Source of the DNA: Pseudonocardia sp. HH130629-09
GTDB lineage: Bacteria > Actinomycetota > Actinomycetes > Mycobacteriales > Pseudonocardiaceae
Length of the DNA: 64,000 nucleotides
Assembly (NCBI RefSeq): GCF_001294645.1
Contig: NZ_CP011868.1
Span: 1,674,001 to 1,738,000 of the forward strand
Direction of reading: 5' to 3'
A model generated the notes under the pieces. That model was not told the origin of the DNA, did not search any database, and saw only the letters and a list, made by a program, of their open reading frames with translations. Shown piece after piece: positions 1 to 64,000 of the stretch. How positions within the stretch are numbered: the first letter of the stretch is position 1; each line of letters opens with the position of its first letter. The translations under genes and the position numbers were made by a program.

Positions 1-247
1 GAAGAGCACGCTCGATCAGTACGGCACCCACGCCACCGACACCGGGTCCCCCGAGGCCCAGGTCGCGCTGCTGACGCAGCGCATCGTCGGCCTGACCGAG
101 CACCTGAAGCAGCACAAGCACGACCACCACAGCCGGCGCGGCCTGCTGCTGCTGGTCGGTCGTCGTCGCCGGCTGCTCAAGTACCTGCGCGAGGTCGACG
201 TCGCTCGCTACCGCGCGCTGATCGAGAAGCTGGGTCTGCGCCGCTGA
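1..247 (+). CDS. rpsO: 30S ribosomal protein S15 (5' partial)
   Basis: S15 binds 16S rRNA early in 30S assembly. The frame is open from base 2 and gives 81 residues, starting [10 protein letters not shown] and ending [10 protein letters not shown]. It carries the family signatures [12 protein letters not shown] and [24 protein letters not shown]15 is usually 89 residues, so about eight N-terminal residues lie outside the window. The gene sits directly upstream of pnp, the usual bacterial order. A strong hairpin follows the stop codon. Confidence 0.97.
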
Positions 248-259
248 CCCGCCCGGGGC

Positions 260-288
260 GACCCGGCACCGGATCCCGGTGCCGGGTC
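260..288 (+). terminator. Hairpin after rpsO
   Basis: A perfect 13-bp inverted repeat (260-272 with 276-288, arm GACCCGGCACCGG) with a 3-nt loop lies 13 nt after the rpsO stop. There is no T-run. It may act as a terminator or as an RNA-processing stem in the rpsO-pnp spacer, as in other bacteria. Confidence 0.6.
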
Positions 289-365
289 GTTCCGTAACAC
301 CGAGCGACACAACTGAACAGAGCCCGCCACTCGGGCGACCGGACATCCGCCGGTCCTCGGTAGTG

Positions 366-406
366 GCCCCCGGAGCGCGACGCGCGGCCGGGGGCTTCGA
401 TCGAAG
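366..406 (+). promoter_or_regulatory. Structured pnp leader
   Basis: The pnp upstream region holds a stem (GCCCCCGG at 366-373 with CCGGGGGC at 388-395). It runs straight into a short self-complementary stretch, CTTCGATCGAAG, at 395-406. pnp leaders in other bacteria carry stems cut by RNase III and then degraded by PNPase as an autoregulatory loop. That role here is inference. Confidence 0.35.
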
Positions 407-490
407 ACCGGCCCAGCAGGGGATCGAGCCGGCGCCACGGTGGTGGGGGTAGACGAAGACCACTCCCAACGACGAGGAGAACACCCCCGT

Positions 491-2767
491 ATGACTGACG
501 TCATCTCCGAGGACGGCGTGTACGAGAGCACCGCCGTCATCGACAACGGCACCTACGGCACCCGCACCGTCCGGTTCGAGACCGGCCGGCTCGCGCGCCA
601 GGCTGCCGGGTCCGTCGTCGCGTACCTCGACGACGAGACCATGCTGCTGTCCGCCACGACCGCCTCGAAGCGGCCGAAGGATCAGTTCGACTTCTTCCCG
701 CTCACGGTGGACGTCGAGGAGCGGATGTACGCCGCGGGCCGGATCCCCGGCTCGTTCTTCCGCCGCGAGGGCCGCCCGGGCACCGACGCGATCCTGACCT
801 GCCGCCTCATCGACCGTCCGCTGCGCCCGTCCTTCGTGGACGGTCTGCGCAACGAGATCCAGGTCGTCGTGACGGTCATGTCGCTCGACCCGAAGGACCC
901 CTACGACGTCGTGGCGATCAACGCCGCGTCGGCGTCCACCCAGCTCGCTGGCCTGCCGTTCTCCGGCCCGGTCGGCGGCGTCCGAGTCGCGCTCATCGCG
1001 AACGAGGCGGGCACCGACACCCAGTGGGTCGCGTTCCCGACCCACGACCAGCTCGACCGCGCCGCGTTCGACATGGTCGTCGGGGGCCGCATCGTCGGTG
1101 ACGACGTCGCGATCATGATGGTCGAGGCCGAGGCCACCGAGAACACCATCGACCTCGTCGCCGGTGGGGCCACCGCCCCGACCGAGGGCGTCGTCGCGGA
1201 CGGGCTGGAGGCGGCCAAGCCGTTCATCCGCAGCCTGTGCGTCGCCCAGCAGCAGCTGGCCGACGTCGCGGCCAAGCCGACCGCCGACTACCCGGTGTTC
1301 CCGGCCTACCAGCCGGACGCCTTCGAGGCGGTCTCCGAGGCCGTCGAGCAGGAGCTGGCCCAAGCGCTGACCATCGCCGGCAAGCAGGAGCGCGAGACCC
1401 GGACCGACGAGATCAAGGCGTCGGTGCTGGACAAGCTCGGCGAGCGCTTCGTCGGCCGCGAGTCGGAGCTGGGCAACGCGTTCCGCGCGCTGAACAAGAA
1501 GCTGGTCCGCCGCCGGATCCTGACCGACCAGGTCCGGATCGACGGCCGTGGCCTGACCGACATCCGGCCGCTGTCGGCCGAGGTCGAGGTCGTCCCGCGG
1601 GCGCACGGCTCGGCGCTGTTCGAGCGTGGCGAGACCCAGATCATGGGCGTCACCACGCTGAACATGCTCCGCATGGAGCAGCAGATCGACCAGCTGGGGC
1701 CGGAGACGCGCAAGCGCTACCTGCACCACTACAACTTCCCGCCGTACTCGACCGGTGAGACCGGCCGCGTCGGCTCGCCGAAGCGCCGCGAGATCGGCCA
1801 CGGCGCGCTCGCCGAGCGGGCCCTGATCCCGGTCCTGCCGACCCGCGAGGAGTTCCCCTACGCGATCCGGCAGGTCTCCGAGGCCCTGGGCTCGAACGGC
1901 TCGACCTCGATGGGCTCGGTCTGCGCGTCCACGATGTCGCTGCTCAACGCCGGTGTGCCGCTGAAGGCGCCGGTCGCGGGCATCGCGATGGGCCTGGTGT
2001 CCGACGAGGTCGACGGCCAGACGCGCTACGTCGCGCTGACCGACATCCTCGGCGCCGAGGACGCCTTCGGCGACATGGACTTCAAGGTCGCCGGCACCAA
2101 GGAGTTCGTCACGGCGCTGCAGCTGGACACCAAGCTGGACGGCATCCCGTCCGAGGTGCTCGCCGCCGCGCTGAACCAGGCCAAGGACGCCCGCCTGACC
2201 ATCCTCGAGGTGATCGGCGAGGCCATCGACGGCCCGGACGAGATGAGCAAGTACGCGCCGCGGGTCACCGCGGTGAAGGTCCCGGTCGACAAGATCGGCG
2301 AGGTCATCGGCCCGAAGGGCAAGATGATCAACTCGATTACCGAGAAGACCGGCGCCGACATCTCGATCGAGGACGACGGCACGATCTACGTCGGTGCGAA
2401 CGACGGCCCCTCCGCGGAGGAGGCGATCGGCATGATCAACGCGATCGCCAACCCGCAGCTGCCGAAGGTCGGCGAGCGCTTCCTGGGCACGGTGGTCAAG
2501 GCCGCCGCGTTCGGTGCCTTCGTCTCGCTGGTCCCCGGCAAGGACGGCCTGGTCCACATCTCGAAGCTCGGCAACGGGAAGCGGATCAGCAAGGTCGAGG
2601 ACGTCGTCAAGGTCGGCGACAAGCTGCGCGTCGAGGTCACCGACATCGACAACCGCGGCAAGATCTCGCTGATCCCGGTGGTCGACGAGTCCGCGGTCAC
2701 GGAGGTGCCCGCCGAGGGCGTCGTCGACGCCGAGGCTCCGGCCGAGGCCGCCGCCAACCCGAGCTGA
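491..2767 (+). CDS. pnp: Polyribonucleotide nucleotidyltransferase (PNPase)
   Basis: This phosphorolytic 3'-5' exoribonuclease degrades mRNA and also makes 3' tails in the cytoplasm. The protein is 758 aa, normal for actinobacteria. It contains two RNase PH-type domains (second around residues 330-550, with the catalytic-core stretch around [17 protein letters not shown]), a KH domain ([15 protein letters not shown], around 600) and a C-terminal S1 domain ([20 protein letters not shown], around 670-735). The ATG at 491 follows GAGGAG with about 11 nt spacing. An in-frame GTG at 440 is possible but lacks conserved residues. The acidic, alanine-rich tail after the S1 domain is usual. Confidence 0.97.
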
Positions 2768-2771
2768 ACCG

Positions 2772-4148
2772 TTGGCATCTGAGAACGACCACGCGACGGC
2801 GGCCCGGGACTCCTCCCGGGCCGCCGCCCGTGTGTCCCCGCTCCCCGACGGCGACACCGGTGACACCGTGCGCCGCAGCGATCTGCCCGGCGGGGTGCGG
2901 CTGGTCACCGAGGCCGTGCCCGGGGTTCGCTCGGTGGCGCTCGGCATCTGGATCGGGATCGGCTCGGTCGACGAGACCCCCGAGCAGGCCGGCGCCGCGC
3001 ACTTCCTGGAACACCTGCTGTTCAAGGGCACCCGGCGGCGCACCGCGGCGGGCATCGCCGAGGAGATGGACGCCGTCGGCGGTGAGCTGAACGCGTTCAC
3101 CGCCAAGGAGCACACCTGCTACTACGCCCACGTCCTCGACACCGACGTGGCGCTCGCGGTGGACGTGCTGGCCGACGTCGTCACCGACGCCGAGCTGGCC
3201 CACACCGACGTCGAGCTGGAACGCGGCGTCGTGCTCGAGGAGATCTCGATGCGCGACGACGACCCGGAGGACCTGCTCGGCGACCTGTTCGACGAGACCC
3301 TGTTCGGGGACCACCCGCTGGGGCGCCCGGTGATCGGCTCCGAGGAGTCGGTCCGGGCGATGAGCCGCGACACCCTGCACAGCTTCTGGCGCGGGGAGTA
3401 CACGGCGCCGCGGATGGTCGTCGCCGCGGCCGGGAACCTCGACCACTCCCACGTCGCCGAGCTCGTGGCCGCCGCCCTCGGCGCGGCCGCGCGGCACCAC
3501 GAGGGGGCCCGTCCGGTGCCCCCGCGCAGCGCCACCGGTGTCCGCCCGGTCCGCACCGGTGCCCTCGGGCTGCTCGACGACGAGTCCGAGCAGGCCCACG
3601 TGATGCTCGGCGTGCCCACCGCGGGCCGCGCCGGCCGCGGCCTCCCTGTGCTCGCCGTCCTCAACTCCGCCCTCGGCGGGGGGCTGTCCTCGCGACTGTT
3701 CCAGCAGGTCCGGGAGCAGCGCGGGCTGGCCTACCAGGTCTACTCCTCGACCGTGCGCTACGCCGACGCCGGCGCGCTGTCGGTGTACGCCGGATGCGCG
3801 CCGGAGCGCCTCGGCGAGGTCGTCGCGGTCGTGCGGGACGTGCTCGCCGAGGTCGCGGCGCACGGCCTGACCGAGGCCGAAGTCGTCCGTGCCCGGGGCG
3901 CCCTGCGTGGGGGACTGGTGCTGGGCTGCGAGGACACCGCGTCGCGGATGAACCGGCTCGGCCGTGCCGAGCTGGACCACGGGCGGCAGCGGTCGCTGGC
4001 CGACAGTCTGGCCCGGATCGAGGCCGTCACCCCGGGCGAGGTCGCGGCGCTGGCCGCGGACCTGCTGGCCCAGCCGCTGACGGCGGCGGTGGTGGGGCCC
4101 TACGCGGAGATCGACGACCTGCCGGCCGCGCTGCGCGACCTGGCCTGA
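2772..4148 (+). CDS. pepR: M16 family zinc metallopeptidase
   Basis: This is an insulinase/processing-peptidase family protein of up to 458 aa. The inverted zinc motif HFLEH lies at residues 77-81, followed by the downstream glutamate region NAFTAKEHTCYYA. An M16C-type second domain covers roughly residues 210-400. It begins 4 nt after the pnp stop, so it is probably cotranscribed. The pnp-M16 order equals that of the mycobacterial gene named pepR. The natural substrate is not established. The TTG start has no clear ribosome-binding site. A GTG at 2832 would remove 20 low-complexity residues and may be the real start. Confidence 0.93.
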   Translation: MASENDHATAARDSSRAAARVSPLPDGDTGDTVRRSDLPGGVRLVTEAVPGVRSVALGIWIGIGSVDETPEQAGAAHFLEHLLFKGTRRRTAAGIAEEMDAVGGELNAFTAKEHTCYYAHVLDTDVALAVDVLADVVTDAELAHTDVELERGVVLEEISMRDDDPEDLLGDLFDETLFGDHPLGRPVIGSEESVRAMSRDTLHSFWRGEYTAPRMVVAAAGNLDHSHVAELVAAALGAAARHHEGARPVPPRSATGVRPVRTGALGLLDDESEQAHVMLGVPTAGRAGRGLPVLAVLNSALGGGLSSRLFQQVREQRGLAYQVYSSTVRYADAGALSVYAGCAPERLGEVVAVVRDVLAEVAAHGLTEAEVVRARGALRGGLVLGCEDTASRMNRLGRAELDHGRQRSLADSLARIEAVTPGEVAALAADLLAQPLTAAVVGPYAEIDDLPAALRDLA

Positions 4149-4200
4149 GGCGAGGCGACCCGGGGCCGGGCGCACCGGCCTCGGAGCCTTCGAGACGGGC

Positions 4201-4232
4201 GGAGCCCCGGATCCGTAGGGGTCCGGGGCTCC
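4201..4232 (+). terminator. Terminator hairpin after pnp-pepR
   Basis: An 11-bp perfect stem (GGAGCCCCGGA at 4201-4211 with 4222-4232) and a 10-nt loop lie 53 nt after the protease stop. It sits between convergent coding sequences and so may serve both strands. Confidence 0.65.
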
Positions 4233-4254
4233 GCGCCTGTCCGGGGGTGGCCGG

Positions 4255-4401
4255 TCAGGAACCGTTCTGCCAGCCGAGGGTCTCGGGCAGCGGCGGGAAG
4301 GCGAACAGCGCCGAACCCCAGTTCGCGAGGCCGGGCTTGGCCGCCCAGATGCTCGGGCCGGAGTAGACCGGGAGCACGCCGTAGGTGGCGAGCTTGGACT
4401 C
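4255..4401 (-). pseudogene. 3' remnant of an ABC substrate-binding protein gene
   Basis: Reading the minus strand, about 48 codons end in a normal stop at 4255-4257. The peptide includes LATYGVLPVYSGPSIWAA and ends LPETLGWQNGS. It resembles the C-terminal tail of an oligopeptide-type (family 5) extracellular solute-binding protein. The family name rests on resemblance of a short tail and is tentative. The frame is cut at about 4400 by the left end of the IS30 element. The upstream part of the gene is not found beyond the IS elements, so it was deleted. Confidence 0.6.
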
Positions 4402-5407
4402 AACCGGTCAGCGCAACACCCGGGTAGTTGATCATGATAGGGGTGTGGGATGGCGCGACTGGGACGACCTGGGATGTCCGATGCCGACCGCGCGGATCTG
4501 TGGGTCCGGTGGGGGCGTGGGGAGTCGATCAGTGACATCGCTCGGGCGATCGGACGCCCGCCGGGGTCGGTGTTCACGGTGCTCAAGTCCACCGGTGGCT
4601 ACGTGCCGCCATCACGTCGTCGCCGACCGGGGACGCTGACCGCGGCCGAGCGGGAGGAGATCTCTCGTGGTCTGGCCCAGTATCGTTCGATCCGGGCCAT
4701 CGCGGCTGGGCTCGGTCGTCCGGCCTCGACGGTGAGCCGGGAGGTCGCCCGCAACAAGGGTCGGCGTGCCTACCGTGCTGTGGACGCCGAGGACCGCGCC
4801 TGGCGCCGGGCCCAGCGCCCCAAGACGTGTCTGCTCGCCCGTCGTCCGCTGCTGTGTGGGTTCGTCGCTGCCAGACTGGGTGAGGACTGGTCGCCCGAGC
4901 AGATCGCCGGGCACCTGGCCAAGCACTACGCTCCGGGATCGGGGATGCGGGTGTCACACGAGACGATCTACAAGTCGCTGTTCGTGCAGACCCGCGGTGT
5001 GCTGGCCAAAGACCTGCAGAAACACCTGCGGTCGGGCCGTCCGATCCGGCGTAACGTGCACAACACCACCGGTGGGCAGTGGCGCTCGCAGATCCCCGGC
5101 GCGGTCTCCATCCACGACCGGCCCGCCGAGGTGACTGATCGGGCGGTGCCCGGGCACTGGGAAGGTGATCTGCTGCTCGGGCGTGGCACCACCCAGATCG
5201 CGACCGTGGTCGAGCGCGCGACCCGGTTCACCGTGCTGGTCGCGCTCGGAGGGCGCGACATGCACACCGTCGCCCACCAACTGTCCCGGCAGATGGCCCG
5301 ACTGCCCGAACACGTCCGCAAGTCGCTGACCTGGGACCGCGGGATGGAACTGGCCCGCCACACCATCGTCACCGCCCGGACCGGGTTGGACGTCTACTTC
5401 GCCGACC
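4401..5407 (+). mobile_element. IS30-family element, right part missing
   Basis: The element starts close to 4401 (CAACCGGTCAGCGCAACACC region, where the solute-binding frame ends). It contains an IS30-type transposase gene and stops where the IS256 terminal repeat begins near 5408. Neither the 3' part of the transposase nor the right inverted repeat is present on the far side of the IS256 element. The left boundary is inferred from loss of the host reading frame. Confidence 0.75.
4450..5407 (+). pseudogene. Truncated IS30-family transposase
   Basis: The intact part is about 319 residues. It has an N-terminal HTH region (SISDIARAIGRPPGSV), a second HTH (RSIRAIAAGLGRPASTVSREV) and part of the DDE integrase core. 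The first Asp lies in GHWEGDLL and the second in WDRGMEL. The third catalytic residue, in the usual GTNENTNGLLRQY block, is lost because the frame runs into the IS256 end after VYFAD. About 23 foreign residues follow before a stop at 5484. The product cannot be an active transposase. Confidence 0.9.
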
Positions 5408-6812
5408 GGGCCTGTCTCGTGATCGGTGTTTCGGCGTCGTTGCTCAGTAGGTCTCGGCTCCCGGCCAGCGGTCACCGAACGTGATGGCGAACGCGTTGAT
5501 CACGGGCTTCCAACGCATCGTCCACCTCGTGCGGCCCGTCCCGGTCGGGTCCAGGCTGCGAGTCACAAGATACAAGCATTTCATCGCAGCCTGCTCAGTG
5601 GGGAAATGACCACGCGCCCGCACCGCGCGCCGGTAGCGGGCGTTAAGCGATTCGATCGCATTCGTAGAGCAGATCACCCTTCGAATCTCGACGTCGTAGT
5701 CCAAGAACGGCACGAACTCTTCCCACGCGTTGCGCCATAGCCGGATCATCGCCGCGTACTTACGGCCCCATTTCTCGTCGAGCTCATCCATAGCGATAAG
5801 TGCTGCATTCGGGTTGGGCGCGGCATAGATTGGTTTGATGTCGCGCTTCACCGCGTCCCAGTCCTGTCGACCCACCAGCCGGAAAGTGTTTCGGATCAGG
5901 TGCACGACGCAGGTTTGGACAATGGTTTGCGGCCACACGTTGGCCACGACCTCCGGGAGTCCTTTGAGGCCGTCGCAGACCAGGAACAGCACGTCACGCA
6001 CGCCGCGGTTCTTCAGGTCGACCAGCACGCTCATCCAGAACTTCGCGCCCTCACTGCCGACGCCCATCCACAGCCCCAGCACGTCCTTGCAGCCGTCCAC
6101 GGTGACGCCGATGGCTGCGTAGACCGGCCGGTTGGCGACCTGCCCGTCCCGGACCTTGACGTGGACAGCGTCGATGAACACCGCGGCGTACACCGAATCC
6201 AACGGCCGACCAACCCAGTCATTCATCTCGGCGACGACCTTGTCGGTGATCCGCGAGACCGTCTCCTTCGATACTGACGCCCCATAGATGTCAGCGAAAT
6301 GTGCGGAAACCTCCCCGGTCGTCATCCCTTTCGCATACAGCGACAGTACGACCTCGTCGACATCTGTGAGGCGCCGCTGACGCTTCTTCACGATCTGCGG
6401 CTCGAAAGTGCTGGCCCTGTCTCTCGGAACGTCGATCTCCACGTCACCCGCGGCATCCGAGAGAACCGTCTTCGAGCGGGACCCGTTCCGCACGTTGGTG
6501 GATTCCCGGCCGGGGTCGGCCCGGTTCTTGTCGTGCCCGAGGTGCTCGGTCATCTCCTCGTTCAGCGCCGTTTCCAGAACATTCTTGGTAAAGAGCTTCA
6601 ACAGGCCGTCCGGGCCGGTCAACGCCAGCCCGCGCGCCTTCGCCTCGGCCACCATCGCCGCCGCAGCGGCCCGCTCCGCCGACGCCTGCCGAGCAGGCTT
6701 CGGGTCACCCTCGCTTGGATCCACAAGGTCCGATGTCATCACTGTCCGTGCCCATCTCGCCGGACCTCAGCCCGGCGTGTCGGGCCGAAAACACCGATCT
6801 TGAAACAGTCCC
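5408..6812 (-). mobile_element. Complete IS256-family insertion sequence
   Basis: About 1.4 kb with imperfect terminal inverted repeats. The left end is GGGCCTGTCTCGTGATCGGT from 5408. The right end, read inward from 6812, is GGGACTGTTTCAAGATCGGT. Both continue GTTT. It holds one transposase gene on the minus strand. IS256 elements normally make 8-9 bp target duplications. The flanks (CGCCGACC before 5408 and CGGTGACG after 6812) do not match, which indicates a rearrangement at one end. Confidence 0.88.
5444..6742 (-). CDS. IS256-family (mutator type) transposase
   Basis: An intact DDE transposase of up to 432 aa. Family signatures are the N-terminal stretch KLFTKNVLETALNEEMTEHLG, the zone around YAKGMTTGEVSAHF, and the catalytic core with FIDAVHVKVRDG (first Asp) and LVCDGLKGLPE (second Asp). 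The conserved RRVICSTNAIESLN block lies near the C terminus. Starts are the GTG at 6742 or the ATG at 6739. The GTG overlaps the TGA of the upstream molybdopterin oxidoreductase reading frame (TGATG), so host transcription could drive coupled translation. It is full length and probably functional. Confidence 0.93.
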   Translation of the reverse strand: MMTSDLVDPSEGDPKPARQASAERAAAAAMVAEAKARGLALTGPDGLLKLFTKNVLETALNEEMTEHLGHDKNRADPGRESTNVRNGSRSKTVLSDAAGDVEIDVPRDRASTFEPQIVKKRQRRLTDVDEVVLSLYAKGMTTGEVSAHFADIYGASVSKETVSRITDKVVAEMNDWVGRPLDSVYAAVFIDAVHVKVRDGQVANRPVYAAIGVTVDGCKDVLGLWMGVGSEGAKFWMSVLVDLKNRGVRDVLFLVCDGLKGLPEVVANVWPQTIVQTCVVHLIRNTFRLVGRQDWDAVKRDIKPIYAAPNPNAALIAMDELDEKWGRKYAAMIRLWRNAWEEFVPFLDYDVEIRRVICSTNAIESLNARYRRAVRARGHFPTEQAAMKCLYLVTRSLDPTGTGRTRWTMRWKPVINAFAITFGDRWPGAETY

Positions 6813-8418
6813 CGGTGACGATGGTGCTGGGCCACCCCGTCGCACCGTCCGGGATCGGGTCGACACGGACGTCGGTCTGGACGAGCCCGCGGCGGTCGGT
6901 GGCGCGGGCGGTGAGCGTGTGGCTGCCGGGGGAGAGGTCGAGCTCGGCCCCCCACATCCGCCAGGTGTTCGGGTTGACCTCGGTGGCCAGCTCGGCGCGG
7001 ACCCACGGGCCGTCGTCGGCGCGGACCTCGACGGCGGTGATCCCGACCGGCTGCGCCCACGCGACCCCGGCGACCTGCACGCGTCCCGCCGGCAGCCGGG
7101 AGAACCCGACCGGGGCGTCGATGCGGCACTGGGTCTTGATCGGGGCGCGCTCGGCCCAGCCGCGGTCGCGCCAGTAGACGCTGCGCTCGGCGAAGGTCGT
7201 CAGCTCGATGTCGGCGAGCCACTTTGTGGCCGAGACGTAGCCGTAGAGCCCCGGGACGACCATGCGCACCGGGAACCCGTGCTCGACCGGCAGCGCCTCG
7301 CCGTTCATGCCGAGTGCGAGCAGCGCGCCGCGGCCGGGCTCCAGCACGGTCGCGGTAGGGGTGCCCGCGGTCCAGCCGTCGCGGCTGGTGGAGACGATCT
7401 GGTCCGCGGCCGGGTCGACGCCGGCCTCCAGCAGGAGCGGGGCCAGCTCGACGCCGACGAAGTCCGCGGTGGACACCAGGTTCCCGCCGACGGTGTTGGA
7501 GACGCAGGTCATCGTGATCGTCCGCTGGACCAGCGGACGTCGCAGCAGGTCGTCGACGGTGAGAACGAGCTCGCGCCCTACCCGGCCGTGCACCCGCAGC
7601 GACCAGTCCTCGGCCCGGACCGCGGGAATCGTCAGGGCGACGTCGATGCGGTAGAAGTCGGCGTTCGGGGTCACGAACGGAACGGTCCCGAGCTGCGGGA
7701 ACGCGGCCGAGGCCGGCACCGGCCGCGCGGTCTCGGCGAGCGTCGCCGCGGCCAGCCTGCCGGTCAGCGCGGCCCGTGAGGCCGCGATCCCGCTGCCGGC
7801 GGAGGACAGCGCCAGGCCGGTCCCGCCCACGACGAGCGTCCCGGCGGCGACCGCCGCCGACGCCCCGGCGAGCACGGTGCGCCGGGGGACACCGTCACCG
7901 TCCCTTGCGCCGTCCCCGGCGCCGCCGCCCCCGGTGCGGGTGGTGCCGGGACGGCGGGCGAGCCCGTCCAGCCCCCGCTGCACCGCCACACCCACCACCA
8001 GCGCGACGACCGGCCCGGCCAGGTCGGTCGCGGTCGGCACCGGCCCGGTCAGCACCGCGGCCACCGCGAGCAGCCCCAGCACGGCGACCGCGGCGGTCCC
8101 CACCACCGCCCGCCGGCGCGCCGCGAGCCCGGCCACTGCGCCGAGCAGCACCAGCAGCACGCCGATGCCGGTGAGCAGGACCGGCTTGTCGGCCGTCCCG
8201 AAGGCGGACTTGGCGAACTCCACCACCGGCTGCGGCGAGAGCCGCACGACCGCGTCGCCGACCGCCACGAACGGTGACGACGCCGGCGCCACCAGGGCCG
8301 CCACGAGGTGCCCCGATGCCACCGCCGCGGCGATCGCCAGCAGTTCCACCAGGATCGCCACGGAACGCGACGGAAGGACCAGGGGCCCGTTTCCCGCGGT
8401 CCGGTTCTCGGTCAGCAC
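6739..8418 (-). CDS. Membrane molybdopterin-dependent oxidoreductase, 3' end replaced by IS256 sequence
   Basis: This is a sulfite-oxidase/YedY-like enzyme fused to an N-terminal membrane region. Hydrophobic segments occupy about residues 15-140, then a linker and a fifth hydrophobic stretch (TVLAGASAAVAAGTLVVGG). The Mo-co domain contains the likely molybdenum-ligand Cys in TMTCVSNTVGG. An Ig-like dimerisation domain follows. Substrate is unknown. After GWPSTIVTG the family would end within a few residues. Here about 24 residues come from the right end of the IS256 element, and the stop overlaps the transposase start. I chose the GTG at 8418 because it precedes the first membrane segment. 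The start is uncertain. Confidence 0.82.
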   Translation of the reverse strand: MLTENRTAGNGPLVLPSRSVAILVELLAIAAAVASGHLVAALVAPASSPFVAVGDAVVRLSPQPVVEFAKSAFGTADKPVLLTGIGVLLVLLGAVAGLAARRRAVVGTAAVAVLGLLAVAAVLTGPVPTATDLAGPVVALVVGVAVQRGLDGLARRPGTTRTGGGGAGDGARDGDGVPRRTVLAGASAAVAAGTLVVGGTGLALSSAGSGIAASRAALTGRLAAATLAETARPVPASAAFPQLGTVPFVTPNADFYRIDVALTIPAVRAEDWSLRVHGRVGRELVLTVDDLLRRPLVQRTITMTCVSNTVGGNLVSTADFVGVELAPLLLEAGVDPAADQIVSTSRDGWTAGTPTATVLEPGRGALLALGMNGEALPVEHGFPVRMVVPGLYGYVSATKWLADIELTTFAERSVYWRDRGWAERAPIKTQCRIDAPVGFSRLPAGRVQVAGVAWAQPVGITAVEVRADDGPWVRAELATEVNPNTWRMWGAELDLSPGSHTLTARATDRRGLVQTDVRVDPIPDGATGWPSTIVTGDCFKIGVFGPTRRAEVRRDGHGQ

Positions 8419-8483
8419 AACCGTTCTTCGGAACCCCGGCGGAAACGGTTCGACCGGCCAGCGGATGCCGCCGCGGAACGGGG

Positions 8484-9434
8484 TCAGGACAGGCCGAGCG
8501 ACTCCGGCTGCACCGGGATCGGGGCGTCGGCGCCGAGCCCCTTCTGCGCCGCCGCGGTCCGGACGGCCTCGATCACCAGCGGCACCGCGGCCCGCCGCGC
8601 GGTGGTGGTGCGGTAGGCCAGCGACACCGTGCGGGTCAGGGCGTCGCCGAGCGCGACGATGTCGACCCCCGGCGGGCGCAGCGCCAGGCCCAGATCCGTC
8701 ACCAGGGTGACACCGAGCCCGGCCGCGACCATCGCCATCGCGGTGGCCTGCTCCTCGACCTCGTGGTCGATCCGCGGTTCGAAGCCCGCGCTCTGGCAGG
8801 CCAGGCGCGCCGCCTGCCCGAAGTGCGACCGGGCGGGTGAGACGATCCACGGGTGCTCGGCCAGCTCCGCCAGCATCACGCTCGCGGCGGGCACCGCCCC
8901 GGCGGGCACCGCCGCGTAGACCCGCTCGACGGCGATGACCGCCCGCTCCAGGCCCTTGTCCCACGTCATCGGGTAGTTCGAGTAGTCGATGACGAACGAC
9001 AGGTCGAGCTCGCCGTCGCGCACCGCGGCCGCGGTCTCCTCCGGGGCGAGCTCGCGGGTGCGGACCTCGACACCGGGGTGGGTGCGGGCCAGCGCGGTCA
9101 GCGCGTCGGGCAGCAGACCCGAGGCGACCGAGGCCCACACCCCGGCGGTGAGCTTCGCCGCAACGGTCTCGCCCGCCTCCTCCAGCGCCTGGGTGGCGCG
9201 CTCGACCGAGGCGAGGATCTCCTCGGCGTGCTCGGCCAGCAGGACACCGAGGTCGGTGAGCTGGACCCGGCGCCCTCTCCGCTCGAACAGCCGCGTCCCG
9301 ACGTCGCGCTCGAGCTGCGCGAGCTGCTGGGACACCGCCGACGCCGTGTAGTGCAGCGCCGTCGCCGCCGCCGTGATGGTTCCCCGCCGGTGCAGCTCAC
9401 GCAGCATCCGAAGCCGAGACAGGGACAGCTCCAT
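8484..9434 (-). CDS. LysR-family transcriptional regulator
   Basis: The protein is 316 aa. An N-terminal winged HTH (LSRLRMLRELHRRGTITAAA, then YTASAVSQQLAQLERDVG) is followed by a periplasmic-binding-protein-like effector domain from about residue 90 (GVWASVASGLLPDALTALAR). It is divergent from the amino acid dehydrogenase gene at 9642 with a 207-bp shared promoter region. LysR regulators commonly control the divergent neighbour, so that gene is the likely target. The ATG at 9434 begins MELSLSRLRML, the usual family start. Confidence 0.92.
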   Translation of the reverse strand: MELSLSRLRMLRELHRRGTITAAATALHYTASAVSQQLAQLERDVGTRLFERRGRRVQLTDLGVLLAEHAEEILASVERATQALEEAGETVAAKLTAGVWASVASGLLPDALTALARTHPGVEVRTRELAPEETAAAVRDGELDLSFVIDYSNYPMTWDKGLERAVIAVERVYAAVPAGAVPAASVMLAELAEHPWIVSPARSHFGQAARLACQSAGFEPRIDHEVEEQATAMAMVAAGLGVTLVTDLGLALRPPGVDIVALGDALTRTVSLAYRTTTARRAAVPLVIEAVRTAAAQKGLGADAPIPVQPESLGLS

Positions 9435-9641
9435 GCGACCGAGCCTATTGCGCTGTGCAGGAACGGTGAACAGCGGCGTGAATGATCCGTAAATGGACGC
9501 GGGGCCCGGTGCACCCGCAACCTGGGGCCACCGGTCGGGAACGACTGCCGCCGGGGGGACGACGAGGTCCGCGATGTCGACGAGACCGGAACGGCCCCTG
9601 GTGGCGACGACCGGTGCAGTACGAGCAGGAGGTGGGTCGCC

Positions 9642-10904
9642 ATGACGACGATGCAGAACCCGGCCGGGGGCACCCCGCAGACGGCGGCCACGGCCGCCCC
9701 CCACGTCCCCGGCGTCCCGGCGCCCACCGTCGCCCCGGTCGTCCGCCGTCCCGAGCCCTACATGCGCCTGCAGTGGAACGACGCCGTGACCGGCGCCGTC
9801 GGCTACCTGGTCGTGCACACCCTGCGGGCGGGGCTCGCCACCGGCGGCACCCGGATGCAGGCCGGCTGTACGTTGTCCGAGGTCGAGGACCTCGCACGCG
9901 GCATGGCCAACAAGACCGCCACCTTCGACCTGCCGATCGGCGGGGCCAAGGGCGGCATCGACTTCGACCCGAAGGACCTGCGCGCCGTCGAGGTGCTGCA
10001 GCGCTTCTGCGAGGCCATGCGCCCCTGGATCGACGCGCACTGGGTGACCGCGGAGGATCTCGGCGTCCCGCAGCACCTGATCGACGAGGTCTTCGAGAAG
10101 CTCGGCCTCGGCCAGAGCTACCACGCCGCGATCAGCCGCGCCGCCGACCCGGCCGCCACCCTGGAGCGGGTCCGCACCGGGCTGAAGGCCGAGGTCGACG
10201 GCGGGTTCGAGCTGGGCGACGTGATCGGCGGCTACGGCGTCGCACACGCCTGTCTGGCCTCCGCGGTGTCCTGGGGCCAGATCCCGGCCGACACCACGGT
10301 CGCGATCCAGGGCGTCGGCACGATGGGTGGTGCGGCCGCCTACTACCTGCACGAGGCGGGGATGAAGGTCACCACGCTGGCCGACGCCGCGGGCACCCTG
10401 CACTGCGCGGACGGGCTCGACGTGCCCGCGCTGCTGGACCTGCGCGACGGCTACGGCGAGATCGACCGCTCCCGGCTGCCCGCCGGCGTCGAGCAGCTCC
10501 CGCGCACCGCGATCCTGTCGGCCGAGGTCGACATCCTGGTGCCGGCCGCGATCTCCTACGCGATCACCCCGGACAACTCCTACGACGTCCGTGCCCGCGT
10601 GATCGTCGAGGCCGCGAACGCCGCGACGACCCCGGAGGCCGAGGCCATGCTCGCCGCGCGCGGGGTGCCGGTGCTGCCGGACTTCGTCGCGAACGCCGGT
10701 GCGGTCGCCTGGGCCTGGTGGCTGCTGCTCGGCGAGGTCGACGACGACCCGCAGAACTCCTTCGACCGGCTGCGCACCGTGATGCACGCCAAGGTCGCGC
10801 AGCTGCTGGCCGCGTGGACCGAGGACGGCGTCACCCCGCGCGAAACCGGGCACCGTTGGGCCGACGACCCGGCGCCGACCACCGGTCCGGTCGTCATCCC
10901 CTGA
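9642..10904 (+). CDS. Glu/Leu/Phe/Val family amino acid dehydrogenase
   Basis: The enzyme reversibly and oxidatively deaminates an L-amino acid, probably glutamate, to the 2-oxo acid with NAD(P). The protein is 420 aa. The dimerisation/active-site domain includes LPIGGAKGGIDFDP, with the substrate-binding lysine at residue 103. The Rossmann domain has VAIQGVGTMGGAAA and a downstream VEAANAATTPEAE block. The first 35 residues are a Pro/Ala-rich extension outside the conserved fold. The start at 9642 follows an AGGAGG-like site (9629-9635). LysR control is inferred. Glutamate versus a branched or aromatic substrate cannot be decided by eye. Confidence 0.9.
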   Translation: MTTMQNPAGGTPQTAATAAPHVPGVPAPTVAPVVRRPEPYMRLQWNDAVTGAVGYLVVHTLRAGLATGGTRMQAGCTLSEVEDLARGMANKTATFDLPIGGAKGGIDFDPKDLRAVEVLQRFCEAMRPWIDAHWVTAEDLGVPQHLIDEVFEKLGLGQSYHAAISRAADPAATLERVRTGLKAEVDGGFELGDVIGGYGVAHACLASAVSWGQIPADTTVAIQGVGTMGGAAAYYLHEAGMKVTTLADAAGTLHCADGLDVPALLDLRDGYGEIDRSRLPAGVEQLPRTAILSAEVDILVPAAISYAITPDNSYDVRARVIVEAANAATTPEAEAMLAARGVPVLPDFVANAGAVAWAWWLLLGEVDDDPQNSFDRLRTVMHAKVAQLLAAWTEDGVTPRETGHRWADDPAPTTGPVVIP

Positions 10905-10916
10905 TCCCACCCCGGC

Positions 10917-10971
10917 GCCCCGGGCCGCCGTGCGACACCCCGACGGTGGGTGCCGCGCGCCGGCCCGGGGC
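10917..10971 (+). terminator. Hairpin after the amino acid dehydrogenase
   Basis: An 11-bp perfect repeat (GCCCCGGGCCG at 10917-10927 with 10961-10971) begins 12 nt after the stop. The 33-nt loop has a CACCCCGAC segment that can instead pair with GTCGGGGTG near 10984. No T-run follows. Confidence 0.45.
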
Positions 10972-11036
10972 ACCGGCACGTGTCGGGGTGGGTAGCTGGG
11001 TGAACCGCGGGGCACGCCGGGCCGGATCCTCGGGGC

Positions 11037-11839
11037 ATGACTCCCGCGACCACACCGCAGCCGGTGCTCGGCACCATGAACTTCGGCACCCGGGTCGACG
11101 AGGCCACCTCGTTCGCGCTGCTCGACCGCTTCGTCGAGCGCGGCGGCGTCTGGCTCGACACCGCCGACGTCTACGCGTTCTGGAACGACCCGGCGGGGAG
11201 CCCGGGGCGAGTGAGCGGGTGCTCGGGGCGTGGCTCGCGGCGCGGCCCGGCGTCCGCGAGCAGGTCCGGATCTCCACCAGGACCGGGGTGCGGGGCGGGC
11301 TCGGAGCCGCCGCGGTCCGCACCGCCGCACGGGGCAGCCTGGACCGGCTCGGCGTCGGGTCGGTCGACCTGTTCTGGGCGCACGTCGAGGACCGCGGCAC
11401 CGACCTCGACGAGACGGACGCCGCGCTCGGTGCCCTGGTCACCGGCGGGCTGGCGACGCGGCTGGGCGCGTCCAACCACGCGCCGTGGCGGGTCGAGCGG
11501 GCCCGTGCGGCCGCCGCGGCGCAGGGCGTCGCCGCGTTCGACGCCGTCCAGTACCGGCACTCCTACGTGCTCCCGCGCCCGGGCGCGGCGCTGCCCGACT
11601 CCGGGCACATGCTGTTCGACGCCGTCGCCGCGGACACCGGCGCCACCCGCAACCAGGTCGTGCTCGCCTGGATCATGACCGGGGGACACGGCCGGACCGG
11701 GCTCGCGGGCGAGCTCGCCGTCGGACCGGCATGGCCGCTGGTCGGGGTCAGCCGGACCGCCCAGCTGGACGAGCCCCTCGACGCCCGGGACCTGCACCTC
11801 ATCGAGGAGCACCGCGCGGTCCTCGACGGCGCGGCGTGA
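11037..11839 (+). pseudogene. Aldo/keto reductase with a single-base frameshift
   Basis: The two halves are in different frames. The first (11037 to about 11195) gives [18 protein letters not shown] and [16 protein letters not shown], containing the catalytic Asp and Tyr. The second gives [20 protein letters not shown] onward to the stop at 11839. One G missing from the G-run at 11195-11198 explains the shift. Restoring it gives about 267 aa, somewhat short for the family. The catalytic Lys position reads ISTRTG (Arg) and the His lies in FWAHVED. It could be a real pseudogene or a sequencing error. Confidence 0.8.
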
Positions 11840-11910
11840 CCGCGACCGGTCAGCTGCGGCGCACCTCCCGGGGCCGCGGCCGCCCCGCCGGGTAGGCGTG
11901 CGGGTACGGG

Positions 11911-12297
11911 TCAGGCGGCGAGGGCGGCGATGCGGGCAGCGAACGCCCCCAGGTCGTCGAGACCCCCGTCCCGGATGCTGCGGGCGAGCAGCTCGTCGTC
12001 GACCTCGGCGTAGAGGTGGACGATGAGGTTGCGCGCGCCGGCGAGGGCGATCATGCGGCCCGCGAGACCGTCGTCGAGCACTCCGACCTCGGCAAGGACC
12101 CGGAAGGCGTCGCCGTAGTCCCGGGGTGTCCGGTGGCCGTCGGCGGCGATGACGTGGTTGGCCAGGTCGATGCAGATCTGCGCGGCCGTCTGCACCAGGT
12201 GACGACGTCGGAACGGGTCGGGTGCGTCCTCGGCGAGCAGGTCGCGGTAGCGCTCCAGCATCACCAGCAACCGACGGACGCGGTCGGTGTCGACCAT
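11911..12297 (-). CDS. hepT: HepT-like HEPN ribonuclease toxin (DUF86)
   Basis: The protein is 128 aa and mostly helical. The RX4HXY signature of HepT, RNLIVHLY, lies near residues 99-106: Arg and His are the RNase residues, and Tyr is the residue that MntA-type partners AMPylate in characterised systems. QICIDLANHVIAADG is another family segment. Its ATG overlaps the TGA of the upstream nucleotidyltransferase (TGATG), giving an antitoxin-first operon with coupled translation. Toxin activity here is inferred from the family. Confidence 0.9.
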   Translation of the reverse strand: MVDTDRVRRLLVMLERYRDLLAEDAPDPFRRRHLVQTAAQICIDLANHVIAADGHRTPRDYGDAFRVLAEVGVLDDGLAGRMIALAGARNLIVHLYAEVDDELLARSIRDGGLDDLGAFAARIAALAA

Positions 12298-12710
12298 CAG
12301 CGCAACCCCTCCCGCGCGACACGGGCGAGGAACGACCGGGTCGTCTCCTCCAGGACGGGGCGGAACTCGATCCAGCGCATCCGGGCGTCCACCTCGAAAC
12401 GGACCCGCGCGACCTCGTCGGCGCTGTAGAGGAGCCGGCCCGACTCGGCGACCCGTCCCCGCAGCTCGAGGCCGGCCCGCGCGAGGTCGACGACGTCGAC
12501 CCCGGTCCCGAGCAGGGCGGCGAGGTCGCCGGCGAGCAGCTCGGTGGCCACGGGGGAGGGGGCGCCGGCGAACAGCACCGCGACGTCGTGGTCGCTGTCC
12601 GGGCGGGCGGTACCGTCGGCACGCGACCCGAACAGGTAGGCCACCGCGACATCGTGCGCGGCGAACACCGGGTCGAGGTCGGGCTCCACGCCGGTCATCG
12701 TGGCACACAC
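12297..12710 (-). CDS. mntA: MntA-type minimal nucleotidyltransferase antitoxin
   Basis: The protein is 137 aa with the nucleotidyltransferase motif GSX10DXD, seen as FGSRADGTARPDSDHD. In characterised HepT/MntA pairs this protein neutralises HepT by adding AMP groups to the toxin tyrosine. The third metal-binding acid is likely in VDVVDLA. Two in-frame starts are possible, at 12710 and at the ATG 12698. The upstream 100 bp should hold the operon promoter. I see no decay in either gene. Confidence 0.88.
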   Translation of the reverse strand: MCATMTGVEPDLDPVFAAHDVAVAYLFGSRADGTARPDSDHDVAVLFAGAPSPVATELLAGDLAALLGTGVDVVDLARAGLELRGRVAESGRLLYSADEVARVRFEVDARMRWIEFRPVLEETTRSFLARVAREGLR

Positions 12711-12829
12711 CCGAGCCCCGACGTGGGCGTCGACCCGGACGGGCCCGGCTCGGCGGCGCGGCGTGAGCGCGGCCGGGGCGCACCGCGGCGGCCGCTCAGC
12801 CCCGGCGACCGCTCAGCCCGGGCGACCGC

Positions 12830-13252
12830 TCAGCCCCGGCGGTCGTCCCGCTCGCGGCCCGCCCCGAACTCCCGGTCGTGCCGCAGCCGGGCGTCGACGT
12901 GCTGCTCGGCGCGGCGCGCCTCCCGGGTCGCCGCGGCCGCCCCCACCGGGTAGCCGGCCTTCATCACCCGGGTCTCGCACGCCTCGACCGTGTAGACCGC
13001 CGAGTAGAAGTAGCCGATCACCGCGCCCGAGGCGATGGTGCCCAGCCGCACCCACGGCGGGCCGGGCACGACCAGGTACAGCATGGCCAGCAGCGGGATC
13101 AGCTGGATCGTGGTGCGGACGAGGTGGCGCAGCACCCAGGTGCGGGTGGTGACGTCGTGGAGCACCCAGCGCCGGTTGCGGGCCGGCAGCCGGGCGCCGA
13201 AGGCGTAGGCCACCCAGCGGAACGGGTTCGGCCGCCGGATCGGGTCGTCCAT
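12830..13252 (-). CDS. DUF5313 family membrane protein
   Basis: The protein is 140 aa. The N-terminal half is conserved in this actinobacterial family (RPNPFRWVAYAFGARLPARNRRWV). Two hydrophobic segments follow (around 45-65 and 70-90) and then a charged, arginine-rich tail. The ATG at 13252 has a good ribosome-binding site (GGAAGGA) seven or eight nt upstream, which excludes the longer reading at 13291. No function is known for the family. Confidence 0.85.
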   Translation of the reverse strand: MDDPIRRPNPFRWVAYAFGARLPARNRRWVLHDVTTRTWVLRHLVRTTIQLIPLLAMLYLVVPGPPWVRLGTIASGAVIGYFYSAVYTVEACETRVMKAGYPVGAAAATREARRAEQHVDARLRHDREFGAGRERDDRRG

Positions 13253-13283
13253 CTGCAGGTTCCTTCCGGGTCGGGCATCCGGG

Positions 13284-13949
13284 TCAGACACCCGGATGCC
13301 GGACGAGCACGGCGATCGGGTCTGTCCAGTGCCGTCCGGCGTTCTGCGGGGCGACGGTCACACCGTCGGCACCCGGCAGCGGCTGTGGCAGCAACCTGCC
13401 CGCCGCCGCGTCGGCGACGAGCTCACGCACCCGCTGCCCGGCCCGATGGTAGAACTCCAGCTGCACCGCCCGGCCGAACAGCCCGAAGCCGAGCCGGAAC
13501 AGCGGGTTCGGGATGTGCGCGGGCCGGGAGAACGCGCGGATGACGAACTCGACGTCGCCGGTCGTGAGGTCCTTGACCACCTCGTAGGTGAGCCGGCCCT
13601 CCTCCAGGTGCCCGTGCAGGGTCTCGTAGGTCCAGCCCCAGACGCGCCGGCCGTCGACGGTCTCGTCGACCAGCCCGGTGACACGGACGCCGAGGTGGAA
13701 GCGCATCGGCCCGAACCGGCCCTCCAGCAGCATGTCGCGGCCCAGCAGCGGGTCGGCCGGGCGGAACACGCCACGCAGCCGGTTCGGGGCGGTGAACTGG
13801 TAGTCGCGCAGCACCGCGCACGCGCGTTCCCAGGGGCCGTCGGGCACCGGGTCACCGGGCGGCTCGGTGCCGACCAGCGCCCGGCCGTGGTCGACGTGCC
13901 AGCGCGGGTCGTGGGAGTCGGTGGGGGTCTCGGCGTCGTCGACGTTCAC
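13284..13949 (-). CDS. DUF1990 family protein
   Basis: About 221 aa. The DUF1990 core is visible as YETLHGHLEEGRLTYEVV followed by VEFVIRAFSRPAHIPNP and the helical end FGRAVQLEFYHRAGQRV. The family has a START/lipocalin-like fold with no assigned reaction. The start is uncertain: a GTG at 13949 is chosen, since the frame upstream has no ATG before conserved residues. The gene lies 56 nt after the small membrane protein gene on the same strand. A second DUF1990 gene diverges from that pair. Confidence 0.78.
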   Translation of the reverse strand: MNVDDAETPTDSHDPRWHVDHGRALVGTEPPGDPVPDGPWERACAVLRDYQFTAPNRLRGVFRPADPLLGRDMLLEGRFGPMRFHLGVRVTGLVDETVDGRRVWGWTYETLHGHLEEGRLTYEVVKDLTTGDVEFVIRAFSRPAHIPNPLFRLGFGLFGRAVQLEFYHRAGQRVRELVADAAAGRLLPQPLPGADGVTVAPQNAGRHWTDPIAVLVRHPGV

Positions 13950-14005
13950 GCCGCGTGCGGCGAGCCCGTCCAGGTCGGCGCGACGGTCCTCGGGGTCGGG
14001 ACGCT

Positions 14006-14236
14006 TCAGGACCGAGCGCCCTTCTCCTCGCGCCGCATCGCGTCGCCGATCAGCCAGAACATCGACGGCCACAGGCCGACGAAAATCGCGCGGCGTTCGG
14101 CGTTGCCGCGCTCGTCCTGGTCCACGGTCTTCGCGCGCAGCCACAGCGCGATGGCGAAGCCCACCGAGCCGAGGGAGAACCACTGGAGCTGGGCACCGTG
14201 CAACCCGGCCCGGTGCAGGACATGTCCGACCGTCAT
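14006..14236 (-). CDS. Small membrane protein, function unknown
   Basis: The protein is 76 aa. It has a hydrophobic stretch LQWFSLGSVGFAIALWL and a second one IFVGLWPSMFWLIGDAM, separated by a charged loop (KTVDQDERGNAERR), and ends with a basic tail. The ATG at 14236 gives a compact protein. It lies between the two DUF1990 genes, is probably cotranscribed with the minus-strand one, and is divergent from the other. I do not recognise the family. Confidence 0.6.
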   Translation of the reverse strand: MTVGHVLHRAGLHGAQLQWFSLGSVGFAIALWLRAKTVDQDERGNAERRAIFVGLWPSMFWLIGDAMRREEKGARS

Positions 14237-14294
14237 GGCGGTCCGTTCCCCGCCGCCGGCGGATGTAATCCCGCACAGGGGGTACCCGTGATCG

Positions 14295-15047
14295 ATGCGG
14301 ACCCCCACGACGGCCTCGACGAGCGGACGGACCACCCCGGTGACGGGTGCCCGGCGGTCCCGCCGGGTGTCGGCGGTGCTCCGCTGGCCGGTGGGTCTGC
14401 TGCTGGTGTCGTGGCGCTACTTCTGGCGCACCACACCGATCCACCGCAGCGACGTCGTGGGGGACCTGGGGGACCTGCCTCCCGCCTCGCCGCAGGGCGC
14501 CGACGCCGACGACGTCCAGCGCCCGTCGGACGGGTACGGCCCCCTGCTGCACCGGCGCTACGGCGTGCGCATCCGTGGGTCCCGGCTGAGCCCCGAGGAG
14601 CTCATGACGCGCCTCGGCGCGGACCCCGACCGCTGGTCACCGGAGTTCGCGGCGTTCGGCCGCACCCGCGGCGAGCCCGGCGGGATGGACGTCGGCGACG
14701 AGTTCCTGATCCGCATGCCCGGCCCGTGGGACGGTCCGGTGCGGGTGGCCGCCGCCGGGCCCACCGGGTTCTCCTTCGTCACCCTGGACGGGCACCTGGA
14801 GGCCGGTCGGATCGACTTCCGCACCCGTCGCGACCCGGACCACCCGGAGATGCTGCGCTTCGACATCGAGTCCTGGGCACGGCCCGGGGACCGGCTCTCG
14901 CACGTGCTCTACAACACGCTGCGCGTGGCCAAGGAGGTGCAGTTCAACATGTGGACGCACGCCTGCATCCGGGCGGCCGCCATCGCCGGCGGCCGGCCGG
15001 ACGGCGGCGTGACGGTGCACACCCGGCGGTTTCCGACCACCGGGTGA
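14295..15047 (+). CDS. DUF1990 domain protein with N-terminal membrane segment
   Basis: Up to 250 aa. An N-terminal basic segment leads into a short hydrophobic stretch (VLRWPVGLLLVSWRYFW), so the protein may be membrane-tethered. The C-terminal half has the DUF1990 pattern (FVTLDGHLEAGRIDF, then LRFDIESWARPGDRL and VAKEVQFNMW). It is divergent from the small membrane protein and the other DUF1990 gene. The ATG at 14295 is one option, and internal GTG codons would shorten the basic N terminus. Confidence 0.75.
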   Translation: MRTPTTASTSGRTTPVTGARRSRRVSAVLRWPVGLLLVSWRYFWRTTPIHRSDVVGDLGDLPPASPQGADADDVQRPSDGYGPLLHRRYGVRIRGSRLSPEELMTRLGADPDRWSPEFAAFGRTRGEPGGMDVGDEFLIRMPGPWDGPVRVAAAGPTGFSFVTLDGHLEAGRIDFRTRRDPDHPEMLRFDIESWARPGDRLSHVLYNTLRVAKEVQFNMWTHACIRAAAIAGGRPDGGVTVHTRRFPTTG

Positions 15048-15071
15048 CGCGGCGGGGCAGACTCGCCGGTC

Positions 15072-15980
15072 ATGAGCACCGACGCTCCCGCCTTCACCGA
15101 GATCTCCTACGACGTCGACGACCGGGTCGCCACGATCACCCTCGACCGTCCGGACCGGCTCAACGCGTTCACCGCGACGATGGCCCGCGAGCTGATCGCC
15201 GCCTACGACCGCGCCGACGCCGACGACACCGTCCGCGCGATCGTGCTCACCGGCCGCGGCCGCGGCTTCTGCGCCGGCGCCGACCTGGGCCGCGGCGGCT
15301 CCTCGTTCGACCCGACCGACCCACAGCGCGCCGCGGACCGCGCGGGCGTCGGCACCATCGGCGGCGTCGTCCGCGACGGCGGCGGCACCGTGACGATGCG
15401 GATGGCGGCGTTGCGCACCCCGGTGATCGCCGCCGTCAACGGGCCCGCGGTCGGCATCGGGGCGACGATGACGCTGCCCGCCGACATCCGCCTCGCCGGC
15501 TCCTCGGCCCGGTTCGGGTTCGTGTTCGCCCGCCGTGGGCTCGTCCCGGAGGCCGCGTCGAGCTGGTTCCTGCCCCGGATCGTCGGGGTCTCCCGGGCGA
15601 TGGAGTGGGCCGCGACGGGCCGGGTGTTCGACGCCGCCGAGGCCCTCGACGGCCGGCTGGTCTCCCGTGTCCTGCCCGACGACGAGCTACTCGGCGCGGC
15701 GTACGCGATCGCGCGCGAGATCGCCGACAACACCTCGGCGGTGTCGGTCGCGCTGACCCGGCAGCTGCTGTGGGGGATGCTCGGCGCGCCCAGCCCGTGG
15801 GACGCCCACCGCGCCGACTCGGCCGCGATCGCGCACCTCGGGCAGGGCCGCGACGTCGCCGAGGGCGTCACGTCGTTCCTGGAGAGGCGCCCGCCCGCCT
15901 TCCCCGACACCGTCTCCGAGGACTACCCCGGCCACGTCCTGCCGCACTGGCCCGCCCCGCCCGCCGACCTGACGGACTGA
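15072..15980 (+). CDS. Enoyl-CoA hydratase/isomerase (crotonase) family protein
   Basis: The protein is 302 aa. The crotonase fold is shown by ATITLDRPDRLNAFT, the first oxyanion-hole block GRGFCAGADLGRG and the second, NGPAVGIGATMTLPADI. The central insert DPQRAADRAGVGTIGGVVRDGG and the LVPEAASSWFLPRIVG block match a common actinobacterial acyl-CoA hydratase group. It acts on a 2-enoyl-CoA, and chain specificity is unknown. It begins 25 nt after the DUF1990 gene and could be in the same transcript. Confidence 0.9.
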   Translation: MSTDAPAFTEISYDVDDRVATITLDRPDRLNAFTATMARELIAAYDRADADDTVRAIVLTGRGRGFCAGADLGRGGSSFDPTDPQRAADRAGVGTIGGVVRDGGGTVTMRMAALRTPVIAAVNGPAVGIGATMTLPADIRLAGSSARFGFVFARRGLVPEAASSWFLPRIVGVSRAMEWAATGRVFDAAEALDGRLVSRVLPDDELLGAAYAIAREIADNTSAVSVALTRQLLWGMLGAPSPWDAHRADSAAIAHLGQGRDVAEGVTSFLERRPPAFPDTVSEDYPGHVLPHWPAPPADLTD

Positions 15981-16011
15981 AATCCGGGTGCGCCGGCGCC
16001 CCCGGCGCCCC

Positions 16012-16172
16012 TACCGTGCCCCCGTGGCCTCGATACGCCTGCGCGTCGCCCGACGGCGGCGCCACACCTGATCCCTGCCGATCTCCTGGCGCCGCCGTCC
16101 GAGCAGCCGGTCCTCGTACCCCTGCCGGGCGGCGCCCCGCCGCGCCCCCGGCTCCCCACCCGGGAGCCTCCA
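16012..16172 (+). promoter_or_regulatory. Candidate erm translational attenuator
   Basis: Four pieces line up. A TACCGT -10-like hexamer lies at 16012-16017. A 15-codon leader frame with an RLR motif occupies 16024-16071. CGGCGGCGCC (16054-16063), inside the leader, is perfectly complementary to GGCGCCGCCG (16088-16097), which can alternatively pair with 16127-16136. A 7-bp stem, GGCTCCC (16150-16156) with GGGAGCC (16162-16168), buries the Shine-Dalgarno GGGAG of the methyltransferase gene. This is the architecture of drug-inducible erm leaders. Folding and induction have not been tested. Confidence 0.6.
16024..16071 (+). CDS. Putative erm leader peptide (15 aa)
   Basis: GTG-initiated short frame reading MASIRLRVARRRRHT followed by TGA. 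The Arg-Leu-Arg triplet at residues 5-7 matches the macrolide-stalling RLR motif known from the ErmD-type leader peptides. The predicted transcription start, about 7 nt after the TACCGT hexamer, falls on the GTG itself, so the message may be leaderless. The methyltransferase gene starts 101 nt after the leader stop. Translation is inferred from position and motif. Confidence 0.5.
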   Translation: MASIRLRVARRRRHT

Positions 16173-16949
16173 GTGCGATCCCCTCTGCCACGTCCGCTCG
16201 GCCGTCACGAGCACGGCCAGAACTTCCTCGTCGACGACGCCGTCCCGGCCGCGATGGCCGCCGTCGTCGCCGGGTACCCGCCCCGGCCGCTGCTGGAGCT
16301 GGGCCCCGGTGACGGCGCGCTGACCGCCGCGCTGCTGCGCCTGCCCGGCAGGCCCCTGACCGCGGTCGAGCTCGACCCGTACCGGGTGGCCCGCCTGCGA
16401 CGACGCTTCGGCGACGCCCTCACCGTCGTCCACGGCGACCTGCTCGACGTCCGCCTGGACCGGCCCGTCGACGTGGTGTCCAACGTCCCGTTCGCCCTGA
16501 CCACCCCACTGCTGCGACGCCTGCTGGCCGCCCCGCGCTGGGCGCACGCGCTGGTGCTGGTGCAGTGGGAGGTCGCCCGCAAGCGGGCCGCGGTCGGCGG
16601 CACCAGCGCCCTCACCGCCCGCTGGTGGCCGTGGTTCACCTTCACCCTGCACGACCGGGTCCCGGCCAGGGCGTTCCGGCCGGTCCCGGCCGTCGACGGC
16701 GGGGTGCTGGAGATCGCCCGCCGGGAGGTGCCGCTGCTCGACGCCCGGCCCCGGGACCACCACCGGATCGTCGACGCGGTGTTCACCGGCCGTGGCCGCG
16801 GGGCGGTCGACGTCGTCGGGCGGCGGTTCGGCCGCGCGCTGGCACGGGACTGGGCGCGCGAGTGCGGGCTCGGGCCGCGGACGCTGCCGCGTGACCTCGA
16901 CGCGGGACACTGGGTCCGGCTGCACGCCCGGGTGGCCGGGCGGAGGTGA
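16173..16949 (+). CDS. erm: Erm-type 23S rRNA (adenine-N6)-methyltransferase
   Basis: The protein is 258 aa. It methylates a 23S rRNA adenine (A2058 equivalent) with S-adenosylmethionine, which blocks macrolide, lincosamide and streptogramin B binding. Visible motifs are GRHEHGQNFL (10-19), the AdoMet loop LELGPGDGAL (41-50), AVELDP and the catalytic block NVPFALTTPLL (104-114). HEHGQNFL distinguishes Erm proteins of actinomycetes from KsgA. The GTG at 16173 follows GGGAG with 6 nt spacing, inside a stem. Resistance is therefore likely intrinsic and possibly inducible. Confidence 0.88.
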   Translation: MRSPLPRPLGRHEHGQNFLVDDAVPAAMAAVVAGYPPRPLLELGPGDGALTAALLRLPGRPLTAVELDPYRVARLRRRFGDALTVVHGDLLDVRLDRPVDVVSNVPFALTTPLLRRLLAAPRWAHALVLVQWEVARKRAAVGGTSALTARWWPWFTFTLHDRVPARAFRPVPAVDGGVLEIARREVPLLDARPRDHHRIVDAVFTGRGRGAVDVVGRRFGRALARDWARECGLGPRTLPRDLDAGHWVRLHARVAGRR

Positions 16950-17119
16950 CCCCGGTCCCGCTCCGTTGCGCCGGGCGGGGGCGGTCTGCTCGGGTGGGCG
17001 ACGTGGAGCACTCGGAGCTGACCCGGCGGCGGTGGCTGGACCACGGCCGCCTGTCGTCGCACGCCTGTCGCTGACCCGCCCCCGACGCCCCCGCTCCGCC
17101 TCACACCGGCAGGTCACCC

Positions 17120-18445
17120 GTGTCCAGTTCCCCGTCTGCGACGCCCGGCGCCACCCCGCGCCGCGCCGCCGTCGCCAGCCTCGTCGGGACCACCATCGAG
17201 TGGTACGACTTCTACCTCTACGCCACCGCCGCGGCGCTGGTGTTCGCCCCGCTGTTCTTCACCGACGCCGACCCGGCCACCGGGGTGCTGGCCTCCTTCG
17301 CGACCTACGCCGCCGGGTTCGGGGCACGGCCGATCGGCGCGGTCGTCGCCGGGCACCTGGGTGACCGGATCGGCCGCCGCGCCGTCCTGGTCGGGTCGCT
17401 GGTGCTGATGGGCGTCGCGACGACGCTGATCGGGCTGCTGCCGACCTACCCGACCGTCGGACTGCTGGCCCCCGTGCTGCTGGTGGTGCTGCGGCTGGCC
17501 CAAGGGCTCGCCGTCGGCGCGGAGTGGGCCGGTGCGGTGCTGATGGCCGTCGAGCACGCCGAGACCGAGCGGCGACGCGGCCTGTTCGGCAGCTTCCCGC
17601 AGATCGGCTCCTCGGCCGGGATGCTGCTGGCCTCGGGCGTCTACACCGCGGTGCTCGCGATCGCGGGCAGGGAGGCGTTCCTCGCCGGCGCCTGGCGGAT
17701 CCCGTTCCTGCTCAGCGCGGTGCTCGTCGTGGTGGGGCTGGCCATCCGGCTCACCCTCGCCGACCCCGCGGTGTTCACCGCCGCCCGCGACGCCGGGATG
17801 CTGGCCCGCCGTCCGGTGCTGGAGGTGCTGCGCACCGACTGGCGCACCGTGCTGCTGACCGTCGGCAGCCGGATCGCGCAGAACGCGCTCTACATCCTCG
17901 CGACCACCTTCGCCCTCACCTACCTCGCCCGGGGCGACTCCGGCGCGGCCGAGAGCGCCGGCCTGACCGCGGTGATCATCGCGTCGGCGATCGGGCTGTT
18001 CTCCACGCCGCTGTGGGCGGTCCTGTCCGACCGGGTCGGCCGCAAGCCGGTCTACCTGTTCGGCGCGATCGGGGCGCCGCTGTTCCTCGGGGCGTTCTTC
18101 CTGCTGCTCGACACCGGGTCCACCGTGCTGGTCGTCGTCGCGATGGTCGTGCTGGTCAACCTGTTCCACGACGCCATGTACGGCCCGCAGGCCGCCTGGT
18201 ACGGCGAGCTGTTCGACACCCGGCTGCGCTACAGCGGGGCCTCGCTGGGCTACCAGGTCGGTTCCGTCCTCGCCGGGGCGACGCCACTGATCGCCACCGC
18301 GCTGCTCTACGCCGGCGGCGGGACCCCGTGGCTGATCTGGGCCTACCTCGGGGTGCTGTTCGCGATCTGCGTCGTCTCCACCGTCCTGCTGCCCGAGACC
18401 CACCGCGGCGGGCTCCGCACCGCCCGCGAGAAGGTGGTGGCATGA
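17120..18445 (+). CDS. MFS transporter, metabolite:H+ symporter (MHS) family
   Basis: A 441-aa inner-membrane transporter with about twelve hydrophobic segments. The MHS signature near the N terminus is GTTIEWYDFYLYATAAAL. The MFS loop 2-3 motif appears as GHLGDRIGRRAVL, and a second copy is VLSDRVGRKPVYL. MHS members carry organic acids and related solutes. The stop overlaps the ATG of the flavin monooxygenase gene (ATGA), so import and oxidation of the same compound is a fair inference. Confidence 0.9.
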   Translation: MSSSPSATPGATPRRAAVASLVGTTIEWYDFYLYATAAALVFAPLFFTDADPATGVLASFATYAAGFGARPIGAVVAGHLGDRIGRRAVLVGSLVLMGVATTLIGLLPTYPTVGLLAPVLLVVLRLAQGLAVGAEWAGAVLMAVEHAETERRRGLFGSFPQIGSSAGMLLASGVYTAVLAIAGREAFLAGAWRIPFLLSAVLVVVGLAIRLTLADPAVFTAARDAGMLARRPVLEVLRTDWRTVLLTVGSRIAQNALYILATTFALTYLARGDSGAAESAGLTAVIIASAIGLFSTPLWAVLSDRVGRKPVYLFGAIGAPLFLGAFFLLLDTGSTVLVVVAMVVLVNLFHDAMYGPQAAWYGELFDTRLRYSGASLGYQVGSVLAGATPLIATALLYAGGGTPWLIWAYLGVLFAICVVSTVLLPETHRGGLRTAREKVVA

Positions 18446-19809
18446 CCGGCCGCATCCTGCTCAACGCCTTCGACATGGCCTGCGTGGGCCACCAGTCCGC
18501 GGGGCTGTGGCGTCACCCGTCCGACGAGGGGCACCGCTACACCGACCTCGACCACTGGACCTCGCTCGCCCGGATGCTGGAGGACGGCGGCTTCGACGCG
18601 CTGTTCCTCGCCGACGTCCTCGGCGTCTACGACGTCTACGGCGGCTCCCGCGACGCGGCCGTCCGCGCCGCCGCGCAGGTCCCGCTCGCCGACCCGCTGC
18701 TGCTGGTCCCCGCGATGGCCGGGGTGACCTCACGGCTCGGGTTCGGGGTGACCGTCTCGGTCGCCTACGAGCACCCCTACGCGCTGGCCCGGCGGTTCAC
18801 CACCCTCGACCACCTCACCCGCGGGCGGGTCGCGTGGAACGTCGTCACGTCCTACCTGGACTCCGCGGCGCGCAACCTCGGCCGGTCCGGACAGATCCCG
18901 CACGACGAGCGCTACGAGCTCGCCGAGGAGTTCCTGGAGGTCTGCTACAAGCTGTGGGAGGGCTCCTGGGACGAGGACGCCGTGGTCCGCGACCGCGACC
19001 GCGGCGTGTACACCGAGCCGGACCGGGTGCACGACATCGCCCACCACGGCCGCTGGTTCGACGTGCCCGGCCCGTTCCTGTCCGAGCCGTCCCCGCAGCG
19101 CACCCCGGTGATCTTCCAGGCGGGCGCGTCGCCGCGCGGCGCCCGGTTCGCCGGCACCCACGCCGAGGCCGTGTTCGTGTCCGGCCCGTCGCCCGCGGTG
19201 GTCCGCCGCTCGGTCGACGCGGTGCGCGCCGAGGCCGCTCGCGCCGGGCGCGACCCCCGCTCGGTGAAGGTGTTCGCGATGCTCACCGCGATCGCCGGGG
19301 AGACCGACGACGCCGCCCACGCGACCCTGGCCGAGTACCTGGAGCTGACCGACCCCTCGGCGGCGCTGGCGCTGTTCGGCGGCTGGTCGGGCGTCGACCT
19401 GGCCGGGGCGTCGCCGGAGCAGAAGCTCGAGTACGTGCAGACCGACGCGACCCGCTCGGCGCTGGCGTCGTTCACCGGGCCGGACCGCGACTGGACGGTC
19501 GGCGAGCTCGCGGAGTTCATCACCGTCGGCGGGCGCGGGCCGGTCGTCGTCGGGTCCGGGGCGACGGTCGCCGACGAGCTGGAGCGCTGGGCCGACGAGG
19601 CCGACCTCGACGGCTTCAACCTGGCCTACGCCGTCACCCCGGGGACGATGGCCGACGTCGTGACCCACGTCGTGCCCGAGCTGCGACGCCGCGGCCGGAT
19701 GCCCGCCCCCGCCGACGCGGGCGGCCCCACCCTGCGCGAGCGGTACGGCACCGGCGACGGCGCCCGGCTCGCGAAGGACCACCCCGGGGCGGCGCACCGG
19801 ACCCGCTGA
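18442..19809 (+). CDS. LLM-class flavin-dependent monooxygenase (NtaA/DszA group)
   Basis: A 455-aa luciferase-like monooxygenase that uses reduced flavin and O2. The length and motifs fit the NtaA/SnaA/DszA group: GHQSAGLWRHP near residue 16, ARRFTTLDHLTRGRVAWNVVTSYLDSA cut here at about residues 114-140, and VIFQAGASPRGARFAGTHAE at about 222-241. It needs a separate flavin reductase, and none is adjacent. The flavin reductase-like gene at 59843 is too distant to assign. Substrate unknown; the neighbouring MHS transporter is the only clue. Confidence 0.88.
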   Translation: MTGRILLNAFDMACVGHQSAGLWRHPSDEGHRYTDLDHWTSLARMLEDGGFDALFLADVLGVYDVYGGSRDAAVRAAAQVPLADPLLLVPAMAGVTSRLGFGVTVSVAYEHPYALARRFTTLDHLTRGRVAWNVVTSYLDSAARNLGRSGQIPHDERYELAEEFLEVCYKLWEGSWDEDAVVRDRDRGVYTEPDRVHDIAHHGRWFDVPGPFLSEPSPQRTPVIFQAGASPRGARFAGTHAEAVFVSGPSPAVVRRSVDAVRAEAARAGRDPRSVKVFAMLTAIAGETDDAAHATLAEYLELTDPSAALALFGGWSGVDLAGASPEQKLEYVQTDATRSALASFTGPDRDWTVGELAEFITVGGRGPVVVGSGATVADELERWADEADLDGFNLAYAVTPGTMADVVTHVVPELRRRGRMPAPADAGGPTLRERYGTGDGARLAKDHPGAAHRTR

Positions 19810-20074
19810 CCCCGCGCCGGCCCCCGGCCCCGTGCCGGCTCCCGTGATCGCCGGGACGGGAGCGGTCGGACGGGTGCACTGCTTCCGGCACTCCACTCCC
19901 TGCGATCATCGGCGGAGCCCCCGAGCGCACGGCCCGGCGCCCGGGTCACCCCGTCGGGGGCCACCGGACCCCGACCGGGTGGCCCTGCGCCACCGTCGCG
20001 TGACGCCCCGCGCCGTCGCCGCACCTGCGTGGTCACCTCGGCCCCGGCCGGGTGGCGATCGGGGGAGTGCGGGC

Positions 20075-21385
20075 ATGGCGGGATGGACGGGCAGCCGGGG
20101 CGCGGCGGTGGCGACGGCGGTCGTGGCCGGGCTGCTGGTACCGGTCACCCAGCAGGCGTCCGCGGGTCCCGCCCGGGTCGCGCCGCCCGTCGCGGTCGTC
20201 GTCCCCGCGGCGCCCGGGCCCACTGCGGAGACCGCGTCCACTGGCGAGACCGTGTCCACCGTGGCGCTCGGGTCCACGGCGACGTCCGGGTCCACCGGGT
20301 CCACCGGGGCCGATGCGCCCGTCGCCCCGGCCCCGCAGGCCCCCGCCATCACCCACCGCGAGGAGCGGGTCGACACCCCGGCCGGGCCGGTGACCGTCGA
20401 CGTCGTCGTCGCCGACCTGAACCGGGCCGAGCTGCGCGCCACCCTGTTCACCGGTGCGACGGTCGGCGAGCGGTCCTCGGTGCCCGCGCACGCGCAGCGC
20501 GGCGGGGCGGCCGCCGCGATCAACGGCGACTTCTTCGACCTGGGGCGCAGCAACGCCCCCGCCGGGCCCTCGGTCCGCGACGGCCGCGCGCTGACCTCCG
20601 CCGTCCCACCGGGGCGGCGGCTCGCCCCGGGCGTCCCCGGCGCCGAGCAGGGCGACGTGCTCGCCGTCGACGACGACGGCACCCCGCGCCTGGACCGGCT
20701 CACCCTCGACGCCTCCGCGACCGGCCCGCAGGGCCGCCTCCGGATCGACACCCTCAACGCCTACGCCGTGCCGGTCGGCGGGATCGGGCTGTTCACCTCC
20801 GACTGGGCGGGCGACCGGGCCGCCACGCTGTGCGGCAGCGACACCGACCGGAACGCACCGTGCGCACCGGACCGGGTCGAGGTGGTCGTCCGCGACGGCG
20901 CGGTCACCGCGGTCCGCCCACCCGGCGGGGGAGCGATCCCGGCCGGGGACCAGGTCCTCGCCGGCCGCGACCAGGGCGCCGCCGCGCTGCGACGGCTCGC
21001 CGTCGGCGACCGGGTCACCGTCCGGTACGCGCTCACCGCCGCGTCGGGGACACCGCCGCGGACCGCGGTCGGGGCGTCGCCGATCCTGCGCGACGGTGCA
21101 CCCGTCGCCGGGCTGGACGCCCGCTCCCGCGACCCGCGCAGCGCCGCGGGACTCACCGCGCAGGGACGGCTGATCCTGCTCACCGCCGACGGCCGCGAGT
21201 CGACCTCGGTCGGCATCACCCTGGCCGAGACCGCCGAGCAGCTGCGCCGGGCGGGCGCCGTCGACGGCGTCAACCTCGACGGGGGCGGCTCCTCGACGAT
21301 GGTGTTCCGCGGCCAGGTCGTGAACAGCCCGTCCGAGGACGCCTACCGGCTCGTGCCCAACGCGCTCGGCGTCGTGGAGAACTGA
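20075..21385 (+). CDS. Secreted phosphodiester glycosidase family protein (NAGPA domain)
   Basis: A 436-aa protein with a probable signal peptide (hydrophobic VATAVVAGLLVPVTQQASAG) and then about 60 residues rich in Thr, Ser, Gly and Ala. The catalytic-domain motifs of the NAGPA/DUF2233 family follow: AAAINGDFFDLG, AVGASPILRDG and VDGVNLDGGGSSTMV near the C terminus. It probably acts on extracellular or envelope glycans. The ATG at 20075 has a GGGGGAG site 8 nt upstream. Its 3' end overlaps the convergent TetR gene by 43 nt. Confidence 0.88.
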   Translation: MAGWTGSRGAAVATAVVAGLLVPVTQQASAGPARVAPPVAVVVPAAPGPTAETASTGETVSTVALGSTATSGSTGSTGADAPVAPAPQAPAITHREERVDTPAGPVTVDVVVADLNRAELRATLFTGATVGERSSVPAHAQRGGAAAAINGDFFDLGRSNAPAGPSVRDGRALTSAVPPGRRLAPGVPGAEQGDVLAVDDDGTPRLDRLTLDASATGPQGRLRIDTLNAYAVPVGGIGLFTSDWAGDRAATLCGSDTDRNAPCAPDRVEVVVRDGAVTAVRPPGGGAIPAGDQVLAGRDQGAAALRRLAVGDRVTVRYALTAASGTPPRTAVGASPILRDGAPVAGLDARSRDPRSAAGLTAQGRLILLTADGRESTSVGITLAETAEQLRRAGAVDGVNLDGGGSSTMVFRGQVVNSPSEDAYRLVPNALGVVEN

Positions 21386-22017
21386 GCGTCCGGGTCGCGG
21401 GCCACGGTCACCCCGAGCATCGCGAACAGCTGCTCGACCAGCCAGTCCCGCAGCTCGGAACGGGCCGGCACCCGGCTCGCCTCCAGCCACACCAGTACCG
21501 AGCCCTCGACCAGCGCGACCCAGCCGCGCAGCGTCATCAGCTGCAGCGGCGTCGGGTCGGGCACGCCGCCGCGCACGCACAGCAGGTCCACGATGTGGTC
21601 GCGCACGCCGTCGACCATCGCGTCGGTCTCCCCGGTGGAGACGACCGAGCCGCTGCGCAGCAGCGCGACGTAGGCCCGCGAGTGCCGGCCGACGACGTCG
21701 AGGAACCCGTCCAGCGCGTCGGCGAGCTGGGAGTCCAGCGAACCGTCGGCGGGCAGCGCGACCCGGCCGATGAGCTCCTCGGCGACACTGCCCAGCGCCG
21801 CGACGTGCAGCTCCTCCATCCCGGAGAAGTACCGGTAGAACAGCGCCCGGGACACGTCCGCGGCCCGGGTGACGTCCTCGACGGCCACCTCCTCCGGTGA
21901 GCGGGCGCCGTAGAGGTCGAGCGCGGCGGACACCAGCTGCGCGCGGCGGGCCTCGGGCGTCATGCGCCGGGGTGGACGTGCGGGTGAGGTCATCACCGAC
22001 GAGGGTACGGACCCCAT
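21343..22017 (-). CDS. TetR-family transcriptional regulator
   Basis: A 224-aa one-component regulator. The HTH is EEVAVEDVTRAADVSRALFYRYFSGMEEL, cut here to residues about 40-68. The rest is an all-helical ligand-binding domain. It lies 3 nt downstream of the ferredoxin-reductase gene on the same strand, so it is the last gene of the EphD operon and probably an autorepressor. Starts at 22017 (GTG) or 21993 (GTG/ATG region) are both possible. The effector may be a fatty acid or acyl-CoA, by analogy only. Confidence 0.88.
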   Translation of the reverse strand: MGSVPSSVMTSPARPPRRMTPEARRAQLVSAALDLYGARSPEEVAVEDVTRAADVSRALFYRYFSGMEELHVAALGSVAEELIGRVALPADGSLDSQLADALDGFLDVVGRHSRAYVALLRSGSVVSTGETDAMVDGVRDHIVDLLCVRGGVPDPTPLQLMTLRGWVALVEGSVLVWLEASRVPARSELRDWLVEQLFAMLGVTVARDPDAQFSTTPSALGTSR

Positions 22018-22020
22018 GCC

Positions 22021-23070
22021 TCAGCGCCCGAGGTCGACGACGATCGTCCCGTCCGTGGCCCGCCCGACGCACAGCGCGGTCCGGCCCGGACTGGCCGGGT
22101 CGCCCACGGTCGTGCCCTCCACCAGCCGGACGTGGCAGGTCCCGCAGAACCCCTGCCTGCAGGCGTAGGGCACGTCCGGGCGCAGCGCGCGGACGGCGTC
22201 CAGCGCGGTCCGGTCGGCCGGGACCGCGACGTCCGGGCCGCCGACGATCCGGACGGTGAACGGGCGGCCGCCGCGGATCGGGGGCGGGGAGAACCGCTCG
22301 GAGTGGAACCGCTGCCCGGCGGGCAGCGCCCGGCGCAGCGCCTCGATCATCGGCGGCGGGCCGCAGCAGTAGACGGCGGCGTCCGGGTCGGTCCCGGCCA
22401 GCAGCTCGGCCGCCGTCGGGACACCCGCGACGTCGTCGGGGCGGCGGACCACACGGTCCGGGGCGAGCGTGGCGAGGGTGTCGGACAGCGGCATCGACGC
22501 CCGGTCCCGGCCGGTGTGCACCAGCCGCCACCCCACCCCCGCGGCGTGCGCCGCCCGGACCATCGGCGCGATCGGGGTGATCCCGATGCCACCGGCGACG
22601 AACAGGTACGACGGCGCCGCGGCCAGGGGGAACGCGTTGCGCGGGCCGTGCAGCCGCAGCCGCACCCCGGGGCGCAGGGCGTGCACCTCGTGCGAGCCGG
22701 AGCCCCCGGGCACCCGCCGCACCGCGATCCGGTACACCGACCGGTCGCCCGGGTCGCTGCACAGCGAGTACTGCCGCAGCAACCCCGAGGGCAGCTCGAC
22801 GTCGACGTGCGCGCCGGGCCGCCAGCCCGGCAGCGGCCCGGTGCCCGCCGGGACGAGATCGAGCTCGGCGACGTCGGGGCAGGGGCGGCGCACGGCGTGC
22901 ACCTCGACGACCACGGTGCGGTCCACCGGGGTGACCGGGCGCCGGTGCCGGCCACCGGCCGTCGCCAGGGTCTGGGTCATCGCGGTGAGCACCGACAACG
23001 CGGTCGCCCCGCGGTTCGGGTGCGGCGGCGGCGCGGCCGAGCCCGCGACGGACAGCAGTGCGGGCCTCAT
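22021..23070 (-). CDS. Ferredoxin/flavin reductase with C-terminal 2Fe-2S domain
   Basis: A 349-aa phthalate-dioxygenase-reductase-type electron-transfer protein. Order: N-terminal Ala/Pro-rich region, flavin-binding barrel (RQYSLCSDPGD around 100), NAD-binding domain (LFVAGGIGITPIAPMVRAA, then YCCGPPPMIEAL) and a plant-type 2Fe-2S domain (CRQGFCGTCHVRLVEG with a fourth Cys in RTALCVGR). It overlaps the diiron-like hydrolase gene by 4 nt (ATGA). It could deliver electrons to that protein or to an unlinked oxygenase. Confidence 0.9.
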   Translation of the reverse strand: MRPALLSVAGSAAPPPHPNRGATALSVLTAMTQTLATAGGRHRRPVTPVDRTVVVEVHAVRRPCPDVAELDLVPAGTGPLPGWRPGAHVDVELPSGLLRQYSLCSDPGDRSVYRIAVRRVPGGSGSHEVHALRPGVRLRLHGPRNAFPLAAAPSYLFVAGGIGITPIAPMVRAAHAAGVGWRLVHTGRDRASMPLSDTLATLAPDRVVRRPDDVAGVPTAAELLAGTDPDAAVYCCGPPPMIEALRRALPAGQRFHSERFSPPPIRGGRPFTVRIVGGPDVAVPADRTALDAVRALRPDVPYACRQGFCGTCHVRLVEGTTVGDPASPGRTALCVGRATDGTIVVDLGR

Positions 23071-23978
23071 GCCGCGGACCCCCCGGCCGGGTCGGCGTGC
23101 CCCGCCTCGGCGGCGCGGGCGGCGGGGGAGACCGCGAGGTAGGCCACCGCGGCGTCGGTGTCGCCGTGTGCGGCGGGGTGGAACCGCGGGCTCAGGTAGG
23201 TCAGCACGGCGCGGGCGAACAGCCACGGGCCGGGCACCAGCCCACGCCGGGAGTCCCGCAGGTAGTCGCGCAGCCGGGCCCGGCGCTGCGGTGTCCCGCG
23301 CAGGTGCGGGTCGCGGGCGCACAGGTGCCGGGTGCCGTCGGCCCACAGCTTCGCCAGCGCCGGCCCGGCCACCGCCATCGCCCGGATCCGGCGCAGCCAC
23401 CGCCCGTCGAGGTGGGTGTAGAGGTCGTGCGCGACGCTGCGGTGCTCGACCTCCTCGGCGCCGTGCCAGCGCAGCATGTCCAGCATGTGCGGGTCGGCCC
23501 CGGCCGCGTCGAGAGCGTCGGCGTCGAGGATCCACGAGCCGAGGACGGCGGTGAAGTGCTCGATCGCCGCGATCAGCCCGACCCGCTCCACCAGCCACTC
23601 CCGGGCCGCGTCGCCGGTGAGGCCGCGGTCGCCGAGCAGCTCCGTGAAGATCCACTCGACCTGCTCGACGAAACGGGTCACGTCCACGCCCGCCTCGACG
23701 AGGTGGTCCAGCGCCCCCTGGTGCGAGGTCGCGTGCACGGCCTCCTGGCCGATGAACCCGCGCACGTCCTCGGCCAGCGCCTCGTCACGGACCATCGGCA
23801 GCGCGCGGGAGAAGACCTCCACGAACCAGCGCTCCCCCTCGGGCAGCAGCAGGTGCAGCACGTCGATCAGGTGCGAGGCGAACGGCTCGCCGGGGATCCA
23901 GTCGGTCCGCAGCGTGGTGAAGTCGAACCGGACGTCGCGGGCCTGCAGCGCGATCCGGTCCTCGGTCGGGTCGGTCAT
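23067..23978 (-). CDS. Metal-dependent hydrolase family protein (PF10118-like)
   Basis: A 303-aa protein. A ferritin-like set of helices carries Glu and His residues: GQEAVHATSHQGALDH, IAAIEHFTAVLG and GAEEVEHRSVAHDLY. These spacings suggest a di-metal site. The family is annotated as predicted metal-dependent hydrolase, but the helix-borne E/H pattern also fits a diiron oxygenase. Direct coupling to a 2Fe-2S reductase gene favours a redox role. The ATG at 23978 lies 20 nt after the stop of the EphD-type fusion gene. Confidence 0.82.
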   Translation of the reverse strand: MTDPTEDRIALQARDVRFDFTTLRTDWIPGEPFASHLIDVLHLLLPEGERWFVEVFSRALPMVRDEALAEDVRGFIGQEAVHATSHQGALDHLVEAGVDVTRFVEQVEWIFTELLGDRGLTGDAAREWLVERVGLIAAIEHFTAVLGSWILDADALDAAGADPHMLDMLRWHGAEEVEHRSVAHDLYTHLDGRWLRRIRAMAVAGPALAKLWADGTRHLCARDPHLRGTPQRRARLRDYLRDSRRGLVPGPWLFARAVLTYLSPRFHPAAHGDTDAAVAYLAVSPAARAAEAGHADPAGGSAA

Positions 23979-23997
23979 GGCGATGCTCCTGGGAGGC

Positions 23998-25785
23998 TCA
24001 GCGGGTCCCGTCGACCCGGGCGAGTGCGCGGACGAGTGCGGGGGACAGCCGGGAGGCGAGCAGCCCGACGTGCGCCTCGGCGGTGACCGGGGCGATCGGC
24101 AGGTCCTGCTCGACGGCGCGGACCAGCCGGGCGGCGACGCGCTGCGGGGTGTACCCGCGTCGGGCGTAGGCCGCCGCGACGTCGCGACGGCGGATGGCCT
24201 GTGCGGCGTCGTCGGTGCCGGCGAAGCGGGTGGCACCGGTGATCGGGGTGTCGACGAACCCGGGGCACAGCGCGGTGACCCCGACCCCGGCGCCCGCCAG
24301 CTCGGCGCGCAGGCACTGCGACAGCATGAGCACCGCCGCCTTGGTCGTGGCGTAGGCCGGCAGCGAGCGCGACGGCAGGTAGGCCGCCGCCGACGCGGTG
24401 TTGACGATCGTGCCGCCCTCGCCGTGCGCGGCGAGCAGCGCGCCGAAGTGCCGGCAGCCGTGCACGACGCCCCACAGGTTCACGTCGACGATCCGCTGCC
24501 ACTCCTGCGTCGTCGTGTCGGCGAACGACCCGGCGACCGCGATCCCGGCGTTGTTCACGACGAGGTCGGGCACCCCGTGCTCGGCGGCGACCCGCTCGGC
24601 GAGCGCGGCGACGGCGGCCTCGTCGGCGACGTCGACGACCGCGGCCACCGCACGCCCGGGCCCGTGCCGTCGGGTCACCAGGTCGACTGTCTCCGCGGCG
24701 CCGGCCTCCGAGACGTCGGCGACGACGACCCGTCCCCCCAGGTCGGCGAGCCGGCGGGCGATCTCGCGACCGATCCCGCTGCCCGCCCCGGTGACGACGG
24801 CGAGCGAGCCCTCCCAGCGCGACGCCCGGCCCGGCCGCCCCCCGCTGCGGACCAGGGCGGCGCCCCGGGCCGCCGCCCGCTCCAGCGCGGGCGCGGTGGT
24901 GCCGCCGGAGCGCTCGGCGACGAGCTCGCGGACGCAGCGCGCGACGACACCCGCCCGCTTGCGGACGATCCAGTGCCCGCCGGGCAGGTACCGGACCCGC
25001 AGGTCGGGGGCGTACGCGGCGGCGCTCGTCGCCATCGCGGGGGTGACGTAGGCGTCGCCGAGCGGGGCCAGGATCTGCACCGGGACGTCGGTGCGGCGCG
25101 GCCGGGGGCGTCCGAGCCGCCGGGGCAGGTTCCGCCGGTAGAGCTCCAGACCGTTGACCGCGTCGCGCACCGAGGGCCGCGGGATCCGCTCGGTCCTCGC
25201 CACCATCGCGCCGAGCAGCCCGCTGCGGACCATCAGCTCGGGCAGCACCGGCATCCGGAACGCCAGGGTGTACCAGGAGTGCAGCGCCTGGGTGAGCACC
25301 GGCCGCAGGTCGCGCGGGCCGCGGCGGCGCAGGAACAGCCCCACGTGGTCCAGGCACGGGCCGGAGACCGAGGTGAACGACGCGACCCGGCCGTCCATCG
25401 CCGAGGGGGCGCCGTCCTCGCGCGTCACGGCGTGCCAGGTCTGGATCGCGCCCCAGTCGTGCGCGAGCAGGTGCACCGGAGAGTCGGGGGAGACGGCGTC
25501 GGCGACCGTGCGCAGGTCCGCGGCGAGCAGCTCCAGGTCGTAGCCGGCCGGGGCTCCGGGGGCGGCGGAGCCACCGTGGCCGCGCACGTCGTAGGTGACG
25601 ACGTGGTGGTCCGCGGCGAGGTCCGCGGCCACGCGGTCCCACACGTGCCGGTCGTCGGGATAGCCGTGCACCGCGACGACCGTCGGGTGCGACGGGTCGC
25701 CCCGTTCCTCCATGACCAGGTCCAGGTCGTCCCGGCTGCGCACCGTCCGGACGCGGCCGGCGGGCTCCACCTCGTTGTGAGACAC
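23998..25785 (-). CDS. ephD: EphD-type fusion: epoxide-hydrolase fold plus short-chain dehydrogenase
   Basis: A 595-aa two-domain protein, matching the length and order of mycobacterial EphD. Domain 1 (about 12-300) is an alpha/beta hydrolase with HGYPDD at 40-45, an Asp nucleophile in AHDWGA (D110), and the catalytic His in GGHWIV. Domain 2 (about 325-575) is an SDR with VTGAGSGIGREIA, VNNAGIA, a catalytic Ser in NTASAA and YATTKAA (Tyr-x3-Lys). In mycobacteria EphD is linked to mycolic acid processing. The role here is inferred. The GTG at 25785 lies just after a TACGAT hexamer. Confidence 0.9.
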   Translation of the reverse strand: MSHNEVEPAGRVRTVRSRDDLDLVMEERGDPSHPTVVAVHGYPDDRHVWDRVAADLAADHHVVTYDVRGHGGSAAPGAPAGYDLELLAADLRTVADAVSPDSPVHLLAHDWGAIQTWHAVTREDGAPSAMDGRVASFTSVSGPCLDHVGLFLRRRGPRDLRPVLTQALHSWYTLAFRMPVLPELMVRSGLLGAMVARTERIPRPSVRDAVNGLELYRRNLPRRLGRPRPRRTDVPVQILAPLGDAYVTPAMATSAAAYAPDLRVRYLPGGHWIVRKRAGVVARCVRELVAERSGGTTAPALERAAARGAALVRSGGRPGRASRWEGSLAVVTGAGSGIGREIARRLADLGGRVVVADVSEAGAAETVDLVTRRHGPGRAVAAVVDVADEAAVAALAERVAAEHGVPDLVVNNAGIAVAGSFADTTTQEWQRIVDVNLWGVVHGCRHFGALLAAHGEGGTIVNTASAAAYLPSRSLPAYATTKAAVLMLSQCLRAELAGAGVGVTALCPGFVDTPITGATRFAGTDDAAQAIRRRDVAAAYARRGYTPQRVAARLVRAVEQDLPIAPVTAEAHVGLLASRLSPALVRALARVDGTR

Positions 25786-25808
25786 ACCGTCATCGTAGAA
25801 AACGTGTC
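25781..25808 (-). promoter_or_regulatory. Putative promoter/operator of the ephD operon
   Basis: On the minus strand, TACGAT lies 6 nt before the GTG start, so transcription may begin at the start codon (leaderless). The same stretch has outer inverted halves GACAC (25781-25785) and GTGTC (25804-25808) and a nested CGTAGAAAACG. This is a plausible TetR operator. No consensus was available to compare. Confidence 0.35.
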
Positions 25809-25913
25809 AACAAGACGCCACCCCTGGTCACCGCCGCGCTGCCGGGCGTCGTCGGGGCCGCGGGGAGGTAGGTTCTCCACGGCCGTCCCCGCACCACGAT
25901 CCGAGGTCCCAGC

Positions 25914-26804
25914 GTGTCCACCGCTCCGCCCACGTGGTTCACCGACGCACTCGCCGAGCCGGGCGAGCCCGGGCGCACCGAGAGCGACGGCGTCGAGATC
26001 CGTTTCCGCAGCTGGGGCACCCCGGGCGGGCCCGGCGTGCTGCTCGTGCACGGCGGCGCGGCACACCTGCACTGGTGGGACCACATCGCCCCGCTGCTGA
26101 CCGAGGGCACCCGCCGGGTGGTGGCGGTCGACCTGTCCGGGCACGGTGACTCCGGGCGCGCACCGTCCTACGACCTGGACCGCTGGGCCGCCGAGCTGCG
26201 TGCCGTGATCGACGCCGCGGGCCTCGGCCCGCGTCCGACGCTGATCGGGCACAGCATGGGCGGGTACGTCACGCTCACCGCGGCACTGCGCTACGGTGAG
26301 GAGCTGGCCGGGTCCGTCGCCGTCGACTCCCCGATCCGGGACCGGTCGCCGGAGGAGCTGGCGGCACGGGAACAGCGGGCGTTCGGTCCGGTGAAGGTGC
26401 ACCCCGACCGCGACGCGCTGGTCGCGCGGTTCCGCACCATCCCCGGCCAGTCCGGTGACCTGCCCTACGTGCACCGGCACATCGCCGAACGCAGCATGCG
26501 CGCCGTCGACGGCGGCTGGAGCTGGAAGTTCGACCCGCGCATCTTCGGCGGGATCGCGCTGACCCCCGGCGACCTGGGACGGCCGGGCTGCCGGATCGCG
26601 CTGTTCCGCGCCGAGCACGGCCTGGTCCCGGCCGACATGGGGGAGATGGCCGTCGACCGGATGGGCCGGGCCGCGCTGGTCGTCGAGATCCCCGGTGCCG
26701 GGCACCACGTGATGATCGACCAGCCGCTGGCGCTGGTGACCGCGCTGCGGACCCTGCTCGCGGACTGGGAGCACTCGGTCCCGGTGGTGGCGCCCGCGAT
26801 CTAG
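25914..26804 (+). CDS. Alpha/beta hydrolase
   Basis: A 296-aa serine hydrolase. It has the oxyanion-region HGGAAH (46-51), nucleophile elbow IGHSMGG with Ser114, and catalytic His in GAGHHVMIDQP near residue 275. The likely acid lies in the segment IALFRAEHG. It diverges from the EphD operon across about 130 bp and is followed after 9 nt by a crotonase gene on the same strand. This suggests a two-gene acyl/ester catabolic unit. Substrate unknown. Confidence 0.9.
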   Translation: MSTAPPTWFTDALAEPGEPGRTESDGVEIRFRSWGTPGGPGVLLVHGGAAHLHWWDHIAPLLTEGTRRVVAVDLSGHGDSGRAPSYDLDRWAAELRAVIDAAGLGPRPTLIGHSMGGYVTLTAALRYGEELAGSVAVDSPIRDRSPEELAAREQRAFGPVKVHPDRDALVARFRTIPGQSGDLPYVHRHIAERSMRAVDGGWSWKFDPRIFGGIALTPGDLGRPGCRIALFRAEHGLVPADMGEMAVDRMGRAALVVEIPGAGHHVMIDQPLALVTALRTLLADWEHSVPVVAPAI

Positions 26805-26813
26805 GGTGGGCCC

Positions 26814-27617
26814 ATGACAGAGCAGTCAGAACTGACTTCTTCCGGGACGGCCGCGTCCGACGAGGACGTGTTGGTCGAGCGGCGGGACGGCGTCCTGCTG
26901 ATCACGATCAACCGCCCGCACGCCAAGAACGCCCTCAACGAGAGCGTCGCGCGGACCGTCGCCGCAGCCGTCGACGAGCTCGACGCCCACCCCGACCTGC
27001 GGGTCGGCGTGCTGACCGGGGCGGGCGGGGTCTTCTCGGCCGGGATGGACCTCAAGGCGTTCCTGCGCGGCGAGCGGCCGTCGGTGCCCGGGCGCGGCCT
27101 GTGCGGGATCACCCAGACCCCGCCGGTCGCCCCGATGATCGCCGCCGTCGAGGGCTGGGCCCTGGCCGGCGGGTTCGAGATCATGCTGGCCTGCGACCTC
27201 GTCGTCGCCGGGCGTGGCGCCCGTTTCGGGGTGCCGGAGGTCAAGCGGTCCCTGGTCGCCGCCGCGGGCGGGGCGCTGGAGCTGGCGAACCGGGTGCCCC
27301 GGGCACTGGCGCTGGAGATGCTGCTGACCGGGGACCCGATCGACGCCGCGCGGGCCGAGGCCGCCGGCCTGGTCAACAAGGTTGTCGACGACGGCACCGC
27401 GCTCGAGGCCGCGCTGGCGCTGGCCGCGCGGATCGCGGTGAACGGGCCGCTCGGGGTCGCCGCGTCGAAGCGGATCGTGCGGGAGAGCCCGGACTGGGGC
27501 GCCGACCGCTGGGAGCGCCACGACGCGATCGTCCGCCCCGTGCTGACCTCGGAGGACGCCCGCGAGGGCGCCACCGCGTTCGCCGAGAAGCGCGACCCGG
27601 TCTGGCGCGGTCGCTAG
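26814..27617 (+). CDS. Crotonase/enoyl-CoA hydratase family protein
   Basis: A 267-aa protein. Crotonase motifs are LLITINRPHAKNALNE, the first oxyanion block GGVFSAGMDLKAFL, and the second, EGWALAGGFEIMLACDL, with VPEVKRSLVAAAGGAL downstream. The lack of a Glu pair typical of hydratases in the usual place may mean isomerase or another crotonase reaction. It follows the alpha/beta hydrolase gene after 9 nt, so the two are likely cotranscribed. Confidence 0.9.
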   Translation: MTEQSELTSSGTAASDEDVLVERRDGVLLITINRPHAKNALNESVARTVAAAVDELDAHPDLRVGVLTGAGGVFSAGMDLKAFLRGERPSVPGRGLCGITQTPPVAPMIAAVEGWALAGGFEIMLACDLVVAGRGARFGVPEVKRSLVAAAGGALELANRVPRALALEMLLTGDPIDAARAEAAGLVNKVVDDGTALEAALALAARIAVNGPLGVAASKRIVRESPDWGADRWERHDAIVRPVLTSEDAREGATAFAEKRDPVWRGR

Positions 27618-27709
27618 GGGGCCACGCCACTCCGTCGGGTGCCGCACCGATCGTTTCGAATTTTCGTTAAGAAGGTGTCCCTGAGCGTTCACCGTCGAAC
27701 GGAGACACG

Positions 27710-28553
27710 ATGTCCCTCCCCCTCCGCGCGCCCGCTGCGAGCTGCCGTTCTGGCGGTGGCGACCGCGATGATCGCCACCACAGTGGGCGTCGTCCCCGCC
27801 CTCGCGGCCCCGGCCACGGACTGCCGCGAGGTCCGGGTACCGGTCCGGGTCGTGGGTGGAGCGGGGGACATCGCCGGCGCCCTGTGTGCCCCGGGCCGGT
27901 GCCTCGGTGCTGCAGGTCCTGGTGCACGGATACACCTACGGGCGGTACTACCGGGACCTGCCGTACCAGCCGGAGACGTACTCCTACGTCGACCGCTCCA
28001 CCGCCGCGGGCATCGCCACCCTGAACATCGACCGGATCGGCACCGGTGACTCGTTCCACCCGCTCGGCGCCACGCTGACCTACGACAACCACGCCGACGC
28101 GGTGCACCAGGTCGTCCGGGCCGCCCGGGCGGGCGAGCTCGGGCGGGCGACCCGACCTACATGACCACCCGGCCCGGCACCCGCTCGGTCTTCTACCGGG
28201 TGGAGAACGCCGACCCCGCGGTGATCGAGCTGGACGAGGAGCTGAAGGGAGCCGGCAACGACATCGAGCTCGCCACCGCCGCGACGTACCTGGCCAGGCC
28301 GGAGTCGAGGTCGATCAACGTGCCGGTGCTGACCGTCAACGGCGACCAGGACAGCATCTTCTGCTCCGTCGGTGCCTCGGACTGTTCCTCGGCCGAGGCA
28401 CTGGCGTCCCAGGAGGGGCGCTACCTCGGCCCCCGTGCGGTGTCGGAGGCGGTCGTCCTGCCCGGTGGCGGGCACGACGTGAGTCTGGAACGCACGGCGT
28501 CGCCGGCGCACGATGCGATGATCGACTTCATCGAGCGCCACGTCGGGGGCTGA
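27710..28553 (+). pseudogene. Decayed secreted alpha/beta hydrolase gene
   Basis: Family segments are spread over different frames. A signal-peptide-like RAAVLAVATAMIATTVGVV is followed by PATDCREVRVPVRV; both are out of frame with the ATG at 27710. VLQVLVHGYTYGRYYRDLPY with NIDRIGTGDSFHP follows in another frame after about 27895. TRPGTRSVFYRVENADP to GGGHDVSLERTASPAHD then continues in the first frame from about 28150. The segment with the Gly-x-Ser-x-Gly nucleophile elbow is absent between QVVRAARAGEL and TYMTTRPG. At least two frame changes plus an internal deletion make it non-functional. Confidence 0.82.
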
Positions 28554-28583
28554 CGACGGCCGCCCGGCCGAGACGGCGGGCGG

Positions 28584-29843
28584 TCAGGCGACGAACGCCT
28601 CCCAGATCAGGAAGGCGTTCAGCCCCACCACGACCGCGGCGACGACGACCGCCGCGGCCGTGGTGACGCGGTGGTTGACCAGGTCGCCCATCACCTCGCG
28701 GCGCGCGGTCAGCCACACCAGCGGGACCAGCGCGAACGGGATCCCGAACGACAGCACGACCTGGGAGAGCACCAGCGCCTGCGTCGGGTCGATCCCGACG
28801 CCCAGCACGACCAGAGCGGGGGCGAGGGTCAGCAGCCTGCGCAGCAGCAGCGGGATCCGGCGGCGCAGGAACCCGGCCATGATGACCTGCCCGGCGTAGG
28901 TCCCGACGCCCGAGGACGCGAAGCCCGAGGCGAGCAGCGCGATCGCGAACCCGTACGCGGCGACGGCGTCGAGCTCGTTGCCCAGCCCGGCGAAGATGCC
29001 CTCGAGGGTGCTGGTGCCGGGCACGTCGGTGCCGGCGAACAGGGCGGCCGCGACGACCAGCATCGACAGGTTGACCAGCCCGGCCACGCCCATCCCGAGC
29101 GCGATGTCGGTGCGCCCGACCCGCAGCAGGAACCGGGTGTCCTCCGGGCCACGGGCGACCAGGCGGCCCTGGGTCAGCGCCGAGTGCAGGTAGATCACGT
29201 GCGGCATCACGGTCGCGCCGAGGATGCCGGTGGCCAGCACCAGCGACCCGACGCCGTCGAAGCCCGGGACCAGGCCCGCCGCGAGCGCGGGACCGTCCAC
29301 GTCGGTGCGGAGCAGGGTGGAGACCAGCCCGACCAGGATGATCGCGAGCAGGAAGACGATCGCCCGCTCGAACGGCCGGTGCCCGCGCGACTGCAGCCCC
29401 AGCAGCACGAACGCGATCACGCCGGTGATCACCCCGCCGGTGAACAGTGGGATCCCGAACAGCAGGTGCAGTGCGACGGCGCCGCCGATCACCTCGGCCA
29501 GGTCGGTCGCGATCGCGACGAGCTCGGCCTGGGCCCACATGAACCGGTTCCGCCACGGGGTGAGGTGCTCGCGGCACAGCTCGGGGAGGTTCTTGCCGGT
29601 CGCGAGCCCGAGCTTGGCCGAGAGCGACTGGACGAGCATCGCCATCAGGTTGGCGACGACGATCACCCAGACCAGCAGGTAGCCGTAGCCGGCGCCGGCG
29701 GAGAAGTTCGTCGCGAAGTTGCCCGGGTCGACGTAGGCGACGGCGGCGACGAACGCGGGCCCGAGGACGGCGAGCCTGCCGCGCCACCCGCGTCGGCGCA
29801 GCTGCTCCACGCTGACCGGTGCGGCCGTGTCCGTGCTCGTCAT
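28584..29843 (-). CDS. mntH: Nramp-family divalent metal transporter
   Basis: A 419-aa membrane protein with about eleven hydrophobic segments. The metal-binding DPGN motif is at residues 39-42 (AYVDPGNFATN), and the second metal motif is ATVMPHVIYLHS. These identify a proton-coupled Mn2+/Fe2+ importer. EVIGGAVALHLLFG is another family block. The ATG at 29843 starts a 30-residue cytoplasmic tail before the first helix. A possible DtxR/MntR-like site lies about 50 nt upstream. Confidence 0.92.
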   Translation of the reverse strand: MTSTDTAAPVSVEQLRRRGWRGRLAVLGPAFVAAVAYVDPGNFATNFSAGAGYGYLLVWVIVVANLMAMLVQSLSAKLGLATGKNLPELCREHLTPWRNRFMWAQAELVAIATDLAEVIGGAVALHLLFGIPLFTGGVITGVIAFVLLGLQSRGHRPFERAIVFLLAIILVGLVSTLLRTDVDGPALAAGLVPGFDGVGSLVLATGILGATVMPHVIYLHSALTQGRLVARGPEDTRFLLRVGRTDIALGMGVAGLVNLSMLVVAAALFAGTDVPGTSTLEGIFAGLGNELDAVAAYGFAIALLASGFASSGVGTYAGQVIMAGFLRRRIPLLLRRLLTLAPALVVLGVGIDPTQALVLSQVVLSFGIPFALVPLVWLTARREVMGDLVNHRVTTAAAVVVAAVVVGLNAFLIWEAFVA

Positions 29844-29884
29844 GTGCGCCCCCGTGAAGTGATGAGGTCTGGCGAAGACACAGT

Positions 29885-29900
29885 GTAGGCACGGCTAACT
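29885..29900 (-). promoter_or_regulatory. Possible metalloregulator site upstream of mntH
   Basis: The minus strand reads GTTAGCCGTGCCTAC, an imperfect inverted repeat resembling DtxR/MntR-type TTAG-CTAA half-sites. It lies about 42-57 nt before the transporter start. The match is partial and made by eye. Confidence 0.25.
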
Positions 29901-29938
29901 CTGCAGGTACAGAGGTGCAACGATGCAGACCGTGCGGG

Positions 29939-30424
29939 TCACAGGTAGCGGTGCATCACGTGCAGGCCGGTGGTCGTACCGTCGGGCAGGGCGAACGCGT
30001 CGGGCACCGTGCCAACCGTGGCGAAGCCGAGCGAGTGCCACAGCGCGACCGCGCGGGTGTTGGTCGCGACGACGGCGTTGAACTGCATCGCGGCGTACCC
30101 GTCCGCGCGGGCGAGGGCCAGCACGTGCTCACCGAGCGCACGCCCGGTGCCGCGCCCGGCCTCGCCGGCGTCGACCGCGAAGCTCGCGGTCGCGACGTGC
30201 GAGCCCGGCCCCGGCTGGTTGGGTCCGGTCTTGGCGGTGCCGACGACCCTCCCGTCCCGGACCGCCACGACGACCCGTGCCGGCGGCGGGAGCATCCACA
30301 TGCGGGTGATCCAGGCGTCGTCGGCGTCGGGCGGGACGGTGTAGGTCCGGCCGTCGGCGAAGATCGGGCGGAGCACGTCGAGGACGGCGGGGAGGTCGTC
30401 GGCGGTGGCGGCGCGGATGTGCAC
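29939..30424 (-). CDS. GNAT-family N-acetyltransferase
   Basis: A 161-aa acetyl-CoA-dependent acyltransferase. The acetyl-CoA pyrophosphate-binding loop appears as EAGRGTGRALGEHVLALA (R/Q-x2-G-x-G/A pattern). It is preceded by VATASFAVDAG and followed by VVATNTRAVALWHSLGF. The GTG at 30424 gives the standard N terminus VHIRAATADDLPAVLDVL. It lies 4 nt after the YigZ gene on the same strand. The substrate cannot be told. Confidence 0.88.
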   Translation of the reverse strand: MHIRAATADDLPAVLDVLRPIFADGRTYTVPPDADDAWITRMWMLPPPARVVVAVRDGRVVGTAKTGPNQPGPGSHVATASFAVDAGEAGRGTGRALGEHVLALARADGYAAMQFNAVVATNTRAVALWHSLGFATVGTVPDAFALPDGTTTGLHVMHRYL

Positions 30425-30428
30425 GCGC

Positions 30429-31055
30429 TCAGGGTAGGTAGAGGTCGCGCGGGCCGGCGTCGAGCGCCTCGACGTCGCCGCCGGTGTGCTCGGCGAGCCA
30501 GTCGGCGAAGGCACCGGTGTCGGTCTCGGCGACGGCCACGGTCAGCGTGACGTCCGCGCCGTGCGTGACGTCGCACAGCCGGTACGGGGAGTGGTGCAGG
30601 TCGTGCTCCAGGCGCCCGGCGCGGTCGTGGCCGACGGCGAACAGCAGCTCGCGGTGCCGGACCCGGCGCAGCTCGCCCACCGCGTCCAGGGTGGCGGTCA
30701 GGGCACCGGAGTAGGCGCGGACCAGCCCGCCCGCGCCGAGCTTCGTCCCGCCGAACCAGCGCGAGACGACGGCGACGACGTCGGTCAGCCCGCGGCGGGT
30801 GAGCACCTCCAGCATCGGCACGCCCGCGGTGCCCGACGGCTCGCCGTCGTCGCTGCTGCGGGCGGTGAGGTCCCCGGTGGCGGGGTCGCCGATGCGCAGC
30901 GCGGTGCAGTGGTGGGTGGCGTCCGGCCCGGCCCGGCGGACGCGGGCGATCACGGCCTGGGCCGCTGCGACATCGGCGACGCGGGCGACGGTGCAGCGGA
31001 AGCGCGACCGCGCGATCTCGATCTCGTGCGCGCCGTCGCGGGCGATCACCCGCAC
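30429..31055 (-). CDS. YigZ/IMPACT family protein
   Basis: A 208-aa protein. The UPF0029 N-terminal domain shows SRFRCTVARV, DATHHCTALRIG, SSDDGEPSGTAGVPML and VVAVVSRWFGGTKLGAGGL (the last at about residues 98-116), which is diagnostic. The C-terminal DUF1949-like domain follows. Eukaryotic IMPACT affects translation control via GCN1. The bacterial role is not settled. GTG start at 31055. Forms a two-gene unit with the GNAT gene. Confidence 0.93.
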   Translation of the reverse strand: MRVIARDGAHEIEIARSRFRCTVARVADVAAAQAVIARVRRAGPDATHHCTALRIGDPATGDLTARSSDDGEPSGTAGVPMLEVLTRRGLTDVVAVVSRWFGGTKLGAGGLVRAYSGALTATLDAVGELRRVRHRELLFAVGHDRAGRLEHDLHHSPYRLCDVTHGADVTLTVAVAETDTGAFADWLAEHTGGDVEALDAGPRDLYLP

Positions 31056-31220
31056 GCCGCGATCGGCCTCACATCGTGACCGCGCTCGCGATCGGCGGTG
31101 CGTCGGGATCGATTCAGTGCATCCTGGAACGGTCCGGTGACGAGGCCGCCCGCCTCACCCGGCGGGCTCCCTCGTCCACAGCTGGCGGCTCTGCCGCCGA
31201 CACCGAAGGGAATCCCATCC

Positions 31221-31340
31221 ATGATCGACACACTCCGCGTCCTGCGTTCCGGCCTGACCCGCGTGGTGCGCCGGATCGACGACTACACCCTCGCGGCGTT
31301 CAACCCGGTCTACCCGAACCGCGCCGGCCGCGAGCGCTGA
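31221..31340 (+). CDS. Small hypothetical protein (39 aa)
   Basis: A short frame beginning ATG at 31221 with GAAGGGA about 10 nt upstream. It reads MIDTLRVLRSGLTRVVRRID and then DYTLAAFNPVYPNRAGRER. It is basic with no membrane segment. The codon third positions are G/C-rich as in genes. It is isolated between two minus-strand genes. I do not recognise it, and it may be a chance frame. Confidence 0.4.
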   Translation: MIDTLRVLRSGLTRVVRRIDDYTLAAFNPVYPNRAGRER

Positions 31341-31367
31341 GGGCACTCCCGGCCGGCGTGGTCCGGG

Positions 31368-31676
31368 TCAGTCCTGCTCGTCGGCTGCCGGCGGGGCCAG
31401 CTTCAGCGGCCGCAGGTACACCCACAGCACGAACAGCACCCCGATCACCAGCATCCCGATGCCGGTGTCCAGGTTGAGGTTCGTACCGCCGGTCTTGGCG
31501 AGGTTCTCCGGGTCGTTCCCCGACACGATGCCCATGATCAGCAGCACGATGCCGTAGACCCCGAACAGCAGGGCGATCACCGACCGCAGGTCGAACAGGT
31601 TGGCCGCGGTCGTCGAGACCGGGGCGTCGGTCCCGGCGCGGTCGCCGGGGGTGTGGTCTGCACTCTTCGAGTTCAT
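31368..31676 (-). CDS. Small two-helix membrane protein next to the SSS symporter
   Basis: A 102-aa protein. A polar N terminus precedes two membrane helices (SVIALLFGVYGIVLLIMGIV and IGMLVIGVLFVLWVYL) joined by a loop with NDPENLAKTGG. It lies 13 nt after the symporter gene on the same strand, so it is probably cotranslated. Small proteins of this kind often accompany SSS transporters in actinomycetes. An accessory-subunit role is inference. Confidence 0.75.
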   Translation of the reverse strand: MNSKSADHTPGDRAGTDAPVSTTAANLFDLRSVIALLFGVYGIVLLIMGIVSGNDPENLAKTGGTNLNLDTGIGMLVIGVLFVLWVYLRPLKLAPPAADEQD

Positions 31677-31689
31677 CGCAGGTCTCCGC

Positions 31690-33375
31690 TCAGCCGAACG
31701 CGATGTAGAGGACGACGGTCATCGCGAGCACCAGCGCACCGAGCACACCCGGGCTGCGGTACCAGCCCGCGTCGTCGCCGTCGGTGGAATGGGTGCGGGC
31801 CTCCTTGGGCGTGAGGCTCCAGGTCAGACCGACCAGCTCGGCGTCCGGCTTCGGGGTGGTCACCAGCGAGACCCCCGCGGCCACGCCGACACCGACGACG
31901 AACGCCGCGATGGCGCCGACGAAGCTGCCCGCCTGGCTGGACATCGTCCAGACCTCGGTGCGCACCAGGATGTCGACGAGCACCGCCGCGGCGGTACCGG
32001 AGAGCAGGCCGATCCAGGCCGACGGCCCGGTCATCCGCTTCCAGAACAGACCCAGGATGAAGATCGCGAACAGCGGTGCGTTGAAGAAGCTGAACAGCGA
32101 CTGGATGTAGTCCATCAGGTTCGCCGAGCCCGAGGCGATGAACGCGGTGCCGATCGCGAGCACGCAGCCGACGATCGTGACCAGCCGGCCGACGCCGAGG
32201 TAGTAGCGGTCGGCGCGGCCCGGGCGCACCCAGTCCTGCCAGATGTCGTAGGTGAACACCGTGTTGAACGAGCTGATGTTCGCCGCCATGCCCGCCATGA
32301 ACGCGGCCAGCAGGCCGGCGATCGCGACGCCGAGGATCCCGTTGGGCAGGACCTCCTTCATTAGCAGCGACAGCGCGTTGTTGTAGGTGATGCCCTCGAC
32401 GGCGTCGCCGCCGCCGGACTTCACCGCGGCGATCTGCGGGACCAGGATCCCGGCGATCATGCCCGGGGTCACGATGACCAGCACGACCAGCGCCTTCGGG
32501 AACGCACCGATGATCGGGGTGCGCCGGGCGGCGGACATCGACTTGGCCGACAGGGCGCGCTGGACCTCGGCGAAGTTCGTCGTCCAGTAGCCGAAGGACA
32601 GGACGAACCCGAGGCCGAACACGATGCCCAGCACGGACAGGAACGGGTTGGCGATCTCGGTGAGCGGGGTGCCGGGCCAGGCGTTGAGGTCCGCACCGCC
32701 GCTCGGGCCCTCGGTGACCGCGCGGGTCAGGCCGTCCCAGCCGCCGACCCGGTTGAGCCCGGCGACGGTCAGCGGGATCAGCAGCGCGAGGATCACGAAG
32801 AACTGCAGGACCTCGGTGTAGATCGCGGCGGACAGCCCGCCGAGGGAGATGTAGCCCAGGACGACGACGGCGGCGACCGGGATCGCCAGGTACAGCGACC
32901 AGCCGAGCAGCGCCTCCAGGACCAGGCCCAGGGAGAACAGGTTGACCCCGGCGATCAGGATCGAGGCGACCGCGAAGATCACCGCCTGCACCCGCTGGGT
33001 GGTCTTGTTGAACCGCTTGAGCAGGAACTCCGGGACGCTGCGGGCCTGGGAGCCGTAGTAGAACGGCATCATCACGATGCCCAGGAACACCATCGCCGGG
33101 ATCGCGCCCAGCCAGTAGTAGTGCACCGTCGGGATGCCGAACTGGGCCCCGTTGGCGACCATGCCGATGAGCTCGATCGCGCCGAGGTTCGCCGAGATGA
33201 ACGCCAGGCCGGTGATCCAGGCCGGCATCGACCGGCCGGACAGCAGGAAATCGAGGCTGGAGGAGACCGAGCGGCGTGCCGCGAAGCCGATGCCGAGCAC
33301 CAGCACGAAGTAGAAGGCCACCAGCAGGTAGTCGACCAGGTTGGGGTTGAGGCGCAGGACCTCCTGGGCGGTCAT
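31690..33375 (-). CDS. Sodium:solute symporter (SSS/SglT-like), probable galactose importer
   Basis: A 561-aa transporter with about 14 hydrophobic segments. SSS signatures are DYLLVAFYFVLVLGIGFAARR at residues 14-34, SFGYWTTNFAEVQRALSAK and GLLAAFMAGMAANISSFNTVF. The layout resembles the SglT sugar symporters. It diverges from a DeoR-regulator/galT pair across about 300 bp, which makes galactose or a related hexose the likely substrate. The ATG at 33375 is preferred over upstream in-frame codons, which lack conserved sequence. Confidence 0.88.
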   Translation of the reverse strand: MTAQEVLRLNPNLVDYLLVAFYFVLVLGIGFAARRSVSSSLDFLLSGRSMPAWITGLAFISANLGAIELIGMVANGAQFGIPTVHYYWLGAIPAMVFLGIVMMPFYYGSQARSVPEFLLKRFNKTTQRVQAVIFAVASILIAGVNLFSLGLVLEALLGWSLYLAIPVAAVVVLGYISLGGLSAAIYTEVLQFFVILALLIPLTVAGLNRVGGWDGLTRAVTEGPSGGADLNAWPGTPLTEIANPFLSVLGIVFGLGFVLSFGYWTTNFAEVQRALSAKSMSAARRTPIIGAFPKALVVLVIVTPGMIAGILVPQIAAVKSGGGDAVEGITYNNALSLLMKEVLPNGILGVAIAGLLAAFMAGMAANISSFNTVFTYDIWQDWVRPGRADRYYLGVGRLVTIVGCVLAIGTAFIASGSANLMDYIQSLFSFFNAPLFAIFILGLFWKRMTGPSAWIGLLSGTAAAVLVDILVRTEVWTMSSQAGSFVGAIAAFVVGVGVAAGVSLVTTPKPDAELVGLTWSLTPKEARTHSTDGDDAGWYRSPGVLGALVLAMTVVLYIAFG

Positions 33376-33671
33376 GCCGTGCCCTCCCGGGCCGTCCCCG
33401 GGGCCCGCCGGGCCGTCTCGTGATGCTCCATCTCGGATAGCTCCTCGCCGTCGAGTGCGTGTGCTGCCGGTCCGCCGGCCGGTGGTGCACGACGGCGCGT
33501 TGCGCGGACCAACGCACAAGCTAGACCGGATTCGATCAGAAGTGAACACTTTCGCTCGAACTCGAGACCGCTCGGTGACCTGGATGCCCCTCGGGTAGCC
33601 GATCGATACGCTCGGTCAACACTTGCCGCACGTTCGGTTGTGTTGCATTCTGTGCGGGTGAAGCCCCGACG
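33376..33671. promoter_or_regulatory. Divergent promoter region of the galactose block
   Basis: About 296 bp between the symporter and the DeoR gene. It holds GAACACTTTCGCTCGAACTC at 33542-33561 and TTGTGTTGCATTC near 33648. Such AT-richer GAAC/TTTCG repeats are typical of DeoR-type operators, but I cannot fix their boundaries. No coding frame is supported. Confidence 0.4.
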
Positions 33672-33689
33672 GTGTCCGGCCCGGACACG

Positions 33690-34481
33690 ATGAGCCTGCT
33701 CGCCGAGCAGCGGCGCGAGGTGATCGTGGAGCAGGTCCGCACCCGCGGCGCGGTGCGGGTGTCCGAGCTCGCCGACCACCTCGGTGTGTCGGAGATGACC
33801 GTGCGCCGCGATCTCGACGTGCTGGCCCGGCGCCGCCTGGTGGACAAGGTGCACGGCGGCGCGACGGCCGTCGGCGAGCACACCACGTCCGAGCCCGGGT
33901 TCGCCGCCAAGTCGGTGTGCGAGCTGGAGGAGAAGGACGCCATCGCCGCCGCGGCCGCCGAGCTGGTGACCCCCGGCGCCGCGATCGGGCTGTCCGCGGG
34001 CACGACGACCTGGCGGCTCGCCCGGCTGCTCGCCGCGGTGCCGCGGCTGACGGTGGTGACCAACTCCGTCGCCGTCGCGGACGCGCTGCACACCGGCGGC
34101 GCCGACTCCCGCGGGACCACGGTGATCCTGACCGGAGGTGTGCGGACGCCGTCGGAGGCGCTGGTCGGCCCGGTCGCGATCGCCGCGCTGCGCTCGCTGA
34201 ACCTGGAGACGGTGTTCCTCGGGGTGCACGGGATGAGCGCCGCGGCGGGCTTCTCCACCCCGAACCTCACCGAGCGCGACACCAACCGCGCCCTGATCGA
34301 GTCCGGCAGCAGGCTGGTGGTCGTCGCCGACCACACCAAGTGGGGCACCGTCGGGATCTCGACGATCGCCGAGCTGTCCGAGGCCGACGTGCTCGTGACC
34401 GACAGCGGTCTGGCCGACGCCGACCGTGCGGTCCTCGAGGGCGAGGTCGACCACGTGATCATTGCCCGGCCCGGAAGGTGA
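33690..34481 (+). CDS. DeoR-family sugar regulator
   Basis: Up to 263 aa from the ATG at 33690; a GTG at 33672 would add six residues. The N-terminal HTH is RVSELADHLGVSEMTVRRDL (residues about 25-44). The C-terminal sugar-phosphate-sensing domain has GLSAGTTTWRLARLL, VTNSVAVADAL and LTGGVRTPSEALVGP. Members repress sugar operons until a phosphosugar binds. Its stop overlaps the upstream edge of galT, so it likely controls galT and the divergent symporter. Confidence 0.9.
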   Translation: MSLLAEQRREVIVEQVRTRGAVRVSELADHLGVSEMTVRRDLDVLARRRLVDKVHGGATAVGEHTTSEPGFAAKSVCELEEKDAIAAAAAELVTPGAAIGLSAGTTTWRLARLLAAVPRLTVVTNSVAVADALHTGGADSRGTTVILTGGVRTPSEALVGPVAIAALRSLNLETVFLGVHGMSAAAGFSTPNLTERDTNRALIESGSRLVVVADHTKWGTVGISTIAELSEADVLVTDSGLADADRAVLEGEVDHVIIARPGR

Positions 34482-34486
34482 CGTAC

Positions 34487-35575
34487 GTGCAGAAGGTGCA
34501 GAAGCTGGCCACCCGGATGGCCGACGGCCGGGAGATCCTCTGGTTCGACGGCCCCGACCACGCACCCCGGGACCCGGCCGACCTGGTCGACGCCCGCGAC
34601 CTCCCGCGGGTGGTGCCCGCCTCGCAGCTGCGCTACGACGCGCTGGCCGGGGAGTGGGTGACGATCGCCGCGCACCGGCAGGACCGCACCTACAAGCCGC
34701 CGGCCGACCAGTGCCCGCTGTGCCCCAGCCGCGATGGTCGCCACACCGAGGTGCCGAGCCCGGAGTACGGCGTCGTCGCGTTCGAGAACCGCTTCCCGGC
34801 CTTCGGATCCGCACCCGGCGCCCCGCTGCCCGAACCGGGCCCGGTGCCGCAGGCGGCGTCGGGGCGGTGCGAGGTCGTCTGCTTCACCGACGACCACGAC
34901 ACCCCGTTCTCCCGGCTCACCCCCGACCGGGCGCGCCTGGTCCTGGAGGCGTGGGCCGACCGGACCGCCGAGCTGGGTGCCCGGCCGGGGGTCCGCTACG
35001 TCTTCCCGTTCGAGAACCGGGGCGCCGAGATCGGGGTGACGCTGTCCCACCCGCACGGACAGATCTACGCCTACCCCTACGTCCCGCCGTTCCCGCAGCG
35101 GATGCTGGCCCACGTTGCCGCGCACCGCGAGGCCACGGGGGAGAACCTGTTCGACACGCAGCTGGCCGCCGAGCGGGCGGGGGAGCGCGTCGTCGTGGCC
35201 GGGGAGCACTGGACGGCGTTCGTGCCGCAGGCGGCGCGCTGGCCGGTCGAGGTGCACCTGTACCCGCACCGGCCCACCCCGGACCTGCCCGCCCTCGACG
35301 AGGCCCAGCGCGCCGAGTTCGCGACCCTCTACCTGGACGTGCTGCGCCGCCTCGACGCCCTCTACGACGACGAGCTGCCCTACGTCGCGGGCTGGAACCA
35401 GGCACCGGTGCTGGAGTCCGACGGCCGCTCCGACGCCCGGCTGCACCTTCGGCTGCACTCGATCCGCCGGGCCCCCGGGAAGATCAAGTACCTGGCCGGG
35501 TCCGAGTCCGGCGCTGGCGCGTTCATCTCCGACGTGCTGCCCGAGGCCGTCGCCGAACGACTCCGCTCGCTGTAA
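34487..35575 (+). CDS. galT: Galactose-1-phosphate uridylyltransferase
   Basis: A 362-aa Leloir-pathway enzyme that swaps UMP between UDP-glucose and galactose-1-phosphate. The zinc-site Cys pair is in DQCPLCPSRDG. The catalytic His lies in SHPHGQIYAYPYVPP, and LHLRLHSIRRAPGKIKYLAG is conserved near the C terminus. The GTG at 34487 has GGAAGG 8 nt upstream. A GTG at 34478 overlaps the regulator stop but has no room for a ribosome site. No galK or galE is adjacent in this window. Confidence 0.93.
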   Translation: MQKVQKLATRMADGREILWFDGPDHAPRDPADLVDARDLPRVVPASQLRYDALAGEWVTIAAHRQDRTYKPPADQCPLCPSRDGRHTEVPSPEYGVVAFENRFPAFGSAPGAPLPEPGPVPQAASGRCEVVCFTDDHDTPFSRLTPDRARLVLEAWADRTAELGARPGVRYVFPFENRGAEIGVTLSHPHGQIYAYPYVPPFPQRMLAHVAAHREATGENLFDTQLAAERAGERVVVAGEHWTAFVPQAARWPVEVHLYPHRPTPDLPALDEAQRAEFATLYLDVLRRLDALYDDELPYVAGWNQAPVLESDGRSDARLHLRLHSIRRAPGKIKYLAGSESGAGAFISDVLPEAVAERLRSL

Positions 35576-35628
35576 CCGCCGCCTCCCACGGGAGCCGCCC
35601 GCCGGTGCTGCCCGCGGTCCGCCATGAT

Positions 35629-35709
35629 CCGCAGCTCGCGCGGTGATCCGTTGTTCGCGCGCGCCCCGCGGATCGCCGCGCGCCGGGCGGATCACCGCGC
35701 GGGCTGCGG
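35629..35709. repeat. Long inverted repeat, 22-bp arms
   Basis: The arms 35629-35650 and 35688-35709 are complementary along 22 positions with one G-T wobble. The 14-nt core CGCGCGGTGATCCG pairs perfectly with CGGATCACCGCGCG. The 37-nt centre has a further GCGGATCGCCGC self-complementary piece. It sits in the 262-bp spacer between galT and the NlpC/P60 gene. Confidence 0.75.
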
Positions 35710-35783
35710 GTCTGCGCGGGCTGTGAGGCTGTGGGTCGCTGGTCGGGCCCTGGGCCGCGGGCGGGCGGGGTCCGGACGTGCGT

Positions 35784-35817
35784 CGAGGCCGCACCCCTCC
35801 CCAGGGGTGCGGCCTCG
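35784..35817. terminator. Bidirectional terminator between galT and the NlpC/P60 gene
   Basis: A perfect 15-bp stem (CGAGGCCGCACCCCT at 35784-35798 with 35803-35817) and a CCCC loop. It ends 20 nt from the NlpC/P60 stop codon and lies between convergent genes. Confidence 0.8.
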
Positions 35818-35837
35818 AAGGCAGGGTGCGGCGGGGG

Positions 35838-36971
35838 TCAGACCCGGACGGCGTTGTGGAACGGCATCGCGTCGACGTCGGAGTACTTGACCGGCTCGCC
35901 GCTGGTGGAGGCGTGGAGCACCTTGCCGTTGCCGGCGTAGATGCCGACGTGGCTCACGGGGGAGTAGAAGAACACCAGGTCGCCGGGCTTGAGCTGGCTC
36001 TTGGAGACCGGGGTGCCGTCCATCTGCGACTGCGCGCTGGAGGTGCGCGGCAGGTCGATGCCGATCTGCTCGAACGCCCACACCATCAGGCCGGAGCAGT
36101 CGAACGCGCTCGGGCCGGTGGCGCCCCACTTGTAGGGCTTGCCGAGCTGCTGCTTGGCCTGCGCGAGCGCCTGGGAGCCCTCGGCGGAGCCGCCGGTCAG
36201 GCCGCCGACGATGTCGCCGATCACGCCGCCACCGTCGCCGTCGTCGTCCCCGCCGTGCCGGGCCGACGCCGCGGCGGCCTTCGCCCGGGCCTCGGCCGCC
36301 TTCGCCGCGGCCTCCTTCTGGGCGACGGCGGCGATGCGGGCCGCGTCGGCCTTCTCGAAGGCCTGCGGGACCGACGCGGTGACGTGCTCGAATCCGCTGG
36401 TCAGGGTGGACGCGGCGTCGCTGGTGCCGGTGCCGCCGTGCTCGGAGCCCGCAGCCGGGACCGACAGCTTCATCGTGGCCTCGTTGGCCGCGCCGGTGAG
36501 GTCCATGTCCGCGGAGGTCTCGGGGGACTGCTCCGGGGACTCCGGGGAGCTGAGCGTCGACACGACGCCCATGACCGCGGTGGCGCCGACCAGCGTCGCC
36601 GACATGGTCGCGACGACGGCGCGCGGGTGACGCCCGAGCGGCCCGGTGTCCGACGTGCCGCGGAGCAGGCCGATCGCGGTCCGCGAGGTGACGCCGGCGG
36701 GGGTGTCCGGCGCGTCGCGGGTGATGACGGTGTCGCCGCCGGACGCGGCGGGGACGCCGGTCGCGGGGGTGTCGATGCGCTCCAGGTCCGGGCCGGGGGC
36801 CTCGGAACGGCGGGCGCGGCGGCTGCCGGGTGCGGGGGCGTCGAAACCGGCCTCGGAGTAGCGCGCGAGCAGCTCGGCGGCGGAGATGCCCGCGCCGGCG
36901 TCACGGTCCCGGCGACGCCGGGGGACGTCGCTCTCGGGTGTATGGAGGTCCGGGGTGAGTGCAGTGGTCAT
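35838..36971 (-). CDS. NlpC/P60 cell-wall peptidase with cytoplasmic N terminus
   Basis: A 377-aa protein. Residues 1-118 are polar and lack a signal. One membrane segment (about 119-140, VVATMSATLVGATAVMGVV) probably anchors it. An Ala/Lys/Glu helical stretch (RIAAVAQKEAAAKAAEARAK) follows, and then a C-terminal NlpC/P60 domain with catalytic Cys in AFDCSGLMVW, His in VSHVGIYAG and the third residue in LHAST. It cleaves peptidoglycan stem peptides outside the membrane. ATG at 36971. Possible MtrA-type sites lie 160-177 nt upstream. Confidence 0.92.
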   Translation of the reverse strand: MTTALTPDLHTPESDVPRRRRDRDAGAGISAAELLARYSEAGFDAPAPGSRRARRSEAPGPDLERIDTPATGVPAASGGDTVITRDAPDTPAGVTSRTAIGLLRGTSDTGPLGRHPRAVVATMSATLVGATAVMGVVSTLSSPESPEQSPETSADMDLTGAANEATMKLSVPAAGSEHGGTGTSDAASTLTSGFEHVTASVPQAFEKADAARIAAVAQKEAAAKAAEARAKAAAASARHGGDDDGDGGGVIGDIVGGLTGGSAEGSQALAQAKQQLGKPYKWGATGPSAFDCSGLMVWAFEQIGIDLPRTSSAQSQMDGTPVSKSQLKPGDLVFFYSPVSHVGIYAGNGKVLHASTSGEPVKYSDVDAMPFHNAVRV

Positions 36972-37750
36972 TCGGGGGTCCTCGCCACCTCGGATCCGCC
37001 CCGGTCCTCGTGACCGGACACGGCTCCGCCCGCTGCGTGCTGGGTGGGCGCCAGGGGGAGTGTCGGTCAGCGGGGAGCGTGGGACCGACCAGGCGCACCA
37101 GCCGACGTCTCGTCGACCAGCCGAGAGCGACCGTAACCGCTCCGTGACACGGACACCGACCGGGCTCGCCGGGTGTGCGGCGAACGGCCGGTCCGGCGCG
37201 ATCCGCGCACCGGGGCTGCGACCAACGGTGCAGACGGTGTGTTGTTCGGGTCGTACGGTCGTTCGGCCGCGCCGAACGGTGTGCGTACGCGGGTGTCGCA
37301 GTGCGCACGGTGACCGGGAGAGCCCCGGACGGACCACCATGTCCCGAACCCGGCGGTGCCGCCGGTGGCACCTCGTCGGCGTGACTGGGCCGGGAAGTCG
37401 TCCGGACCGTGGCGGACGGAGCAGCGCACGATGCGGGTCCCGTGCCTGGTGAGCGCGGGTGTCGTGTGCTCTGCGACGATCGGGGTGGGTGCCCGTCGCG
37501 ACCGGCGGGGCGTGCGCCGGCCGGGTCGATGCCCGGGCCGGTGCCCGGAGCGGGAACCGGTGCGGCTCGGCGTGACGCCGGCCGCACACGGTGAACCGGG
37601 CGGCGGTCCGCGACGTAGGCATCCGGGAGGCACGCGGGGGGCGTCCGGGAGCGGACGGGCTCCGGAGCCGGGCCCTCCGACCCGGCCCCCCACACGGACC
37701 CGCCGACACCGACCACCGACACCGACCCACGATCGCGGGAGGTCGCAGCA
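36972..37750. other. 779-bp intergenic region without a supported gene
   Basis: It lies between divergent NlpC/P60 and GT2 genes. Open frames exist on both strands but show no recognisable protein pattern. The only structured element I can support is the CCGTAAC/CCGTGAC repeat at 37131-37148. I searched by eye for a c-di-AMP (ydaO-type) riboswitch, which often precedes such peptidases in actinobacteria, and found no convincing match. Confidence 0.6.
37131..37148 (-). promoter_or_regulatory. Direct repeat resembling an MtrA box
   Basis: CCGTAAC (37131-37137) and CCGTGAC (37142-37148) are repeated with an 11-bp period. On the minus strand this reads GTCACGGAGCGGTTACGG. MtrA of actinobacteria binds direct repeats of GTAAC/GTCAC-like half-sites and controls cell-wall hydrolases. 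The site is 160-177 nt before the NlpC/P60 start. Confidence 0.4.
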
Positions 37751-39124
37751 GTGCCGGACCGAGCAGGCGACCCCGTCTGGGTGGGTGAGCTCGCCCACCA
37801 CCGCGGCGTGCACGGCAGCGGCCACGGGGCCGGTGACCTCGTCGTCCCGCCGCGGTTCGGCTCGGCCCGGCTGCTGGTCACCGACGGCGGTGTCCCCGTC
37901 GGTCAGGCCGTCGTCCCGCTGCACGGGGGCCGGGCGCGCGCCGCGGACCTGGCGCGGGCCGCCGCGACCGTCGCCGGGCGCGAACCACCGGCCGAGCCCG
38001 CGGTGTCGGCCGAGCCGCTGACCGTCGTCGTCGCGACGCGGGGCCGGCCGGAGAGCGTGCGTCGCTGCCTGGCCGCGGTGCTGGCCGGCGACCACCCGGA
38101 CGTGACCGTGCTCGTCGTCGACAACGACCCGCCCGACGAGCGCACCCGCGAGGTCGTCCGCGACTGCGGGGACCCGCGGGTCCGCTACGTCCGTGAGCCG
38201 CGCCGCGGTGTCTCGGTCGGGCGCAACCGCGGCCTCGCCGAGGCCCGCACCGCGGTCGTCGCGTTCACCGACGACGACACCGAGCCAGACCCGAGGTGGG
38301 CGTCACGGATCGCCGGGTCCTTCGCCGAGGACCCCGAGCTCGTCGCGCTGAGCGGTCCGGTGCTCGCCGCGCGGCTGGAGACCCCCGAGGAGCGGGCCGC
38401 CGACGTCGCGCTGGCCTGGAACAAGGGTTTCCTGCCGCGCCGGTTCCGGCTCGACGACCCACCCGCGGACTCCCCGGTGTTCCCGTTCTCCCCGGGCCTG
38501 TTCGGGATCGGCGCCAACCTGGCGGTGCGTGCCGAGCCGGTCCGCGCGCTCGGCGGGTTCGACGAGGCGCTCGGCCCGGGCATGCCCACCCGGGGCGGCG
38601 AGGACATCGAGCTGCTGGTCCGGATCGTGCTCGACGGCGGCACCCTGGCCTACCTGCCGTCGGCGTGGGTGTGGCACCACCACCGGCCGTCGTCGGGGGA
38701 GCTGCGCGACCAGATGGGCGGCTACGCGCTCGGCCTGGGCGCCTTCCTGGGCAAGGTGGCGCTGGACCCGCGGGCGCGCCGGCTGGCGGTGCGGCGGTTC
38801 CCGGCCGCGCTGGGGCGGCTGCGCGACATCGTGCGCCGCGAGTCCTCGGCGCCGAGGGCCGTCGCGCGGGCCCGCCACGAGCAGCAGACACCCGCGATCG
38901 TCGGCGGGCCCGGGCCGTCGCCGGAGCGGTTCGGGTCGGTCGCGGTCGAGGAGCACCCGGCGCCGCAGGACGTCGTCGCGCTGCCGGGGGGTGCGGGCGC
39001 CCGCAAGCTGCGCGGGCTGGTGTCGGGTCCGGCGCTCTATCTGCAGGCCCGCCGCCAGGTCCAGGCCGCGGGCGGGACGACCCCGCCGCTGACCGGCCCG
39101 GCCCGGCCGCTGCGGCGCCGCTGA
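37751..39124 (+). CDS. Glycosyltransferase family 2 protein
   Basis: A 457-aa GT-A fold transferase. The nucleotide-sugar domain starts near residue 88 with PLTVVVATRGRPESVRRCL. The DxD-like metal site is in AFTDDDTEPDPRW, and the acceptor-side block is GGEDIELLVRIVLDGG. An N-terminal region of about 85 residues and a C-terminal tail of about 90 residues lack a recognisable domain. It acts on a cell-surface polysaccharide or glycolipid, to judge by family. GTG start at 37751. Confidence 0.88.
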   Translation: MPDRAGDPVWVGELAHHRGVHGSGHGAGDLVVPPRFGSARLLVTDGGVPVGQAVVPLHGGRARAADLARAAATVAGREPPAEPAVSAEPLTVVVATRGRPESVRRCLAAVLAGDHPDVTVLVVDNDPPDERTREVVRDCGDPRVRYVREPRRGVSVGRNRGLAEARTAVVAFTDDDTEPDPRWASRIAGSFAEDPELVALSGPVLAARLETPEERAADVALAWNKGFLPRRFRLDDPPADSPVFPFSPGLFGIGANLAVRAEPVRALGGFDEALGPGMPTRGGEDIELLVRIVLDGGTLAYLPSAWVWHHHRPSSGELRDQMGGYALGLGAFLGKVALDPRARRLAVRRFPAALGRLRDIVRRESSAPRAVARARHEQQTPAIVGGPGPSPERFGSVAVEEHPAPQDVVALPGGAGARKLRGLVSGPALYLQARRQVQAAGGTTPPLTGPARPLRRR

Positions 39125-39182
39125 CCGCGGTCCGGGCCCGGCGGTCCCGCCACCCGGGACCGGCGGTCCGGCGCCCACCCCG

Positions 39183-39217
39183 GGGCTCCGGTCCGCCCCG
39201 GTGGCGGACCGGAGCCC
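39183..39217. terminator. Bidirectional terminator between GT2 and crotonase genes
   Basis: A perfect 15-bp stem (GGGCTCCGGTCCGCC at 39183-39197 with 39203-39217) and a 5-nt loop, ending 5 nt from the stop of the minus-strand crotonase gene. It separates convergent transcripts. Confidence 0.82.
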
Positions 39218-39221
39218 GGGA

Positions 39222-39980
39222 TCAGGTCCCGGTCCAGCTCGGGGTGCCGCCCTGCCCGAAACCGGCGACCGTCGTGCGGAAGTCGGTCGAGCCGTAGACG
39301 CGGTCGACCACCGCGGTGTCGTCGGCGGACCGGTCGTCCAGCAGCCGCTTGGTCGCCCAGATCGTCAGCGGCGCGCCGGTGGTGAGCCGCCCGGTGAGCG
39401 CGTCCAGCCCCGCGCCGAGGTCGTCGACGACGGCGTGCAGGAACCCCGGCACCCGCGCGGCCTCCTCGGTCTCCAGCATCCGCGCGGTGAGCAGCAGGTC
39501 CGCGGTCAGCGGTCGGCCCAGGGCCTCGACCATCAGGTCCAGGGTCCGCGCGGACAGGCAGTTGCCCAGCGTGCGGGCGATCGGCACGCCGAACCGGGAC
39601 CCGGGCGTCGCGATGCGCAGGTCGGCCGCGCAGGCGATGCCCAGCCCGCCGCCGACGCAGTACCCGGCCACCGCGGCCACGGTGGGCACGCCGACGGCGC
39701 GGACCCGGTCGAGCACTGCGGTGACCCGGCGCTCGTAGGCCACCCCGTCGGCGCCCGAGGTGAACGCGCGGAACTGGCCGATGTCGGTGCCCGCGGCGAA
39801 GGCCCGGCCGCCCTCGCCGCGCACGACGAGCGCCCGGACCTCCGGGTCGGCGTCGGCCCGCTCGCACGCCGCCACCAGCCCCTCGTACATGTCCCAGGTC
39901 AGCGCGTTGCGCCGCTCGGGACGGCGGAAGGTCACGGTGAGCACCCCGGCCGCGAGCTCCGCGGTCACCTCCGGGCTCAC
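39222..39980 (-). CDS. Enoyl-CoA hydratase/isomerase family protein
   Basis: A 252-aa crotonase. Blocks: LTVTFRRPERRNALTWDMYE, first oxyanion segment GRAFAAGTDIGQFRAF, second AGYCVGGGLGIACAADLRIA. The start GTG at 39980 overlaps the stop of the CoA-transferase gene (GTGA), so the two are translationally coupled. CaiB-type enzymes supply acyl-CoA, and the crotonase would hydrate or isomerise it. Substrate unknown. Confidence 0.9.
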   Translation of the reverse strand: MSPEVTAELAAGVLTVTFRRPERRNALTWDMYEGLVAACERADADPEVRALVVRGEGGRAFAAGTDIGQFRAFTSGADGVAYERRVTAVLDRVRAVGVPTVAAVAGYCVGGGLGIACAADLRIATPGSRFGVPIARTLGNCLSARTLDLMVEALGRPLTADLLLTARMLETEEAARVPGFLHAVVDDLGAGLDALTGRLTTGAPLTIWATKRLLDDRSADDTAVVDRVYGSTDFRTTVAGFGQGGTPSWTGT

Positions 39981-41146
39981 GCGTGGCCCCCGCGGGCGGG
40001 GTCGGACAGCTCGGCGAGGACATCGTCGGTCGCCGCGCCGAGCGGGGGCCCGGCGGTGCCCCGCCGCGCGGGGGTGCGGGAGAAGCGCATCGGCGACCCC
40101 AGCTGGCGGACCGCGGGCAGGGTCGGGTGTGGGGCGTCCCAGAAGAAGTCCCGGCCGGTGAGCAGCGGGTCGGTGAAGACCTCGTCGTAGCCGGCGATGG
40201 ACGCGCAGGGGACCCCGGCCGCGTCGAGCGCGGCGAGCACGTCGGACGACGACCGGGTGGTCGTGACCGTCTCGATGCAGTCGATCAGCGCCACCCGGTT
40301 CGCCAGCCGCGAGCCGGGGTCGGCGAAGCGGGGGTCGTGCTCGAGGCGTTCCAGCCCGAGCGCCGCGCACAGCGACGTCCAGAGCCGGGTGGTGTTCGCA
40401 CCGACCGTCACGTGCCCGTCGCGGGTGCGGACGGCCTGGTAGGGGGCGTAGCGCTGGTGGGCCGAGCCCTGCCGCGCGGGCACCTCCCCGTCGCCGAGGT
40501 ACATGCCCGCCTCCCACACCGCGAGCGAGACGCCCGACTCCAGCAGCGAGACGTCGATGTGCTGGCCGGTCCCGGAGCGGTCCCGCTCGCGCAGCGCCGC
40601 GGTCACCGCGAGCGCCACGTAGAGCGCGGTCACCAGGTCGCAGACCGGCACGCCCACCTTGACCGGGTCGCCGTCGGGCTCCCCGGTCACGCTCATCAGT
40701 CCGCTCGCGGCCTGCGCCATGATGTCGAGCCCCGGCCGCGTCGCGGCCGCACCGTCGACGCCCCAGCCCGACGCCGAGGCGTACACCAGCTCCGGGCGGC
40801 GCTGCGCCAGGGCTTCGTAGCCGAGCCCGAGCCGGTCCATCGCGCCCGGCCGCAGGTTCTCCACCACCACGTCGGCGCGGTCGACCAGGGCCAGGAACGC
40901 GGCGCGGCCCCGCTCGTCCTTGAGGTCGAGGACGACGGACTCCTTGTTGCGGTTGAGCCGCAGGAACGGGGAGCTCTCGCCGTCGAGGAACGGCCCCGCG
41001 GACCGGGTCGGGTCGCCGGTGCCCGGCGGCTCGACCTTGACCACCCGGGCTCCGAGGTCGGCGAGCTGCATCGTCGCGAACGGCGCGGCCATGAAGGCCC
41101 CCACCTCCAGCACGAGCACTCCGGTCAGCGGTGGGTCGGTCTGCAT
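39977..41146 (-). CDS. CaiB/BaiF family CoA-transferase
   Basis: A 389-aa class III CoA-transferase that moves CoA between carboxylic acids. Signatures: VLVLEVGAFMAAPFATMQLADLG at residues 10-32, VVKVEPPGTGDPTR, NRNKESVVLDLK, VVVENLRPGAMDRLGLGYE cut at about 92-110, and the region with the catalytic Asp, RPGLDIMAQAASGLM. ATG at 41146, 71 bp from the divergent GntR gene. A GntR-type palindrome sits in that gap, so both genes are probably controlled by it. Confidence 0.93.
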   Translation of the reverse strand: MQTDPPLTGVLVLEVGAFMAAPFATMQLADLGARVVKVEPPGTGDPTRSAGPFLDGESSPFLRLNRNKESVVLDLKDERGRAAFLALVDRADVVVENLRPGAMDRLGLGYEALAQRRPELVYASASGWGVDGAAATRPGLDIMAQAASGLMSVTGEPDGDPVKVGVPVCDLVTALYVALAVTAALRERDRSGTGQHIDVSLLESGVSLAVWEAGMYLGDGEVPARQGSAHQRYAPYQAVRTRDGHVTVGANTTRLWTSLCAALGLERLEHDPRFADPGSRLANRVALIDCIETVTTTRSSSDVLAALDAAGVPCASIAGYDEVFTDPLLTGRDFFWDAPHPTLPAVRQLGSPMRFSRTPARRGTAGPPLGAATDDVLAELSDPARGGHA

Positions 41147-41180
41147 CGGCAGCCCTCCGGGGTCGTCGGCGTCGGCCTTG

Positions 41181-41196
41181 ATATACGGTATACGGA
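41181..41196. promoter_or_regulatory. GntR/FCD-type operator in the CaiB-GntR divergent promoter
   Basis: ATATACGGTATACGGA. The core ACGGTATAC is identical to the core at 44330-44338. GTATAC-centred palindromes are typical of FCD-subfamily GntR regulators. It lies 22 nt upstream of the GntR start and 35 nt upstream of the CoA-transferase start. Confidence 0.6.
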
Positions 41197-41217
41197 ATCA
41201 CGGGAGAGGTGGGTGCG

Positions 41218-41946
41218 GTGACCGCGGTGCAGACGGGTACCGGTGGCCGGATCGTCGCGCCGCCGTCCATGGCGGAGCTGGCGACCGACGCCCTGCGCGC
41301 GATGATCTTCTCCGGGGAGCTCGCGCTGGGGGAGCGGCTGGTCGAGGCGCGCCTGACCGAGCGGCTCGGGGTCTCCCGCCCGCCGCTGCGCGAGGCGCTG
41401 CAGACGCTGACCCACGAGGGCCTGGTCGTCGCGCACCCGCGGCGCGGCGCGACCGTGCGCACGCTGACCCGGCACGACGTCTACGAGATCGTGACCCTGC
41501 GCGAGGACCTGGAGGCGCTCGCCGTCCGCCTCGGTGTGCCGGTGCGCGTGCCCGAGCGGCTGGAGCGCTGCCGGGCGGCCCTGGCGGCGTTCGAGGAGGT
41601 CGGCCGGGCCGGCGACGAGAGCCGGTTCCTGCACCACAAGTTCGAGTTCCACCTGTCGCTGGTCGCTCTGGCCGGGCACTCGCGGCTGACCGAGGCCTAC
41701 CGGGCGTTGTCGTTCCAGATGCAGCTGTGCATGGCGATGAACCGCACCGCCCGTCGCGAGTCCCTGCTGGAGAACGTCGAGCGGCACCGTGAGCTGCTCG
41801 CGGTGGTCGAGGCGGGGGACCCGGAGGTCGCACAGCGGGCCCTGACCGAGCACGGCCACACGTCGTTCCTGCTCGACCTCGTCGACCGGCTCGACGGCGG
41901 CACGCCGGAGTCCGAGGAGTGGCTCGCCCGCCGCCGCGGGGCCTGA
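41218..41946 (+). CDS. GntR-family regulator (FCD subfamily)
   Basis: A 242-aa protein. The N-terminal winged HTH contains GERLVEARLTERLGVSRPPLREALQTLTHEGLV (about residues 39-71). The C-terminal FCD helical domain has HHKFEFHLSLVALAGHSRL and VERHRELLAVVEAGD, with His and Asp/Glu positions that usually bind a metal and a carboxylic acid effector. The GTG at 41218 has GGGAGAGG 8 nt upstream. Likely regulates the CaiB operon, and by its operator also the aminotransferase operon. Confidence 0.9.
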   Translation: MTAVQTGTGGRIVAPPSMAELATDALRAMIFSGELALGERLVEARLTERLGVSRPPLREALQTLTHEGLVVAHPRRGATVRTLTRHDVYEIVTLREDLEALAVRLGVPVRVPERLERCRAALAAFEEVGRAGDESRFLHHKFEFHLSLVALAGHSRLTEAYRALSFQMQLCMAMNRTARRESLLENVERHRELLAVVEAGDPEVAQRALTEHGHTSFLLDLVDRLDGGTPESEEWLARRRGA

Positions 41947-41960
41947 GCTCCGGGCGGCGC

Positions 41961-42718
41961 TCACGCGAGCGTCCCACCGATGCCCTCGGCGGCGGCCCGC
42001 AGCAGCGCGGCCGCCTCGGGGACTCGGTCGTGTCCGAAGCGGTGGATCGGGCCGGACACCGACAGCGCCGCCGGGCTGGACACCCCGGCGAGCGGGACGG
42101 CCACGCAGAACACACCGACCTCCTGCTCCTCGGCGTCCACGGCGAACCCGGCCCGGCGGATGCGGTCGAGCTCGTCGAGCAGCCGGTCGGGGTCGACGAC
42201 GGTGTGGTCGGTCGCCGCGGGCAGCCCGGTGGAGCCCAGCAGCCGCCGTGCCGCGGGCGCGGGCAGCTGGGCGAGCAGCGCCTTCCCGACGCCGGTGCTG
42301 TGCAGCGGCACCCGTCGCCCGACCTCGGTGAACGTCCGCATCGAGTGCGGCCCGGGCACCTGCGCGGTGTAGACGGCGCGCTCCCCGTCGAGCACGGCCA
42401 TGTTGGCGGTCTCGCCGAACCGCTCCGCCACCGCGCGCAGGTCGTCCCCGGCGCGCACCCCAGCACCCGCGACGCCCGGTCCCCGAGCCCGATCAGCCGG
42501 GGCCCCAGGGTGTAGCGGCGGTTGGCCACCTGGTGGGCGTGGCCGAGCTCGCGCAGGGTCGCGACGATCCGGTGGATCGTGGGCTGCGGCAGGTCGACGG
42601 CCACGGCGAGCTCGCTGATCGACAGCTCCCCGTCCGCCTCGGCCAGGACGTCGAGGATCCGGAAGGCCCGGACGACGGACTGGACGCCGCCGCCCGGGCC
42701 TGCTCCCGTTCCCGGCAC
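41961..42718 (-). pseudogene. IclR-family regulator with a single-base frameshift
   Basis: Frame 1 (42718 to about 42462) encodes the HTH: SVVRAFRILDVLAEADGELS and LPQPTIHRIVATLRELGHAH. Frame 2 (from 42458) encodes the effector domain: ETANMAVLDGERAVYTAQVPG, LHSTGVGKALLAQL, then AALSVSGPIHRFG. One missing base in the C-run 42458-42461 (G-run on the coding strand) explains the break. Without it the protein would be about 252 aa. It starts 4 nt after the transporter stop. If the lesion is real, IclR control of the locus is lost. Confidence 0.85.
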
Positions 42719-42722
42719 CGGA

Positions 42723-44123
42723 TCAGCCCCAGCCGGGGACGACGAAGATCAGCCAGCTCAGCAGCGGCGCCACCGCGCACATGCTGAAGCCCCAGATCAT
42801 GAGCCCGCGGAACACCCGGTCGGTCTGGTCGGCCGGCGCGTTCGCGACGACCAGCGCCCCGCTGGTGGAGAACGGCGAGGAGTCCACCACCGACGACGAC
42901 AGCGACAGCGCGATGATCAGGCCGACCGCGCCCACCTCGCCGGCGAGCAGGAACGGCACGGCCAGCGGGATCAGGGCGCCGAGGATGCCGGTGGTCGAGG
43001 CGAACGCGGACACGATCGCGCCGATCAGGCAGATGATGATCGCGGCCAGCAGCGGGGACCCGATCGTCGTCACGAGGTTGCCGAGCCAGTCGATCGTGCC
43101 GACCCGTTCCATCAGCGACACGAAGGTCACGATCCCGCAGATCAGCAGCACCGTCGGCCACGCGACCTGCCCGACGGCCGCCTTGGCCGAGGACGGCGAG
43201 ATGACCGAGAGGACCGCGGCCACGGTGAGCGCGGTGAAGCCGACGTCGAGGCCGAACGCGAGTGCGCCGACGGCCAGGGCGACCAGGCCCAGGATCGTGA
43301 ACACGTGGTCGCGTTCGAGCGGGCGGTGCGGCTCGTCGTCGTCCGGGCCGTGCGGCTCGGCGGCCCCGGACCCACCGGACCCGGTCCAACCGGTCACCGT
43401 CCGTGATCGGCCGTGCGGAACGGCGCCGCCGCCCAGGGCGAGCGAGGTGCCCGGCTCGGCGGCCACGGCGACCCGGTCGTCGCCGGCGCCGGAGGATCCC
43501 GCGGCATCCCGGGAACGGCGGAGCAGTTCCCGTCCGCCGAACATCAGGAACACGACGATGCTGAGCGCGAGATTGAACACGAACGACGAGACGAACAGCA
43601 GTCCCGGATTGCTCGGCAGGTTGTTGCGGGCGACGACACCGTTCACGATGCTGCCGAAGATGCTGATCGGCGAGAAGCCGCCCGCGCTCGCCCCGTTGAT
43701 GATGAGAAGGCCCATCAGCATCGGGTTGATCTTGTAGCGCTGGGCGAATCCCATGCCGATCGGCGCGATGATGGCGACCGCGGCGGGGACGACGGCGCCG
43801 ACCGCGGTCAGGACCGCGGTGACGCCGAACATGACCCACGGGATCAGCGCGATCCGGCCACCGACGGCCCGTACCGCCAGCTGGACCAGGCGATCCACGG
43901 TCCCGTTGCCCTTGGCGATGGCGAACAGCAGGGTCACGCCGACGAGGATCACGAACAGGTCGCCGGGGAACCCGCCGACGATGTCGTCGGTGTCCTCCCC
44001 GACGAACGCCGTGCCGACGACGAACGCGGCGACGAAGGCCAGCGCGCCCATGTGGACCGGCAGGATCGTCGCTATCAGGAACACCAGGGCGAGTGCCACG
44101 ATGGTGATGAGTTCGATGGACAT
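42723..44123 (-). CDS. SLC13/MatC-like dicarboxylate carrier
   Basis: A 466-aa membrane protein with about 11 hydrophobic segments in two halves, joined by a hydrophilic linker (about 205-275, rich in Gly, Ser, Asp, His). N-terminal segment ITIVALALVFLIATILPVHMGALAF and the block GASAGGFSPISIFGSIVNGVV resemble the MatC dicarboxylate carrier N-terminal family. The second half has ALSLSSSVVDSSPFSTSGALVVANA. Probably imports a small di- or hydroxycarboxylate. The ATG at 44123 follows GAGGAAA. Confidence 0.82.
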   Translation of the reverse strand: MSIELITIVALALVFLIATILPVHMGALAFVAAFVVGTAFVGEDTDDIVGGFPGDLFVILVGVTLLFAIAKGNGTVDRLVQLAVRAVGGRIALIPWVMFGVTAVLTAVGAVVPAAVAIIAPIGMGFAQRYKINPMLMGLLIINGASAGGFSPISIFGSIVNGVVARNNLPSNPGLLFVSSFVFNLALSIVVFLMFGGRELLRRSRDAAGSSGAGDDRVAVAAEPGTSLALGGGAVPHGRSRTVTGWTGSGGSGAAEPHGPDDDEPHRPLERDHVFTILGLVALAVGALAFGLDVGFTALTVAAVLSVISPSSAKAAVGQVAWPTVLLICGIVTFVSLMERVGTIDWLGNLVTTIGSPLLAAIIICLIGAIVSAFASTTGILGALIPLAVPFLLAGEVGAVGLIIALSLSSSVVDSSPFSTSGALVVANAPADQTDRVFRGLMIWGFSMCAVAPLLSWLIFVVPGWG

Positions 44124-44196
44124 CGGTTTCCTCTGGGGTCGGCACTGACGCAGACAGGAACTGATGACGCGGTCCGCGCGACGTCGCCGGGCCGCA

Positions 44197-44215
44197 TTTT
44201 CCGCACTGCGGAAAA
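44197..44215. promoter_or_regulatory. IclR-type palindrome upstream of the carrier gene
   Basis: TTTTCCGCACTGCGGAAAA, a perfect 9-bp-arm palindrome around a single central C. It lies 74 nt before the carrier start. A related sequence is at 44360-44374. IclR-family operators commonly have this form, and an IclR gene is two genes downstream. Confidence 0.6.
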
Positions 44216-44327
44216 CGAATTCGATATCCCGAGTATCAGCAGGATCACACACGCCCGTCAAGCGGCGTCGATGCCGCCCGCCGGGGTGTGGGAAGGCCCT
44301 GCAGCACCCTCTCGACGGCAGACTGTA

Positions 44328-44341
44328 GACGGTATACCGTC
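44328..44341. promoter_or_regulatory. GntR-type palindrome upstream of the aminotransferase operon
   Basis: GACGGTATACCGTC is a perfect 14-bp palindrome. Its ACGGTATAC core is shared with the site at 41181-41196 beside the GntR gene. It lies 61 nt before the aminotransferase start. Confidence 0.6.
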
Positions 44342-44359
44342 ATCAGCGCGAGACCCGGA

Positions 44360-44374
44360 TTCCGCCATCCGGAA
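44360..44374. promoter_or_regulatory. Second IclR-type site upstream of the aminotransferase operon
   Basis: TTCCGCCATCCGGAA matches 12 of 15 bases of the inner part of the 44197-44215 palindrome (TTCCGCACTGCGGAA). It lies 28 nt before the aminotransferase start codon, where a bound repressor would block transcription. Confidence 0.5.
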
Positions 44375-44402
44375 CCATCGGTCACCGAGCGTGGAGGACC
44401 TC

Positions 44403-45569
44403 ATGACGTACGCAGCCGGTCGGCACTTCCTGCAGATCCCCGGCCCGACGAACGTGCCGGACTCGGTGCTGCGCGCCATGTCGGCCGCGACGATCGACCA
44501 CCGCGGCCCGGACTTCCAGGCGCTGGGGACGGAGCTGCTGCGCGACGTCCGCCCGGTCTTCGGCACCACCGGCCCGGTCGTGATGTACCCGGCCACCGGC
44601 ACCGGCGCGTGGGAGGCGGCCCTGGTCAACACCCTGAACCCGGGGGAGACGGTGCTGTGCTTCGAGACCGGGCACTTCGCCACGCTGTGGCAGGAGATGG
44701 CGGGCCGGCTCGGGCTCCGGGTGGACCTCGTGCCCGGCGACTGGCGGCACGGGGCGGACCCCACCGTCGTCGCCGAACGGCTCGCCGCCGACACCGGCCG
44801 CCGGATCGCCGCCGTCTGCGTGGTGCACAACGAGACCTCGACCGGTGTCACCAGCCGGATCGCCGAGATCCGCGCCGCGATAGACGCCGCCGACCACCCG
44901 GCCCTGCTGCTGGTCGACACCATCTCCTCGCTCGGCTCCATCGACTACCGGCACGACGAGTGGGGCGTCGACGTGACCGTCGCCGGCTCGCAGAAGGGGC
45001 TGATGCTGCCGCCGGGGATGAGCTTCAACGCGATCAGCGCCAAGGCCCTGGAGCGTTCCCGCACCGCGACGATGCCGCGCACCTTCTGGGACTGGGGCCC
45101 GATGCTCGCGGCCAACGAGCGCGGCTTCTTCCCCTACACCCCGAACACCAACCTCATGTACGGGCTGAAGGAGGCGCTGCGCCTGCTCCACGACGAGGGC
45201 CTGGAGAACGTCTTCGCCCGCCACGCCCGCCACGCCGAGGCCACCCGGGCGGCGGTGCGGGCGTGGGGCCTGGAGGTGCTGGCCCTCGACGAGCGCGAGT
45301 ACTCCAGTGCGCTCACCGCCGTGCTCGTCCCCGACGACGTCGACGCCGACAAGGTCCGCGCGGTGATCCTCGACCGCTTCGACATGTCGCTGGGCGCCGG
45401 TCTCGGCCGCCTCGCCGGGCGGATCTTCCGGATCGGCCACCTCGGTGCGTTCAACGACCTCACGCTGGCCGGGACCCTCGCCGGTGTCCAGATGGGTCTC
45501 GGTCTCGCCGGGGTGCCGGTCGCGGGCTCCGGCCTCGACGCGGCGCTGGAGCGGCTGCAGACCGACTGA
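44403..45569 (+). CDS. Alanine/serine-glyoxylate-type aminotransferase
   Basis: A 388-aa class V PLP enzyme. Conserved pieces: HFLQIPGPTNVPDSVLRAM at the N terminus, ATGTGAWEAALVNTLNPGE, HNETSTGVTSRI, VDTISSLGSIDYRHDEWGVD and the PLP-lysine in AGSQKGLMLPPGM. Members transfer an amino group between serine, alanine or another donor and glyoxylate or pyruvate. GGAGGACCTC precedes the ATG. First gene of a three-gene unit with an FAD/Fe-S dehydrogenase and a FAH hydrolase. Confidence 0.92.
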   Translation: MTYAAGRHFLQIPGPTNVPDSVLRAMSAATIDHRGPDFQALGTELLRDVRPVFGTTGPVVMYPATGTGAWEAALVNTLNPGETVLCFETGHFATLWQEMAGRLGLRVDLVPGDWRHGADPTVVAERLAADTGRRIAAVCVVHNETSTGVTSRIAEIRAAIDAADHPALLLVDTISSLGSIDYRHDEWGVDVTVAGSQKGLMLPPGMSFNAISAKALERSRTATMPRTFWDWGPMLAANERGFFPYTPNTNLMYGLKEALRLLHDEGLENVFARHARHAEATRAAVRAWGLEVLALDEREYSSALTAVLVPDDVDADKVRAVILDRFDMSLGAGLGRLAGRIFRIGHLGAFNDLTLAGTLAGVQMGLGLAGVPVAGSGLDAALERLQTD

Positions 45570-45613
45570 CCCGCCCCGACCGCCCCCGCACCGTCGCGAG
45601 AGGACGCCACCCC

Positions 45614-48576
45614 ATGACCGCCGAGCTGACCCGTCCCGCCACCGCCACCACCGCCGTCCCGGGTCTGGAGGAGACGCTCCGGTCCCGGGTGACCGGCGAG
45701 GTCGCCTTCGACGACTACAGCCGCCACCTGTTCTCCCGCGACGCGAGCATGTACGCGATCACCCCGCTCGGAGTGGTCTTCCCCCGGACCCACGACGACG
45801 TCGCCGCGGCCGTGCGCACCGCGGCCGAGTTCGGCGTGCCGGTCGTCCCGCGCGGTGCCGGCACCAGCCTGGCCGGCCAGACCGTCGGACCGGGGCTCGT
45901 GCTCGACCTGTCCCGGCACCTCAACCGGATCGTCGAGCTCGACCCGGTGGCGCGCACCGCCGTCGTCGAGGCGGGGGTGGTGCAGGACCAACTCAACCGG
46001 GCCGCGGCCGCGCACGGGCTGATGTTCGGCCCGGACACCTCCACGAGCAACCGGGCCACGATCGGCGGGATGATCGGCAACAACTCCGCGGGCAGCGGGT
46101 CGCTGACCTTCGGCATGACGATCGACCACGTCCGCGCGCTCGACGTCGTGCTGTCCGACGGCTCCACCGCCCGGCTGGAACCCGTCGACGCCGACGAGCG
46201 CCGCCGTCGTGCCGCCGCGGACACCCTGGAGGGCGCCCTCTACCGCGAGCTCCCCGCGCTGGTCACCGAGAACGAGGACGCGATCGCCGCGGGCATGCCG
46301 CTCTTCTGGCGCCGGGCCTGCGGCTACCGGCTGGACCGGCTCGCGGGCTTCGCGGAGTCCGGGACGTTCGACCTGGCGAAGCTCGTCGTCGGTGCCGAGG
46401 GCACGCTAGTTCTGGCGACCCGCGCCGTCGTCGACCTGGTGCCCAAGCCCGCGCGGACGGTCTACGCCGTCGGCCACTTCAACACCGTGCACGGCGCCAT
46501 CTCCGCCACCGCCGACGCGCTGAGCTGCGATCCGCACCAGGTCGAGATGATGGTCAAGACCATCCTCGACCTGTCCCGCCGCAAGATCGAGTACGCCGAC
46601 CTGGGCAACCACCTCGTCGGCGACCCGGCCGCGCTGCTGTTCGTCTCGTTCTCCGGCGACGACGAGGCCGGGCTGGTGGCGAAGCTGCGCGCGCTGGCCG
46701 CGCTCTGGGAGCGCCACGGCCACGGCTACCACACCCTGGAGCTGGTCACCCCCGCCGAGCAGGCCGCGCTGCTCAAGGTCCGCAAGTCCAGCCTCGGGCT
46801 GCTCATGGCGGCGGGGGAGGGCACCCGGCGCCCGCTGGCCTTCGTCGAGGACACCGCGGTGGCCCCGAGCACCTGGCCGAGTACACCGCGCGGTTCAAGG
46901 AGATCCTCGACGAGAACCGCCTCGAGGCGGGGTTCTACGGCCACTGCTCGGTCGGCTGCCTGCACATCCGCCCGTTCGTCGACCTCACCGACCCGGCCCA
47001 GGTCGCCACGATGCGCCGGGTCGCGGAGCGGATCAAGGACCTGGTCGCCGAGTACGGCGGCGTGAACTCCTCCGAGCACGGCGACGGCCTGGCGCGCTCG
47101 GAGTTCAACCGCGAGATCTTCGGCGACGAGCTGTACGAGGCGATGCGCCGGGTCAAGGCCCTGTTCGACCCGGGGAACGTCATGAACCCCGGCAAGATCG
47201 TCGACGCCCCGTCGATGACCGAGAACCTGCGCGACCGCGACGCGCTGCCGCCCGCCCCGCGGCTGACCACGGCGCTGTCGTTCGAGGTGATCGGCGGCCC
47301 CGGCGCCACCGGGATGCGCGACGCCGCCGACCGCTGCATGAACATCGGCCTGTGCCGCAAGACCACGGCCGGGGTGATGTGCCCGTCCTACCAGGTCACC
47401 CTCGAGGAGGAGCACTCCACCCGCGGCCGGGCGAACGCGCTGGTCAAGGCGCTGTCCGAACCGGACCCGGCCGCCGGGCTCGCCGACGGGCGGCTGCACG
47501 AGATCCTCGATCTGTGCCTCATGTGCAAGGCCTGCAAGAGCGAGTGCCCGATGGGCGTGGACATGGCCTCGCTCAAGGCCGAGGCGCTCCACCAGCAGCA
47601 CGCGGTGCACGGCACGCCGCTGCGCTCGCGGCTGTTCGGCGCCATCCGCACGCTGAACCGGCTCGGGTCGGCGACCGCGCCGCTGTCCAACCTGCCCGGC
47701 CGGGTCGGGGTGCTGCGCCGGCTCGCCGAACGGACCGTCGGGATCACCGCGCGCCGCCCGCTGCCGCGCTTCGACTGGGACAACCTGGTGCGGTGGTACC
47801 GGCGCCGCGACCCCGCGCGGGCCGGGGCACCGGCCGGGACCGTCGTGTGGCTGGCCGACTCGTTCACCACCTTCACCGAGCCGCACATCGGGCGGGCCGC
47901 GATCGGCCTGCTGGAGCGCGCCGGGTGGCGGGTCGAGCTGGCCGGCGGCGGCTGCTGCGGCCGGTCCAGCCTGTCCAACGGACTGCTCGACGACGCCCGC
48001 CGCAAGGCGACCGGCCTGGTCACCTCGCTCGCCCGGGACACCCCGGCCGACGCGCCGATCGTCGGCTGCGAGCCGTCGTGCGTGTTCACCCTGCGCGACG
48101 AGACCCTCGCCCTGCTCCCGGACAGCGCCGAGGCCCGGTCGGTGGGCGAGCGGGTCCGCCAGGTCGAGGAGCTGCTCGTCGAGGCCCTCGACGACGGCCG
48201 TCTGGTCCTGCCGGAGCGGTCGGCGCTGAGCGGGCGGCGCGTGGTCTACCACGGCCACTGCCACCAGAAGGCCGAGGTCGGGACCGCGGCGACGCTCGCG
48301 CTGCTGCGCCGCATCCCCGGGCTGGAGGTCTCCGAGATCGACTCCGGCTGCTGCGGGATGGCGGGCTCGTTCGGCTTCGAGGTCGAGCACTACGCGACCT
48401 CGATGGAGGTCGGGCGGGACCGGCTGCTCCCGGCGATCGACGCCGAGCCCGCCGGCACCCTGGTCGCCGCGACCGGCGTCTCCTGCCGCCAGCAGATCTT
48501 CCACGGCGCCGGGCGCACCGCCTGGCACCCGCTGGAGCTGGTGCGCGAGGCACTCGGCCCGGCCGGGACGGGGTGA
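45614..48576 (+). pseudogene. FAD-linked oxidase/Fe-S dehydrogenase (GlcD-GlcF/YdiJ-like), one-base frameshift
   Basis: Domains in order: FAD-binding type 4 (VVPRGAGTSLAGQTVGPGLV, FGPDTSTSNRATIGGMIGNN), FAD-oxidase C-terminal domain (YGHCSVGCLHIRP, NSSEHGDGLARSEFNREIFG), two ferredoxin-type clusters (CMNIGLCRKTTAGVMC, CLMCKACKSECPMG) and two CCG domains (GGCCGRSSL, SGCCGMAGSFGF). It would oxidise a D-2-hydroxy acid to a 2-oxo acid. After EDTAVAP the frame changes: one G is missing at 46863-46868, where VAPEHLAEY is expected. Repaired length is about 987 aa. Both halves look under selection, so a sequencing error is possible. Confidence 0.85.
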
Positions 48577-48580
48577 GCGG

Positions 48581-49351
48581 ATGCGACTGGTCCGCTACGA
48601 CTCCGGCCACGGCCCCCGCACGGGGCGGGTCGAGACCACCGGCGAGGGCGACGTCGTCCGCGAGCTGGGCCCGTCCGGGCCGGGAGCGGTCGCCGGGCGG
48701 CTCGCCGAGGTCGTCCTGCTCGCCCCCTGCGACCCCCGCACCATCGTGTGCGTCGGGAGCAACTACCCCTGCCAGCTCGCCGAGAAGGAGCGCCCCCGCC
48801 CGGAGCGGCCCGCGCTGTTCCTCAAGGCGCCCAACGCCGTCGTCGGGCCGGGGGAGCCGGTGCTGCGCCCGGCCGGGGTGGAACGCCTGGAGTACGAGGG
48901 CGAGCTCGCGGTGGTGATCGGTCGCCGGGCCCGCGACCTGGACGAACGCACCGCCTGGTCGCACGTGCTCGGCCTGACCTGCGCCAACGACGTCACCGCG
49001 CATGACTACCGCGCCGACGGGCAGTGGGCGCGGGCGAAGAGCGCGGACACCTTCTGCCCGCTCGGGCCGTGGATCGAGACCGAGCCGGGCGCGGGGCCGT
49101 GGGGGCTGCGGACCACGCTGAACGGCCGCACCGTCCAGGAGTCCGATACCGGGGCGATGATCTTCGACGTCGCGCGGATCCTCGCCCACGTGACCCGTTG
49201 GATCACGCTGCAGCCCGGCGACGTCGTGCTCACCGGGAGCCCCGGCGGGGTCGGGCCGATGACCGCGGGAGACCGGGTCACCGTCGAGATCGACGGCGTC
49301 GGGACCCTGGAGAACCCGGTCGCCGACCGGCCCGCGCCCGTCCCGCACTGA
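48581..49351 (+). CDS. Fumarylacetoacetate hydrolase (FAH) family protein
   Basis: A 256-aa protein. FAH-fold motifs: TIVCVGSNYPCQLAEK, ERLEYEGELAVVIGRRA with metal-binding Glu residues, GLTCANDVTAHDY and KSADTFCPLGPWI, then VVLTGSPGGVGPM. Members cleave or decarboxylate 2-oxo acids such as acylpyruvates or oxaloacetate. It starts 5 nt after the dehydrogenase gene, so it should act downstream of 2-oxo acid formation in the same pathway. Confidence 0.92.
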   Translation: MRLVRYDSGHGPRTGRVETTGEGDVVRELGPSGPGAVAGRLAEVVLLAPCDPRTIVCVGSNYPCQLAEKERPRPERPALFLKAPNAVVGPGEPVLRPAGVERLEYEGELAVVIGRRARDLDERTAWSHVLGLTCANDVTAHDYRADGQWARAKSADTFCPLGPWIETEPGAGPWGLRTTLNGRTVQESDTGAMIFDVARILAHVTRWITLQPGDVVLTGSPGGVGPMTAGDRVTVEIDGVGTLENPVADRPAPVPH

Positions 49352-49386
49352 GCCGGGCCGGCGGGGACCGCCGCAGCCGGGCCGGA

Positions 49387-50577
49387 TCAGCCCCGGCCCA
49401 CCGGCTCCGGCGTGTCCAGCTCGGCGGGGGCGGGCGCGCCCGCCACCCCGGCCGCGCTGCGGTAGACGTCGCCGAGCCGGGCCGCCCACGGCGCCGCCGC
49501 GAACCGGTCGAGGAACCGCCGCCGGGCCCCGGCCCCGAGCCGGGCGCGCAGGTCGGCGTCGCGGGTGAGCCGCACCAGCTCGTCGGCGATCCGGGTGGCG
49601 TCGACCGGGGCCAGCAGGCCGGTCTCGCGGGTCACGATCTCCGGGATCCCGCCGACCCGCGTCGCGACCGCCGGGGTCCCGGTGCCGTGGCCGAGCAGCA
49701 GCATCCGGGGCATCGTGTCGTGCCGGGTCGTGTGCAGCTGCACGTCGGCGGCGCGGAGCAGCGCGACCGGGTCGGTGCTGCGGCGGAACGCCACCCGGCC
49801 GGACAGGGACTCGTCGGCGGCGACGCGCGACTCCAGCCACGGCCGCAGCGGCCCGTCGCCGCCCAACACCACGGTGAGCGGCTCGTCCGGACCGATCCCG
49901 GCGACGGCGTCGAGCAGCATGTCCTGCCCCTGGCCGCGGCGCATCGGCGCGACCGAGACGGCGACGACCTCGTGGTCGTCCACGCCGAGCCCGCGCCGCA
50001 GGCGCTCCCGCTCCTCGGCCGTGCCCTCGCCCGGGTCGGCGGCGCCGTCCGGGATCACCGACAGGCCCTCGGTGGACCCGGCGGCGCGGCGGTACCAGTC
50101 GCGCTGCAGGGCCGACGTCGCGATCGTGCGGGTCATGAACCGCTTGCGCGCCAACGTCTTCGCGGTCCGCCGGAGCTGGTCGCCGCGGTCGGCGGGGTGC
50201 TCGTGGATGTGGTGCAGCGTGGACACCGCCGGCACCCGCAGGCGGGCCGCGGCGGCCGAGCCGACGACGTCGGGTCGGGCTCCGTGGGTGTGCACCAGGT
50301 CGACGCCGTGCTTCCGGAACGCGGCGAGCACCTTCAGCACGGCGCGCGGGTCCCACGGTGCGACGTTCAGCTCGGCCGGCGGCGCCCCGGCACCGGACAG
50401 GAGTTCGGCGACCTCGGAGTGCCCGGACGGGGCGAGCGCGACGACCACCACCCGGAACCCCGCGTCCGGGGCGGCGACGGCGAGGTCACCGAGCGCGGCC
50501 GCGACGCCACCGTCGTCGAGCGACTCGACGAGGTGCCCGATCGTCAGGATCCTGCTGGTGCTCTCGCTGGTGGGCAC
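49387..50577 (-). CDS. Glycosyltransferase family 4 protein
   Basis: A 396-aa GT-B fold enzyme. N-terminal domain: ILTIGHLVESLDDGGVAAAL, VDLVHTHGARPDVVGSAAA. C-terminal nucleotide-sugar domain: VAVSVAPMRRGQGQDMLLDAV, VLGGDGPLRPWLE, and the acid block ATRVGGIPEIVTRETGLLAP. Probably adds a sugar to a lipid or polysaccharide at the inner membrane face. GTG start at 50577. No neighbouring glycan genes, so the acceptor cannot be guessed. Confidence 0.9.
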   Translation of the reverse strand: MPTSESTSRILTIGHLVESLDDGGVAAALGDLAVAAPDAGFRVVVVALAPSGHSEVAELLSGAGAPPAELNVAPWDPRAVLKVLAAFRKHGVDLVHTHGARPDVVGSAAAARLRVPAVSTLHHIHEHPADRGDQLRRTAKTLARKRFMTRTIATSALQRDWYRRAAGSTEGLSVIPDGAADPGEGTAEERERLRRGLGVDDHEVVAVSVAPMRRGQGQDMLLDAVAGIGPDEPLTVVLGGDGPLRPWLESRVAADESLSGRVAFRRSTDPVALLRAADVQLHTTRHDTMPRMLLLGHGTGTPAVATRVGGIPEIVTRETGLLAPVDATRIADELVRLTRDADLRARLGAGARRRFLDRFAAAPWAARLGDVYRSAAGVAGAPAPAELDTPEPVGRG

Positions 50578-50781
50578 CGTGACGTGGCCTCCCGGGGTGG
50601 CGCGTGGGGGTCGGTCGTCGGCGGTCGGCCGGTGACGCGGCCCGGCTCGCCGGCCACTCCGACACTACCGAGTGACGACGGGGCGAGACGGGGTCGCGCG
50701 CTGCGCGCATCGGGCGACACCGGACCGGAGGTGCCTGCCGATCGGGGGAGTGCCCGGGCGTGTCCGGGGTCCATTACGGTC

Positions 50782-51594
50782 ATGCCGGTGCGCACGGTTC
50801 TCGTGATCGGGATCGGGGCGGGTGACCCCGACCACCTCACCCTCCAGGCGGTCCGCGCCCTGCAACGGGCCGACGTCGTCTTCGTCATCGACAAGGGGCT
50901 CGACGGCGGGGGGTCGCAGGACGACCTGCTGGCGCTGCGCACCGAGATCCTGCGCCGGCACCGCCCGGACGGCGGGTACCGGCTGGTCACCGCGCCCGAG
51001 GTGGGCCGGGACCGCGGCACCGAGGTCGAGCGCGACGACGAGCGCTACCGCGAGGTCGTCGTCGACTGGCAGGACCGGCGGGCCCGCCTCTACCGCGAGA
51101 TGCTCGACGCCGAGTTGGCCGACGGCGAGACCGGCGCGTTCCTGGTGTGGGGCGACCCCTCCCTCTACGACGGGACGCTGCGCCTGCTCGACCGGGTCCT
51201 GGACGGCGCGGGGGAGCAGTGGGCGGTCGAGTCGGTCGCCGGGATCTCCAGCGTCGCCGCGCTCGCCGCCGCCCACCGGCTGATCCTCAACCGGGTCGGC
51301 CGCCCCGTCCTGATCACCACCGGGCGCCGGATCGCCGAGGGGATGCCCGACGACGTCGACGACGTCGTCGTGATACTCGACGGCCGTACCGCCTTCGCCA
51401 CGCTGCCGGCCGAGCGGCGTCGTGAGCTGCACATCTACTGGGGTGCCTACCTGGGGACGCCGGACGAGCTGCTCGTCGCCGGGCCGCTCGACGAGGTCGC
51501 CGACGAGATCCTGAAGGTCCGCGCCGAGGCCCGGGAGCGCAAGGGGTGGATCATGGACACCTACCTGCTGCGCCGGGGTGCCGACGAGCGCTGA
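50782..51594 (+). CDS. cobF: Precorrin-6A synthase (deacetylating)
   Basis: A 270-aa SAM-dependent tetrapyrrole methyltransferase. In the aerobic cobalamin pathway CobF methylates C-1 and releases the C-20/C-1 acetyl unit. Seen: VLVIGIGAGDPDHLTLQAVRA cut at the first 20 residues, FVIDKGLDGGGSQDDLL, FLVWGDPSLYDGTLRLLDR and VAGISSVAALAAAHR. A TACGGT hexamer at 50775-50780 would start transcription near the GTG at 50788, giving a leaderless message two codons shorter. cobD lies 11 kb away. Confidence 0.92.
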   Translation: MPVRTVLVIGIGAGDPDHLTLQAVRALQRADVVFVIDKGLDGGGSQDDLLALRTEILRRHRPDGGYRLVTAPEVGRDRGTEVERDDERYREVVVDWQDRRARLYREMLDAELADGETGAFLVWGDPSLYDGTLRLLDRVLDGAGEQWAVESVAGISSVAALAAAHRLILNRVGRPVLITTGRRIAEGMPDDVDDVVVILDGRTAFATLPAERRRELHIYWGAYLGTPDELLVAGPLDEVADEILKVRAEARERKGWIMDTYLLRRGADER

Positions 51595-51624
51595 CCCGCC
51601 GCGGGCCGACGACGAGGAGGTCGC

Positions 51625-52116
51625 ATGCGCTACGCCGACGGACCCACCACCGAGGCCGCCGCCCGGGTCGCCGCACCGCCACGGGCGGTGTGGGCGCTGG
51701 TCACAGACCCGCAGTTCCTGGTGGAGGTGTCCACCGAGATGCAGCGCGCGGAGTGGGTCGACGGCGACCGCCCCGGGCCCGGCGCCCGGCTGCGCGGCGA
51801 GCACCACCACGAGGCCCGCGGCGCGTGGAGCACCGTGTCCACGGTGACCGCCTGGGAACCCGGGCGGGTGTTCGAGTGGACCGTCGAGGCCGGTGCCGAG
51901 TGCGGCGAGACCGCCGTCTGGCGCTTCGAGCTCACCCCCGACGGCGACGGCACCGTGCTGCGCCAGTGGGCCCGGATGGGCCCCGGGCCGTCCGGGCTCA
52001 CCGCGGCGATCGAGCGGTGGCCGGACAAGGAGGAGCGGATCGTCGAGGGCCGGCTGCGGGAGTGGCGGACCGGGATGGAACGCAACCTCGACGCCGTCCG
52101 CGAGCGCCTCGGCTAG
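51625..52116 (+). CDS. SRPBCC (START-like) family protein
   Basis: A 163-aa protein. The pattern VAAPPRAVWALVTDPQFLVEV at the N terminus, a middle VSTVTAWEPGRVFEWTVE and C-terminal helix EGRLREWRTGMERNLDAVRERL fit the polyketide-cyclase/START-like fold that binds hydrophobic ligands. It follows cobF after 30 nt with GAGGAGG before the ATG. Function unknown. No link to cobalamin is evident. Confidence 0.85.
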   Translation: MRYADGPTTEAAARVAAPPRAVWALVTDPQFLVEVSTEMQRAEWVDGDRPGPGARLRGEHHHEARGAWSTVSTVTAWEPGRVFEWTVEAGAECGETAVWRFELTPDGDGTVLRQWARMGPGPSGLTAAIERWPDKEERIVEGRLREWRTGMERNLDAVRERLG

Positions 52117-52520
52117 TTCCCCGTCCGGATGGCGGCCACGCGCCGGGACGTACGAGCGGTGGCGGATCTGCGACGACCCGTCACTCCGACGTGGCCCGCT
52201 CGTTGAACGGAGGGGACCTCCCGCGATCCTGAGAACACGGAGCGTGTTCGTCGTAGATCGTTGAGCCGTTCGGTCCAGCCGACCCGTCACTCGGCGTCCG
52301 GGGTCGACCCGTGATCGCCCGGGTCGCCGATGCCCTCTCAGGAAAGCAACCTCGACGGGTGACCGTTTCGTAACGTCCCGAACCGGACGAGCCGGGTGAC
52401 CCGGCACGATCCGGCCGCTCCCCAGGGGTGCCCCCGCACCCCGGCCACGCCGGTGCCCGCGCCGTCCTCCACCGCTCCCCAGCACCCTCGCCCGCGGCGA
52501 GGCGGAAAGGACCGCTCGAG
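52117..52520. other. 404-bp intergenic region upstream of the surface protein gene
   Basis: No supported gene. It contains a 13-base direct repeat, CGACCCGTCACTC, near 52175 and 52280. A small stem GAACACGGAGCGTGTTC lies around 52233-52249, and a GTGACC/GTAACG repeat at 52359-52375. The last is the likely promoter-proximal regulatory element of the downstream gene. Confidence 0.5.
52359..52375 (+). promoter_or_regulatory. Direct repeat resembling an MtrA box
   Basis: GTGACCGTTTCGTAACG: half-sites GTGACC and GTAACG start 11 bp apart, the same period as the repeat upstream of the NlpC/P60 gene at 37131-37148. It lies about 150 nt before the start of the secreted protein gene. Confidence 0.4.
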
Positions 52521-54125
52521 ATGGGCAAGCACACCCGGACCGGCCACCGTTCGACCGGCGTCGCCGCGGCGGTGGCCGCCGGCCGGTCCCTCCGCGGGCG
52601 GCGCAGGCATGCCGCTCCCTCCGCGGGCACCGCGCGCCGGGTCGCCGCCCCCGCCGCGCTCGCGGCGCTGCTGCTGACCTCCGGGGGGACGGCCGGGACG
52701 GCGTTCGCCGGGACGGGCTCCGACGACGACTCGTCGGGCGCCGCGGCGGACTGTCCCGACGGCACCACCCCGGTCGGCGGGTCGTGCTCGGACTCCCCGG
52801 GCTCGTCGGGGTCCTCCTCCGGGGGCCTGGGCGACCTGGTGACCGGCGCGGACGTCGTCGGCTCGGTGCTGGGGTCGGGCGGCTCGGGATCGGGCTCCTC
52901 GGGCTCCCCGGGTTCCTCGGCCGACGACGGCCCGGGCCGCGACACGTCGGACAAGGGCTCCCGGAAGTCGGACACGGGCTCGGGGAAGTCGGGTGAGGCC
53001 TCCGGGAAGTCGGAGAAGGGTTCCGGGACGTCGGACCAGGACTCCGAGGAGTCGGAACGGACCTCCGCCGGCTCGTCCGGCACGAAGGACTCCGCCGCCC
53101 CGTCGACCGGTCCGCTCGACGCGGTCCCCGGTCTCGGCGACCTCACGGGCGGCCTCGGCAAGGGCGTCGACCTGAACACCCCCACGAAGCCCCTGACGTC
53201 GCTGCCCGACCCGGCGCAGACCCTGTCCGACGCCAGCGCCTCGGTGCCCGGCGCCGGGCAGGCCGGCTCGCTGGTCGACACCGCGGTGGGCACCGCGGGC
53301 ACCGTCGTCGGCACCGACACCGGCAACAGCCCGCTGGCCGGCCCGACCGACACCCTCACCGGCCTCGGCGACGTCGTGCCGGAGCTGCCGTCGGTCCCCG
53401 GCGTCACCGACGGCAGCACCGACGAGCTCCCGGACGTCCCCGGCCTCACCGCGGGCGGACCGCTGGAGGGCTTCAACGAGATCGCGGGCCTGCCCGACAC
53501 CACCCCGCTGACCGGCAGGGACGGCCCGCTGCCGGACCTGTCCGGCGTCGCGCGCACGGCGGGCCTGCCCGACTACTCGGGTCTCGGCGGCCTGCCGGAC
53601 GTGGCCGGGGTCGTCGGCGGCCCGAGCACCGGGCCCACGCAGGTCGACCTGGCGTCGAAGAACACCGACGGCGTGGCCGGGACCGCCACCGTGGATGAGG
53701 ACACCGTCTCCGGCACCGCGACCGGCATGGACCCGGACGCCCGCTACGTGTCGTTCTTCTACGGCGCGACCTCCAGCGCCACCAACAACAACCCCTGCAT
53801 CCTCGACGGCACCAACCCGCTGCCCGGCGGCCAGACCGTCGGCGAGTGGGAGGTCGACGAGAACGGCAACGGCACCCTGGAGGCGCCCAACCCGTCGGGG
53901 AACATGTACAAGCTCACCGGCGGCACCATGTCGATCCGCAAGGTCGAGCACGGCTTCGACAAGGCCACCGCCCCGCCGGTGAACCCGCTGTCGTACTCGC
54001 TGTCCAGCTGCGGCGCGATGGAGCGGATCTCCACCGCGGACCCGGTCACCGACGCCGTCCCGAAGCTCCCGACGGCGAACGTCCCCGGCACCCCCTACGT
54101 CTCCGGTCCGGGTCTGCAGGGCTGA
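52521..54125 (+). CDS. Secreted Ser/Gly/Asp-rich surface protein, function unknown
   Basis: A 534-aa protein. A long basic N-region (RSLRGRRRHAAP and TARRVAAP) leads to a hydrophobic core (ALAALLLTSGGTAGTAFA) with a likely cleavage after AFA near residue 63. A low-complexity stretch rich in Ser, Gly, Asp, Lys and Glu covers about 65-190, including repeated GSxKSD/SGKSE units. A Gly/Leu/Pro/Asp region with repeated LPDVPGL/LPDTTPL-like pieces covers about 190-390. A folded-looking tail (YVSFFYGATSSATNNNPC, NPLSYSLSSCGAM) has two cysteines. Good ribosome site GGAAAGGA. Confidence 0.8.
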   Translation: MGKHTRTGHRSTGVAAAVAAGRSLRGRRRHAAPSAGTARRVAAPAALAALLLTSGGTAGTAFAGTGSDDDSSGAAADCPDGTTPVGGSCSDSPGSSGSSSGGLGDLVTGADVVGSVLGSGGSGSGSSGSPGSSADDGPGRDTSDKGSRKSDTGSGKSGEASGKSEKGSGTSDQDSEESERTSAGSSGTKDSAAPSTGPLDAVPGLGDLTGGLGKGVDLNTPTKPLTSLPDPAQTLSDASASVPGAGQAGSLVDTAVGTAGTVVGTDTGNSPLAGPTDTLTGLGDVVPELPSVPGVTDGSTDELPDVPGLTAGGPLEGFNEIAGLPDTTPLTGRDGPLPDLSGVARTAGLPDYSGLGGLPDVAGVVGGPSTGPTQVDLASKNTDGVAGTATVDEDTVSGTATGMDPDARYVSFFYGATSSATNNNPCILDGTNPLPGGQTVGEWEVDENGNGTLEAPNPSGNMYKLTGGTMSIRKVEHGFDKATAPPVNPLSYSLSSCGAMERISTADPVTDAVPKLPTANVPGTPYVSGPGLQG

Positions 54126-54165
54126 TCGACGCGCGGGCGGCGCGGCGCTGTGGTCGGATCGGTCC

Positions 54166-55149
54166 GTGCTCGGCAGCGCTCTGGATACCGTCCTCGACCG
54201 CACTCTGGTCCCCGGCTACTCACGGATCGGGTACCTGCTGCGGCGCCCGGGGTGGAGCGGTGACCGCGCCGACCCGCCGCGCGGCGCCCTGACCGGGCGC
54301 ACCGCGCTCGTCACCGGCGCGGGCGGCGGGCTGGGGGAGGCGATCGCGACCGGGCTCGTCCGGCTCGGTGCGACGGTGCACCTGCTCGTCCGCTCCCGGG
54401 ACAAGGGCGTCGCCGCGCAGGACCGGATCCTGGCCGCGGTCCCCGGCCTGCCCCGCGACCGGCTCCCGGTGCAGGTCTGCGACCTCGGCGAGCTCGCCGA
54501 CGTGCGCGCGTTCGCGACCCGGTTCGCCACCGAGGTCGATGCGCTGGACGTCCTGGTGCACAACGCCGGGCTGCTCCCGCCCGAGCGCAGCGAGACCTCC
54601 GAGGGCAACGAGCTGACCCTGGCCGTGCACGTCCTCGGACCGCTGCTGCTGACCCGGCTGCTCACCGACACCCTCGCGGCCGGCGCCGAGCGGTCCGGCA
54701 GTGACTCCCGGGTGATCATCATGTCCTCGGGCGGCATGTACGCCCAGCCCCTGCGCGACGACGACCTGCAGTTCCGCACCGGCGACTACGGCGGCACCGC
54801 GGCCTACGCCCGCACCAAGCGGATGCAGGTCGTCCTGACCGGGCTGCTCGCCGACGAGCTGGCCCCCCGTCAGGTCACCGTGCACGCACTGCACCCCGGC
54901 TGGGCCCGCACCCCGGGCGTCACCGGGTCGCTGCCGCTGTTCGACCGGGTCGTCGGCCCCGTGCTGCGCACCCCGGCCCAGGGTGCGGACACCGCGGTGT
55001 GGCTCGCGGCCGCGCCGTCCTCGGCGGTCGGGACCGGCCGGTTCTGGCACGACCGCGCCCCGCGGCCCGAGCACTACCTGTCGCGGACCCGGGAGACTCC
55101 CGCCCAGCGCGAGCGGTTCCGCGCCGAGGTGGACCGGCTCACCGGCTGA
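54166..55149 (+). CDS. Short-chain dehydrogenase/reductase (SDR) family protein
   Basis: A 327-aa oxidoreductase. A leader of about 42 residues precedes the NAD(P)-binding TGAGGGLGEAIATGL. Then come LVHNAGLLPPERSET, a catalytic Ser in IIMSSGGMYAQPL, and YARTKRMQV (Tyr-x3-Lys). The layout resembles the retinol-dehydrogenase-like group of actinobacteria. GTG start at 54166. Its 3' end overlaps the convergent TetR gene by 11 nt. Substrate unknown. Confidence 0.9.
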   Translation: MLGSALDTVLDRTLVPGYSRIGYLLRRPGWSGDRADPPRGALTGRTALVTGAGGGLGEAIATGLVRLGATVHLLVRSRDKGVAAQDRILAAVPGLPRDRLPVQVCDLGELADVRAFATRFATEVDALDVLVHNAGLLPPERSETSEGNELTLAVHVLGPLLLTRLLTDTLAAGAERSGSDSRVIIMSSGGMYAQPLRDDDLQFRTGDYGGTAAYARTKRMQVVLTGLLADELAPRQVTVHALHPGWARTPGVTGSLPLFDRVVGPVLRTPAQGADTAVWLAAAPSSAVGTGRFWHDRAPRPEHYLSRTRETPAQRERFRAEVDRLTG

Positions 55150-55723
55150 CCCCGGGTGCCTCCAGCAGGGTGCGCGCGGCGCGCGTGACGTGGGCCAGCA
55201 CCGTGTCCGGGTCGGCCCGCCCGACCGCGCCCTCGGGCAGCAGCGGCTGGACCAGGCTCAGCCCGAGCAGCCAGGTCAGGACCAGCTCCGCGCGCAGCTC
55301 GGCGTCGGCCCGGTCGGCGGCGCCGGTGGCCTGCGCCGCGAACGCCTCGGTGAACGCCCCGGCCAGCTCCACCCGCACGGCCGCGGCCGCCTCCGACGTC
55401 CCGGCCGAGCGCACGACGGGCCCGAACAGGTCGCGCTCGGGCCCGTCGCCGCCGTCGAGGATCGACCGCAGCAGGCGGGGCAGGAGCTCCTCGGGCGGGC
55501 CGTCGTGCAGCCCGGCGAGGGCGCGCTCGGCGGCGACCCGGGCGAACAGGGCGTCCTTGCTGCCGAAGTAACGGAAGAGCAGCGCCTGGTTCACCCCGGC
55601 CCGGTCGGCGATCGCGCGGACCGAGGTGCGGTCGTAGCCGTGCTCGGTGAACAGGTCCGCGGCCGCGGCGAGCAGGGCCCTGCGGGTGCTGTCACCGGAA
55701 CGGGCGGACGGGGCGGCGGTCAC
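55139..55723 (-). CDS. TetR-family transcriptional regulator
   Basis: A 194-aa regulator. HTH segment RTSVRAIADRAGVNQALLFRYFGSKDALFARV (about residues 32-63), then a helical ligand domain resembling TetR C-terminal domain families seen beside oxidoreductases. GTG start at 55723. The 184-bp region before the DUF5709 gene is its promoter. The convergent SDR gene is not an obvious target. Confidence 0.88.
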   Translation of the reverse strand: MTAAPSARSGDSTRRALLAAAADLFTEHGYDRTSVRAIADRAGVNQALLFRYFGSKDALFARVAAERALAGLHDGPPEELLPRLLRSILDGGDGPERDLFGPVVRSAGTSEAAAAVRVELAGAFTEAFAAQATGAADRADAELRAELVLTWLLGLSLVQPLLPEGAVGRADPDTVLAHVTRAARTLLEAPGVSR

Positions 55724-55907
55724 GGGGGAGTGCTCCTTCGTACGACGGGTGCGGCGCGGGAACCGGCCACGGCGGGTCCGGTGTCGGCGACCGTAGCGTC
55801 CGGGCGCCGGCGCATGGCGGGAGGCGACGCCGGGTACGCACGGTCGATACCGAACATCCGAGACCGAACACCACCCGACACGGCCACAGCGAGGAGACCC
55901 GCAGGCG

Positions 55908-56447
55908 ATGGCATCCGCTTCAGGCGACGAGAACGAGTTCCAGCCGGAGGCGCCGGACATGGCGTCGGCGATGCAGCTGGACACCGACGAGGCGCTGACC
56001 GGTCCGTCGGACACCGACCCGCTGGACTCCGGCTACGTCCCGCCGGACCGCCCCTACGGCGTCGAGGACAACGCGGTGACCGCGGCGGGCCAGGAGGCGG
56101 GCGAGTCGCACGACGCGCGCCTGGCCCGGGAGCTGCCCGACGAGCTGCCCGAGGGCGACCCGAGCCGCTCCGGGCGGCTGACCGCCGCCACCGACTCCGC
56201 CGCGGGCGACCCGGCCGTCGACGGCGCCGGGACCGACGTGGGCATCGACGGCGGCGCGGCCAGCGCCGAGGAGGCCGCCGTGCACGACGTCGACGAGGGC
56301 GTCGTGCCGGTGGTCGACGAGTCCCCGGTCGGGGACCCGGAGGTCAGCGACCAGCTCGCCCGCGACGCCGACCACGCCGACGAGGCGGCGGCCGACGCCG
56401 AGTGGGACGCCTCGACCGACCCCGAGTGGGCCGAGCAGAACGGCTGA
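55908..56447 (+). CDS. DUF5709 family acidic protein
   Basis: A 179-aa protein that is very acidic and rich in Asp, Glu, Ala and Gly, with no membrane segment. Conserved stretches typical of this actinobacterial family are DPLDSGYVPPDRPYGVEDNA near residues 37-56, then ESHDARLARELPDE, and the C-terminal block SDQLARDADHADEAAAD. Probably an intrinsically disordered cytoplasmic protein. No function is known. GAGGAG lies upstream of the ATG. A terminator follows. Confidence 0.85.
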   Translation: MASASGDENEFQPEAPDMASAMQLDTDEALTGPSDTDPLDSGYVPPDRPYGVEDNAVTAAGQEAGESHDARLARELPDELPEGDPSRSGRLTAATDSAAGDPAVDGAGTDVGIDGGAASAEEAAVHDVDEGVVPVVDESPVGDPEVSDQLARDADHADEAAADAEWDASTDPEWAEQNG

Positions 56448-56470
56448 GCGCCGGGACACCCGGCAGACAC

Positions 56471-56508
56471 GAGGGCCCCGGCACCGCGTCGTGCGGTCCG
56501 GGGCCCTC
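56471..56508. terminator. Terminator between DUF5709 and SsgA-like genes
   Basis: An 11-bp perfect stem (GAGGGCCCCGG at 56471-56481 with 56498-56508). The inner loop can also pair (GCACCGC with GTGCGGT). It lies between convergent genes. Confidence 0.75.
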
Positions 56509-56529
56509 GTCGTCGGTGGGAGCCGGTGC

Positions 56530-56955
56530 TCAGGGGGTGGTGGGGCCCGCCGCGCTGCCGGTCAGCCGGGCGATGGCACCGTCGATGTCGAGGTGGTCGT
56601 GCTCCTCGCCGAGGTCGACGATCTCCAGCGTCGAGTCGACGAACTGGGCCAGCAGATCGCGGTCGACCTCCAGCACGGCGGAGCCGCCGTCGGAGCGGAT
56701 CTCCAGCTCGACGACGTCGTAGCCGTCGATGCGGCGCGGCGCCATCCGGATGTCACCGATGCCGGTGGGGGTGGTCAGGCCCTCGATCACGAGATCACGC
56801 GCGACGAGCCACTCGATCCAGCGGTCGGAGGACCGGCGCACCGAGAAGGAGATCGCGAACGGGTCCGCGGCGCGGTACGCCCATCGGCTCACGATCGGCG
56901 ACGCCTGCCCGTGCAACACGGTGAAGACGTCCTGCTGGACCGACTCGCTGGCCAT
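56530..56955 (-). CDS. SsgA-family sporulation/cell division protein
   Basis: A 141-aa SsgA-like protein. Family pattern: VSRWAYRAADPFAISFSV (the Y-x-x-x-DP-hydrophobic block), WIEWLVARDLVIEGL, then GIGDIRMAPR. In Streptomyces, SsgA and SsgB recruit FtsZ and control septum placement and spore walls. Presence of this family supports a mycelial, sporulating actinomycete. The ATG at 56955 follows GGAGAGGCGGAG-type sequence. Which paralogue it represents cannot be settled here. Confidence 0.88.
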   Translation of the reverse strand: MASESVQQDVFTVLHGQASPIVSRWAYRAADPFAISFSVRRSSDRWIEWLVARDLVIEGLTTPTGIGDIRMAPRRIDGYDVVELEIRSDGGSAVLEVDRDLLAQFVDSTLEIVDLGEEHDHLDIDGAIARLTGSAAGPTTP

Positions 56956-57240
56956 CGTGCTCCGCCTCTCCTGGACCCCCCGACCGTCGCGGTACCGCGA
57001 CGGCCTCATACGGAACATCGTCGAACCGGGCCCTGGCGCTGCACTCGACGCCCGGTTTCACCCGTTCGTGCCAACTGTCATTCACCTCACGGTACCCACG
57101 GCGCGCACAGGGCGTAACGCGAGGTCGGCTTCCGGCGAGGCGCACCGTCCGGCACGAGGCTCCGGTGACGTCGGGTGCCGGCGCGGGCCGGGCCGTGAGC
57201 GGCCCCGGCAGTCGGCCCCGGTCGGCCCCGTACGGTCCGG

Positions 57241-57885
57241 TCAGCCGCGGTCGACGTGGTCGACCACCCAGATCCCGCCGGTACCGGAGCGGACCGGCTG
57301 GGTGAGCCGGATCGTCGCGCGCTGCGGCGTGCGCCCGTCGGTGGCGGCGTAGACACCGTTGCCGAGGCGGGTGACGGTCGGGTTCCGATAGCCGAGCTCG
57401 CTGCCGACGAAGGAGAGAGTCACCTCCTCCGGATCGAGCAGCCACGGGTCGCCGCCGGCGTCGGACTGCTGCTGCATCCGCCGCGCGGTCGCCGCGTCGC
57501 CCGCGGGCCACATCGGCGACGCCGCCGCGGCCGCCCCCGGGGCGCCGGTGCGGCCCGATCCGCCGCCGTCGGCACCGCCGCGCCCGGGCGCGGGGGCCGG
57601 GGCGGGAGCGGCCGTCGTGCGCGACGGCTCGGCGGTGCGGCTCGGCGTGGTGGGCGTGGGGGTCGGGGTGGCGGTCGGCGACGTCGTCGTCGGGGCCGGC
57701 GACGGGGTGCGCCACGCCGCGGGCAGCTCGCCGTTGCCGCAGCCGGCCAGCAGCAGCACGAGGAGCATCAGCGCGAGCCCCACGAGTACGACGCGGAGCA
57801 GCGTCCGCGGTCCGTACCTGCCCACCCGCAGGCGGGACACCGACACGTCGGGGGTCGTCACCTTCGGCAGGTTCGGCACGGTCAC
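57241..57885 (-). CDS. Membrane-anchored Pro/Thr-rich protein, function unknown
   Basis: A 214-aa protein. A basic N terminus and one hydrophobic segment (LLRVVLVGLALMLLVLLLAGCG, about residues 29-50) end in LLAGC, which could be a lipobox although it lies late. A Thr/Pro/Ser/Ala-rich linker (about 55-120) leads to a small conserved-looking domain (LDPEEVTLSFVGSELGYRNP). It is likely exported and tethered to the outer face. The 285 bp before the SsgA-like gene shows nothing I can support. Confidence 0.72.
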   Translation of the reverse strand: MTVPNLPKVTTPDVSVSRLRVGRYGPRTLLRVVLVGLALMLLVLLLAGCGNGELPAAWRTPSPAPTTTSPTATPTPTPTTPSRTAEPSRTTAAPAPAPAPGRGGADGGGSGRTGAPGAAAAASPMWPAGDAATARRMQQQSDAGGDPWLLDPEEVTLSFVGSELGYRNPTVTRLGNGVYAATDGRTPQRATIRLTQPVRSGTGGIWVVDHVDRG

Positions 57886-58127
57886 GCGGGCACCTTACGA
57901 TCACCGGCCAGTCCGGGCGGGTCGACCTCGCCGCCACCATCGCGTGACCGAGGTCCTACGGCCCGAGTTCCTGCGGCGGCCCTGTTCGGCGGGCCCATGT
58001 GGCGGGGCCGTCGCGATCTGCCGAGCCTGCGGCGGAGTGACTAGGGTCGCGGTGCGGCCGCACGGGCGGCCCCGCACGACGGGCCCGGGGCACGGGCCCC
58101 CCGCACGAGCCCACCGAGGTGCACCCC

Positions 58128-59825
58128 ATGGCGACCGCCAGCCCGGCGACGGAGACGTTCCTCGCCGCCCGCGACTTCCTGCTGACCCACCGCGAGGACT
58201 ACGACACGGCCTACCGCGACTTCCGCTGGCCGGAGCTCGACGAGTTCAACTTCGCGCTCGACCACTTCGACGTCGTCGCCGCCGACCCCGAGCGGGGTGC
58301 CCGGAAGGCCCTGTGGATCGTCGAACAGGACGGCTCGCAGGCGCACTGGACGTGGGCGGAGCTGTCCGAGCGGTCCAACAGGGTCGCGAACTGGTTGCGT
58401 GAGCAAGGCGTCGTCCGCGGCGACCGGGTCGTCCTGATGCTCGGCAACCAGCTGGAGCTGTGGGAGACGCTGCTGGCGGCGATGAAGCTGGGCGCCGTCG
58501 TCATCCCCGCGACCACCCTGCTCACCCCGGCCGACCTGCAGGACCGGGTGGACCGCGGGCGGGCGGCGCACGTCGTCGTCGGGGCGGACGACGCCGGCAA
58601 GTTCGACGACGTCGACGGCGACTACACCCGCATCGCCGTGCGCGGTGCCGTCGCGGGCTGGCGCGACTACTCCGGCGAGGCCTACTCGGCCGCCGCCGAG
58701 TTCACCCCGGACGGTGTCACGAAGGCCTCCGACACGCTGCTGCTGTACTTCACCTCCGGCACCACGGCCAAGCCGAAGCTGGTGGAGCACACCCACACGT
58801 CCTACCCGGTGGGGCATCTGTCGACGATGTACTGGATCGGGCTCGAGCCCGGCGACGTGCACCTGAACATCTCCTCGCCCGGCTGGGCCAAGCACGCCTG
58901 GTCCAACGTGTTCGCGCCGTGGATCGCCGAGGCCACGGTGCTCGTCATGAACTACGCCCGGTTCGACGCCGAGTCCGTCCTGTCGGTCCTGGACTCCTGC
59001 GGTGTGACGAGCTTCTGCGCGCCGCCGACGGTGTGGCGGATGCTGATCCAGGCCGACCTGTCCGGGCTGACGACGCCGCCGTCCAAGGTCGTCGGGGCGG
59101 GGGAGCCGCTCAACCCCGAGGTCATCGAGCAGGTCGAGAAGGCGTGGGGCCTACGCATCCGCGACGGGTTCGGGCAGACCGAGTCCTCGGTCCAGATCGG
59201 CAACCCGCCCGGGCAGCCGGTCAAGCCGGGCTCGATGGGCAGGCCGATCCCCGGGTTCGTCGTCGCGCTGGTCGACCCCGCCACCGGCAAGGCGGCCGAC
59301 GAGGGCGAGATCTGCCTGGACCTCGCCCACCGTCCGACCGGGCTGATGGTCGGCTACGCCGACGACCCGGAGCGCAACGCCGAGGCCATGGCCGGCGGGT
59401 ACTACCACACCGGCGACGTCGGCTCCCGTGACGAGTCGGGCTACATCACCTACGTCGGCCGCGCCGACGACGTGTTCAAGGCCAGCGACTACCGGATCAG
59501 CCCGTTCGAGCTGGAGAGCGTGCTGATCGAGCACCCGGCCGTCGCCGAAGCGGCGGTCGTGCCGTCCCCGGACCCGGTCCGCCTCGCCGTGCCGAAGGCA
59601 TACGTGGTGCTCGCGAACGGGCACGAGCCGACCGAGGAGACGGCGAAGGCGATCCTGCGGTTCGCCTACGACAACCTCGCGCCCTACAAGCGGATCCGCA
59701 GGCTCGAGTTCTTCGAGCTGCCGAAGACGATCTCCGGCAAGATCCGCCGGGTCGAGCTGCGCGGCCGGGAGGGCGAGATCCACGCCGACCCGGCCGCGAC
59801 GCCGCCCACCGAGTACACCCTGTAG
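58128..59825 (+). CDS. AMP-dependent acyl-CoA synthetase (medium-chain/ACSM-like)
   Basis: A 565-aa ANL-superfamily enzyme that activates a carboxylic acid to acyl-AMP and then acyl-CoA. Core motifs: P-loop-like YFTSGTTAKPKLVEHTH, GAGEPLNPEVIE, RDGFGQTESSV, YHTGDVGSRDESGYITYVGR cut at residues about 425-444, and C-terminal catalytic Lys in ELPKTISGKIRR. NISSPGWAKHAWSNVF resembles ACSM-type synthetases. ATG at 58128 has GAGG 8 nt upstream. An alternative GTG lies at 58119. Confidence 0.92.
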   Translation: MATASPATETFLAARDFLLTHREDYDTAYRDFRWPELDEFNFALDHFDVVAADPERGARKALWIVEQDGSQAHWTWAELSERSNRVANWLREQGVVRGDRVVLMLGNQLELWETLLAAMKLGAVVIPATTLLTPADLQDRVDRGRAAHVVVGADDAGKFDDVDGDYTRIAVRGAVAGWRDYSGEAYSAAAEFTPDGVTKASDTLLLYFTSGTTAKPKLVEHTHTSYPVGHLSTMYWIGLEPGDVHLNISSPGWAKHAWSNVFAPWIAEATVLVMNYARFDAESVLSVLDSCGVTSFCAPPTVWRMLIQADLSGLTTPPSKVVGAGEPLNPEVIEQVEKAWGLRIRDGFGQTESSVQIGNPPGQPVKPGSMGRPIPGFVVALVDPATGKAADEGEICLDLAHRPTGLMVGYADDPERNAEAMAGGYYHTGDVGSRDESGYITYVGRADDVFKASDYRISPFELESVLIEHPAVAEAAVVPSPDPVRLAVPKAYVVLANGHEPTEETAKAILRFAYDNLAPYKRIRRLEFFELPKTISGKIRRVELRGREGEIHADPAATPPTEYTL

Positions 59826-59842
59826 TCCCGGCGGGGGCCGGG

Positions 59843-60475
59843 TCACGCGTCGCCGAAGTGACCCGGCCACTGCTGGTAGGGGATGCGGGTGATCTCCAGG
59901 ACCTCGCCGACGCGCGACCACTCGTTGCGGCCCAGGCGGGCCAGCGGGGCGAGCCGGTGGATGTCGGGCAGGGAGTTGCCGCGTTCGTCGGTGACGAACA
60001 CGCTCTCCTCGATCGCGGCGTGCACGACCCGGCCGATGACGACGGTCGAGTTGCCCAGCTCGATGCTGGCGTGCAGCACGCACTCCAGCGCGACCGGTGA
60101 CTCGGCGACCCGCGGCGGCGCCACGACCGACGACGCCTCGGCGGTCAGCCCGACCGAGGAGAACTCGCTGATCTCGGCGGGGAAGTCGGTGCCGGTCGCG
60201 TTGATCTTCTCGAACATCGGTTCGTTCGCCAGGCAGACGACGAACTCGCGGGTCTCCGAGACGTTGCGCAGCGAGTCCTTCTTCCCGACCGACGTGAACT
60301 GGATCATGGGCGGGTCCACGCAGGACACCGTGAAGAACGAGTGCGGGGCGAGGTTGTCGACGCCGTCGGCCGAGCGGGTGGAGACCCAGGCGATCGGCCG
60401 GGGGACGACGACGCTGGTCAGGAGCTTGTAGAACGGGCCGCTGCCCAGCTCCTCGGGGACGATGTCCGTGCGCAT
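59843..60475 (-). CDS. Flavin reductase-like (FMN-binding) family protein
   Basis: A 210-aa FMN-binding split-barrel protein. YKLLTSVVVPRPIAWVSTRS, NLAPHSFFTVSCVDPPMIQF, SLRNVSETREFVVCLANE, ESPVALECVLHASIELGNS and VVIGRVVHAAI match the DIM6/NTAB-like flavoprotein family. It could supply reduced flavin to monooxygenases such as the LLM enzyme at 18442, but linkage is too remote to claim it. ATG at 60475. Convergent with the acyl-CoA synthetase gene. Confidence 0.9.
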   Translation of the reverse strand: MRTDIVPEELGSGPFYKLLTSVVVPRPIAWVSTRSADGVDNLAPHSFFTVSCVDPPMIQFTSVGKKDSLRNVSETREFVVCLANEPMFEKINATGTDFPAEISEFSSVGLTAEASSVVAPPRVAESPVALECVLHASIELGNSTVVIGRVVHAAIEESVFVTDERGNSLPDIHRLAPLARLGRNEWSRVGEVLEITRIPYQQWPGHFGDA

Positions 60476-60522
60476 GCCCCTGATCCTCTCCGGCCCGGCG
60501 CCGGACCGCCTGCCGCGAGGGG

Positions 60523-61509
60523 TCAGTTCCCCACGCCGAGGGCACCCATGAACGCCGACGGGTAGCGGTCCCCGCGCGCGGAGCCCGCGGGCAGCGCGTC
60601 GGTGATCGCGGCGAGTTCCGCCGGGCACAGGGCGAGGTCGGCGGCGGGCAACGCCTCGGCGAGCCGCTCCCGGGTGCGGGCACCGACGAGCGGGACCACG
60701 TCGTCGCCCTGCGCGGCGACCCAGGCGATCACGAGCTGGGCCACGGTGACCCCGCGCTCGGCCGCCAGCGCGCGCAGCGTCTCGACCAGGCCCAGGTTGT
60801 GCGTCAGGTTCTCCCCGCTGAAGCGCGGGCTGCGGGTGCGGGCGTCCCCGGGCCTGCCGGGCTCGTAGTGGCCGGAGAGGAGCCCGCGGGCCAGCACGCC
60901 GTAGGCGGTGAGGCCGATGCCCAGCTCGCGCAGCGTCGGCAGTACCTCGGCCTCGACGGCGCGGGAGATCAGCGAGTACTCGATCTGCAGGTCGGCGACC
61001 GGGTGCACGGCGTGCGCCCGGCGGACGGTGGCGGCGTCGACCTCGGACAGCCCGAGGTGGCGGACGTACCCGGCGTCGATCATCTCGCTGATCGCGCCGA
61101 CGGTGTCCTCGATCGGGACCTGCGAGTCGAGCCGGGCCGGACGGTAGACGTCGACGTGGTCGACGCCGAGGCGGGTCAGGGAGTACGCGAGGAAGTTCTT
61201 CACCGCGACCGGGCGGCAGTCCTGGGTCAGCGGTGGCAGGCCCGGGCCACCCAGCCCGCCGAACTTCACCGACAGGACGTAGCCGTCGCGGTCGCGCCCG
61301 CGCAGCGCCTCGGCGAGCAGCAGCTCGTTGTGGCCCATGCCGTAGAAGTCGCCGGTGTCGATCAGCGTGACGCCGGCGTCGAGCGCGGCGTGAACGGTCG
61401 CGACGGCTTCCGCGCGGTCGGCGTGTCCGTAGGAACCGGACATGCTCATGGCGCCCAGGCCGAGAGCGGAGACGGTGGGGCCGGTGGTGCCGAGGGTGCG
61501 TGTCTGCAT
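60523..61509 (-). CDS. Aldo/keto reductase
   Basis: A 328-aa NADPH-dependent reductase. TLGTTGPTVSALGLGAMSMS opens the barrel. The catalytic Asp and Tyr are in LIDTGDFYGMGHNE and the Lys in LSVKFGG. The fourth residue position reads VYRPARLD (Arg instead of His), as in a common bacterial subgroup. ATG at 61509, divergent from an XRE regulator across about 100 bp, which probably controls it. Confidence 0.92.
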   Translation of the reverse strand: MQTRTLGTTGPTVSALGLGAMSMSGSYGHADRAEAVATVHAALDAGVTLIDTGDFYGMGHNELLLAEALRGRDRDGYVLSVKFGGLGGPGLPPLTQDCRPVAVKNFLAYSLTRLGVDHVDVYRPARLDSQVPIEDTVGAISEMIDAGYVRHLGLSEVDAATVRRAHAVHPVADLQIEYSLISRAVEAEVLPTLRELGIGLTAYGVLARGLLSGHYEPGRPGDARTRSPRFSGENLTHNLGLVETLRALAAERGVTVAQLVIAWVAAQGDDVVPLVGARTRERLAEALPAADLALCPAELAAITDALPAGSARGDRYPSAFMGALGVGN

Positions 61510-61611
61510 GGGAGCCAGCGTGCGCCGCGTCGGCCCGTAGCGGGAGCGGAGCGTCGATCGTGGGAGCGGCGCTCCCTGGCCGGGCGGCCTGCCCACGGGG
61601 ACCATCGCAGG

Positions 61612-62478
61612 GTGCAACGTGAACAGCTCGCGGACTTCCTGCGTCGCCGGCGGGACTCGGTCCGCCCGGCCGAGGTCGGCATCGCGGCGGGGCCGCGCCG
61701 GCGGGCCACCGGCCTGCGCCGGGAGGAGGTGGCGATGCTGGCGGGGATGTCGGTCGACTACGTCGTGCGCCTCGAACAGGGGCGCAGCAGCCGGCCGTCG
61801 ACGCAGCTGCTCGCCGCGCTGGCCCGGGCCCTGTGCCTGACCGACGACGAGCGCGACCACCTCTTCCGACTGGCCGGGCACCGGCCCGCTCCCGGGGAGG
61901 GGGTGGCCCGGCTCGCCCGCGCCGGGCTGCTGCGCCTGCTCGACCTGCTGCCGGCCACCCCGGCGATGGTGATCTCCGACCTGGGGGAGGTCCTGGCCCA
62001 GAACGCGATGTCACGGGTGCTCGCCGGGGAACAGACCGGGTTCACCGGCGACGACCGCTACCTCGCCCACCGCTGGTTCACCCGGTCCGACCAGCGCGAC
62101 GGTCACCCGCCGCAGGAGCAGGTGCGCCACTCCCGCCAGCTCGTCGCGGAGCTGCGGGCGGTGGCCGGGCGGCGTGCGGGGGACCCGGTGGTCGACCGGC
62201 TCCTCGCACGGCTGGCCGCGGCCAGCGCCGAGTTCCGCGAGCTGTGGGCCGAGCACGAGGTCGCCGTCCGCCGCGTCGACCGCAAGACGCTGCGGCACCC
62301 GCGGGTCGGCGCGCTGGTGATGGACTGCGAGACCCTCGTGACGCCCGACCTCGGCCAGCAGCTGGTCGTGCTCACCCCGGCCGACGACGACACCCGCGAG
62401 CGGCTCGAGCTGCTGCGCGTGCTCGGCGTGCAGGAGTTCCCGACCGGGCCTGCGCCGGACGGACGCCCGGTGGCCTAG
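61612..62478 (+). CDS. XRE-family regulator with MmyB-like ligand domain
   Basis: A 288-aa protein. N-terminal XRE HTH with RATGLRREEVAMLAGMSVDY and VVRLEQGRSSRPS, typical of the MmyB/MLTR group. A C-terminal PAS-like domain begins near residue 105 (PAMVISDLGEVLAQNAMSRVL) and has VDRKTLRHPRVGALVMDCET. Some homologues bind fatty acids. GTG start at 61612 (VQREQLADFLRRRRD). Divergent from the aldo/keto reductase gene; likely its regulator. Confidence 0.9.
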   Translation: MQREQLADFLRRRRDSVRPAEVGIAAGPRRRATGLRREEVAMLAGMSVDYVVRLEQGRSSRPSTQLLAALARALCLTDDERDHLFRLAGHRPAPGEGVARLARAGLLRLLDLLPATPAMVISDLGEVLAQNAMSRVLAGEQTGFTGDDRYLAHRWFTRSDQRDGHPPQEQVRHSRQLVAELRAVAGRRAGDPVVDRLLARLAAASAEFRELWAEHEVAVRRVDRKTLRHPRVGALVMDCETLVTPDLGQQLVVLTPADDDTRERLELLRVLGVQEFPTGPAPDGRPVA

Positions 62479-62488
62479 TTTCCCCGGC

Positions 62489-63496
62489 ATGGGAACACGG
62501 GGCCGCGCGACGGGGCTCGCCACCGGGATCGTCGCCGACGCACTGCTCGGCGACCCGCGGCGGGGGCACCCGGTTGCCGGGTTCGGTGCCGTCGCCGCCC
62601 GGCTGGAGCGCCGGCTGTACCGCGACGCCGTCGCGCCCGGTGCCGCCTACACCGCGCTGCTGGTCGGTGGCACGGTCGCGGCCGGGGCGCTGGCCGAGGC
62701 GGTCGCCCGCCGGGCCGGGGGTCGGCGGGAGACGGTCCTGCGGGCCGGGCTGACCGCCGTCGCCACGTGGGCGGTGCTCGGCGGGACCTCGCTGGTGGGG
62801 GAGGGCGCCGCGCTGGCCGCGTCGCTCGACGCCGGCGACCTGGACGCCGCACGCGCCCGGATCCCGCACCTGTGCGCGCGTGACCCGGACCTGCTCGACG
62901 CCGACGGCATGGCCCGTGCCGGAGCCGAGTCGCTGGCCGAGAACACCTCCGACGCCGTCGTCGGGCCGCTGGTGTGGGGTGCGGTCGCCGGGATCCCGGG
63001 GCTGCTCGGCTACCGCGCGGTGAACACCCTCGACGCGATGGTCGGCTACCGCTCCGCCCGGCACGCCCGCTTCGGGTGGGCCTCGGCCCGCCTCGACGAC
63101 CTGGTCAACCTGGCGCCGGCCCGGGTCACCGCGGTGGTCACCGTGGCCGTCGCGCCGCTGGTGGGGGGCTCGCCGGCGACCGCGCTGCGGACCTGGCGCC
63201 GCGACGCCGCCGGGCACCCCAGCCCGAACGCCGGTCCGGTCGAGGCGAGCGCCGCCGGTGCGCTCGGGCTGCGTCTGGGCGGGCCGACGGTCTACGCCCA
63301 CGGCACCGAGGACCGCCCGTCGCTCGGCGACGGGCACCCGCCCCGGGGCGCCGACCTGCACCGCGTCGCACGGCTGTCCCGGCTGGTGGCCGGGACGGCC
63401 GGGCTGTTCGCCGTCGCGACGGCGGCGGTCCTCGCACGGCGGGACGTGCCCACCCGGTCGGTGAGGGTGCATCGGGGGCGGTCGCCGAGCGGGTGA
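62489..63496 (+). CDS. cobD: Adenosylcobinamide-phosphate synthase
   Basis: A 335-aa membrane enzyme (CbiB/CobD) that joins aminopropanol phosphate to adenosylcobyric acid. Blocks: GIVADALLGDPRRGHPVAGFG, GAESLAENTSDAVVGPLVW, GYRAVNTLDAMVGYRS, FGWASARLDDLVNLAPAR and HPSPNAGPVEASAAGALGLRLGG cut at about residues 244-262. Four or five hydrophobic segments. It starts 10 nt after the XRE gene. With cobF it implies aerobic cobalamin synthesis elsewhere in the genome. Confidence 0.94.
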   Translation: MGTRGRATGLATGIVADALLGDPRRGHPVAGFGAVAARLERRLYRDAVAPGAAYTALLVGGTVAAGALAEAVARRAGGRRETVLRAGLTAVATWAVLGGTSLVGEGAALAASLDAGDLDAARARIPHLCARDPDLLDADGMARAGAESLAENTSDAVVGPLVWGAVAGIPGLLGYRAVNTLDAMVGYRSARHARFGWASARLDDLVNLAPARVTAVVTVAVAPLVGGSPATALRTWRRDAAGHPSPNAGPVEASAAGALGLRLGGPTVYAHGTEDRPSLGDGHPPRGADLHRVARLSRLVAGTAGLFAVATAAVLARRDVPTRSVRVHRGRSPSG

Positions 63497-63541
63497 GCGG
63501 GTCCGGACGGAGGGATCGCGGGCGGTCGGTGTGTTCGGGGG

Positions 63542-63570
63542 CGAATTCACTTACCCGGTAAGCGAATTCG
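63542..63570. repeat. 29-bp AT-richer palindrome
   Basis: Arms CGAATTCACTTACC (63542-63555) and GGTAAGCGAATTCG (63557-63570) around a central C. Thirteen of fourteen positions pair. It lies between the stops of convergent cobD and the SURF1 gene and contains two EcoRI-type GAATTC sites. Its composition differs sharply from the surroundings. Confidence 0.7.
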
Positions 63571-63600
63571 GAGAGTGAGGCCCGCGAGGTGGCGCTGGTC

Positions 63601-63701
63601 AGGTGCGCGGGCGGCGCGGGAGACGGGTCGGACGGGTGGGTCCGCCGACCGGGCGATCGAGCGGGACCGGCCGGGTGCGGACCTGCCCGCCCGGCGCACC
63701 T
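63601..63701. terminator. Inverted repeat between cobD and the SURF1 gene
   Basis: AGGTGCGCGGGCG at 63601-63613 pairs with CGCCCGGCGCACCT at 63688-63701 apart from one bulged base. The loop is long (74 nt) with further internal pairing. It may act as a terminator for either convergent gene. Weak support. Confidence 0.3.
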
Positions 63702-63714
63702 GGCTGGGGCGGAG

Positions 63715-64000
63715 TCAGCCGGCGCCCGGACCGGAGCCGGCGGCGTCGCGGGCGGTGTCACGGGGGCTGTCGTCGGCACCATCGTTGGCACGGCCGTCGG
63801 GGGCGGGCTCGTCGCCGAAGCCGTCGCGGCCGGAGAGCTGGTCCCGCAGGCTGCCGGCCGTCTCGCGCTTCCCGTTGCGCTGCAACAGTTCCAGTCGGAT
63901 GAACAGGCCCAGCGCGATCAGGGCGACGGCGCCGAAGGTCAGCCACTGCAGGGCGTAGGAGAAGTTGCTGAACGGCGCTCCGCCCCCGACCGGCGCGATC
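63715..64000 (-). CDS. SURF1 family protein (5' partial, C-terminal end)
   Basis: The last 94 residues of a minus-strand gene that continues beyond the window. The family hallmark PFSNFSYALQWLTFG, just before the second membrane helix (VALIALGLFI), is clear. A polar tail rich in Asp, Gly and Arg follows. SURF1 proteins aid haem a insertion into cytochrome c oxidase. In actinobacteria the gene is often beside cobD, as here. Confidence 0.85.
   Translation of the reverse strand, partial: IAPVGGGAPFSNFSYALQWLTFGAVALIALGLFIRLELLQRNGKRETAGSLRDQLSGRDGFGDEPAPDGRANDGADDSPRDTARDAAGSGPGAG

Follow-up and report, generated by a model that had tools for sequence, protein, structure and literature searches.

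An erm gene of Pseudonocardia sp. HH130629-09 is preceded by a very short reading frame that encodes Arg-Leu-Arg, and the locus raises the question of whether this frame and the RNA that follows it form a macrolide-responsive switch and, if so, in which direction the switch runs. We examined the locus within a window of 64,000 nucleotides (NZ_CP011868.1, positions 1,674,001 to 1,738,000, forward strand); coordinates below count from the first base of this window.

The erm Gene and Its Homologues

16173..16949, + strand: erm methyltransferase gene, GTG start; Erm46 profile E 4.8e-68, Erm(38) structure entry E 5.4e-58

Judged by profile matches over most of its length, the product of 16173-16949 is an Erm-type rRNA methyltransferase. 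The Erm46 profile aligns to residues 10-253, and the best solved-structure relative is Erm(38). A broad Erm model narrowly missed its cut-off (score 207.2 against 212), and single-type Erm models scored far below theirs. The genome encodes one further homologue (G000:C1:4594021-4594806, L002; 35% identity), presumably RsmA/KsgA-like, which has no Arg-x-Arg (RxR) leader frame within 450 nt.

Erm matches at 1e-20 occur in 26 of the 62 genus genomes and 168 of the 390 family genomes; several family genomes have two among the matches listed. Pairs of erm loci are also found in a Propionibacteriaceae MAG (L041/L042), Enteractinococcus helveticum (L038/L058), and Micrococcus terreus (L076/L080). For comparative analysis, 208 loci were collected and 194 kept as non-redundant, after dropping the RsmA-like L002, a partial match (L027), a locus at a contig end (L068), and 11 loci with identical 200-nt upstream sequence. 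The set excludes family places below about E 1e-39 and the partial matches G066, G320, and G321. Because the window Erm served as query, with the best 80 of 130 kept in one search, producer-type Erm (ErmE, ErmS) is under-represented. The closest relatives form a clade of eight, the window and seven Pseudonocardia orthologues (71-94% identity).

A Conserved Leader Frame with an Arg-x-Arg Motif

16024..16071, + strand: leader frame MASIRLRVARRRRHT, GTG 16024 to TGA 16071, 15 codons, RLR at codons 5-7
16036..16044, + strand: Arg-Leu-Arg codons, read directly; Leu6 (16039-16041) predicted to occupy the P site of a stalled ribosome, by analogy with ErmDL

An earlier note on this DNA had described a 15-codon frame with Arg-Leu-Arg at residues 5-7 and proposed an RLR-type attenuator before erm, possibly on a leaderless transcript; it held that loss of the frame or of RLR in close relatives would count against the idea. 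The frame is present as described, both features are kept in all eight clade members, and the proposal is supported. The clade leaders differ in length. Five members end at an early TGA; the window, L003, and L004 have CGA in its place (window positions 16051-16053), which adds 6 or 7 codons through the stretch called segment 1 below.

To place this leader among related loci, we scanned 280 nt upstream of each erm for an ATG or GTG frame of 5-35 codons starting 5-9 nt after a TANNNT box. Such a frame follows the box in 183 of 194 loci, with a gap of 6-8 nt in every case, and contains RxR in 169. The same scan hit 50 (9 with RxR) of 5302 control windows placed elsewhere in these loci, drawn from loci of at least 2500 bases only, and 223 (38 with RxR) of 3880 shuffles. 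Widening the search to 450 nt recovered a frame in four of the 11 misses, three of these with RxR; the remaining seven had no strict leader at 450 nt either. A first-pass scan, later superseded by this stricter one, had found R[LV]R frames in 69/106 loci versus 195/3066 control windows.

The motif is RLR in 101 of the 169 loci, RIR in 20, RPR in 16, RTR in 14, and RDR in 8. It is written by 46 different 9-mers (RLR by 19), with CGN or AGG codons for the first Arg. Given so many codon spellings, the leader peptide rather than the nucleotide sequence is most likely under selection. The leader thus appears to be a conserved short frame with a drug-stall motif before erm, whose translation and stalling are predicted.

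Several leaders depart from this pattern. In eight loci (L014, L019, L020, L022, L043, L089, L096, and L103), found in Pseudonocardia, Actinokineospora, and Nesterenkonia, RxR is replaced by Pro-Trp or Leu-Trp (IRPW, TRPW, IRLW, SKPW, ARPW), perhaps a second recurrent stall motif. Leaders reading ..FMRPLTSR or ..FMRPLTNR (L090, L092, L097, L101, L104, L105, L108), from several Corynebacterium, Pseudoglutamicibacter, and Gleimia loci, lack the RxR of the similar ..FLRLRTNR leader of L094. L114 has two leader-like copies in tandem upstream of erm, the first a full RIR frame and the second partial, with its own stop and a segment-1-like stretch. In three Tsukamurella leaders (L049, L064, L072), of which MSSSAAAAAAAAAVVDRGRA is one, RGR comes after a long run of alanines. 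The erm of Mycolicibacterium sp. P9-22 (L061) is preceded by MGAPSVAVTRIRRF, a leader of the leaderless type; this is relevant to the view that mycobacterial erm genes are without uORF control.

A WhiB7-Type Promoter and a Probable Leaderless Transcript

15979..15984, + strand: WhiB7/WblC box GAAATC, exact match to GAAAWY in the expected register; putative binding site
15988..15993, + strand: putative -35 element GTGCGC, 3 nt after the box, placed from the spacing in PMC7157823 and aligned promoters
16012..16017, + strand: -10 box TACCGT; the leader GTG follows after 6 nt, with a predicted leaderless start at 16024

The earlier note had overlooked the GAAATC box, which shares bases with the stop codon of the enoyl-CoA hydratase gene lying upstream. 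A GAAAWY box 3 nt upstream of the -35 element is described as the WhiB7/WblC signature (PMC7157823), and an AT-rich motif next to the -35 element is reported at WhiB7 promoters (PMC3905903). In several actinobacteria, intrinsic macrolide resistance and erm are reported to be under WhiB7 control (PMC3905903, PMC13393426), as is erm(38) of M. smegmatis (PMC13393426), and WblC is described as controlling an Erm(O)-type gene (PMC7157823). The M. tuberculosis complex erm(37) has been called an exception to uORF control (PMC4128351).

The GTGCGC hexamer is a weak -35 match, and a promoter and terminator scan of 15900-16400 returned neither a sigma-70 consensus promoter nor a terminator. With the loci aligned on their -10 boxes, two blocks stand out, one rich in A and one at -35 resembling GGTTGC/GGTGCG, a pattern similar to the WhiB7/WblC signature. 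Among the 183 loci with leader frames, the WhiB7 box occurs in register exactly in 51 and with at most one mismatch in 112, compared with 16/8706 and 433/8706 at control positions. A WhiB protein encoded in the genome (L219) carries an RGRPRK AT-hook, and we take it to be WhiB7-like. With GAAAWY 3 nt before the -35 element and such a protein in the genome, the promoter has the features expected of the WhiB7 regulon. Since only 6 nt separate the -10 box from the GTG, the transcript very likely starts at the first base of the leader, 16024, and is leaderless.

Alternative Pairings between the Leader and the Shine-Dalgarno Sequence

16043..16050, + strand: segment 0, pairs with 16055-16062; predicted OFF
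16052..16064, + strand: segment 1, pairs with 16087-16099; predicted ON
16087..16111, + strand: segment 2, pairs with segment 1 (ON) or 16118-16134 (OFF)
16118..16135, + strand: segment 3, pairs with segment 2 (OFF); 16124-16135 pairs with 16142-16152 (ON)
16142..16156, + strand: segment 4, 16142-16152 pairs with segment 3 (ON); 16150-16156 pairs with the Shine-Dalgarno (SD) strand (OFF)
16162..16168, + strand: segment 5, GGGAGCC, holds the erm SD GGAG (16163-16166)

The pairings claimed earlier are borne out by the sequence and prove to be part of a longer series. The 10-nt complementarity of 16054-16063 (CGGCGGCGCC) with 16088-16097 is perfect and extends to 13 bp (16052-16064 with 16087-16099). 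The alternative partner placed at 16127-16136 is real and overlaps the 3' arm of an interrupted 16-bp stem, 16093-16111/16118-16134. A stem does cover the SD (7 bp, 16150-16156/16162-16168). Missing from the earlier account were a leader hairpin of 8 bp, 16043-16050/16055-16062, and a stem of 11 bp, 16124-16135/16142-16152.

Each segment can therefore pair with its neighbour (0:1, 8 bp; 1:2, 13 bp; 2:3, 16 bp interrupted; 3:4, 11 bp; 4:5, 7 bp), and two alternative sets are possible, {0:1, 2:3, 4:5} and {1:2, 3:4}. The predicted stems would be mutually exclusive, with one lying over the SD. In the window, 3:4 and 4:5 overlap at 16150-16152 only, so their mutual exclusion is partial; because just three bases are shared, the last step would weaken the SD hairpin without abolishing it, and it is the weakest in the series. 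At gathering thresholds, Rfam returned nothing at the erm leader; its sole match in the window is an Actino-pnp RNA (RF01688) elsewhere, at 349-412 (71.5 bits).

Predicted Stall Geometry and the Direction of the Proposed Switch

Ribosomes arrested on ErmDL stop with the Leu of Arg-Leu-Arg positioned in the P site (PMC8298421). By analogy, a ribosome stalled on the present leader would hold 16039-16041 in the P site and cover the RNA to about 16054-16056. Segment 0 would then be masked completely, and segment 1 over its first 3-5 bases only. The usual toeprint distance sets the 3' edge of the ribosome. Because segment 0 would be masked and most of segment 1 left free, a stall would favor 1:2 rather than break it.

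We computed the cost of opening the SD after removing RNA up to a moving ribosome edge, with positions given relative to the P-site codon, for 168 of the 169 RxR loci (L010, with no start/SD call, was left out). For the window, opening the SD takes 9.4 kcal/mol when no ribosome is present, 7.9-9.7 when the free RNA begins at -9 to +3 (7.9 at -9), and 7.2-7.4 kcal/mol at the stall edge (+5 to +17); the cost rises to 10.5 at +19 and to 12.8 kcal/mol at +23 to +31, once the ribosome has moved past. The mean of the 168 loci goes from 6.39 without a ribosome and about 5.4-5.7 at -9 to +3 to a minimum at +7 to +13 (4.63 at +13), then 4.94 at +15, 5.45 at +17, and 6.37 at +23. Since removal of any 5' RNA already lowers the cost, as seen in the family mean at -9 to +3, the dip is shallower against these edges than against the ribosome-free state. 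The difference between +23 and +13 averages 1.74 over the 168 loci, compared with -0.06 when the RNA between the leader and the SD hairpin is shuffled; it exceeds 1 kcal/mol in 108/168 loci versus 16% of shuffles and falls below -0.5 in 11/168 versus 28%.

The earlier note had suggested folding the region with and without a ribosome. In such folds the SD cost falls at the stall edge, yet the SD stays paired at equilibrium, with a mean accessibility over the 168 loci of 0.13-0.19 wherever the ribosome is placed and a value in the window that never exceeds 0.06. Equilibrium folding is uninformative for ON versus OFF, since every state contains the SD hairpin. Folding truncated transcripts ending before the SD revealed no clear stall effect on the anti-SD strand, and segment 4 was not sequestered; the SD hairpin is present in 119/168 loci in this model.

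Conservation of the Pairings

In the clade, folding predicts 0:1 in 8/8 members, the stalled state 1:2 plus 3:4 in 8/8, and the passed state 2:3 plus 4:5 in 7/8. The exception is L009, whose SD, in the OFF fold, pairs with RNA lying upstream and not in 4:5. Compensatory stem changes, a check named in the earlier note, did not emerge: pair counting in seven clade sequences (L009, misaligned by MAFFT, was left out) gave no covariation beyond shuffles. The clade offers no useful covariation because the stems hardly vary.

Across the family, we asked how often a segment pairs better with its own partner than with foreign ones, using 57 clusters and one random draw from each other cluster. The own partner was better for segment 1 with downstream RNA in 45/57 clusters (p 1.3e-7), for the SD strand with upstream RNA in 43/57 (5.5e-5), and for segment 0 with segment 1 in 42/57 (3.1e-5), while the negative control, segment 0 with downstream RNA, gave 25/57 (0.51); these p-values are optimistic because the 57 clusters are related to one another. 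For the window alone, its own segment 1 ranked first, with zero foreign partners as good, whereas 25% of foreign partners matched its 0:1 pairing and 34% its SD pairing.

OFF folds of the 168 loci pair the SD directly with segment 2 in 88, place it in a separate local hairpin in 30, which include seven clade members, and do neither in 50. The commonest form is thus the four-segment ErmC logic, 0:1 plus 2:SD against 1:2. The two-step part (1:2 and 2:3) passes in 140-150/168 loci versus 33-58% of shuffles. A full ladder throughout the family was ruled out, as it passes in only 14-21/168 loci versus 2.5-5.7% of shuffles; at threshold 4, only 5/8 clade members pass, and the relay is partly threshold-sensitive. 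On these folds, the window clade appears to add a relay step to the common four-segment logic.

A Proposed Mechanism and Its Alternatives

Taken together, we propose that this erm gene, with its conserved RLR frame and competing RNA pairings, is likely governed by a translational attenuator that responds to macrolides, on a transcript that is probably leaderless and probably activated by WhiB7 (probability roughly 0.74). Its assignment to the class of macrolide-responsive erm attenuators is supported by conservation and modeling. Transcription would be the first lock, as the promoter box suggests, with WhiB7 activating transcription from 15979-16017 and the RNA beginning at the leader GTG. In the absence of drug, the ribosome would run off the leader, 0:1 would re-form, and 2:3 and 4:5 would form, hiding the SD. 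With a macrolide, the ribosome would stall with Leu6 in the P site and cover segment 0; segment 1 could then capture segment 2, and segment 3 capture segment 4, weakening the SD hairpin so that Erm is made. The 2:3/3:4 step would make this a six-segment relay, whereas the commonest relatives place segment 2 directly on the SD strand and need only four segments.

The opposite direction was assumed in the earlier note, in which pairing of the leader with 16088-16097 is the OFF form, a stalled ribosome masks it, and the resulting 2:3 pairing frees the SD. The same complementarities would serve this layout, and ErmC is usually drawn with masking of the proximal strand, which counts in its favor. 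A ribosome with Leu6 in the P site, however, leaves segment 1 mostly uncovered, and it is there that the SD is cheaper to open. Masking segment 1 raises the window SD cost to 12.8, against 7.2-7.4, and gives folds that contain 2:3 together with an intact SD hairpin 4:5. The on/off assignment thus looks inverted, with pairing to 16087-16099 as the predicted ON form, and we regard the original layout as improbable. We give equally little credence to the idea that WhiB7 transcription alone controls erm and that a leaderless promoter yields the leader frame as a by-product, or that the frame is a relic. The exact box, the WhiB7-like protein in the genome, and the published WhiB7 control of erm (PMC3905903) and erm(38) (PMC13393426) are all compatible with it, as is the description of erm(37) as an exception to uORF control (PMC4128351). 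Neither a by-product nor a relic would readily fit RxR in 169/194 loci, in many codon spellings, versus 9/5302 control windows, or segments that fit their own partners and a dip in SD-opening cost that is lost on shuffling.

A stall that acts through mRNA protection or transcript elongation instead of SD release seems unlikely as well, if marginally less so. The SD is never predicted to be open, and for one erm leader expression is reported to follow mRNA stability independently of stalling (PMC5118997). Against it stand the lack of a terminator-like site in 15900-16400 and the presence of an SD hairpin whose opening cost varies with ribosome position.

The more interesting outcome is the broader picture with two locks. 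The balance of evidence tips slightly toward a general design for the Erm(38)/Erm(46)/Erm(X) kind of erm gene in actinobacteria, an AND switch with two locks. A WhiB7 promoter would respond to ribosome stress in general, and a leaderless Arg-x-Arg leader would then test whether a macrolide in the tunnel is the cause before Erm is made; the Pseudonocardia clade would have stretched this design to a six-segment relay driven by one leader. If both locks work, the arrangement would explain how a costly rRNA methylase stays off during non-macrolide stress. The natural leader series (RLR, RIR, RPR, RTR, RDR, and others), on transcripts probably without a 5' untranslated region, could be used to compare drug specificity.

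Comparison with Known Systems

The principle of a leader peptide and a drug-stalled ribosome is described for erm translational attenuation (PMC6685928), and the same source describes pikR1/pikR2 of a Streptomyces producer as inducible. Such a leader in a non-pathogenic, producer-related actinomycete had seemed little described to the earlier note. This is fair for the present clade, but the corynebacterial erm(X) leader peptide has been predicted to act by translational attenuation (PMC3350403), and WhiB7 control of erm is known (PMC3905903). Among open-licence PMC papers, we found none that describes erm under a WhiB7 promoter together with a leaderless RxR leader. The promoter resembles those of the WhiB7/WblC regulon in having GAAAWY 3 nt upstream of the -35 element, whereas the regulon accounts, in the passages concerned, describe no leader-peptide lock on erm (PMC3905903, PMC7157823).

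The leader shares Arg-Leu-Arg with ErmDL, on which the ribosome stalls with Leu in the P site, ahead of Arg; the ErmDL passages treat stalling, not an RNA layout of the present kind (PMC8298421). In ErmDL, RLR is required for stalling with telithromycin and dispensable with erythromycin (PMC8298421). Like erm(X), the window has a short leader before an actinobacterial erm, and it differs from erm(X) in its peptide (..IRLRVA.. in the window clade), its stems, and its relay step. Several loci in our set, which we take to be erm(X)-like, carry ..LRLRSR.

The ermC translational attenuator has a four-segment layout. The arrangement proposed here resembles it in its leader peptide, its drug-stalled ribosome, and the stem exchange that hides or frees the erm SD; in both, the exchange would begin when the 5' arm of the first hairpin is masked. 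The differences from ermC lie in the transcript, probably leaderless and driven by WhiB7, in the stall motif, Arg-x-Arg, and in the segments, of which the window clade would use six instead of four.
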